A stretch of 38,155 bases of DNA from Methanosarcina sp. (GTDB lineage: Archaea > Halobacteriota > Methanosarcinia > Methanosarcinales > Methanosarcinaceae), in assembly GCF_028693135.1 (NCBI RefSeq), contig NZ_JAQUVZ010000031.1:1-38155 (forward strand), given 5' to 3'. Shown piece after piece: positions 1 to 38,155 of this stretch. Positions within the stretch are counted from its first letter, which is position 1. The number at the start of each line of letters is the position of its first letter. Made by a program: the position numbers and the translations under genes. Below the pieces are notes generated by a model. It saw only the letters and a list, made by a program, of their open reading frames with translations. It made no database searches and was not told where the DNA came from.

Positions 1-303
1 TTATTTTACAAAAAAACGATGATTTATACAGTTTAAGCGAATACAAAACAGCCAGCGAGGGTTCACTTCATCCCCGACCTAAAGGTCAGGGTATTCGTGA
101 CCCTCTGCGCTCCCATAGTAATAAAAAGTATTTAGCTATGCAAAACTCTACGGAGGGCTGTTGCTGATAAAACAGTTTCAGCTTTTTGTACAAAAGTGAT
201 GGAAAAGGATGAAGTGCCACACTTGGGAACTTCTCCAATTCAATTTATTTTATTTTACAGTTCTTCATTCAAAAAAACTGATCTGATTACACTCTTTTAC
301 CTA
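1..303. other. Intergenic, IS200/IS605-like relic end
   Basis: I see no convincing gene here. The stretch around 75-95 is a short hairpin (CCCCGACC, loop, GGTCAGGG) next to GTTCACTTCATC. On the minus strand it follows GGGAGCGCAGAG. This arrangement resembles the right ends of IS200/IS605-type elements, but no transposase frame remains. A plus-strand frame from 196 to 531 overlaps the real minus-strand gene and looks like a shadow. Confidence 0.35.
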
Positions 304-480
304 TTACGCACGCCAGATAGCTATGATCTTATCAATTGCTATGTGCGTGTATTTTCCTCCGTTTTCAAGAGTGAGTACATTGTCTGCGCAGGCTTTCACC
401 TTTCCGTTAAAAACATCAGGCCCCCCGCAGTAGACGTCTATAACTTCGTCGAGATGGTGTTCCACTATAAAAGACTGCAT
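304..480 (-). CDS. Small conserved protein, possibly Sm-like (58 aa), paralog 1
   Basis: This is a 58-residue cytosolic protein beginning MQSFIVEHHLDE and containing DVYCGGPDVFNGKVKACADN and LTHIAID-like segments. The pattern of short beta strands (binding a ligand or RNA would be typical of Sm-like or small beta-barrel folds) is only suggestive, and I do not assign a function. An in-frame ATG lies eight codons upstream at 504, but the ATG at 480 has a GAGGTG ribosome binding site just before it. It also aligns exactly with the start of the second paralog at 871. The two proteins share most residues, including the single CGG cysteine motif and the second cysteine (ACADN). The spacing of about 210 bp between them implies an old tandem duplication. 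Confidence 0.75.
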   Translation of the reverse strand: MQSFIVEHHLDEVIDVYCGGPDVFNGKVKACADNVLTLENGGKYTHIAIDKIIAIWRA

Positions 481-691
481 TTTGCACCTCAGGGTATTTC
501 CCATTTATCTAATTTTGGTCCTGCTGAATAGAATCAGTTTTTATTCCCTGTATGAAGAATAATAAGCTTAATTTCATTCATCAGTCCAGAGAGTTATCCA
601 GCTGTAACAAGGTTTAGAAAAGGATCAGTAACGCCCATTCTCTGCCCCCGGTTGTCCCCTTTATACTGAGTTTGAAATATAATATTTGAGC

Positions 692-871
692 TTACTGAGC
701 CCACATAGCTATAATCTTATCAATGGCTATGTGTGTAAGTTTTCCTTCATTATCGAGGGTGAGGACATTATCTGCACAGGCTTTTATGATTCCTTTGAAG
801 ATATCTGGCCCGCCGCAGTAAACATCTACGTTACTGTCGAGGTAATGCTCCACTATAAAAGATTGCATCAT
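692..871 (-). CDS. Small conserved protein, possibly Sm-like (59 aa), paralog 2
   Basis: This frame reads MMQSFIVEHYLDSNVDVYCG and ends DKIIAMWAQ. It is the tandem paralog of the protein at 304-480, with about 70 percent identity by eye and the same length. A GGGAGT ribosome binding site sits about eight bases before the start. Differences fall mainly in codons for surface-type residues while the CGGPD and ACADNVLTL blocks are kept, which is the pattern of a selected coding sequence. I infer a small beta-rich protein, perhaps Sm/LSm-like, working as an oligomer; the function is unknown. Upstream on the minus strand lies a TATA-like stretch and an inverted repeat (957-970). Confidence 0.7.
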   Translation of the reverse strand: MMQSFIVEHYLDSNVDVYCGGPDIFKGIIKACADNVLTLDNEGKLTHIAIDKIIAMWAQ

Positions 872-1455
872 ATTTTTACTCCCGCTGGTCTTCTTATTTT
901 TGATAGGCTGTTTTTGTTTGTTTGCCTGTTACCTGTCTACCATTAATTTACTATACCGGTTTTCAAACCGATATCTTAGAAACAGACATCTTTGTTTAAC
1001 TAATTGCTCATTCCTTATTAATTTATTTATAAATTAATATTGATTTTCCGGGTGCGGTGGCTTTAAATTCCATTTAAGTAAATTAGCTTGTGTACTTAAA
1101 CCTCAATTCTTTACCGGCAACGGTTTTAATATAAATAAGATCATAATTATATGGTTTTTTACTTCAGGTTTATTTGCGCGGAGGAGCCGGGGAAAGCTAA
1201 GTTTAGTTGGAAAAAATATTACAAAGTCTGCTTTTACGAAAAACAGAATGAAAATTCAAGTAATACATATAAAAATACTTTTTACTTCATCTCTTCAGAA
1301 GCCAGTATTCCAACGTATAAAAAAAGATTTATATGCTTCTATTCTCAGATTAACCCCTCAAATAGCTCTTTTCCATTCGGTAAAGTTCCCCTGAATTATG
1401 TGGGTCTGTTATTCAGTAAATAAATTAATGTAATAAACCTTTTTCATGGCAACTC
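872..1455. other. Intergenic region with a small inverted repeat
   Basis: There is no supported gene in this AT-rich stretch. The sequence CGGTTT-tc-AAACCG at 957-970 is a perfect 6-bp inverted repeat next to an AT-rich promoter-like segment for the small gene at 692-871, so it could be an operator. A plus-strand frame at 1151-1423 has no ribosome binding site and biased AT-driven composition, so it is not called. Confidence 0.5.
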
Positions 1456-1659
1456 TCAATTCTTGCCGCTCTCGTAGAGAAAAATATCTTCAATGCTTGT
1501 GTTAAAAAGTCTGGAAAGCTTGAACGCAAGATCAAGGGAAGGGTCATATTTTCCTTTTTCAATAGCGTTTATCGTCTGCCTTGTTACCCCCACCTTTTCA
1601 GCAAGACTTTCCTGGGTAAGGTCATGAATTGCCCTGTAAACTTTAATATTATTCTTCAT
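1456..1659 (-). CDS. XRE/Cro-type HTH transcriptional regulator (67 aa)
   Basis: This small DNA-binding protein begins MKNNIKVYRAIHDLTQESLA. It contains the full helix-turn-helix of the XRE family: LTQESLAEKVGVTRQTINAI followed by EKGKYDPSLDLAFKLSRLF. The family acts as dimeric repressors, often with a membrane partner. The start at 1659 was chosen because the gene overlaps the end of the upstream DUF2178 gene by 11 bases (ATGAAGAATAA). The two are therefore translationally coupled. A longer frame extends to 1749 but its extra residues do not resemble the family. The inverted repeat at 2158-2176 upstream of the operon is a plausible autoregulatory operator (inference). Confidence 0.9.
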   Translation of the reverse strand: MKNNIKVYRAIHDLTQESLAEKVGVTRQTINAIEKGKYDPSLDLAFKLSRLFNTSIEDIFLYESGKN

Positions 1660-2044
1660 CCCAGCCCCCATATTCCCTGTTGTAAAACCTGTAAAACAGG
1701 GTGTAAAGCACAAGGACACCGCAGCTTGCGTATGCCATGAAGAAACCAAGGTCCGTATGTCCGGGATAGGTATTCCTCATGGCTATCAGGACAGCACCTC
1801 CAAGGGCAAGACCTGAAGCCACTATCTGGAGAGTAACGCGCGAAGCCTTCTGGCTAACCTGGTGAATCCTTTCATCTTCGACTACATCTTCTAGCCTGCT
1901 CTTTAAATTGTACATAGCCGCCATGCCTGCAAGGACAACACCTACTGCAAGCGCCGGATTTCCTATAGAGACTGAAAAACCTACAACAATCCCCATGATC
2001 ATCGTGATCAGTAGATAAATCATTTTAAATTCCTTTCGTTTCAT
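1649..2044 (-). CDS. DUF2178 family membrane protein (131 aa)
   Basis: This is a small integral membrane protein with hydrophobic segments at about residues 9-25, 28-45, 70-90 and 100-118. It has a charged loop (SRLEDVVEDERIHQVSQKAS) between the second and third. That loop, with the DERI..V..KA pattern, is typical of DUF2178 proteins, which commonly sit beside small XRE regulators in archaea and bacteria. Two starts are possible: ATG at 2044 with GAGGAAG upstream, or ATG at 2023 with AAGGAAT; I used the first. It is the first gene of a two-gene operon with the HTH regulator. By analogy with similar pairs, the membrane protein may sense a signal and modulate the regulator, but this is inference. 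Confidence 0.85.
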   Translation of the reverse strand: MKRKEFKMIYLLITMIMGIVVGFSVSIGNPALAVGVVLAGMAAMYNLKSRLEDVVEDERIHQVSQKASRVTLQIVASGLALGGAVLIAMRNTYPGHTDLGFFMAYASCGVLVLYTLFYRFYNREYGGWDEE

Positions 2045-2140
2045 CTGAAAAACTTCCTCATATATTTTTCAGTTATAATTGTCACCACTTTCATTCTTTC
2101 AACTTCAGCTTAGAGTATGCTTTTAAAGACATATAGTCAA

Positions 2141-2176
2141 TATTTATATACAATATGTAATGTTTATTTTACATTA
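2141..2176 (-). promoter_or_regulatory. Promoter and putative operator for DUF2178-HTH operon
   Basis: Read on the minus strand, TATATAAATA (2141-2150) is a good archaeal TATA box about 100 bases upstream of the DUF2178 start. Immediately upstream of it is a perfect inverted repeat, TAATGT-7 bases-ACATTA (2158-2176). A further ACATTA half-site lies at 2192-2197. Overlap with the factor B recognition region fits a repressor site for the HTH protein. Confidence 0.5.
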
Positions 2177-2236
2177 AGTAGAATATAGGTTACATTACTT
2201 ATAGATTTCGGAGTGAATAGAATAAATCTGAAAAAT

Positions 2237-2410
2237 GGTTTGAAAAATAGGTTTGAAAAATAGGTTTGAAGAAGAGGTTTGAAGAAGAGGTTTGAAGAAG
2301 AGGTTTGAAGAAGAGGTTTGAAGAAGAGGTTTGAAGAAGAGGTTTGAAGAAGAGGTTTGAAGAAGAGGTTTGAAGAAGAGGTTTGAAGAAGAGGTTTGAA
2401 GAAGAGGTTT
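2237..2410. repeat. 13-bp tandem repeat, 13 full units
   Basis: Thirteen consecutive 13-bp units followed by a partial one (GGTTT). The first two read GGTTTGAAAAATA and the next eleven GGTTTGAAGAAGA without change. The unit length is not a multiple of three and the tract lies outside genes, so it is probably a slippage-prone minisatellite. It has no spacers, so it is not a CRISPR array. Confidence 0.95.
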
Positions 2411-2970
2411 ATCCTCTTAGTCCGTGCCTGATTGGAATTTCAGCCGGTTAATCTTAATCTGGAACACAGTGCCAAGTGAGGTTAACTTGGGGATCGCAGA
2501 GGCACATCGAGAAGTCCCCTTTCTCGGAGCGAAGCGACAGGTGGGGGTAGTTCACACCTGCTCAACAGTCTATCAATAATAATTGATATTTTCCAGGACA
2601 TTTCTAATCTCTCTCAATCTCTTTTCTATTTTGCATACATTTCTGCAGGGTTTCATCCTGTTTCATCCTGTTTCTCTCTTTCTAACCACAACTGTGGAAA
2701 TAATTTATATTAGATGAAAACACTATTAAATCTATGGAGGATAATTTTTTAAGATATACTGAAATTATATTTTGTATTACCCTCTTTGTACTTTTTCTGA
2801 TTTCCTGTAGTAGTACACCTGTTTGAACTAAGTTCGCAAGAATACTACAGCAAATATATTGGTAACCGTGGATTTACTCCTTGCATATTATAAAAATAAT
2901 TAATTTTTAGTTCCCTTATACGGAAGACGGGACTATACAGGAAGATAAAGTATTCGCGATAAAAAATATC
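2411..2970. other. Intergenic, IS200/IS605 TnpB 3'-end-like relic
   Basis: The segment 2490-2560 reads like the 3' end of an IS200/IS605-type tnpB gene and its right end: GGAGCGAAGCGACAGGTGGG followed by GGTAGTTCAC. A short residual frame (AEAHREVPFLGAKRQV) supports this weakly. No intact transposase is present. The remainder to 2970 is AT-rich and shows nothing I can support as a gene. Confidence 0.35.
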
Positions 2971-4959
2971 TCACATCCGATCTTCAAAAAGTTCTCTAAA
3001 TTCTTCAAGCCTTTCCTGGGGGCTTATTATAAGCAGGATATCATTGGGATTAAGTTCTGTCTCAGCTCCCAGATCATAAATAAGCCTGTGTTTCCTGGAA
3101 ATTGCAAGTACAGAAACTCTATATTTTTTCCGGATCTGGAGGCCCCCTAGAGTTTGTCCTGCAGCTTCTGACTGCTTTCCTACTCGTACGCTTCGGATTT
3201 CTACATCGGAAAAGTCAAGGGAAATTTCACAGACACTTCTCCGGCGAATTTCAGGGTTGCGAAGCATCCTGTAATGGTCAGCTCTGAGTTGATCACCCAC
3301 TGTCTCAATCTCGTTTTCCGGGACCATGTACCTGTTGAGTACCCGGGAAAAGAGTTCTATAGAGCTTTCAAACTCGTCCGAGATGACCTCATCAGCGCCG
3401 ATAGCATAAAACCGGTCGAGTTCGCTCAGGAAGTGGGTTCTTGCAATAATGTGGACCTCCGGGTTTAGCCTCCTTGCCGCTTCAATGATCCGCTTTGCAC
3501 TTACAGGGTCGCCTGCAGTCACAACAACTGATTTTGCATCCCTGATGCCCGCATGTTCCAGTACGGCTTTCTGGGCTGCGTCCCCGTACATAATGTGCTC
3601 TCCTTTTGCCTTTTCCTTCCTTACGGTATCCGGGTTGATGTCGATTATACTGTAGGGAATCGAAGCTGCCCGGGCAGCGATCGCAACATTTCTTCCATTG
3701 ACTCCATAACCTATTATTACCAGGTGGTTTTCAAGCTCTTTTTCCAGGCTGTGCTCCACAAGCCCGTTGTACCAGCCGGATTTCAGCACCTGAGGAAGGG
3801 AAAGCTCCTGGGCAAAAGCCGCAGCTTGATGCCCCATGCCCATGATGAAAGGGGTAAGCACCATTGAAAGCACTGCCACGTTCAAGAACTCCTGATAGAC
3901 TACTGATGAGACCAGCCCGTTTGCAAAACCTACGTTCGCAAGAATAAGGGAAAATTCCCCTACCTGGGAAAGGGAAAGGCCGACCAGGACCATTGTATGC
4001 AGAGGAAAACCTATGAGGAAAGTGCTCAGGGCATTTACCACAGCCTTCAGGAACAGCACCGCAAAGGTGGCAGCAAAAATCAGAACGAGATGTTCCCTTA
4101 ATATATCCAGGTCAAGTAGCAGCCCTATGGAGACAAAAAAGATGCTTACAAACATGTCTCTGAAAGGGATTACGTTACCAAGGGCCTGGGTTGCATACTC
4201 GGACTCTGAAATGATCAGGCCAGCAAGAAATGCCCCAAGAGCCAGAGACAGGCCAGTCATGGAAGTTAGCCAGGCAACGGAAAGCCCAATTACTACTACA
4301 CTCAGGAGGAAAAGTTCACTGTTTCGGGTCTGGGCGATCTGGTACATAAGAAAAGGGACTATATACCTGGCGCTGATAAGGGTAAACAGGACAAGTCCCA
4401 GACCCTGGAGCATAAGTTGGAAAAAAGCCGTTTCTGTCCCCGGGACTCCTGCAAGGAGTGGGGTCAGGAGGATAATTACCACAGCAGCCACGTCCTGGAA
4501 AATAAGGATGCCAAGCGCTATTCTCCCGTGAGCACTGTACATCTCTCCTCTTTCCTGCAGCAGTTTGAGGACGATGGCAGTGCTGCTGAGTGCCACCAGA
4601 AGCCCCATAAAGACCGAGGACTCCCAGGAATCGCCCAGCCCGAGGAAAATAAAAGCGACTAGAAGACTGGTAATGGAAAGCTGCAGCCCTCCTCCCAAAA
4701 GCACAATGCGTTTTAGTTTGAGAAGATCACGCAGGGAAAACTCTATTCCGATTGTAAAAAGCAGGAGCACGACTCCTATTTCAGCGAGGAGTTTTATATT
4801 CTCTCCTTCCTGAATCAAACCGAAGCCAAAAGGTCCTGCAAGGATTCCAGCGAGCAAAAAACCCACGAGTGGGGCGATTTTTAGCCTGGAGAATATAAAA
4901 ACCACCGGAATAGAAATTCCAAAGATAATCAAGAGGTCTCCAAGAAGTGACGATTCCAT
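2971..4959 (-). CDS. Kef-type cation/proton antiporter (CPA2) with TrkA domains
   Basis: This 662-residue protein combines a Na+/H+ exchanger-type membrane domain with cytosolic nucleotide-binding control domains. Residues 1-380 hold about twelve hydrophobic segments with family motifs such as GFLLAGILAGP and LGAFLAGLIISES. A TrkA-N (RCK) domain follows from about 410, with the dinucleotide motif VIIGYGVNGRN. A TrkA-C domain lies at about 580-660, ending in NDILLIISPQERL. The family exchanges K+ or Na+ for protons and is gated by NAD(H) or other ligands on the RCK part. A TTG start at 4980 is possible, but a TATA box (TTTATATTA, about 4985-4993) places the transcript start near 4965. The ATG at 4959 then gives an almost leaderless mRNA. 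The gene stands alone. Confidence 0.92.
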   Translation of the reverse strand: MESSLLGDLLIIFGISIPVVFIFSRLKIAPLVGFLLAGILAGPFGFGLIQEGENIKLLAEIGVVLLLFTIGIEFSLRDLLKLKRIVLLGGGLQLSITSLLVAFIFLGLGDSWESSVFMGLLVALSSTAIVLKLLQERGEMYSAHGRIALGILIFQDVAAVVIILLTPLLAGVPGTETAFFQLMLQGLGLVLFTLISARYIVPFLMYQIAQTRNSELFLLSVVVIGLSVAWLTSMTGLSLALGAFLAGLIISESEYATQALGNVIPFRDMFVSIFFVSIGLLLDLDILREHLVLIFAATFAVLFLKAVVNALSTFLIGFPLHTMVLVGLSLSQVGEFSLILANVGFANGLVSSVVYQEFLNVAVLSMVLTPFIMGMGHQAAAFAQELSLPQVLKSGWYNGLVEHSLEKELENHLVIIGYGVNGRNVAIAARAASIPYSIIDINPDTVRKEKAKGEHIMYGDAAQKAVLEHAGIRDAKSVVVTAGDPVSAKRIIEAARRLNPEVHIIARTHFLSELDRFYAIGADEVISDEFESSIELFSRVLNRYMVPENEIETVGDQLRADHYRMLRNPEIRRRSVCEISLDFSDVEIRSVRVGKQSEAAGQTLGGLQIRKKYRVSVLAISRKHRLIYDLGAETELNPNDILLIISPQERLEEFRELFEDRM

Positions 4960-5827
4960 CAATAGAAATTGAGTTATCAAATAATATAAATGGCATTGGT
5001 GCCGCGACCCCTTTTGAGAAGAAGCAGCAATATATAACTATTCTGAGAAATTGGTTGGAAACTTTGAGGAGGGGTTCAGGGAATTTGAAACCATATCCAG
5101 GCATCTTGAAACAAAATAAAGGGGTCCTGAGGCACAATTTTACGGAAATGGGTGACTGCAATAGAATGAATAAAATCCTGAAATGCCTATCACAAAGCGG
5201 ATGGGGTGGATCCGGCAACGAGATGAAGATAATTGCTTTTTTGAAATAGGGGTTAAGATCAAGCACAAATAAGGGAAACCCCAGGCAACAAAAGAATTTA
5301 TGCGAAGTGCAGTTGGAAAAATAAGGATAAAAATGGATTTACGGTGCATTAAAATTTTTTTTGACCCTTAAACCTTGAAATAACTCATTTTAAAAAGTCA
5401 ATATGATATTGTCGCCTTTATTCCTCTTTAACTGCATTATTATTTCCTTAAAACTTCTCAAAACAGAAACAATTGATCTTCTTCCTTTTTATGCGCATAT
5501 ACTCCCCTCCAAAGGGGCAAAATAGTGAATCCCAGAAGAAATGTAGTTGTAAATGATTATAAAAGGACGGCACAGGGCAAAATCAGTAACGGCATTGAAT
5601 AAAAAGAGATTATCAGGAATTATTTTTAGAAAAGGAGAATTATTAAAACTTCTTTAGACAAAAAGTATTTAATATATGTATTAAATCTTAAAGCTTACCA
5701 ATTTAAGGCGTATTTTTCTTCAAATGAGCTGGAAAAGACAGGATCTTATTTACTAAACAGGATTCCATTTACTATATTCTGGACAGTTGTCCCTTCATTT
5801 TTCTTCCAGCTTTCACGAGGGTTGAAA
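4960..5827. promoter_or_regulatory. Divergent intergenic region with ablA promoter palindrome
   Basis: This 870-base region separates the divergent antiporter and ablA genes. At 5667-5686 there is a perfect palindrome, ATTTAATA-TATG-TATTAAAT, which contains or overlaps a TATA-like element. If used, it gives ablA a leader of roughly 120 bases. No gene in this stretch has both a ribosome binding site and convincing composition. Confidence 0.45.
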
Positions 5828-7087
5828 GTGATATCTAAAATTAAAAACTGTTTTAACGCATCTAATGAAGAATTTTCAGACTGGAAATGGCAATACAAGC
5901 ACAGAATTACGACCGTGGAAGAGCTTGAAAAACTGATTTCGCTCTCGGAGCCTGAAAAAGAAGACATAAAAAAAGCTCTTGAAGTTTTTCCCATGGCGAT
6001 ATCTCCTTATTATGCTTCTCTTATTGATCCGGCAGATCCTGGATGTCCCATCCGGATGCAGGCTGTGCCCATTTCAGCTGAGCTTCAAAAATCTTCCGGG
6101 GAACTTGAAGACCCTCTCTGCGAGGACAGTGACTCTCCCTCAGAGGGGAGCTGTATAACTCACAGGTACCCGGACAGAGTACTTTTTCTGATCTCAAACC
6201 GCTGTGGGATGTACTGCAGGCACTGCACCCGCAAGAGAAGGGTCGGCAACAGGGAGTATGACTATTCTGAAAAGGTAATCAGGGAGGGGATCGAGTACGT
6301 CAGGGAACATCCTGAAGTAAGGGATGTTCTACTTTCGGGTGGAGACGCCTTGCTTGTTTCTGATGAGAGGCTGGACTGGCTCTTAAGGGAACTTTTTGAC
6401 ATTCCCCATGTGGAGATCGTAAGGATCGGCACAAGGGCTCCCGTAACCCTGCCCCAGCGCATAACCCCTGAACTGTGCGAAATCCTTGGGAAATACCCGT
6501 CGGTCTGGCTCAACACCCACTTCAACCACCCAAAAGAGATCACCCCCGAAGCTAAAAAGGCTATGAATATGCTTTCTCGTGCCGGAATTCCCCTGGGCAA
6601 CCAGTCTGTACTTCTCAGAGGAGTAAACGACTGCCCGACGATAATCAAAAAACTCTGCCACGAGCTCCTCAGGATAAAGACCAGACCATACTATCTCTAC
6701 CAGTGCGACCTTTCCTTCGGGCTGGAACATTTCAGGACATCGGTTGCAAGGGGCATAGAGATCATAGAGATGCTCAGGGGACACACCTCGGGGCTTGCTG
6801 TTCCTACTTTTGTGGTTGACGCCCCGGGCGGGGGAGGTAAAATCCCGGTCGGACCCAATTACCTTATCTCAAATTCGGATAATGGAGTCACCCTCCGGAA
6901 TTACGAAGGAGTGATCTGTATGTACTCGGAACCTGCAGATTACTCCGCGGTGTGCCCGCAAAAATGTTCAATCTGCGATAAGCACCCCGGGCTTAAAAGT
7001 GATATGGGCCTTGCAAAACTCTACGACGAAGAAAATGATATCATATCTCTCGAACCCGAAGGCCTTGAAAGAAAACAGCGTTTTTGA
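5828..7087 (+). CDS. ablA: Lysine 2,3-aminomutase (radical SAM)
   Basis: This 419-residue enzyme converts L-lysine to L-beta-lysine, the first step to the osmolyte N-epsilon-acetyl-beta-lysine in methanogens. The radical SAM cluster motif CGMYCRHC is at about residues 130-137. It is preceded by the family block [13 protein letters not shown] and followed by the SAM-binding [10 protein letters not shown]. The PLP lysine is in [16 protein letters not shown], and a C-terminal cysteine motif ([13 protein letters not shown]) follows, as in KamA proteins. A TTG lies at 5822, but the GAGGG at 5817-5821 has proper spacing only to the GTG at 5828. The acetyltransferase gene ablB follows after about 70 bases. 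Expression is expected to rise at high salt; a long leader and palindromic promoter are visible upstream. Confidence 0.95.
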
Positions 7088-7158
7088 AGGGAAAATATCA
7101 GGAAAAACCGGTGTTCCTAAAGCAAAAAATATGTTTGAAAACTTAAGGAGGAGTTACT

Positions 7159-8109
7159 GCGGAAAAAAACGTTCCCTTAACGCTTGAGATTAAAGAAGAA
7201 CTTCCTGACTACTGGAAAAAAGCAGAGCTGAAACTGCCCGGGGCAAAGGCGGAACTTGTAATTGATTACTACAATAGAAGATTAAAAGTCATGAATTTCT
7301 CCGGGTTTTTTGAAGAAATCTCCGGAACCATCGAAGCCCTTGCCGAAGCAGAAGACATGGGAAAAATAATCGTATACACCCCTCCGGAAAAAGGGCATGA
7401 GCTTGAAATCTGCGGATATGCTGAGGAAGGGATCATCAGGGGATACTATGCCGGAAAAGACTGCCATATTTTCTCAAGCTACCCTATAAATTCCAGAGGA
7501 GTTTCCTCCAATAAGGAAAAAGAAGACCAGGTAATCAAAAATTGCCTGAGGAAGGGTAAAGGAACTGAAAAAATCCTGCAAAAATCAGGAGATTCCAGGA
7601 AAAAAGGGAGCTGGAAACTACAAAAAGAGAAAATCCGGCTTCCAGAAAAGTACACGCTTAGACCTGCAGTCCAGGCGGATGCCTCCGCAATGGCAGCCCT
7701 TTACAGCCAGGGATTTCATTTTTATCCCACTCCCCTACACATGGAAAGCTACCTGCTCAAAACCATGGATTCCGATGTTCTTTACCTCCTTGTGGAAAAA
7801 CAAGGGAAAATCGTGAGTCTTGCCTCGGCAGAAATGGACCTCGAAACCGGGAGTGCTGAAATCACCGACTGTTTGACTATTTCTTCTGAAAGGGGAAAAG
7901 GGCTGATAAAAGAGCTTATCACAGCCCTGGAAAAAGAACTTTTTGAACGAAACTTTCTGATCTCCTATACCCTCTGCAGGGCTTCGTCTCCTGGCATCAA
8001 CGCAGCATTTGCTTCTCATGGTTATGCCTACACAGGCAGGCTTGTAAACAATTGCAGGATCGAAATGGGATTTGAGGATATGAACATCTGGTGTAAGATG
8101 CTGAAGTGA
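7159..8109 (+). CDS. ablB: Beta-lysine N6-acetyltransferase (GNAT), start codon anomalous
   Basis: This protein acetylates beta-lysine to give the compatible solute N-epsilon-acetyl-beta-lysine. The N-terminal part (ELVIDYYNRRLKVMNFSGFF) matches the AblB-specific beta strand region. The GNAT acetyltransferase fold follows from about residue 165 (KYTLRPAVQADASAMAALYS) to the C-terminus. The first ATG of the frame is at 7291, but that start would remove the conserved first strand. Between the TAA at 7144 and 7291 there is no ATG, GTG or TTG in frame. A strong AAGGAGG (7145-7151) stands seven bases before GCG at 7159, where the start is expected, so I place it there with low certainty. A mutated start (for example GTG to GCG), a rare start codon or a sequence error could explain this. 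It lies in an operon with ablA. Confidence 0.8.
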   Translation, partial: AEKNVPLTLEIKEELPDYWKKAELKLPGAKAELVIDYYNRRLKVMNFSGFFEEISGTIEALAEAEDMGKIIVYTPPEKGHELEICGYAEEGIIRGYYAGKDCHIFSSYPINSRGVSSNKEKEDQVIKNCLRKGKGTEKILQKSGDSRKKGSWKLQKEKIRLPEKYTLRPAVQADASAMAALYSQGFHFYPTPLHMESYLLKTMDSDVLYLLVEKQGKIVSLASAEMDLETGSAEITDCLTISSERGKGLIKELITALEKELFERNFLISYTLCRASSPGINAAFASHGYAYTGRLVNNCRIEMGFEDMNIWCKMLK

Positions 8110-8195
8110 ACTGCCCCTGTAAAATTTATTCACTAATTTTGCATCTTTTAGACTTGAGCAATACCCCTACTAAAAACCGACCTGAAAATTAGACC

Positions 8196-8813
8196 TTAGG
8201 GAAGAACACTGATTTGCTGTTGAAGCTGCTCTACGGTTTTCTTCGCAGTTTCTTCAGCCAGATGCTTCCTGTAAGCTTTTAAAGACACAATCCCTGTTGT
8301 GGAATCCTGCAATTCCATATTCCCGCGTATCAACTTTTCCCCTTCTCGGAAGCCCGTGTTCACAAAGGCTACAGTTACATTTCCTTCTTTGAATTGTTCA
8401 AAATATTTTGTGTCTTCTCCCGTAGAGGTATAGAAGAACAGGATATTCAGGTCCGAAGAAGCGTAAACAGGAGTATAGAGTCCGTCGTGTTTACTGACAT
8501 TCACCAGGAGGGTTTGAGAATCATACTTTTCTTCAACTGCATCGGTGACTGATACTTTCATGTCTGCTTTTTCCAGTTCCGATTCGAGGCTTTCCCTGAG
8601 GGATTTCGAGATGGAATCTTCACCCTCAACGTAGAGGTAGATCCTGCCCGGAAAGTCAATCTGGGGGTTGCCTGTGGAGTAGGCACTTACGACGGAGTTA
8701 GCTCGGGTCTCACTCCGTGCCGCCTTGAATTCCAGGACATAAAAGGAAGAAAGGGCAACTGCAAGGATGAGCACGGAAAGAAGGATTTTCTTCGCTGCTG
8801 TATTTTCTGCCAT
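8196..8813 (-). CDS. Membrane-anchored protein of unknown function (205 aa)
   Basis: I do not recognise this family. The protein begins MAENTAAKKILLSVLILAVA, giving one N-terminal membrane anchor, followed by about 170 mostly hydrophilic residues predicted to lie outside the cell. Motifs that stand out are FPGRIYLYVEGEDS and TPVYASSDLNILFFYTS. There is no cysteine. A TTG at 8822 is also possible, but the ATG at 8813 is preferred. No clear ribosome binding site is present, while an AT-rich TATA-like stretch lies about 35 bases upstream, so the mRNA may have a very short leader. It lies 200 bases downstream of the FlaJ/TadC-like gene on the same strand, which makes it a candidate accessory or structural partner of that machine, though its N-terminus is not a typical pilin signal. 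Confidence 0.75.
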   Translation of the reverse strand: MAENTAAKKILLSVLILAVALSSFYVLEFKAARSETRANSVVSAYSTGNPQIDFPGRIYLYVEGEDSISKSLRESLESELEKADMKVSVTDAVEEKYDSQTLLVNVSKHDGLYTPVYASSDLNILFFYTSTGEDTKYFEQFKEGNVTVAFVNTGFREGEKLIRGNMELQDSTTGIVSLKAYRKHLAEETAKKTVEQLQQQISVLP

Positions 8814-9016
8814 GTTTTTCAAAATTAGATGTTTATCGTTAAAAATAAATTGGATTGACGAGAATTCCAGATTTAAACAGAGGATAGGATCTTAATATGA
8901 GAATACGGAATATCGAAATGTAAATGAAAAGAAATCTACAGGAAATCAGGTTAAAAAAGGAAAATGAGAATTCCGGATTTGAACTATCCTGATGGATAAA
9001 GCCGGAATCCCGGGTT

Positions 9017-10966
9017 TCAGATAAACACGATGAACAGCAAGTAGGACACCGTCATCATTGCAAGGGACTGCTTGAGCCCTGAAGATAGATTTCCCGAACC
9101 CATTTTTCCTGCAACCAGCCCTGATCCAAAGCCCTGCAGAAGAGCTGCATGGAAGAAGAGGAGGGTATACTCTTTCAAATTAAAGCCTCCCATGGACATT
9201 GCCGGATTGCTGGAACCGTCAAGGGCAGGGAGGAAGAACGCAGCAAGCACATATACTATGATCAGGAAGACGCAGAATGTCACAAAGATGATGAAGACAT
9301 AGATAAACATCTCTGCAGCACGCTCTTTTTTAAGGCTTTTCTCAATATCGGCATCATCTGCAACTGTACTGATAACCTGGTGGATATTCCCTGTGGATTC
9401 GCTTGCTTTGGCTATAAGGGACAGGCTTCTCCGGGTCATGTTAGTCCGTACCCTGGCTTCAAAACGTTTCAAGGCTTCTACGAGGTTTGAGTTCCAGCGG
9501 ATATCCGCAACTGTAGATTTGATTTCGGATTTCAGCCTGCCCATATTTGACTGAGCTGTAATACCAATGGCATCGGCAAGTAGAATCCCTGTCCCGTTTA
9601 TACTTGCAAGCCTTTTAAGGAACTCCGGGATCTGGTCCTCAATCTGCTTGACCCTCCGAATTTCAAGTTCGTGGAAAATGATGTAAGGAATGAAAAGGAT
9701 AAGAATGGTTACATAGACATAGTCGTCAAGGGTGGATGCAGTTTCAACAAATCCTCCATAGTAAGGCATGTGTTTCACGAAAGAAGAAACAAAGTACCCA
9801 AGCGCAATGGGAGCACTTATTATAAAAACGGATGGTGGATTGTTACGCATAGTTCTTATAGGGTGCAGAAGCACACTTTTGACCCTGGACACATTTTCAT
9901 AAAACTCCATCTTCTGAAGCAGTTCCTCATCTTTTTCTGTTACTGGCTTTACCCTGACATCACTGAAAGAATCCTGCTTAATTTTGGAGATTATCTCCTT
10001 TGGCAGCTTTTCCACATCTCCTGTAAGCATATCCAGGAAGACCAGGAAGATCATTGTCCCGAAGGGAATTACCCCATATACCAGAAGATAGAGTTGGGTA
10101 GGTCCCCCATTATCGATCATATTCATGACAACGAGGATAACCATCAGGAACAGAGGAGCCACAACGAATACCGTAATATAAACCTCTGCAAGGAGCCCGA
10201 GGGTCTCAAGGAAATGCTTTTGTTCCTTATTTGCATTGGCTTTATAGACGTCAGTCTTATTTTTCAGGTAAAGGGTAACGTCTCCTCCACTGGATACTAC
10301 TGAAATCAGGCCGTCTATAAGGTCTTTGAACTGTTCGGACGGCGTCCTGTCGGCTGCGTCCCATAGGGCATCCTGAAGGTCTTTTCCAAAATATTCTATG
10401 TCCCTTATAATGTATCCGAATTCCCTTGAGGTTGTCCCGTAGATGTGGGGGTACTTCGAAATCGACTTCATGATTTCAAAGATAGTCATGCCCCCGCCCC
10501 TCTGCATAACATAGAGATAAGCTGTCGCATGGGGCATTGTTGCATTGATAGCTCGCTTCCTGCTATCAGATTTCATGGACGGGTAAGCCATAATAAGCCC
10601 GTAGGTAAGGGCTCCGATCATCGAGAAGAAGAAGAGGGCCCCTATAATCGTAAAGATGAAGGGAAGGTGCTCTCCGATAAATGCAGGAATATCAAATGCC
10701 CTGGTTACCCTATCCGAAATGCCAAATGTCGAAACAATAATTTCTGGGGTTAGGCCTCTGAAAATCAATGCTCCTATCAGTAAACCTGAAAGCCCGCCGA
10801 AGACTCCTGCAAGCAGGGAAAATAAAATTGCAGTTGAGACAAACTGTTCCACAGGCAGGGGAATCTGGGCTTGGCGAAGCTTTACCCTTAACAGGGAAAA
10901 TTTTTCTTCCTTCTCAAGGATTTTTTCTCCGAAGATCCTGAATGCCAGGGTATTTATAGCGTTCAT
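9017..10966 (-). CDS. Type II/IV secretion platform protein, FlaJ/TadC-like, two T2SF domains
   Basis: This 649-residue integral membrane protein is the inner-membrane platform of an archaeal pilus or secretion machine. Two GspF/T2SF-like halves are visible: residues about 60-340 (YLYVMQRGGGMTIFEIMKSI and a membrane pair LLAEVYITVFVVAPLFLMVI) and about 400-640 (FLKRLASINGTGILLADAI and MFIYVFIIFVTFCVFLIIVY). About nine hydrophobic segments occur. The family recruits the cytosolic ATPase encoded just upstream. The upstream gene ends at 10978 and the reading frame is overlapped or abutted, so the two are co-translated. Possible starts are ATG at 10978 (overlapping the TAA by one base) or ATG at 10966 with GGGGGT before it; I used the latter. 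No pilin or prepilin peptidase gene is visible nearby. Confidence 0.88.
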   Translation of the reverse strand: MNAINTLAFRIFGEKILEKEEKFSLLRVKLRQAQIPLPVEQFVSTAILFSLLAGVFGGLSGLLIGALIFRGLTPEIIVSTFGISDRVTRAFDIPAFIGEHLPFIFTIIGALFFFSMIGALTYGLIMAYPSMKSDSRKRAINATMPHATAYLYVMQRGGGMTIFEIMKSISKYPHIYGTTSREFGYIIRDIEYFGKDLQDALWDAADRTPSEQFKDLIDGLISVVSSGGDVTLYLKNKTDVYKANANKEQKHFLETLGLLAEVYITVFVVAPLFLMVILVVMNMIDNGGPTQLYLLVYGVIPFGTMIFLVFLDMLTGDVEKLPKEIISKIKQDSFSDVRVKPVTEKDEELLQKMEFYENVSRVKSVLLHPIRTMRNNPPSVFIISAPIALGYFVSSFVKHMPYYGGFVETASTLDDYVYVTILILFIPYIIFHELEIRRVKQIEDQIPEFLKRLASINGTGILLADAIGITAQSNMGRLKSEIKSTVADIRWNSNLVEALKRFEARVRTNMTRRSLSLIAKASESTGNIHQVISTVADDADIEKSLKKERAAEMFIYVFIIFVTFCVFLIIVYVLAAFFLPALDGSSNPAMSMGGFNLKEYTLLFFHAALLQGFGSGLVAGKMGSGNLSSGLKQSLAMMTVSYLLFIVFI

Positions 10967-10977
10967 GGATACCCCCA

Positions 10978-13422
10978 TTAAATGCGGTGCAGTAACATAT
11001 CCCACAAGGTATCGTTTCCAATCGCTTCCATTACAAGCTGAGGGTTTGTGGCATACATATGTACTACTAGGGAAACACTAACATAATCACGGATCTGTTT
11101 TGCTGTCAGGTAGGCAAGGATCTGTTCTCGGTTTTTAAACTCAATAAAGAGCTTATCAGGGTTCCAGCCCCTTGCTTTCATAATCTCATTGAGCACATAG
11201 GAATCCCCCGCCCGCTTGTAGGTGTCATGCACCGGCTCCCAGCGGTAAAAATCATTGATCCTGAGACTTCCTGTCCTTGCATCAAGCCCTGTAATTTCTA
11301 CAATTGATTTGGTTCTCCGGACCCTGTTTTCATTGACATATGTCTGCATCTGGATACAGATAACTCCAAGGGCCTGCATCATCACGTGTGGAACATTGAT
11401 TGGTTCATTTTCAAGCCTGTTAACCACAGTCTGCACATCGCTTGCATGCATTGTCGAATAGGTAGTGTGCCCTGTTGACATTGCCTGGAAAAGGGTAAGA
11501 GCCTCCATCCCCCGGACCTCTCCCACAATGATGTATTCCGGGCGCTGCCTGAGGGCGGCTTTCAGGAGTTCGTACATGGACACCTCTCCGGTACCGCCTA
11601 CAGTGAACGATTTCCTGGTTGCTCCTGCGATCCAGTTGTCGTGGTGGAGCATGATTTCTCTTGTATCTTCAATGGACACTACCTTTGCCAGCCTTGGGAT
11701 GAAAAGAGAAACAGCGTTCATAAGGGAGGTCTTGCCCGAAGCAGTACCTCCTGCAAAAAGTACACTGATGTTGTTTTCAATGGCAATCCAGTAGTAAGCC
11801 ATCATCTCCATGCTGCAGGTCCCATATTTGATAAGGTCAATCGGGGTTATGGGGTCCCCTTTGAATTTACGTATAGTATAGGAACTTCCCCTTGTTGTGA
11901 TCTCTTTTCCAAGGGTTGCCTGAATCCTTGAACCGTCCGGAAGAGTTGCGTCTACAATCGGTTCCCCTATAGAGATATGCTTGCCGCTCCTCTGGCAAAG
12001 CTTGACAACCAGAGAGTCCAGTTCCTTTTCCCCAAAATGGACATTGGTTACGATGTTATTGTGCTTTCTATGGTAGAGGTAAATGGGGATCTCAATACCT
12101 GAACAGGAAATATCTTCAATATTCGGGTCCCGAATGAGCGGATTTATCCTTTCGTACCCGATGAAATTTCTCCTTAGGAAATACATTATTTTGTGAATAG
12201 AGGAAACTTCCAGGGTACTATAATACTGATCAAAAAGCCTCATGCTTCTGTTAATGAGACTGACGTCCTTATCCTGTCCGGACATTATATCTTCCTGGGT
12301 AAGAACATCTTCCAGATTGTCCCGGATCCTCTCAAGAATGGCTTTTTCATAGGTGGTGAGGGTGGGCTCAACAGCATAATAATGTTTCATCTCCACGTTT
12401 TCAATTATGCTGATAAAGGCGTAAGGCTCCTCCACCCAGTAGCGCTCGATTTCAATAAATCCTGCAGGAATTTCATATTCAAGAAGCGGGCCGCAGGTTT
12501 CAGGGTCATATGGGGGAAGAACCCGGATCTCCTCATCCTTCAGACTCCGGACGATTTCAGCAAACTTCTTTTTTGCTCCTTCGGGGGTTTTTACTTCTTT
12601 AAATATCTCTTTAAGTTTATCACTTAATTTTTCGCCTTCTTTAATCCCAGCTATGTCGCGGCCCAGATCCTTCATATTCTCAGCGAATCCAGCCTTTTTC
12701 TTAATTTTTGCTTTTTTGGGACTTGTTTTAGTTTTACTTGACTTTTTGACTTTTTTATCCTTTTTTGTTTCCGGAGAATTATTTATTTCGTCAACTCCAC
12801 CTTCGTAATCCCTGTTTTTCTCATTATGAGGTCCTGTAGGAGGGAAAATACCTTTTTTTTCGGTTTCATTAATAAGTTCGACTTTCTTCTCAGGAGCAAT
12901 TTCTGCAGAAACAGCAAGTTTTGGTTTAAGAGTTACTTCTGCATAAACAGAAGGTTTCGGTTCAAAATTCCCACTTTCTTCCGGATCGATGGGTTTTTGA
13001 GTTCCAGCGGCTTCTACAAAAGGAGGGGTTTCCGATAAGAGTTTATTTGTCATGCTCTGTTTCGTCTCAGTTTCCGGAGAAAAATTATTTAATTGAACAT
13101 TTTTGAGCACAGGTTTAGTTTTCCGACTTTCAATCTTGATTTTCATATCCTGAAGGTCGATAATCTCGTTTTCTTTATTTTCATTTCCTGTATTATCAGT
13201 TCCCGAAGCTGCCTGAATAATATTTTTCATATCCCTGTTGTTGTTATCCGCCTGGAATTTGTTAATGTTATCTGTATTCAGAGTATCTCCAGAAGACGTC
13301 TTTTTTACAGGTACCTGTAGAAGACAGGATTTTCCTGCCTGAACATCTTTTTCCTCGCTTTTACGCATATTCTTGTCTGGTTTTTCTGAGTCGTCCGGAG
13401 ATTTCTCGTTTTTGGAAACCAT
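10978..13422 (-). CDS. Secretion/pilus ATPase, FlaI/GspE family, with long charged N-terminal extension
   Basis: This 814-residue protein has a type II/IV secretion ATPase core from about residue 300. The Walker A motif FAGGTASGKTS is near residue 557. An Asp-box type segment (VVSIEDTREI) follows, then a Walker B region (YIIVGEVRGMEALTLFQAMS) and a His-box (GHTTYSTMHASD). Residues 1-270 are rich in Lys, Glu, Thr and Pro, including runs such as KKDKKVKKSSKTKTSPKKAK, and look disordered. This is much longer than the N-termini usual in FlaI or PilB proteins. The start at ATG 13422 is preferred to the TTG at 13458. The enzyme would hydrolyse ATP in the cytosol as a hexamer to drive assembly or export through the platform protein encoded immediately downstream. 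Confidence 0.9.
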   Translation of the reverse strand: MVSKNEKSPDDSEKPDKNMRKSEEKDVQAGKSCLLQVPVKKTSSGDTLNTDNINKFQADNNNRDMKNIIQAASGTDNTGNENKENEIIDLQDMKIKIESRKTKPVLKNVQLNNFSPETETKQSMTNKLLSETPPFVEAAGTQKPIDPEESGNFEPKPSVYAEVTLKPKLAVSAEIAPEKKVELINETEKKGIFPPTGPHNEKNRDYEGGVDEINNSPETKKDKKVKKSSKTKTSPKKAKIKKKAGFAENMKDLGRDIAGIKEGEKLSDKLKEIFKEVKTPEGAKKKFAEIVRSLKDEEIRVLPPYDPETCGPLLEYEIPAGFIEIERYWVEEPYAFISIIENVEMKHYYAVEPTLTTYEKAILERIRDNLEDVLTQEDIMSGQDKDVSLINRSMRLFDQYYSTLEVSSIHKIMYFLRRNFIGYERINPLIRDPNIEDISCSGIEIPIYLYHRKHNNIVTNVHFGEKELDSLVVKLCQRSGKHISIGEPIVDATLPDGSRIQATLGKEITTRGSSYTIRKFKGDPITPIDLIKYGTCSMEMMAYYWIAIENNISVLFAGGTASGKTSLMNAVSLFIPRLAKVVSIEDTREIMLHHDNWIAGATRKSFTVGGTGEVSMYELLKAALRQRPEYIIVGEVRGMEALTLFQAMSTGHTTYSTMHASDVQTVVNRLENEPINVPHVMMQALGVICIQMQTYVNENRVRRTKSIVEITGLDARTGSLRINDFYRWEPVHDTYKRAGDSYVLNEIMKARGWNPDKLFIEFKNREQILAYLTAKQIRDYVSVSLVVHMYATNPQLVMEAIGNDTLWDMLLHRI

Positions 13423-13458
13423 AGAAGCTCGCCCCACCAAGGATTTTTCCCCTCTCAA

Positions 13459-14115
13459 AGTTATTTATCAGTGTATAATAATGTATTACCAAAAGTTTAA
13501 ATTTTTTTAATAAGTGCTAATGACTTTTTAGTATTATTGGTTATATTACTTAATACTTTGTATATTCTTTTAAAGCATGTTTTTATTCCTTTTAGAGGAC
13601 TAAAAGTGCCCTCTTAAAATTCAAGGGAGAATTTTTCCACCCGAAAATCATACAATAATTTTGTCGTACAATTTTAAAGTTTAATGTATCTTTTGAGCTT
13701 GTTTTTCATGCCTGTTTAACTTATTAACTTTTCAGTAAATATGTGATATTTTCTTTTACCCATACAATTTGAAGAGTATACGAATAAAAGGGAAATTACT
13801 GGAATTTTCATTTATTAATCATATACTAAATGGAGTTCAACAGTATTAATCTTTTCATTACTTGATTGTATGTGCAAAAAATTATATTTAGATTGTAATG
13901 TTTTAACTACTAATATATTTTGTATAAGTACTCGTTTCCAGTTCGAAACACAAAAATGATGTTTTAAAAATCACAGAAAATCAAAAGAGATGAAGGTCAA
14001 TAAAGAAGAAGGGAATAAGGCGTAATGAATGAAAAGAAGTAATGAATGAAAATGAAGTAAATAAATGATAAGATAAAAAGGAAAAAACAATAAGATTTGA
14101 TGTAATGTAGATTTT
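13459..14115. other. AT-rich intergenic region
   Basis: No gene is supported in this 657-base stretch. It should contain the promoter of the minus-strand ATPase operon (AT-rich segments near 13480-13510). Near its right end are purine-rich imperfect repeats of GTAATGAATGAAAA (14020-14075). Nothing else stands out. Confidence 0.6.
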
Positions 14116-14814
14116 TCAAAGGAGTTTAATCCCTGATAAAGTTATTTCAAACCTGATAGGATTCAGACTGATGTATGTCCTTCGCATTTTAGGAATCTTT
14201 ATGTAGCGCTCAATATTCCCTGTATAGGGGTTTTCGTCTACCATAAGCCGGAGACAGCTGCTTACCGAGTATTCTGCAAGGTTATTGTTCGTCTTTAATG
14301 CAGTATCGTCCATGATGAACATGGACGTGCAACCTGCCTTTGTGCTCAGGAGGAAGGTTAGAGCATCAAACTGGTCCCTGAAATCCTGAAGAGAGAGGCG
14401 AAGAGTAAAAACTCCGATATTATCGACAACTACAGCCCCAGTCCCATCAGGCACATACTCTGAAAGTGAGGGCAGATCTATCTCCAGACCTTCAGGAGTA
14501 AACCCAAATTTGGACGTCTGGACTTTCTCGGAACGGCTTTGAAAAGCCTTTTCGATGGCCAACTGACCTGATTCATAATATTTGGTAAGTCCGATGCCCA
14601 TCATTTCAGATAACTCGAGAATATCTTCAGGAAGTTCTTCTGTTGCAACAAGTACGCATTTTTTACCCTCTACACATGCCTGATGCAGAAAATGAATGGA
14701 AAATGTAGTCTTGCCAGTTCCTGTATCTCCGGTGATAAGAAGGACCCTGCCTGGCAGGTATCCGCCTCCGATCCTTTCGTCAAATTCAGGTATTCCCGAT
14801 GATGTCCGTCTCAT
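14116..14814 (-). CDS. RAD55/KaiC-family RecA-like ATPase (232 aa)
   Basis: This is a single-domain KaiC/RAD55 family protein. It starts with the family signature TSSGIPEFDERIGGGYLPGR and has a Walker A motif GDTGTGKTT at about residues 29-37. EELPEDILE corresponds to the catalytic glutamates, and TGAVVVDNIGVFTL is the Walker B region. The family includes FlaH, which partners secretion ATPases of the archaellum, as well as regulatory ATPases. Here it lies upstream of the pilus-type ATPase on the same strand but 690 bases away, so a shared role is possible but unproven. No cysteine-rich or HTH extension is present. A TATA-like CTATAAATTAAAG precedes the gene; the ribosome binding site is weak. 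Confidence 0.85.
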   Translation of the reverse strand: MRRTSSGIPEFDERIGGGYLPGRVLLITGDTGTGKTTFSIHFLHQACVEGKKCVLVATEELPEDILELSEMMGIGLTKYYESGQLAIEKAFQSRSEKVQTSKFGFTPEGLEIDLPSLSEYVPDGTGAVVVDNIGVFTLRLSLQDFRDQFDALTFLLSTKAGCTSMFIMDDTALKTNNNLAEYSVSSCLRLMVDENPYTGNIERYIKIPKMRRTYISLNPIRFEITLSGIKLL

Positions 14815-15030
14815 GGTCTCGACTCAATCCATTTTTGTACGCAGTAACTCATTCAAACTCTTTAATTTATAGCAACCTTATAACTCTTAAATTATTATAT
14901 TGATGAGATATGTCCTGAAACTGAACTTTTACTTACAGAATATAAGACGAGCTCTTATATAAAATTTACATACAGAATATTAAGGCAAATCTACAAAATT
15001 AAGAAAAATAAGGTGCAGGGATAAAAATTT

Positions 15031-15040
15031 ATAAAAAAAA
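15031..15040 (-). terminator. T-run terminator after tRNA-Ser
   Basis: Directly after the 3' end of the tRNA, the minus strand reads eight Ts then AT. Archaeal RNA polymerase commonly terminates at such T runs. Confidence 0.6.
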
Positions 15041-15125
15041 CGACGAGAGGGGGACTCGAACCCCCGGGATGCGGGGCATCACGGGATTAGCAATCCCGCG
15101 CCATACCGGGCTTGGCTATCTCGTC
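15041..15125 (-). tRNA. tRNA-Ser (GCU)
   Basis: The minus strand folds as a class II tRNA. The acceptor GACGAGA pairs with TCTCGTC and the D arm carries GGTATGGC. The anticodon stem CGGGA/TCCCG encloses the loop TTGCTAA, with anticodon GCU reading AGC and AGU. The long variable arm GATGC-CCC-GCATC and the T arm with GGTTCGAGTCC follow. CCA is not encoded. A TATA box (TTATATATAT, about 15165-15174) lies upstream, and a T run on the minus strand follows the gene. Confidence 0.97.
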
Positions 15126-15273
15126 ATATTGAACTTTAGAAACGCGTCCCCTAAAACGCATTTCATATATATAACCTTTTCCGGAGAAAAATACTTTAAA
15201 TAAATTGGTTCTCCTGGAAAATTGCAGTTAAGTTACAAAGCCAATTTCTCAAAAACTATTAAATGATGTGCTT

Positions 15274-15592
15274 AGTGATGAGCACACCGTAGGTCGTTGT
15301 ACCTCAGAGACTTCAGTAGGCTGATATCTCTTCTCCACCCCGCGACCCCACAAGCGACGGTTGCCCATGGTGAGTCTGCTCCCTTCCGGGCCTCGACCGG
15401 TTTCCACGGTTAGGGTATGAGAACCTGTTTTCCAGCAAGTCCACATACCTGCACTATCCAAGCAGGACGGGGCTTCTCAGTTGAGACTTCAGGCTGGAAT
15501 CTCTTTGACGCATCTTCCTTTGGCTTCGTTCCCCGCATATCGGCGATTTCGGGTTACAGGTAACGCCGGGCTACCCGAACTAGCTCATCAGC
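15274..15592 (-). ncRNA. ffs: Archaeal SRP RNA (7S RNA)
   Basis: This is the RNA scaffold of the signal recognition particle. On the minus strand, the S-domain helix 8 core GAGGCCCGGAAGGGAGCAGA (about 15376-15395) carries the universally conserved GGAAG and GGAGCAG loop bases that bind SRP54. The 5' part has the Alu-domain segment GTTACCTGTAACC with a UGUAA match to the UGUNR motif. The ends pair as helix 1, TGATGAGC with GCTCATCA (15583-15590 with 15276-15283). A TATA box at 15613-15620 (TTTTATAA on the minus strand) predicts transcription from about 15592. The length near 319 nt is normal for archaeal 7S RNA. The end points are accurate to a few bases. Confidence 0.95.
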
Positions 15593-15986
15593 TATACAAA
15601 GACATTAGTCACTTATAAAACTATCCCTTCCGATATCTATTTTAAATCCCCTTTTATTAACACATGCTGCGCCCGGGAAAAACAAATAAACATATCATGA
15701 AAAGTATTTTTTGAAAAAGAATACATCTGAGGAAAACCAATGGGCTGAAGATTTTTTTACCGAATCCGATTTTAATTCTACTTTTAAAAGCTATTTTTAA
15801 AAATCAAAAAAAGGTTCTTGAGAATGCTGGCCCGACTTAGAAATATATATTGTAATGAATAAAACGCCTTATTTATTTATACGTCGTTTTTCAAAGTAAT
15901 AGATACATAAAATAGGTGCATAATATTCCAAACGGCTTTCAGTATGTTAAAACACCCGACAAAATAACTAAGAGAGGGGAGTTTTT
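15593..15986. promoter_or_regulatory. Promoter region of SRP RNA and ramA
   Basis: The SRP RNA TATA box lies at the left (15613-15620, minus strand). Near the right, TTATTTATTTATA (15869-15881) is a likely TATA element for the downstream plus-strand gene. It is flanked by AAAACG (15861-15866) and CGTTTT (15885-15890), an inverted repeat that could be a regulator site. No gene is seen. Confidence 0.4.
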
Positions 15987-17612
15987 ATGAGATATGGAGT
16001 TGCAATTGACCTGGGAACAAGTGGGTATCGGGCTCAGAAGATTGACCTTGATACCCAGGAAATTAAAAGGACAGTAATAACATTGAGAAATCCTCTTCCC
16101 GGAGCGAATGTGATGGATCACATGGACTTCGCAATTCACTACGGGCAGGATCTTGCGCATGGGCTTTCCGTAAATGCGGTAAAGACCCTTTTCCAGACCC
16201 TTGATGTTAAAAGCGGAGAACTTGACAGAATTTCAATCTGCGGAAACCCTATCCAGTTATCTATTTTTCAGGGAATCAGTATTGAAGACCTGGCTTATGC
16301 AGGGGAACGGAAGAAAAAGAAGTATAATATACAGGAACAGAACAGGAATGCGAGAATAATATCCAGCAGCGAAATTTCAGGGCTTGAGGAATTTAACTGT
16401 GAGGTTGTTGTCCCTCCTGCAATAAAACATGAAGTCGGCGCCGATGCCCTTGCTCTTATAATTAAATCGGGAATGCTTAACAGCGATGAGATTTCGATTG
16501 CAACTGATTATGGGACAAATGCCGAGATGGCGCTCAAAGTAAAAGACATTATTTATACAGGCTCGGCGGCTGCAGGCCCGGCTCTTGAAGGGCAGCAGAT
16601 AAAATATGGGACCCTTGCTTCTCCTTATGCAATTTCTGATTTTGAATTTGAGGATGGAGCATTGAGGAATTACGTATTGAACGAAGAGATGAAACCCGAT
16701 CCGGGAGATCTTGTGGATCCCAAAACCGGAGAAATTCTGGAAGAGGGAAAGATCAAAGCCAGGGGAATTACAGGTACTGGGGTTATTGCCCTTCTGGAAA
16801 AAGCTATTGGGCACGGTCTTGTTGAACTCCCTAAAGTCAAAACCCCGGATCAATTAATTCATCTGCAGAACAAAATCACATTTTCGGAAAAAGACCTCAA
16901 AGAAGCCGGAAAAGCCATAGGCGCGATCAGAGCAGGGCATATCACACTCTGTGCGGTTGCAGGCATAGAACTGACAGATATTGATACGGCGTATATGGCA
17001 GGTGCTGCCGGCACATATATGGATGCGGAAAAAGCCCAGAAAATTGGCTTGATCCCTTACTCTACAGGGAATATTGCCCAGCTCGGGAACACCTCTCTTG
17101 CTGTTGCAAAGGAAATCCTACTTTCGGAAGAAAGGCTGTGGGAGCTTCAGGATATCGCAAGCCAGATTATAGGCACTCACACAATGTTTGCGACTGCTCC
17201 TGAGTTCCGGGATGCCTATGTCCTTGAACTTGCGTACTGGGAAGAAGGAATGCCCTTTAAGATGTTTAAAAAATTCCTTAAAAAGAAAGGGCTTCCCTCA
17301 CTTGATGAGCCCATAGCCAATCCTGTGGTAGATAAGCGGGTGGAAAGAGATATTCCTGTTCTTGGTGAAGAAGGTCTCTATGTACTCGAAAGAGTCGGGA
17401 CCTATATGACAATGGTTGTCGACTGCCCCGAGTGCAGGAAGTGCATAAAAGTCTGCCCCAACGACGCCATTACAATTGACGAGGAAAACAGGGTTATGAT
17501 AAGCACCGACCTATGCGAAGGTTCACATTGCCAGAAATGTATCAGAGCCTGCCCACCTGATAAATTTAACTGGGAGAATCTGGAGGTCTTTAAACCAGAG
17601 CAACCGGAGTAA
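15987..17612 (+). CDS. ramA: RamA-type corrinoid protein reductive activase
   Basis: This 541-residue protein (about 60 kDa) has the architecture of RamA. That enzyme uses ATP to reduce the Co(II) corrinoid of methylamine and related methyltransferase systems to active Co(I). The N-terminal ASKHA-like part begins GVAIDLGTSGYRAQ and includes ATDYGTNAEMAL and VAGIELTDIDTAYMAGAAGT. The C-terminus carries two [4Fe-4S] motifs: CPECRKCIKVCP and CEGSHCQKCIRACP. A GAGAGGGGAG ribosome binding site precedes the ATG. No methyltransferase or corrinoid protein gene is adjacent, so it could be RamA itself or one of the RamA paralogs that Methanosarcina species carry. A hairpin follows the stop codon. Confidence 0.92.
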   Translation: MRYGVAIDLGTSGYRAQKIDLDTQEIKRTVITLRNPLPGANVMDHMDFAIHYGQDLAHGLSVNAVKTLFQTLDVKSGELDRISICGNPIQLSIFQGISIEDLAYAGERKKKKYNIQEQNRNARIISSSEISGLEEFNCEVVVPPAIKHEVGADALALIIKSGMLNSDEISIATDYGTNAEMALKVKDIIYTGSAAAGPALEGQQIKYGTLASPYAISDFEFEDGALRNYVLNEEMKPDPGDLVDPKTGEILEEGKIKARGITGTGVIALLEKAIGHGLVELPKVKTPDQLIHLQNKITFSEKDLKEAGKAIGAIRAGHITLCAVAGIELTDIDTAYMAGAAGTYMDAEKAQKIGLIPYSTGNIAQLGNTSLAVAKEILLSEERLWELQDIASQIIGTHTMFATAPEFRDAYVLELAYWEEGMPFKMFKKFLKKKGLPSLDEPIANPVVDKRVERDIPVLGEEGLYVLERVGTYMTMVVDCPECRKCIKVCPNDAITIDEENRVMISTDLCEGSHCQKCIRACPPDKFNWENLEVFKPEQPE

Positions 17613-17618
17613 GACTAA

Positions 17619-17639
17619 GCTGACTGCCAATGAGTCAGC
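17619..17639 (+). terminator. Hairpin after ramA
   Basis: GCTGACT-7 bases-AGTCAGC forms a perfect 7-bp stem beginning six bases after the ramA stop codon. It lacks an immediate T run, so it may be an mRNA 3'-end stabilising hairpin rather than a strict terminator. Confidence 0.45.
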
Positions 17640-18137
17640 ACTCAGGTACTTATAATATAGAAAATAGTTATTCTGGAACTCCCAATACATCATTACGGAG
17701 AGTAATGCCGATGGGCGAATATAGTTAAAAATATTTAAAAACAATGCTCAGCATTACTCTTATTATTTTTAAAGATTGGAACAACTATCTGGAGCGAGAA
17801 TCCATAGCTGGCAAAAAGTTAAACCTCGACAGATCTCCAGGACGGTGCGACTCACATTAATAAAAAACTAATTCAATAAAGTAGGATGTGGAAGTTGACG
17901 CATTTCTCCCCTGACCTAAACACAGGTGTTTCTTGCTAAGGTTTTATGAATAGGCAAACAGTATATGAATGGGCAAACAGTCTCTAAATATGGACTCAGT
18001 TTGGAACAAATACTATTTGAACCTCAAAAAGAGTAGAATAAGCAAGAAAAATAATGGTCAGTTTGTGAATTCAAAGTAAAATTGAGACGTAATCTTTTAA
18101 CAAATTGAGAGTTTTGGGTGGTTGTGTGCATAATAAA
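17640..18137. other. Intergenic with IS605-like relic and short repeats
   Basis: At 17893-17925, GTTGACGCATTTCTCCCCTG plus ACCTAAA resembles an IS200/IS605-type end (compare 75-95 and 28122-28150). Beyond it is a 19-bp imperfect direct repeat, TATGAATAGGCAAACAGT then TATGAATGGGCAAACAGT (17945-17981). No coding sequence is supported. Confidence 0.35.
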
Positions 18138-18279
18138 CACAAATTATATAAATAACTTCATCGTAAGGAATTATTGAGGCATCTAATCCACTTTCACACC
18201 ACAAATTATCTACCACATCTAACCCAATTAGATTTTTTAATTACGCAACGCCGTTTTTTAGATGCCTCATTACCCAATT
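18138..18279 (+). ncRNA. Candidate small RNA, copy A of a duplicated promoter-hairpin element
   Basis: A TATA box (AAATTATATAAATA, 18141-18154) stands about 25 bases before TGAGGCATCTAA (18175-18186). That arm pairs perfectly over 12 bases with TTAGATGCCTCA (18258-18269). Inside is a second hairpin, ATCTAA-CCCAA-TTAGAT, followed by a T run. The intervening strand is C- and A-rich (CACTTTCACACC, CTACCACATC), which would leave single-stranded segments able to pair with G-rich ribosome binding sites. A near-identical copy lies at 18691. No frame in it is coding. It could instead be a small non-autonomous mobile element, but conservation of the promoter outside the inverted repeat favours an RNA gene (inference). 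Confidence 0.5.
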
Positions 18280-18690
18280 AAAGCAACGCTGATTAGGATA
18301 TATAATCATTATATATAATCTTTTATATTCAATTTTTAAATTATAAATCAAGTTAGCGATCTTATTTAGTATGAGAAGTGAATTTTGTGCAGAATAAAGC
18401 CAAATTCCTGAAAACTCAAAAGCTTTAAACTCAAAAGCTTTAATATCTACAAAAATTTCTCTCTTTTTAGTTTTAGATAAATCCGGGTCCGGGCATCCGG
18501 TGTACTACTCATAACATAATATCTTATAAAATTATCCTGTACATAAAACCCTGTGAAATATTTTTGAAAATTATGCCTGTAAAGGCTGAGATTTTTAATG
18601 ATAGGCAACCTAACTGAAACCTATGGGGATGATCCCGAAAAGGGGGAATCGGGGAATGAATTATTTAAAAAGGGTAAGGGGTACAACTAG
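18280..18690. other. Spacer between the two candidate small RNA copies
   Basis: This is AT-rich sequence without a gene. It contains a palindromic AT stretch (ATATATAATCATTATATATAA, 18298-18318) and a short direct repeat of AACTCAAAAGCTTTAA (18414-18442). Nothing here explains why the element is duplicated. Confidence 0.5.
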
Positions 18691-18832
18691 CACAAATTTT
18701 ATAAATAACCTCTACATAGGAGTTAATGAGGCATCTAATCCACTTTCACACCGTAAATCATCTACCACATCTAGCCCAAATAGATTTTTAGTTACGCAAC
18801 GCCTATTTTTTAGATGCCTCAATCACCCAATT
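18691..18832 (+). ncRNA. Candidate small RNA, copy B of a duplicated promoter-hairpin element
   Basis: This is the second copy of the element at 18138, the same length (142 bp) and roughly 85 percent identical. The TATA box (AATTTTATAAATA) and the 12-bp closing stem TGAGGCATCTAA / TTAGATGCCTCA (18727-18738 with 18810-18821) are unchanged. So are the loop blocks CCACTTTCACACC and CTACCACATCTA. Differences cluster between the TATA box and the start of the stem, as expected if stem and loop are constrained. The inner hairpin is kept in shortened form (ATCTA/TAGAT). A plus-strand frame of 82 codons crosses the element but is interrupted in copy A, so it is not coding. Confidence 0.5.
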
Positions 18833-19080
18833 TGGATGAAACGTTTGATAAAATCTTCTATTGGATTATAGATTTTCTCAGATATAAATATTTATATTTA
18901 ACATTGCCTATAATTATGCAGGGTATCTAGTTGTTTATCGAACAAAATTACCTGATAAATACCATCTTTCAGAAGGAAAACACAGGCAAATACCTCTGTA
19001 TATCTCCCTACTTTTTTATTGACTGGATAGAATAAGGAATGAATGTAAAAAAGAACGAATGTAAAAAGGAAAGAAAGAGG

Positions 19081-20427
19081 TCAGAGGGAATAGGCTTCGC
19101 GAAGTTTTACAACGAGCGCTTCGACCTGTTCCACTGCTGTTCCTATATACTTATCCGGGTTTACGAGGTTCTCAATATCTCCTGCACTAAGGTACCTTGA
19201 AACAGAAGGGGTATCCAGAAGTACCTGTTTGAAATGCTGCCCGGTATCATGGGCTACCATCGCTGCATTCCGGACAAGTTCATGGGCTTCCTGCCTACCT
19301 ACACCTCTTTTCGCAAGTTCTATCATTACAGCTTCTCCCATGTTCAGGCCTCTTAGCAGTTCCAGGTTCCTGCGGATATTTTCGGGATAGAACCTGAGAT
19401 TCTCAAGCACACTGATCCCAAGTTTTATAATATGGTCTGTGAGTACACAGGCTTCCGGGAAGACAACCCGTTCACAGGAAGAATTTGTAAGGTCCCTTTC
19501 GTCCCAGAGGGTATTGTTAAGAAGTTCAGGCTCAATCATTGCTCTTACGATCCGTGCAAGCCCGCAGATCTGCTCGGATTTTATAGGGTTGCGCTTGTGA
19601 GGCATGGTGGACGAACCTACCTGCTTTTTCCCGAAGCTTTCCTCAACCTCGGCGATTTCACTGCGCTGAAGGGTCCTGATTTCTATGCCGATCTTGTCCA
19701 GAGTCGTAACAGTATTTGCCATCCACATCACAAACTCGGCATGCCTGTCCCTCTGGATGATCTGGTTTGAGACATCCACAGTCCCGATTCCGAGGTGCTG
19801 CATTGTGAGTTTCTGGATCAGGATTCCGGATTTTCCAAAAGCTGCCTGGGTCCCGACAGCTCCGGTCATCTGCCCCACAGTAGCTCTTGGAGCCAGCTCG
19901 TATAAGCGGTCCAGATGCCTTGAAATCTCGGAAGCCCAGATTGCAAAACGGAGTCCATATGTTGTGGGGACACCTATCTGACCATGTGTCCTTCCGCAGC
20001 AAACCGTGTTCTTGTGAGCTTCAGCCTGGTTTACCAGAACCCTGAGCAGGATTTTGAGTTTGTCTTCCAGGAGATCAATTGCGTTCTTTATCTGGAGCGC
20101 TGTTGCTGTGTCAAGGATGTCGTTTGAAGTAGCTCCGAAATGGACCCACTTTCCTGCATTGTCTCTGCACTGCTCAGAAATCGCAACAACCACAGCCATC
20201 ATGTCGTGGTGGATTTCGGCTTCGATTTCGTCAACTCTTTCAGCCTTTACAGAGGTAATACATTTGGAGATTATCTCAGCCGCTTCTGCGGGGATGAGTC
20301 CCATATCCGCTTCTGCCTGGGCAAGGGCGGCCTCTGTCTGTAAGATTCTTTCAAGTCGGTTTTCCTGACTCCATACATACTTCATTTCCGCTGTACCGTA
20401 CCGGTATTCTATAGGATGAATAGCCAC
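19081..20427 (-). CDS. purB: Adenylosuccinate lyase
   Basis: This 448-residue enzyme catalyses two fumarate-releasing steps of purine synthesis: SAICAR to AICAR, and adenylosuccinate to AMP. The start is MAIHPIEYRYG from GTG at 20427, which has AAGGTGA at the right distance; a GTG three codons earlier is less likely. Family motifs are in order: HFGATSNDILDTATAL, GRTHGQIGVPTTYG (catalytic histidine region), and GSSTMPHKRNPIKSEQ (the mobile catalytic serine loop, near residue 260). Length is normal for archaeal PurB. It stands alone on the minus strand with an AT-rich promoter region upstream. Confidence 0.97.
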   Translation of the reverse strand: MAIHPIEYRYGTAEMKYVWSQENRLERILQTEAALAQAEADMGLIPAEAAEIISKCITSVKAERVDEIEAEIHHDMMAVVVAISEQCRDNAGKWVHFGATSNDILDTATALQIKNAIDLLEDKLKILLRVLVNQAEAHKNTVCCGRTHGQIGVPTTYGLRFAIWASEISRHLDRLYELAPRATVGQMTGAVGTQAAFGKSGILIQKLTMQHLGIGTVDVSNQIIQRDRHAEFVMWMANTVTTLDKIGIEIRTLQRSEIAEVEESFGKKQVGSSTMPHKRNPIKSEQICGLARIVRAMIEPELLNNTLWDERDLTNSSCERVVFPEACVLTDHIIKLGISVLENLRFYPENIRRNLELLRGLNMGEAVMIELAKRGVGRQEAHELVRNAAMVAHDTGQHFKQVLLDTPSVSRYLSAGDIENLVNPDKYIGTAVEQVEALVVKLREAYSL

Positions 20428-21167
<740 letters not shown>

Positions 21168-21173
21168 TCTTTT

Positions 21174-21917
21174 TTGCAGGTGGAAACACACCTTCAAAAG
21201 ATTATTGAACAGGACGGAAAAGTTCATCTTACCCTTATCGACCCGGCGTCCCAAAAGCCTGAACGAGCCGCTGAAATTGCTCTTGCAGCAGTTGAAGGAG
21301 GCACTGATGCCATCCTTATCGGGGGCTCAACCGGAGCGTCGGGAGCCATATTAGATGAAACTGTAATAAAGATTAAAGAAAAGGTAAATGTTCCCACCAT
21401 CCTTTTCCCTGGAAGTTCAGCCGGGCTCAGCATGTATGCAGATGCCGTATTTTTCATGAGCCTCCTGAATTCCAGAGACCTGGGGTATGTGATTACAAAC
21501 CAGGTGCTTGGAGCTCCGCTTGTATATAAAAGCCAGATTGAGCCAATATCCATGGCATACCTTGTGGTCGAACCCGGAGGCACTGTTGGTTGGGTAGGGG
21601 ACGCAAAACTGATCCCCAGGAAGAAACCTGAACTTGCTGCAGTCTATGCTCTTGCAGGCAAATACCTTGGCATGCATTATACGTACCTGGAAGCAGGATC
21701 CGGAGCCGATACGCCTGTCAACCCTGAAATGATAGGGGCTGTCAAACACGTCCTCGGAGAAAACAAACTTATTGTTGGCGGCGGGATCAGAGATGCAAAA
21801 ACCGCAAAGCTTTGTGCTTCTGCAGGTGCGGACATGATCGTCACCGGCACGATTGTTGAAGAAGTAAAGGACGTAACTGAAAAGGTTGCTGAGATTGTAT
21901 CAGCCATAAAAAGATGA
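21174..21917 (+). CDS. Geranylgeranylglyceryl phosphate synthase
   Basis: This 247-residue TIM-barrel enzyme joins glycerol-1-phosphate and geranylgeranyl diphosphate, the first committed step of archaeal ether lipid synthesis. It shows the family motifs HLTLIDPASQ near the N-terminus, DAILIGGSTGASG, and TILFPGSSAGLS. YLEAGSGADTPV and the phosphate-binding LIVGGGIRDAKTA followed by GADMIVTGTIVE complete the set. The first start is a TTG at 21174, with AAAGGAG (21156-21162) about 11 bases upstream; a GTG at 21180 is the alternative. It is co-transcribed with eL40, a pairing seen in other Methanosarcina-type genomes from what I recall. T runs lie downstream. Confidence 0.95.
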   Translation: MQVETHLQKIIEQDGKVHLTLIDPASQKPERAAEIALAAVEGGTDAILIGGSTGASGAILDETVIKIKEKVNVPTILFPGSSAGLSMYADAVFFMSLLNSRDLGYVITNQVLGAPLVYKSQIEPISMAYLVVEPGGTVGWVGDAKLIPRKKPELAAVYALAGKYLGMHYTYLEAGSGADTPVNPEMIGAVKHVLGENKLIVGGGIRDAKTAKLCASAGADMIVTGTIVEEVKDVTEKVAEIVSAIKR

Positions 21918-21993
21918 ATTCCTGAAAAAAGATATTCAAGGTGTGCTGCCTGCTTTTCAGAAATCCAGATAAAAATTCCTTATATTCAACTGT

Positions 21994-22021
21994 TCTTTTT
22001 TAAATATCGATTTATTTTTTT
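21994..22021 (+). terminator. T-run terminator after the eL40-GGGP synthase operon
   Basis: Two T-rich runs (TTCTTTTTT and TTTATTTTTTT) lie about 80-100 bases after the stop codon, typical of archaeal intrinsic termination signals. No hairpin is needed for archaeal polymerase. Confidence 0.45.
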
Positions 22022-22427
22022 AATACCCTGCCTTTGAAAGCATAAGCTATCTTTACAATCGGAATCTCATTTCTCCAGGGATTCGGAGTGAAAATATCCT
22101 GCATTTCTATTTTGAAACAAACTTTTGAAACAAACCCTGTATTTTTACATTATGATCCCTGAAAATCAGTATATGACACTTTTTTAGTTTCAAACTGGCA
22201 GCTTTTTAAGACCCGGGAAAAGGTCTCCACAATGCCTTCAAGAGTTGTCAAGTTGTATCTAAATATCTCCTGGTTCACACCGGGAAATAATCTGGTTCAC
22301 ACAGAAAATAGAGGATATTTCATGCCTATTCTGAATATAATAATAACTCCAAATAAGATATTATGGAATAATGGTTCTTTAGATCATAAACCCGCAAAAT
22401 GAAAAAGGACAAAATTGGGGGAAAAAT
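22022..22427. other. Intergenic region upstream of the MTH865-like gene
   Basis: No gene is seen. A short direct repeat (CTGGTTCACAC, at 22268 and 22292) and AT-rich promoter-like sequence near 22330-22370 are the only features. Confidence 0.5.
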
Positions 22428-22667
22428 ATGGAAGTAAGAGAAGAAGTCCATGAACAGATTCTGGAAATCCTCAAAAGTGCAAAATTTCCAATCAACACGC
22501 TGGAGGAATTAATTGCTGCTTTACCCGAGGGTCTGGATACTACATGCATGATAGGTGGTACTGAGGTTACGGCAGCAGAGGCGAGAAGCCTGATTACTGA
22601 AAATGATTTTCCATTCAAAGACGCAAAACACGTAGCAAATCTCCTGGTTGAAAGAGCGGGGCTCTAA
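22428..22667 (+). CDS. MTH865-like family protein (79 aa)
   Basis: This small soluble protein matches the MTH865-like family, named from Methanothermobacter. It has an all-helical EF-hand-like fold of unknown function. Conserved features are the helix EQILEILKSAKFPINTLEEL, the block ALPEGLDTTCMIGGTEVTAA and the end NDFPFKDAKHVANLLVERAGL. The single cysteine in DTTCM is conserved in the family as I recall it. The ATG is preceded by GGGGGAAAAAT. The gene stands alone; nothing in the neighbourhood suggests its substrate. Confidence 0.9.
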   Translation: MEVREEVHEQILEILKSAKFPINTLEELIAALPEGLDTTCMIGGTEVTAAEARSLITENDFPFKDAKHVANLLVERAGL

Positions 22668-23178
22668 ATTTGAGGTATATCTTTTACACGGTTTTCAATG
22701 CCGCAGATGGAAAAACCAGCCTTTGAAGCTTCAGGCTGAAAACATTTTTTACTGCAGAGAAAGCCTGATCTCTTATAAGAATGTATTAAAACTGCCCTTG
22801 ACGCTACCTGCTAAAACGTTGTCTATATATCCTGGGATACCTGCTGCATTACAGGATTTCACTTCGCTGCAACCCTTACTTATACCGAAACTTTTTATTT
22901 TTGAAACCGTTTTTATACTTAGAAACTATCCTAATGCTTAACTTTCTGGGATATGTAACAGCATCAATTTACAGTCAGCCGATTGTAATAAATAGTTTTA
23001 AAGGTAATATCTGACTCTTATTTTAGTATCATTATCCTGTTAACACAAAATGTTCTGTTAATATGAAAGGGTCCGAAAAAGGCATGTTCAGAGCAGACAA
23101 ATTTTCATGCAGCAAATATAAATTCTGCAGAAACCCGCAGGACCCTTTAACTTGTAATAAACACTAAGAGGTATGATT
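22668..23178. other. Intergenic region containing a structured leader
   Basis: The left 380 bases show no gene. The right part (23066-23148) holds nested inverted repeats described in a separate entry. TATA-like sequence (AATAAATAGTTTTAAAGG, about 22989-23006) could start a transcript that includes that structure. Confidence 0.45.
23066..23148 (+). promoter_or_regulatory. Candidate structured 5' leader element of AtwA-like gene
   Basis: AAAGGGTCC (23066-23074) pairs perfectly with GGACCCTTT (23140-23148). The enclosed 65 bases contain a smaller stem, TGCAG/CTGCA, and the purine-rich segment GAAAAAGG. The structure ends about 18 bases before the ribosome binding site AAGAGGT, where folding could control translation. 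I do not recognise it as a known riboswitch class. Confidence 0.4.
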
Positions 23179-24915
23179 ATGATCAGGATTTCCAATCTGG
23201 TAAAGGATTATGAGGTACGTTCCGAAAAAATAAGGGTATTGGACCATATCGACCTCACGGTGAAGGACGGAGAGATTCTCGGAATTACAGGTAGAAGTGG
23301 AAGTGGGAAATCGACCCTGCTCCGAATTATCCGGGGAATTGAGTCCTTCGATGAAGGAACTGTAGAAATTGAGGGGGAAACTGTAACCCCTGATTCAGGG
23401 ATGGAAGGAGAACTGTTCCTGAAAAGCGTAACCGCAATACACCTCCAGCGAAATTTTGGGCTCTGGAACGGACCTGCGATAGAAAATATCATAAGGAAAC
23501 TGAATTACCTCCGGATAGGGCATGAAGCTCTTCCGCACAACGAGACTGAAGATTATGACGAGCTCTTTGTCGAGGCGATGGAGTACATGAAACTTGTGGG
23601 GCTGGAACACAAAGCCCTTCACTCTACCAATCTCCTCAGCGGAGGGGAGAAGCAGAGAGTTTTAATGGCACGACAGCTTGCCGCAAAGCCCAAAGTCCTT
23701 CTCCTGGACGAGCCTGTAACAATGACTGGGCCGGATACAAAGCAGGAAGTCCTTGATGTGATAAAGGGCTTGAAAGAGAAACTGAATATCCCAATTATAG
23801 TGGTCTCCCACCTTCCTGAAATCCACGCCTATCTTGCAGACAGGCTTATATTCCTTGAGAACGGGAAAATTGCAGCTGATGGAGAACCCGCCGTGGTTCT
23901 TAAAAACTTCCTTAGAGACCTAAAACCCAGGGAAGAACTCTCAGAGTCCGGGAATAAGGAAGCCTGCATTAAAATAAGGGATATCTCAAAACGCTATTCT
24001 CTTATCCGGATGGGAGAGGTCCTCAATATCAAAGACTTCTCTCTTGATGTTTATGGGGGAGAGATCCTGGCATTTATCGGTCCTTCTGGAGCTGGAAAGA
24101 CAACCATTATGAAATTGATGGAAGGGCTAGTCCCGCCAAAAAGCGGATCTGTCGAATATTTATGCAGTGGGGACTGGGTAGATGTTACCGGATACAGCAA
24201 GAAGCGCATGGAGCTCAGGCGGATTATGAGTGTTATGAACCAGGAATTTTCAATGTCCGTAAACTCCACTGTGAGGGAACAGATCCGCTTCAGGTTGAGC
24301 ATGAAAAAGCAGGGTGCAATTGAATACGCGAGAAATAAAGCCCAGGAAATAGGACTTTCGGATGAGACTCTGGATACTGTCTACCGCCTGCCCGATATGC
24401 CTGAAGAGGAAAAGACTAATGCACTAAGGGAGCTGGACCTCAATGACATGGTTTTTTCCGAACTTTTCCCCGTAATTCCGGTAACCGATGTCGATGCCTA
24501 TGCAAGACCGGTCTTTGAAGCCCTTGACCTGCAAATGGAAGTCCTTGACAAAACCCCTTACCAGATAAGCGGAGGAGAACATGTCAGGGCTTTTATTGCC
24601 ATGAGCCTTGCTACCTCTCCCGAATACCTTATGCTCGACGAACCTTTCGGGGACCTCGACCCCGTAACCCTCAGGGACGTGACAAATTCATTAAAAAGGA
24701 TCAATGAACGCTTCGGCACTACCATTGTACTCGTGAGCCACCACATGGACTTTGTCCGGGAAGTTGCCCACAGGGCGATATTGATCGAAAATGGAGCCAT
24801 TGTAATGGATGGGAAGCCGATTGAAGTCTGTCAGGAGCTTATCAACAGGAGCAATGCCCCTTACATGGTACACAGCCTGGAAGACCTCATTGAAGGCAAC
24901 TTAGAAAGCCAGTAA
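23179..24915 (+). CDS. atwA: Tandem ABC ATPase, methyl-CoM reductase component A2 (AtwA)-like
   Basis: This 578-residue soluble protein has two ABC ATPase modules and no membrane segment. Module one has Walker A GRSGSGKST (about residue 38), signature LLSGGEKQR and Walker B VLLLDEP. Module two has GPSGAGKTT, the signature QISGGEHVR and LMLDEPFGDLDP. This matches the layout of component A2, the ATP-dependent protein needed to reductively activate methyl-coenzyme M reductase in methanogens. The symbol is likely but could apply to a paralog. The start at 23179 is preferred to 23173 because AAGAGGT is too close to the earlier ATG. It is a single gene with a structured leader and a terminator hairpin. 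Confidence 0.8.
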   Translation: MIRISNLVKDYEVRSEKIRVLDHIDLTVKDGEILGITGRSGSGKSTLLRIIRGIESFDEGTVEIEGETVTPDSGMEGELFLKSVTAIHLQRNFGLWNGPAIENIIRKLNYLRIGHEALPHNETEDYDELFVEAMEYMKLVGLEHKALHSTNLLSGGEKQRVLMARQLAAKPKVLLLDEPVTMTGPDTKQEVLDVIKGLKEKLNIPIIVVSHLPEIHAYLADRLIFLENGKIAADGEPAVVLKNFLRDLKPREELSESGNKEACIKIRDISKRYSLIRMGEVLNIKDFSLDVYGGEILAFIGPSGAGKTTIMKLMEGLVPPKSGSVEYLCSGDWVDVTGYSKKRMELRRIMSVMNQEFSMSVNSTVREQIRFRLSMKKQGAIEYARNKAQEIGLSDETLDTVYRLPDMPEEEKTNALRELDLNDMVFSELFPVIPVTDVDAYARPVFEALDLQMEVLDKTPYQISGGEHVRAFIAMSLATSPEYLMLDEPFGDLDPVTLRDVTNSLKRINERFGTTIVLVSHHMDFVREVAHRAILIENGAIVMDGKPIEVCQELINRSNAPYMVHSLEDLIEGNLESQ

Positions 24916-24920
24916 TTCGA

Positions 24921-24955
24921 GAGTCTGCTAAAGACTCTTTTTCTTATTTTATTTC
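24921..24955 (+). terminator. Hairpin plus T-run terminator after AtwA-like gene
   Basis: GAGTCT-gctaa-AGACTC forms a perfect 6-bp stem starting six bases after the stop codon. It is followed at once by TTTTTCTTATTTTATTT. This is the clearest terminator in the window. Confidence 0.8.
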
Positions 24956-24963
24956 GGCATTGC

Positions 24964-25054
24964 CAATTGATTTCATCCTCTCCAGATTGTCTGTCAATTG
25001 ATTTCATCCTCTCCAGATTGTCTGTCAATTGATTTCATCCTCTCCAGATTGTCT
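24964..25054. repeat. 31-bp tandem repeat, three copies
   Basis: The unit CAATTGATTTCATCCTCTCC followed by AGATTGTCTGT occurs three times head to tail at 24964, 24995 and 25026. The copies are identical apart from the last bases. There are no spacers, so this is not a CRISPR array. It lies between the terminator of the AtwA-like gene and the 3' end of the flavodoxin-like gene. Confidence 0.95.
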
Positions 25055-25088
25055 AATAAGCAAGGGCCGGATTAAAAAGCATCAGATT

Positions 25089-25826
25089 TTATTTGCCTTC
25101 TTCCTGAGATTCATTTACAAGCCGGTCCCATTCCTCATTTCCGAATTTTATATACAGGCTCGGAGGTACGATTGGTTTTTCAAGGTCTTTAACTGTTTTT
25201 TCTGAAAGCGCCTGATTTTCAACAACCTCTTTTCCGGCGGATCTGAGCAGTTTGTTGTATTTTCCTATCAGAGGTTTTAGCATGATATTTTTTTTGCCCC
25301 TGAAAATTTCCCCTTCTCCCCTGTAGATTTCTGCAATCAGTTCGGTGTGAAAAATTCTCGCTAGCCGCCTGAAAAATAAGTGCAATATCTCGAAATTTGT
25401 TTGCCCGGGCAGCCCGGCATTTGAAATCACAACGAATTTCGGATACTTCTCGTAACGCTTAGAGTGCCTGTATTCACCCATCTCATCCTCCTCAAAGTGA
25501 GGCAGAAGAACAGGAGTAAGCCTGTCTATGAAATTTTTCATTATTGAGGGAACGTTCTCAAAATATACCGGGCATGCAAAGATTACGATATCCGAAGCCA
25601 TAAATCTGGGAAGCAAATCATCCATGTCATCGCGAATAGTGCACTTTCCAGGTGTCTTGAGCCAGCACTCAAATTTTCCCATGCAGTGCCTGATATCCTT
25701 CTCGGCAAGTATAATATTTTCAGTTTCTGCCCCGGCTTCTTCTGCTCCTTTTAGAAACTCTTCAACCATAATGAGAGTGTTTCCTTCCCGGCCCTTATGG
25801 CTCCCGCTGAACACTGTTACTTTCAT
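25089..25826 (-). CDS. NADPH-dependent FMN reductase / flavodoxin-like protein
   Basis: This 245-residue flavoprotein has a flavodoxin-like fold. It begins MKVTVFSGSHKGREGNTLIM, the FMN phosphate-binding loop, then CMGKFECWLKTPGKCTIRDDM and the flavin-contact block IVIFACPVYFENVPSIMKNF. Proteins with this C-x-W-PGKC arrangement are annotated as NADPH-dependent FMN reductases or iron-sulfur flavoproteins; the cysteine spacing here does not clearly give a [4Fe-4S] site. The reading frame runs back to 25931, but the ATG at 25826 has GGGGGTT at the right distance and fits the domain start. It follows the flavoredoxin gene by about 130 bases on the same strand, so the two are probably one electron-transfer unit. 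Confidence 0.85.
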   Translation of the reverse strand: MKVTVFSGSHKGREGNTLIMVEEFLKGAEEAGAETENIILAEKDIRHCMGKFECWLKTPGKCTIRDDMDDLLPRFMASDIVIFACPVYFENVPSIMKNFIDRLTPVLLPHFEEDEMGEYRHSKRYEKYPKFVVISNAGLPGQTNFEILHLFFRRLARIFHTELIAEIYRGEGEIFRGKKNIMLKPLIGKYNKLLRSAGKEVVENQALSEKTVKDLEKPIVPPSLYIKFGNEEWDRLVNESQEEGK

Positions 25827-25960
25827 ATAACAACCCCCTGTTGCCCCATGATAATTAAAACTGGTGAGCCGTCTTTTCTTTGGCTCAGAATCCTCCAAAT
25901 CGTTTTCAAAACCCTTTATCAGCACCTTCAAAGATAGAAGTGATAAGTAGAACCTTCTTT

Positions 25961-26569
25961 TTACTGATCACTTTTGTTTCTGTCCTCATTAATGTTTTCA
26001 CTTAACTTTTTTCCCACATACCATGCTTTACCCAGATGTTTTCCGATTCCCCAGTAGTTGTTGTCGTACATTGAAAATACAATGGGTTCGACCTTTTCTA
26101 TATCAGGAATTCCGTTACATAGATACCTTTCTTCTGCATAACTTTCCACAATCTCACCGATGAAAACCTCGTTGTTCCCGCCGAAGTCCAGGGTGTTCAC
26201 TAGTCTACATTCCATGTTTACAGGGCATTCCCTGATCATGGGAGCTTTTTCGAGCTTTCCGTAGAAAGTTTTGAAAATACCGGATTTGTCTACCTTTTTC
26301 CCGGAAACTATCCCACAGTAGTCTGTAGCTTCAACTATGTATCTGGAAGGAATATTTACGCTGAAGCAATTGTTTTCCTTGATTCCTTCATTTGTATAGT
26401 GCATTTTCCCCAGGGTAACTGCGATCATTGGGGGACTTGCCTGAACGATTCCGCAAAAAGCAATTGTAAGGTAGTTTGGCTTTCCGTTCACATCGGCACC
26501 CACGAGGGTAATGGGCATGGGATAAAGGAAATTCCTGGCTCCTATGGTTTTTTTCTCTTCGGTTTCCAC
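25961..26569 (-). CDS. Flavoredoxin / flavin reductase-like FMN-binding protein
   Basis: This 202-residue protein belongs to the flavin reductase-like, FMN-binding split-barrel family. Diagnostic segments are IGARNFLYPMPITLVGADVN at the N-terminus, YLTIAFCGIVQASPPMIAVT, NNCFSVNIPS and the ending ending block GNNEVFIGEIVE. The GTG start at 26569 follows AGGAGGATTAAAG. Upstream on the minus strand are a TATA box (TATATATC, about 26653-26660) and a short inverted repeat ATTCC-ac-GGAAT (26661-26672) at the factor B position. The flavodoxin-like gene downstream suggests joint redox or stress function; substrates cannot be told from the sequence. Confidence 0.88.
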   Translation of the reverse strand: METEEKKTIGARNFLYPMPITLVGADVNGKPNYLTIAFCGIVQASPPMIAVTLGKMHYTNEGIKENNCFSVNIPSRYIVEATDYCGIVSGKKVDKSGIFKTFYGKLEKAPMIRECPVNMECRLVNTLDFGGNNEVFIGEIVESYAEERYLCNGIPDIEKVEPIVFSMYDNNYWGIGKHLGKAWYVGKKLSENINEDRNKSDQ

Positions 26570-26660
26570 CCTTTAATCCTCCTACAAGGTTAAGTAAATT
26601 GAAATTCTCCCGAAATGTAATTAGTATTCCGGTTTTAAGCAATATGTTGATAGATATATA

Positions 26661-26672
26661 ATTCCACGGAAT
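26661..26672. promoter_or_regulatory. Inverted repeat at flavoredoxin promoter
   Basis: ATTCC-ac-GGAAT is a perfect 5-bp inverted repeat adjoining the minus-strand TATA box of the flavoprotein pair. Its position suits an operator or activator site, but the repeat is short. Confidence 0.3.
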
Positions 26673-26835
26673 ATAAATGCCCTGTGATAATCTGAAATTG
26701 AAACTGGGGGTTAAAGGAAAAAGAAATTTAAAGGAAAAAGAAATTGAAAACGATTCAAGGAATAGAGGTACAAAAAAGAAAATTTGCAAGCAGAAAAATA
26801 ATGAGTGTGGGTTAACAACTGGCCCGGTTAGTCAT

Positions 26836-28050
26836 TTACTCATGTCTCAGTGCATCCACAGGAGCCAATTTTGCAGCCTTGCTTGCGGGATAAACCCCGG
26901 CAGCAACTCCCACAATGAGTGCAACGATGAGGCCTGCCTCAAAGATGTAAGGGGAATAAAGGAAGGGGAGATTAAGGATATTTGTGACGGCATAAGCCCC
27001 TCCTACTCCCACCCCTACCCCCAGGAGGCCTCCGAAAAGGCTAAGAATAACGGATTCTATGAGAAAGAGCAGAAGAACGTCGGTGCCTGAAAACCCAAGT
27101 GCCTTCATAATTCCAATCTCCCGGGTACGTTCCGTAACTGTGACAAGCATGATGTTCATTATTCCTATAGACCCTACAAGCAGAGAAATCAGAGCCACTA
27201 CAACCAGGAAATTCTTAAGAGAATCCGCAAGCTGATTCGTCTGTTCAAGGATATCTGCCTGATTGAATATGGTATAGGGCTTTGCGTCTTCATCGTCGAT
27301 ATCCCGTGAAGAGACTCCGAAGTTCCGGGCAAGCCGTTTATCTACCTCGTCCGAGACAACGTCCAAATCCTCAAGGTTGTCGGACATGGCAAAAAAGGCT
27401 GAGAAATCATCTTCTTCGAGCATCTGGTTGATGGTTGACACGGGAATAAAAATGCTCGTGTCCCGATTGATTCCCCCTCCTCCGAAAGATGTACCAGGGC
27501 TTTCAATGATGCCTTTTACCTTGAACTTCCGGGTCACCGTCCTGCCCCCTTCCAGACGCAGGGTAATGTCTATAGAACTGCGGGTGGATATGTTCCTGTC
27601 AAATTTTTCGTTTGCAACTTCGGATCCGATTGCTGCCGAAAACGCATCCTGGTTGCTTATGAAGCTGCCACTTTCCATAATTATATTTGCAGTCTCCTCA
27701 TAATCTCCAGTTACTCCCGCGATTTCTATATTTTTCTTCTGAGAGAAGGAAGTTACCTCCCCAAGCTGCTGTTTTATGGGAGAAACCCCGCTGATTCCGG
27801 GAGTTTTTTTGATGATTTGCAGCTCATTGTTGTAAAAAAGGTTAGGTTCCTGACTGTAAATAATAATAAAATTGGAACCCTGGGCATTTATCTCCTCTTC
27901 AAAAAAAACATTGAAACTCTCCCCAAGAGATACGTTTGCAACTACCGCAGCAATCCCTATGATAATGCCAAGCATAGTCAGGCCTGAGCGGAGCTTTGCG
28001 CTTGATATGCTTCCAAGAGAGATACCGATAGCTTGCTTTACCTTCAGCAT
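26836..28050 (-). CDS. MacB-like ABC transporter permease, cassette 1
   Basis: This 404-residue permease has the MacB/FtsX plan. One membrane helix lies near the N-terminus (RSGLTMLGIIIGIAAVVANV). A large extracellular MacB-PCD domain spans about 45-270, and three C-terminal helices follow (NFLVVVALISLLVGSIGIMN, then ESVILSLFGGLLGVGVGVGG and AGLIVALIVGVAAGVYPASK). The characteristic VTERTREIGIMKALG coupling segment is present. The ATG at 28050 follows GGGTGG; the ATG at 28062 has no site. It is very similar to the permease at 33757-34971, with the same length. Its ATPase and COG1361 partners lie 2.6-4.5 kb away, separated by a divergent kinase gene. Confidence 0.92.
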   Translation of the reverse strand: MLKVKQAIGISLGSISSAKLRSGLTMLGIIIGIAAVVANVSLGESFNVFFEEEINAQGSNFIIIYSQEPNLFYNNELQIIKKTPGISGVSPIKQQLGEVTSFSQKKNIEIAGVTGDYEETANIIMESGSFISNQDAFSAAIGSEVANEKFDRNISTRSSIDITLRLEGGRTVTRKFKVKGIIESPGTSFGGGGINRDTSIFIPVSTINQMLEEDDFSAFFAMSDNLEDLDVVSDEVDKRLARNFGVSSRDIDDEDAKPYTIFNQADILEQTNQLADSLKNFLVVVALISLLVGSIGIMNIMLVTVTERTREIGIMKALGFSGTDVLLLFLIESVILSLFGGLLGVGVGVGGAYAVTNILNLPFLYSPYIFEAGLIVALIVGVAAGVYPASKAAKLAPVDALRHE

Positions 28051-28942
28051 ACACCCACCCATTTTAAAGTTTCGGGGAGTTTAATTTTGGAATGAATCTT
28101 CATAAATCTTCAGCAGGAAATCCCTGAGTCTTTAGCTCAGGGGTAGTTGACGCAGGTATAGAGGGACTTAAGGGGCTTCAGCCCTCAGGCAATCCATTCA
28201 GGATTTATTTCCAAAAACTCCTGGATATTAATGTACAAATATATCCCAGTATGATACTAATGTGATAATATACTCCAGTAGATATTAATCTTCAAATATA
28301 TAATAGATCACTGTTTGAATAAATGGGGGATTTTTCCATGGGTGCAGCTTTCGGCAGGTAGACGTAAAATTCCATTCAATTTTCTGTTGATATCGATTTT
28401 GTCATAACTTTTGAAATTATATTTAAATCAAAAACTACTACATGTTGACCATATCATCATTAATATCTATTTACAATAAATAGAATAAATGACAAAGTGG
28501 ATTAAATATATATTCCGGATGACACTGATTTTCAATAGAACCTACAAAAAAATAACAATCAAAGATTTTTATATGTTAGGATATGCTTGATGCTGAATAT
28601 AGGCTGGGTGATCTGTTACCAATGGTTTTCTGATGTAACACAGGCGTTAAAAAATGAGCCAACCTCACAACATTGTAAATTAGCACATTTCTTATATATG
28701 CTGATGTTATATGGTAAGAAAGATAAGCATGTGTAGGAAATACTGAAAGTTAAGACTAAAGAATAGATAAATATGAAGTATCATTCTAAAAATTTTATAA
28801 ACTTATCCCAAATATGTTAAACTAGATTTAGATTGCTGAAAGTTGGCATCTATACCTTCACAGCCTTTGCTTCATGCCCCATTCAAATCCAAACTATGCG
28901 CTGAAATATGCACTATTGTAAACACATGGAGGGGGAAAGATT
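28051..28942. other. Intergenic region with IS605-like relic hairpins
   Basis: No coding sequence is supported in this 890-base AT-rich gap. At 28122-28142, CCCTGAG-tctttag-CTCAGGG, followed by GGTAGTTGACGC, resembles the ends of IS200/IS605 elements. A second hairpin, AGGGGCttcaGCCCT, lies at 28171-28185. The rest contains promoter-like AT stretches for the plus-strand kinase gene. Confidence 0.45.
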
Positions 28943-30379
28943 TTGATAAACAATACTGACAAAGACCCCGAACTTTTTTCAAACATTCAACAGAGCTCCC
29001 AGCTCTCCGCCGTATATAGAGATATCGAAGAACTGACCGAACTACTTGTTGCATATTTTAAACAAGGGATTGAAAAAGGAGATCACTGCCTCTGGACCGT
29101 TACGGATTCGCAGGCAGCTGAAAGAGCAAAAAATGAACTTGAGAAGGCAGGAGTGGATGTCGAGAAATACATCACTTCGTCTCAATTAGAGATTCTGCCA
29201 ACCGGCACACTTTCTAAAAGTATTCTCCTGCTTGAATCCGCAGTAAAAGAACTTGTGGATGAGAAAAGCGGAAAAGCCTTTTCCGAAAGGTTTTCTGGAT
29301 TTAGAATGAATCTCGATATTAATAGTGCCGGAAGCTCCTTCAAGCCCTGCCTTGAAAGGTTAGAAAAAAGCCTTGAAGAAATCGGTCCAGATAATAGAAA
29401 CCTCACATTTCTCTGTACCTCCCTGCTTGAAGAATTATCAGGCAGCACACTTATTGAGCTGGTGGAGGAAAAGGGCGTTCTCGTTAAAAGAAAAGGCAAA
29501 TGGGAATATCTGGTGAACACCTGCAACATAAACGGGCAAAAAGAGCTGGAAACCACCCTTCTCAAAGCAAAAAAAGATGCTGAAGCCACCAACAGGGCAA
29601 AAAACAGTTTCATAATGAATATGAGCCATGAGCTTCGGACCCCTCTCAATTCAGTAATAGGCTTTTCTGACCTGCTACTGGAAGGAGCGTTTGGGCCCAT
29701 GAATACAAAACAAGCAAAGTACGTCAACAATATCCTGATAAGCGGGAAAAGCCTGCTAGAAATTATTAACAACCTGCTTGACATCTCAAGGCTTGAAGCC
29801 GGTGAAAAAACCCTCAAATATGAGGATGTGGACGTAGCAAGCCTCATTGGAGAAGTGAGGATGAGCCTCCTTTCGCCTGCTTCGATCAAAAAGGTCACCG
29901 TTGAATTGAATATAGACCCTTCTGTGAAAAATATTCGGGCTGATATTACAAAATTCAGGCAGATCCTGTATAACCTGATCAGCAACGCCATAAAGTTTAC
30001 TCCTGCAAGAGGAAAGGTAATCATCAGTGCCTGTAAAAAAGAAGGAGTTCTTGAGGTCAAGGTTTCGGATAATGGAATAGGGCTTTCAAAGGAGAGCCAC
30101 GAAAAGATATTTATGCCCTTTACACAGGCAGATTCTTCTGCCGCCCGTGGGTACGGGGGAGCCGGCCTTGGGTTATATATTGTCCGGAATTTCATAGACC
30201 TTCACGGTGGAAAGATCCGGGTTGACTCAGAAACCGGAAAAGGAAGTACGTTTACATTCACCCTTCCGGCAGAATCGGAAAATGCTCCTCTCCCGGAGAA
30301 TAAAACGAAAAAAGCAAACTCTTCTCTTAAAGGAGTAAAATCGAAAAAAATGGACTCGACACCTGAACCAGGAAATTGA
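28943..30379 (+). CDS. Sensor histidine kinase with N-terminal MEDS domain
   Basis: This 478-residue soluble kinase has an N-terminal MEDS-like sensory domain (about 20-190; FSNIQQSSQLSAVYRDIEEL, KQGIEKGDHCLWTV), a domain found in methanogen and methylotroph regulators. A HisKA dimerisation domain with the phospho-acceptor histidine in NMSHELRTPLNSVIG lies near 230. The HATPase domain has the N box QILYNLISNAIKFTP, G1 DNGIGLS and G2 GYGGAGLGLYIV. No membrane helix or receiver domain is present. The TTG start is supported by GGAGGGGG about eight bases upstream. No response regulator gene is adjacent. It sits in the middle of the split ABC cassette, on the opposite strand. Confidence 0.93.
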   Translation: MINNTDKDPELFSNIQQSSQLSAVYRDIEELTELLVAYFKQGIEKGDHCLWTVTDSQAAERAKNELEKAGVDVEKYITSSQLEILPTGTLSKSILLLESAVKELVDEKSGKAFSERFSGFRMNLDINSAGSSFKPCLERLEKSLEEIGPDNRNLTFLCTSLLEELSGSTLIELVEEKGVLVKRKGKWEYLVNTCNINGQKELETTLLKAKKDAEATNRAKNSFIMNMSHELRTPLNSVIGFSDLLLEGAFGPMNTKQAKYVNNILISGKSLLEIINNLLDISRLEAGEKTLKYEDVDVASLIGEVRMSLLSPASIKKVTVELNIDPSVKNIRADITKFRQILYNLISNAIKFTPARGKVIISACKKEGVLEVKVSDNGIGLSKESHEKIFMPFTQADSSAARGYGGAGLGLYIVRNFIDLHGGKIRVDSETGKGSTFTFTLPAESENAPLPENKTKKANSSLKGVKSKKMDSTPEPGN

Positions 30380-30661
30380 AATTAGAAAAACAGCTACTTA
30401 ATAAGAGAACTTAAATTAAAATATCCAGTAAAAATAAGCCGGACCCAGTGGAAGATACCCATCAGAACAAATTGATTGAGGGATACCGGAATTACTCCAA
30501 TAATCTCCCTACCAATCAGGGGGTTGTAACGGCAGTGAGCGGTCTGAAACTGCCTATACTTCCGACGCAACTCCCAAAATTTATGTTTAAATATTTATCT
30601 CCCTATCTCTCTGGCTTCTAATAAATCTTATTTCAGGACGATTTTGGTTTCTCCGGAGTCC

Positions 30662-31918
30662 TCATTTGTTTTCCCTCTGTCTTTTTCTGTAAATCAGTAC
30701 ACCGGCCACAGCGAGGGCAACAAGCAGGATACCAATTACAATCAGACCTGAACTAATTCCCTGTTTTTCCTCAACCTGCTGAATACGAAGATTACTTACC
30801 AGATTTTCGTGGTTGTTTATGCCGTTGCCGTAACTTGCAGAAAGACTAAGATTTATCGGTTCAGAGGTTCCCCCTATGTTTTCCGAAGATTGATCTGCTA
30901 TGGCATCAAACTCTATTGTGAAAAGCTCATCAGCATCCATGGGCCCGATGAAATATTCGGCAGGGTAAAATTTCACCCCTTCAGCTTCAGGTTTTATGCT
31001 TACAGAGTCAAATCCATTTGGGTGGGTATTTGCCACATCAAACTCGAGGGTAGCTTCACCGTTTACCAGTCTGAGGGGTTTTGAAGAGATCACCCTTACA
31101 TTCGAAGAGTCAACTTCAAGCGGAATATTCTTCCGGCTATTGTAGTCAAAAGAATTGCCCTCGATTACAAGTTCAAGGTTGTGAGTTCCTTCACTTGCAT
31201 CTTCAGAAACCATAATGTTAAATGTTAGTTTGATGCTATCTCCGGGACCAAGGAGCCCCATTTCTCCGTAGGGAACCTCAAGAACAACTACTTCATCAGA
31301 CAGTGGTCTCAAAACGGCAGCCTGGATTCTCGCATTGGTATCATAGTCTTTTCCATCAATGGTAACAGTAGGAGTTGTTGCGGTATTGCTGAGGGTTACT
31401 GTAACAGTACCTCTATCTCCGGGCATGAAAGCTTCAGGGTTAGAGATTACCTCTTTGAGTTCCAGAGTACCTTTGCTGTCAAAGGTTTCAGTACCTATCC
31501 TTATATCGAAAGTTTTCTCACTCCAGGGGCTGGTTTTATCGATCCTTGTACGGATGTCAATTGACCTGGTTCCCTTCTGAGCGTCCTTGTCCACGAAAAG
31601 GTGAAACTCTTTGGATGCAAATTTGTCGGGAGAAAGAGCCCCTATATTCTGCACCGCGTTTGCCTGGGAATCAAGAGAAAAGGGATATTCAGGGATTATT
31701 TCAATATCAACATCATCTGCCCGGTCTCTACCTACATTTTCTACCTGAACTGTAAGATCCAGATACTGCCCTATTTTAGCAGGGTAAGGGTTTGTTTCAA
31801 CTATTGTAATTTTCAGGTTTGCACTGGCAGTTGCCGCAGAAGCAGGTGCTGCAAAAAGAAATGAAACTAAAAGCAGAAATATAACTACAAAAGTAATTGG
31901 AGTCTTCAGTCCTGTCAT
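30662..31918 (-). CDS. COG1361-type secreted, membrane-anchored protein, cassette 1
   Basis: This 418-residue protein has a signal peptide (PITFVVIFLLLVSFLFAAPA, cleavage likely after ASA). The extracellular part is built from Ig-like/CARDB-type repeats, for example LDLTVQVENVGRDRADDVDI and GTVTVTLSNTATTPTVTIDG. A C-terminal membrane helix (GLIVIGILLVALAVAGVLIY) is followed by RKRQRENK. COG1361 proteins are linked to S-layer and envelope structures in Methanosarcina. It is about 75 percent identical by eye to the protein at 35014-36258. In that cassette the gene sits between the ATPase and permease genes and probably feeds or receives the exported cargo. The ATG at 31918 has AGGATGA spaced six bases upstream; GTG at 31924 is possible. 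Confidence 0.88.
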   Translation of the reverse strand: MTGLKTPITFVVIFLLLVSFLFAAPASAATASANLKITIVETNPYPAKIGQYLDLTVQVENVGRDRADDVDIEIIPEYPFSLDSQANAVQNIGALSPDKFASKEFHLFVDKDAQKGTRSIDIRTRIDKTSPWSEKTFDIRIGTETFDSKGTLELKEVISNPEAFMPGDRGTVTVTLSNTATTPTVTIDGKDYDTNARIQAAVLRPLSDEVVVLEVPYGEMGLLGPGDSIKLTFNIMVSEDASEGTHNLELVIEGNSFDYNSRKNIPLEVDSSNVRVISSKPLRLVNGEATLEFDVANTHPNGFDSVSIKPEAEGVKFYPAEYFIGPMDADELFTIEFDAIADQSSENIGGTSEPINLSLSASYGNGINNHENLVSNLRIQQVEEKQGISSGLIVIGILLVALAVAGVLIYRKRQRENK

Positions 31919-32507
31919 TCTCACTCATCCTGATTGACTAAATTTGGAAACTTCATTGGATGTTCTGGTTTACTCCGAATTATTCTGATTATCATATTAT
32001 TCTGAATATTATATTAGTCTGTTTTATCCTGAAAAGATTTTGCACCAACTATGTTGGTCGAAATCACATTTATTGTGAAACCCAACGCCAGGAAAATCAA
32101 GGAGATCATTACTCAAAAGAAGAAAGTGGAAAAGGTTTCTAATATAGTGAGATCCAGGGGATTTAAGTCCGGCTAGTTCAGCAGATTTGGAAGTAATATC
32201 AAGAAATCGATCAGGCTCCTTCTGTTGGTAAAAATCCCGACCTTCCAAAATACAGTTGCAAGAAGACAGGTTCTCCCTGAATAATTTATTGGATTTATTC
32301 CAAAATAACCTCAACTGGCATCTCTCGTTCTTTCTTTTCACGCGCTGCGCTCCTCTTGAACTCACCTGCGTACCGTAGATCTAAACGAACTCAGTAGCTG
32401 TGTTGTGGGATCTAATACCAGAATATCAACTATGTAGCAGGAGACGACTGTATTATTTTGAGTATTGGATAATTCCGAGTACACTGAATCTTCCGAATTA
32501 TTCCAGC
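31919..32507. other. Probable insertion between cassette 1 ATPase and COG1361 genes
   Basis: In cassette 2 the same gene junction is only 12 bases. Here 590 bases intervene. A 12-bp direct repeat, TCCGAATTATTC, occurs at 31974-31985 and at 32492-32503, close to the two genes. Removing what lies between would bring the genes to about 70 bases apart. Inside is a 113-codon minus-strand frame with no recognised domain and a GGAGCGCAGCGCG block like the IS200/IS605 relics elsewhere in the window. The element may be a degenerate transposon. Confidence 0.45.
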
Positions 32508-33395
32508 TTATTCCGAGTTTTTCTGGATCATTCCGTCTTTTACGAGCACTATCCTGTCAGCATACTTCGCAATATCCGGATCATGTGTAATCATCACGAT
32601 AGTCCTGCCCTCTTCATTAAGTCTGGTAAACATGCCGAGGATTTCACAACCTGTTTTGGAGTCCAGGTTTCCTGTGGGTTCATCCGCAAGGAGAATTGCC
32701 GGGTCATTGATTAGAGCTCTGGCAATAGCTACCCTTTGTGCTTGCCCTCCTGAAAGTTCACCTGGCTTGTGGTGCATGCGGTCCTCAAGCCCAACCATTT
32801 TAAGAAGGTCTTTTGCCCTTTTGCGCGCATCTACACCCTCTCTTGTATTAGCATAGGTGGGCAGTTCGACGTTTTCAAGAGCTGTAAGCCTTGGAATTAG
32901 GTTGAAGGTCTGGAACATAAAGCCTATCTCAAGTCCCCTGAGCCTGGCAACCTCCTTATCGGATAGTGTATTGATATCAAGGCCTTTAATCATGATTTTC
33001 CCTTCTGTAGGTCTGTCGAGAAAACCTATGAGGTTCATAAGTGTACTTTTTCCTGACCCTGAAGGGCCCATTATAGCAAGAAATTCTCCTTCCCTTACTG
33101 TCAGGTTGATGTCACTAAGAATGGGGACTTCCATATTTCCCAGAGTATAACTTTTTTTGACATCGATCACCTCTATTACCGGGGGCCCTTTTTGCAAAGT
33201 TTCTCCTCCGGCACCGCTGTCCGGGCGACTTGAACGGGGCAATTCACACTTAAATGGCTCTTTGTCTGAAGTTTTATCCGAGGCAAAAAGGCCTTCTTCC
33301 GGGGGCATCCTTTCTTCATTTCCACTACTTCTGCCTGCTTCCGGATTCGAACCTCCAGGAGACGAAACTTCATTATTGAGTATTTTAGTCTTCAT
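32508..33395 (-). CDS. MacB/LolD-type ABC transporter ATPase, cassette 1
   Basis: This 295-residue ATPase is of the LolD/MacB class. Walker A is MGPSGSGKSTLMN. The signature is LSGGQAQRVAIARAL, Walker B is ILLADEPTGNLDSKTG, and the switch histidine is in VMITHDPDIAKYADR. The first 70 residues (rich in Ser, Gly, Pro and Glu, such as SSPGGSNPEAGRSSGNEERM) form an extension not found in the cassette 2 ATPase. GAGGG before the ATG confirms the start. It powers export or envelope remodelling with a MacB-like permease, here encoded about 4.5 kb away on the same strand. Confidence 0.93.
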   Translation of the reverse strand: MKTKILNNEVSSPGGSNPEAGRSSGNEERMPPEEGLFASDKTSDKEPFKCELPRSSRPDSGAGGETLQKGPPVIEVIDVKKSYTLGNMEVPILSDINLTVREGEFLAIMGPSGSGKSTLMNLIGFLDRPTEGKIMIKGLDINTLSDKEVARLRGLEIGFMFQTFNLIPRLTALENVELPTYANTREGVDARKRAKDLLKMVGLEDRMHHKPGELSGGQAQRVAIARALINDPAILLADEPTGNLDSKTGCEILGMFTRLNEEGRTIVMITHDPDIAKYADRIVLVKDGMIQKNSE

Positions 33396-33756
33396 AAACC
33401 CTCAGTCATTGTTCAAACTTTAGATATATTATTTTACGGAGTATTGTACAATATCAATATTTCCTGGTTTTAAGCTTTAAGTGTTTGTTATACACATTAT
33501 TTTGTAATATAAAATCTGCAAAAGAATTAGTTTTATTGACCAAAATTTTAAATTTTTTATACATATTCATCAAGTATGGTGCCAAGTTTGAGAATCTCTA
33601 TGCAGGCTCGTTTAATAATTTCAATTTTTAATTGAGCTGGCTAAAAATGGAAAACTGGAACGAAAAAACTGAAAAAGAAAAGCTGGAAATGAATAAAGCC
33701 GAAAGATGCTGAATAATGAAAAGATAAGGGTCATTTTTTTCAAACTTGAAAGACCC
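33396..33756. promoter_or_regulatory. Intergenic region, promoter of cassette 1
   Basis: No gene is present in this 360-base gap. A TATA-like AATAATATATC (about 33425-33435, minus strand) lies some 35 bases before the ATPase start. The gap separates the 3' end of the cassette 2 permease from cassette 1. Confidence 0.45.
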
Positions 33757-34971
33757 TTACTCATACCTTAAGGCATCCACAGGATTCATGCTTGCAGCCT
33801 TTCTTGCGGGATACATCCCTGCACCTACACCTACAATGACCGAAACCAGAATCCCAATTTCGATTAACTTGAATGGAAAAACCGGTGGAAGTTTGAGGAC
33901 AGTTTCAAGGATGTAAGCTCCAAGCCCACCTATTGCAGTCCCCATCAGTCCCCCGAAGACGCTGACCATCACGGACTCCAGCAAAAAAAGGGATTGAATA
34001 TTGGAGCTGCTGTAACCTACGGACTTCATTATACCAATTTCTCTTGTACGTTCGGTAACTGTTACGAGCATGATATTCATGATCCCTATCGAACCCACGA
34101 ATAGTGAGACTAAAGCAAGGACAAGCAGGAAAGAACTTAAGGCATCTCCTAATGCTGCGGTCTCTTCAAGGACATCTACCTGATTGAATATGGTATAAGG
34201 TTTTGCGTCTTCATCATCAATATCCCTTTCAGGAATTCCAAAGTTTCGAGCAAGCCTTCTATCCACTTCATCCGAAACATCCCGGATATTCTCAGAGTTT
34301 TCTGCCATCGCAAAGAAAGCTCCATAGTCCTGTTCTCCAGTCATCTCATTCAGGGTAGAAATAGGGATATAAACTATCATGTCTGTACTGCCATCTCCCC
34401 CTACAATAGTTTCTTTTGAATCCTCCAGAATTCCTTTTACTTTGAAGCTTTTACTTACAAGCGTGCCGTCCTCCTGTCGAAATGCAATATCAACATTGCT
34501 TCTATGAGAGATACTCCTGCCAAATTCCTCTTTTGCAAGGTCATACCCAAGAACAGCAGAGTAAATGTCCTTATCAATCAGGAAACTTCCCTCTTCCATC
34601 TTAATTCCCTGGATTTCCTGAAAGTCCCCATTTACACCCACAATGCTCACGCTTTTAGTATCTGAAAGAAAGCTAATCTCTCCAGGTATTATTTTCCTGG
34701 GAGATACTCCGGAAATTCCGGGAGTATTTTCAATGATTTCAAGCTCACTTCCATAGAAAAGGTTTGGCTGGTCACTATATGCAATTATAAAATTTGAGCC
34801 TACAGAGGTGACCTCATCTGTAAAAAATTGATTGAAGCTGGCTCCAAGTGATGCGTTTATGATTACTGCTGCAATACCTATCACAATTCCGAGTGTTGTG
34901 AGTGCAGACCGAAGCTTGGAGCTGCGTATACTTCCAGAAGCAATACGGGCTGCCTGTACAAATTGTATCAT
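33757..34971 (-). CDS. MacB-like ABC transporter permease, cassette 2
   Basis: This 404-residue permease is a close paralog of the one at 26836-28050. It has the same N-terminal helix (RSALTTLGIVIGIAAVIINA), extracellular PCD domain and three C-terminal helices. The coupling motif VTERTREIGIMKSVG lies before the penultimate helix, and it ends MYPARKAASMNPVDALRYE. GGGGGGT stands five bases before the ATG at 34971. The gene follows the COG1361 gene by 42 bases, completing an intact operon of ATPase, surface protein and permease. The lack of a periplasmic adaptor is normal for a single-membrane archaeon. Confidence 0.94.
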   Translation of the reverse strand: MIQFVQAARIASGSIRSSKLRSALTTLGIVIGIAAVIINASLGASFNQFFTDEVTSVGSNFIIAYSDQPNLFYGSELEIIENTPGISGVSPRKIIPGEISFLSDTKSVSIVGVNGDFQEIQGIKMEEGSFLIDKDIYSAVLGYDLAKEEFGRSISHRSNVDIAFRQEDGTLVSKSFKVKGILEDSKETIVGGDGSTDMIVYIPISTLNEMTGEQDYGAFFAMAENSENIRDVSDEVDRRLARNFGIPERDIDDEDAKPYTIFNQVDVLEETAALGDALSSFLLVLALVSLFVGSIGIMNIMLVTVTERTREIGIMKSVGYSSSNIQSLFLLESVMVSVFGGLMGTAIGGLGAYILETVLKLPPVFPFKLIEIGILVSVIVGVGAGMYPARKAASMNPVDALRYE

Positions 34972-35013
34972 ATTTTACCCCCCAAATATGATATTTAGCC
35001 AATCATCATCTGC

Positions 35014-36258
35014 TTATTGTTTTTTCTTTCTGTAGATTAGAAAGGCTGCAGGGATACAGACCAAAAGAAGTCCACCCGCAATTGCAGCTGTAGAGCTATT
35101 CCCAGGAGACTGGGAATCAGTTTCAAGTTTCAGGTTACCTGCGACATTTTCATGCCTGTTAATCCCATTGTTGTAGTTTGCAGTTACATTCATAATTATG
35201 GCTCCCGACTCTTCCTTAATGGCTTCCGAGTTGTCTATCATTGCATCAAACTCTATTGTGAAAAGCTCGTCAGGATCCATAGGTCCTATGAAATATTCTG
35301 CAGGGTAAAACTTTATACCTTCAGCTTCAGGTCTTATGCTGACAGAGTTAAGCTCGTTGGGGTGGGTATTTGCTACATCAAACTCCACGGTAGCTGTCCC
35401 ATCTATCATCCGTAGTGGTTTTGAAGGAATGACTTTTATATTCGAAGAATCCACTTTAAGCGGAATATTCTTCTTGCTGTTGTAATCAAAGGAGTTTCCC
35501 TCAATTGCAAGTTCAAAATTGTGAATTCCTTCCCTCGCATCATCTTCAACCTCTACATTGAAGGTCAACTTGATACTGTCCCCCGGGCCCACAAGCCCCA
35601 TTTCATAATATGGAGCTTCACTAACAGTTATTCCGTCAGATAGAGGTTTCAAAACCGCAGCCTGGATTCTCGCATTGGTGTCATAGTCTTTTCCATCTAT
35701 AGTAACTGTAGGCGTGGTTGCTGTGTTTCGAAGGGTTACTGTAACAGTACCCCTATCTCCAGGCATAAAGATTTCAGGAGATGAGATGATTTCCGCAAGC
35801 TCAACAGTACCTTTGCTGGTAAAGGTTTCAGTACCTATCCTTATATCAAAAGTCTTCTCACTCCATGGACTGTCCTGTCCAGTTCGGACGCGGATATCAA
35901 TTGAACGAACTCCTTTCTGGGCTTTTTTATCAACATACAGATAGAATTCCTTTGTAGCAGTTCTTCCAGGATTGAGAGCTCCAATGTTCTGGATGGTGTT
36001 TGCATTTGAATCCAGAGTGAAAGGATACTCAGGGACTATCTCGATGTCAGCATTATCGGCTTTGTCCCCTCCGACGTTTTCCACCTGTATGTTCAGGGTC
36101 AGGTATTCTCCTATCTTTGCAGGATAAGGATTTGTTTCGACGATCGTTACTTTCAGGTTTGCGCTCCCTACGGCTGCAGAAGCCGGAGACGCAAAAACAG
36201 AAGCTATCAGAAGCAAAGAAAAAAAAGCTGCAATAATACGCTCTTTAATCAATTCCAT
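35014..36258 (-). CDS. COG1361-type secreted, membrane-anchored protein, cassette 2
   Basis: This 414-residue protein has the same build as the paralog at 30662-31918. A signal peptide (AAFFSLLLIASVFASPASA) comes first, then Ig-like/CARDB-type repeats starting TIVETNPYPAKIGEYLTLNI. A stretch shared almost unchanged with the paralog includes DSPWSEKTFDIRIGTETF, and a C-terminal helix (TAAIAGGLLLVCIPAAFLIY) ends RKKKQ. GGTGGGG precedes the ATG at 36258. The gene starts 12 bases after the ATPase gene ends and 42 bases before the permease gene, so all three are one operon. I infer that the protein is the extracellular partner or substrate of the transporter. Confidence 0.9.
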   Translation of the reverse strand: MELIKERIIAAFFSLLLIASVFASPASAAVGSANLKVTIVETNPYPAKIGEYLTLNIQVENVGGDKADNADIEIVPEYPFTLDSNANTIQNIGALNPGRTATKEFYLYVDKKAQKGVRSIDIRVRTGQDSPWSEKTFDIRIGTETFTSKGTVELAEIISSPEIFMPGDRGTVTVTLRNTATTPTVTIDGKDYDTNARIQAAVLKPLSDGITVSEAPYYEMGLVGPGDSIKLTFNVEVEDDAREGIHNFELAIEGNSFDYNSKKNIPLKVDSSNIKVIPSKPLRMIDGTATVEFDVANTHPNELNSVSIRPEAEGIKFYPAEYFIGPMDPDELFTIEFDAMIDNSEAIKEESGAIIMNVTANYNNGINRHENVAGNLKLETDSQSPGNSSTAAIAGGLLLVCIPAAFLIYRKKKQ

Positions 36259-36270
36259 GTATTCCCCACC

Positions 36271-37008
36271 TTAGTTATATTGAATTTCCCCATCTTTTAC
36301 CAGGACAACCCTATCAGCATATTTTGCAATCTCAGGGTCGTGTGTAACTATTACTACTGTTCTTCCCTCATTGTTCAAATCCATGAATATTTGTAGGATC
36401 TCATAACCTGTTTTCGAGTCCAGGTTTCCAGTCGGCTCATCAGCAAGGAGAATTGAAGGATCATTGATGAGTGCCCTTGCAATTGAGACCCTCTGAGATT
36501 GGCCTCCGGAAAGCTCTCCTGGCCTGTGGTGCATACGGTCCTGCAACCCCATAAGTTTCAGGAGTTCCGTTGCACGCTTTCGTGGATCGATGCTCCTCGA
36601 ATTGGCAAAAGTCGGGAGCAAAACATTCTCAAAAGCGGTCAGGCGAGGAACAAGGTTGAAAGTCTGAAAAACAAAACCTATCTCAAGTCCCCTGAGATGA
36701 GCAAGTTCTTCATCTGACATGCTGTGCAGATTCCTTCCCCTTATAAGGACCTGCCCTTCCGTAGGCCTGTCAAGGCAGCCTATCAGGTTCATAAGGGTAC
36801 TTTTCCCCGATCCCGATGGGCCCATAATAGCCAGTAATTCTCCTTTTTCGATTTTAAGGTTAATACCTGAGAGTACCGGAACCTCCATGGCTCCAAGAAT
36901 ATAATTTTTCTTGACATTGGAAACTTCGACAATAGGGTACCTATTCTCAGGTAAACCTTCGACAATAGAGTGCCTATTCTCAGGTAAACTGTTCTTATTA
37001 ATGTTCAC
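36271..37008 (-). CDS. MacB/LolD-type ABC transporter ATPase, cassette 2
   Basis: This 245-residue ATPase carries Walker A MGPSGSGKSTLMN, signature LSGGQSQRVSIARAL, Walker B ILLADEPTGNLDSKTG and the switch histidine in VIVTHDPEIAKYADR. It is the first gene of the intact cassette. The start is taken as the GTG at 37008, since GGGGGGGG (37011-37018) lies just before it; a TTG at 37020 is possible. The N-terminus contains an 11-residue duplication (LPENRHSIVEG, LPENRYPIVEV) that arises from a 33-bp tandem repeat (36925-36990). The eight-base G run at the start region could slip in replication. Confidence 0.92.
   Translation of the reverse strand: MNINKNSLPENRHSIVEGLPENRYPIVEVSNVKKNYILGAMEVPVLSGINLKIEKGELLAIMGPSGSGKSTLMNLIGCLDRPTEGQVLIRGRNLHSMSDEELAHLRGLEIGFVFQTFNLVPRLTAFENVLLPTFANSRSIDPRKRATELLKLMGLQDRMHHRPGELSGGQSQRVSIARALINDPSILLADEPTGNLDSKTGYEILQIFMDLNNEGRTVVIVTHDPEIAKYADRVVLVKDGEIQYN
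36925..36990. repeat. 33-bp in-frame tandem duplication in ATPase N-terminus
   Basis: Two adjacent 33-bp units, beginning TTCGACAATAG at 36925 and 36958, differ at only a few positions. They encode two 11-residue repeats (LPENR-x-x-IVE-x) at the start of the cassette 2 ATPase. Such duplications in a non-core N-terminus are tolerated. Confidence 0.9.
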
Positions 37009-37749
37009 ATCCCCCCCCAATTTTACTGAGATATGATCAGAAAAATCACATTGAATAATCTTAATTGTTTTTACTCCTTATGTAAGAAAATCCATTTTAA
37101 TCTATGCGCTCTTAATTTTTTTCAAAAGATCAACTTTCAAGTCCACATGCTATTGATTTCTAGGTCCCATTGCAGGCTTTTAAAATTGAACTTTGAAATT
37201 GATCACTAGGCACACTGTTTTTGACACTTAAATTGACTATTGAGTCTCAAACATGATTTTTGTTTGAAATCACCGGGCATAAAAATAAGCATAGTTTTGG
37301 ACAGTAGAAATTGGAAATTGAGATTTATTTCTGGAAAAAAATGGCTTTTGCAGGAAATTTATTCTTTTAGCCTTCTACCTATCTTTATTATTTTTAACTG
37401 ATATATCTCATACATCTGTTGTATAAATGTAATCGAAAAAAATGAAAAACAGTAGTCTCTGAATCAATCAGTTCTAAAAAGTTATTCTTATGCCGGGGTA
37501 GGCATCCAAATATTTAGGTCAAGGTTATAAACTTATGTAAAACATTTAAACATCTATTGAATTGAAAATTATCTTTTCTGTTATGCGGGTACTTGCCTCT
37601 AAATATTTGAGGACTATTTTTCATAAGGAGGTGTAGTTCTGTCCAATTTATATAACCTTGTATATATAGCTAAATATAGCCACTGCCAGATAGAAATTTG
37701 AACTGTGGATCTCAAGAATAAGAGAAAATTCCAGCAATAATCTTTCTAA
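37009..37749. other. Intergenic region with degenerate repeats and a strong TATA box
   Basis: No gene is supported. Two imperfect direct repeats lie at about 37488-37520 (TTATGCCGGGGTAGGCATCC then AAATATTTAGG) and 37580-37612 (TTATGCGGGTACTTGCCTCT then AAATATTTGAGG). AAGGAGGTG occurs at 37626-37634 without a good start codon after it. TTTATATAA (37647-37655) is an excellent TATA box that could drive the small frames to its right. Confidence 0.5.
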
Positions 37750-37851
37750 GTGGCTGAAAGAGTCGCGAGCTTTGGAGGCTTGGTAAAGAAGGCTGTAAAC
37801 AAACGTTTCAGAGAAGTGTATGCAAGAATATACACAAAAAGTGTACTCTAA
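37750..37851 (+). CDS. Possible small basic protein (33 aa), uncertain
   Basis: Starting at GTG 37750, this frame reads VAERVASFGGLVKKAVNKRF and ends YARIYTKSVL. Its composition (Lys, Arg, Val, Ala) is more protein-like than the surrounding AT-rich DNA would give by chance. However, no ribosome binding site is visible. It lies about 70 bases after the expected transcript start from the TATA box at 37647 and about 50 bases before the first mini-ORF. It may equally be a gene remnant. Confidence 0.25.
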   Translation: MAERVASFGGLVKKAVNKRFREVYARIYTKSVL

Positions 37852-37904
37852 AGAGATTACACAGGACCGGTGTGGAAATAATCTGAAATTCGGAGGGAAT
37901 AAAC

Positions 37905-37982
37905 ATGCTCATAGGATTCGACTTAAGCCAGTTCTTTACGTTTGCATTCCTGAATAATCTTTGCTTTATATTCGAGATCTAA
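37905..37982 (+). CDS. Mini-ORF copy 1, hydrophobic 25-residue peptide
   Basis: The frame reads MLIGFDLSQFFTFAFL then NNLCFIFEI, a Phe-rich peptide able to span a membrane once, with one Asp and one Glu. A textbook ribosome binding site (GGAGGG, 37892-37897) lies seven bases before the ATG. I do not recognise the peptide. The very short hydrophobic product, repeated in tandem, recalls small membrane toxins of type I systems, but that is only analogy. Copy 2 is identical. Confidence 0.45.
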   Translation: MLIGFDLSQFFTFAFLNNLCFIFEI

Positions 37983-38041
37983 ACAAAAGAATGTACACAA
38001 GTACCGTTGTGGAAATAATATGAAATGTGGAGGGAATAAAC

Positions 38042-38119
38042 ATGCTCATAGGATTCGACTTAAGCCAGTTCTTTACGTTTGCATTCCTGAATAATCTTTG
38101 CTTTATATTCGAGATCTAA
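38042..38119 (+). CDS. Mini-ORF copy 2, identical 25-residue peptide
   Basis: This is an exact copy of the frame at 37905-37982, again with GGAGGG seven bases upstream (38029-38034). A TATA-like CTTTATATTC inside copy 1 lies about 75 bases before this start, so each unit might carry its own promoter for the next. The lack of any base change between copies means recent duplication or homogenisation, so coding selection cannot be judged from these two. Confidence 0.45.
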   Translation: MLIGFDLSQFFTFAFLNNLCFIFEI

Positions 38120-38155
38120 ACAAAAGAATGTACACAAGTACCGTTGTGGAAATAA

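Follow-up and report, generated by a model that had tools for sequence, protein, structure and literature searches.

The window, that is, the whole stretch of 38,155 nucleotides of Methanosarcina sp. DNA analyzed here, contains a 142-bp sequence twice, at 18138–18279 and 18691–18832, which raises the question of what this duplicated sequence is. The original prediction read each copy as a promoter followed by a hairpin and regarded the two as small RNA (sRNA) genes. Comparison with related genomes makes it very probable that the copies are small regulatory RNA genes conserved as a pair, which occurs in 16 genomes and is missing from Rfam.

Architecture of the two copies

The two copies, a and b, are 87% identical over 142 bp, and they lie 553 bp apart from start to start with a gap of 411 bp, so that the predicted duplication and its spacing of about 550 bp were confirmed. 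The similarity is far above the chance level, since matches to the element exist in 16 genomes, with E-values as low as 1e-55 (BLAST) and 1e-30 (covariance model). Each copy consists of CACAAA-TATA, followed by the arm TGAGGCATCTAA, a 71-nt loop, and the arm TTAGATGCCTCA, where the two arms form a 12-bp stem. The predicted TATA box and 12-bp closing stem were therefore located in both copies, and the distance from the TATA centre to the stem start is approximately 27 nt in each, close to the 25 bases proposed. The features of the locus are as follows.

15987..17612, + strand: upstream neighbour, RACo/RamA-like reductive activase gene (RACo C-terminal domain and ferredoxin; PF14574, PF17651, PF12838)
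18112..18126, + strand: block upstream of copy a, TTTTGGGTGGTTGTG, candidate regulator site
18138..18151, + strand: BRE/TATA of copy a, CACAAATTATATAA, with the TATA box TTATATAA at 18144–18151
18170..18274, + strand: predicted body of sRNA a, with the closing stem 18175–18186 paired with 18258–18269 and the loop segments AATCCACTTTCACACC, ATCTACCACATCTAACCC, and ATTACGCAACGCC
18310..18329, + strand: A/T-rich T-tract block 3′ of copy a (alignment of ten genomes), candidate terminator
18691..18704, + strand: BRE/TATA of copy b, CACAAATTTTATAA, with the TATA box TTTTATAA at 18697–18704, lacking the block found before copy a
18722..18826, + strand: predicted body of sRNA b, matched by the covariance model, with the closing stem 18727–18738 paired with 18810–18821
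18882..18899, + strand: palindromic block ATATAAATATTTATATTT, located 3′ of copy b, which may be a terminator or an opposite-strand promoter
19081..20436, − strand: downstream convergent neighbour, purB, adenylosuccinate lyase gene (PF00206, PF10397)

In the proposed mechanism, the copies would be paralogous intergenic sRNA genes, each with its own TATA promoter driving + strand transcription, and the transcript would begin at the closing stem or slightly upstream of it. Its 5′ end would pair with a region approximately 93 nt further on to form a stem of 9–12 bp, and the stem would hold open a loop of about 70 nt, in which three conserved C/A-rich segments would remain single-stranded. These segments may pair in trans with the start-site regions of several mRNAs, in the manner of sRNA154 and sRNA162/171 of this genus, and the two promoters may let one RNA answer two different signals. 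We are confident, short of certainty, that the sRNA pair is real and transcribed. Between the two copies, a 15-bp perfect tandem repeat, AAACTCAAAAGCTTT, is also present at 18412–18441.

Distribution of the pair and its locus

Among 40 relatives searched by BLAST, six Methanosarcina genomes each contained two copies, and the others contained none. The covariance search that had been proposed as a check of the original prediction was carried out with two models. Model R1, built from these 12 copies, matched additional copies in Methanosarcina and in two other genera, here called g21 and g12. Model R2, built from 31 copies, was run on 112 genomes of the family Methanosarcinaceae, where it found 31 copies in 16 genomes of the three genera; these were the same 16 genomes that R1 had already matched, and the only further match was a weak one (E 0.007). 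The Rfam 15 families gave no match to the element at the gathering score, and the only RNAs they identified in the window were an archaeal SRP RNA gene (15276–15590, − strand), which lies approximately 2.5 kb from the sRNA pair, and the adjoining tRNA-Ser(GCT) gene (15040–15126). Viral contigs contained no match to the element, and a short pattern derived from it matched twice in bacteria (Allobacillus and Vicingaceae), probably by chance.

Tandem pairs of copies, with start-to-start distances of 418–874 bp, occur in 14 genomes at one common locus between the RACo/RamA-like activase gene and purB, as judged from synteny. In G040, a genome of g12, both copies lie near contig ends and one of them is beside purB, which fits a tandem locus broken by assembly. 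In G053, a copy lies 1.3 kb from a KaiC-like gene, and no RACo-like match was found within the 8-kb stretch examined. In G005 (L016 6640–7471), copy a has an intact loop but no longer has the TATA box or one of the stem pairs, and the RACo-like gene beside it matches over residues 2–66 only.

The covariance search did not find the pair in approximately 20 Methanosarcina genomes, although purB is present there; the element is therefore dispensable. Two of the genomes without the pair, G019 and G012, carry apparent relics at the expected place, consisting of a promoter stub and the 3′ arm. The relic matches are weak (E 0.05–0.7), and loss after a common origin would be the simplest reading of the patchy distribution.

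The original prediction had named a mobile mini-element as the main alternative, in which a MITE-like sequence would have landed twice by chance. The inverted 12-mers at the ends and the near identity of the copies are what such an element would leave. However, there is one locus per genome, whole-genome and whole-family scans found no dispersed copies, the flanks are the same in Methanosarcina and a sister genus, and the TATA box upstream of the inverted repeat is conserved. Because the locus is single and syntenic and no copies occur elsewhere, this alternative was rejected, and it is given hardly any probability.

Constant RNA bodies and diverged promoters

The single-strand folding of the RNA bodies gave z = −6.5 for copy a and −6.6 for copy b relative to dinucleotide shuffles, and none of the 200 shuffles folded as well. 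The advantage over the shuffles comes almost wholly from the closing stem, which is paired in 96% of the cells of the alignment, compared with 32–43% for slid versions. One stem pair varies among U-A, U-G, and C-G, and the stem contains one compensatory and several wobble changes in total. The covariation in the stem did not exceed that in column shuffles, because the stem hardly varies (6 of the 12 pairs are invariant). The closing stem is supported. The inner ATCTA/TAGAT hairpin of the original prediction exists in both copies of the window but is not conserved; it is missing from the consensus fold and is broken in G007 and in the a copies of g21, and it was rejected as a functional part.

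Among ten Methanosarcina genomes, the identity is 0.75–0.96 between the TATA region and the end of the stem, and it drops to 0.2–0.5 beyond these limits. The loop is conserved to the same degree as the stem; its segments AATCCAC(T/A)TTCACACC and ATCTACCAC are nearly invariant across the three genera, and GTTACGCAACGCC is kept as well, with G007 and some g12 copies as the exceptions. The stem-to-stem span is 91–95 nt (81–86 nt in g12) despite internal variation of the loop, and the offset from the TATA box to the stem is constant within each copy type. The TATA/BRE is kept in nearly all of the 31 copies.

The two bodies within one genome differ at 9% of sites, and orthologous bodies differ at 8–11%. 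Between the promoters of a and b, 25% of sites are different, compared with 7–17% for orthologous promoters. Since the difference between a and b is no larger than that between orthologues for the RNA but is larger for the promoter, the RNA has been held constant while the promoters diverged. This constancy may be due to selection, gene conversion, or both, and the two genes are very probably sibling sRNAs, which would share one product and may answer to different inputs. The block TTTTGGGTGGTTGTG bears on these possible inputs; it precedes the a copies only in Methanosarcina, not the b copies, and in g21 it precedes both. The block and the CACAA that closely follows it make up an imperfect TTGTG-N-CACAA inverted repeat (18112–18143), and the repeat with the block is a possible binding site of a regulator. 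With no mismatches allowed, the block was found once in its own genome. A regulon sharing the block, searched as TTTTGGRYGGTTGTG, was rejected, since the counts of matches with two mismatches equalled those of the reversed-pattern control.

The conservation also bears on a coding reading, in which the element would be a short mRNA or a dual-function RNA for a His-rich leaderless micropeptide, MRHLIHFHTVNHLPHLAQIDF. In many copies, translation beginning with the NTG where the stem starts would give a His-rich peptide of approximately 21 residues, and every copy stays free of stop codons in this frame over at least 15 codons. An ATG stands at the predicted start in most Methanosarcina b copies, and a leaderless sORF has been reported in sRNA154. 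However, 16 copies begin with TTG and two have lost the start codon (AGG and TTA), frameshifts occur in G007_a, G155_b, G062_b, and g12, and the variants are distributed over codon positions 1, 2, and 3 as 10, 5, and 5, so that only 5 of the 20 fall at position 3. The lost starts, the broken frames, and the codon-position counts do not form the pattern of a protein-coding sequence; the small ORF was therefore rejected, and a coding role is considered very unlikely.

Conserved A/T-rich blocks lie approximately 40–60 nt past the stem, outside the reported copies, and each copy has one. The block is the palindrome ATATAAATATTTATATTT in most b copies and is rich in T-tracts in the a copies. The palindrome of copy b shows an identity of 0.89 among ten genomes, which is a conservation peak outside the RNA body, and it is unique within 2.4 Mb of G007. 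The A/T-rich block is likeliest to be a U-rich terminator and may alternatively be an opposite-strand promoter. If it is a terminator, the transcript may be approximately 160–180 nt long rather than the 95–100 nt originally predicted.

Possible modes of action

The conservation of the element, its stem, its promoter, its single locus, its non-coding pattern, and the divergence of the promoters with constancy of the RNA are established by the genome comparison. The sRNA pair of the original prediction is accordingly well supported by the conserved TATA/BRE, the fixed spacing and span, the conserved loops, the unique syntenic locus, and the lack of a coding signature; the occlusion of ribosome binding sites (RBSs) by complementary loops, which was predicted in addition, did not find statistical support. 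In the target test, the loops showed no advantage over shuffled ones in binding to the 2,381 gene start regions predicted in 2.4 Mb of G007, the longest contiguous matches between loop and target in G007 were at the chance level, and pattern scans of three to five genomes for long complements of the loop segments gave nothing recurrent. The target prediction for the loop segments thus yielded no conserved site, and a general anti-RBS function of the loops is not supported.

Sibling intergenic sRNAs are a known kind of system, and several characterized sRNAs resemble the element in part. The element shares the traits that are common to the RBS-masking sRNAs of Methanosarcina, in that it is intergenic, has its own archaeal promoter, a conserved structure, and exposed single-stranded segments, and has no ORF. 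Like sRNA154 of M. mazei (approximately 120 nt), it is intergenic, and its ends are paired in a long closing stem around C/A-rich loops. The sRNA154 locus of G007 has a 14-bp end-to-end stem, and its motif TTTCACAC lies in the 5′ part of the loop, at a position similar to that in the element. This locus fits the published M. mazei primers save for mismatches at engineered restriction sites, and G007 is therefore M. mazei or a close relative. Unlike the element, sRNA154 lies at MM3337/MM3338 and has an NrpR-type operator (GGTA-N6-TACC) and stable inner hairpins; there is no sequence homology between the two beyond 8-nt words, and the element lies between the RACo-like gene and purB, while the sRNA154 locus of G007 is elsewhere and contains GGTAGTAAGATACC.

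The presence of two homologous intergenic sRNAs in one genome is also known for sRNA162 and sRNA171 of M. mazei, where sRNA162 masks an RBS by a single-stranded segment (PMC3510493). These sRNAs differ from the element in their length of approximately 190 nt, three stem loops, 39-nt linker, location at MM2441/MM2442, and presence also in M. barkeri. The element has one closing stem, lies at another locus, and has no match in approximately 20 other Methanosarcina genomes. In bacteria, AbcR1/AbcR2 and NgncR_162/163 are likewise reported to be paralogous tandem sRNAs alike in sequence and structure; they differ in their unrelated sequences and known targets.

A further reading equates the pair with sRNA41 of M. 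mazei, an intergenic sRNA that is reported to mask RBSs within the polycistronic ACDS (cdh) mRNAs; the original prediction proposed such masking for the element as well. One site in the M. mazei-like G007 is striking. Within 2.4 Mb of this genome, GGTGTGAAA stands immediately in front of an ATG only once, at the RBS of cdhE in the cdh (ACDS) operon; it is a perfect complement of the loop UUUCACACC, and ACDS RBSs are the targets reported for sRNA41. However, only the cdhE start fits; the other start sites of the cdh operon rank mid-list among all genes, most genomes with the element have GGTGTAAAA at the cdhE RBS, with one mismatch, and genomes without the element carry the same cdhE RBS. The ACDS targets, cdhE among them, and hence the identity with sRNA41, are therefore not supported, and the orthology is judged unlikely. 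The cdhE RBS (L109 15442–16864) reads GGAGGTGTGAAAA in G007, and nearly every Methanosarcina genome has GGAGGTGTRAAA there, with or without the sRNA pair.

The serious rival to mRNA pairing is a protein-binding role, in which the RNA would be a decoy or scaffold whose loops hold an Sm-like, TRAM, or other protein, and the pair would set the free level of that protein. The long, near-invariant single-stranded loop and the related motifs AUCUAAUCCAC, AUCUACCAC, and AUCUAGCCC within one loop are consistent with it, as is the lack of a conserved mRNA complement in the pattern scans of three to five genomes. The third motif, however, is lost in the a copies of g21 and in g12, and the probability assigned to this role is low. 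By analogy with sRNA154, sRNA162/171, and sRNA41, control of translation in trans is plausible for the sRNA pair. That the RNA works by base-pairing to mRNA is put forward tentatively, at slightly below an even chance, and the best reading as a whole, namely a sibling sRNA pair with an end-to-end stem that pairs with mRNA as sRNA154 and sRNA162/171 do, is considered reasonably probable. It is a rather slim possibility that the locus represents a new archaeal sibling-sRNA system, in which a nearly invariant RNA is encoded twice at a fixed locus under promoters with different regulators, and its unusually large, nearly invariant open loop of about 70 nt, kept open by a single end-to-end stem, titrates either several mRNAs or a protein that binds RNA.

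In the literature surveyed, targets have been worked out for only three Methanosarcina sRNAs. The pair adds a covariance-model family missing from Rfam, its invariant loops are precise baits for target capture, and an sRNA pair with two promoters in genetically tractable methanogens (M. mazei and M. acetivorans) provides a clean test of duplicate regulatory RNAs in archaea. Elsewhere in the window, at 26836–37020, two paralogous sets of ABC transporter genes, each with an ATPase, a permease, and a membrane-anchored repeat protein, lie side by side (e.g., 30662–31924 and 35014–36258).
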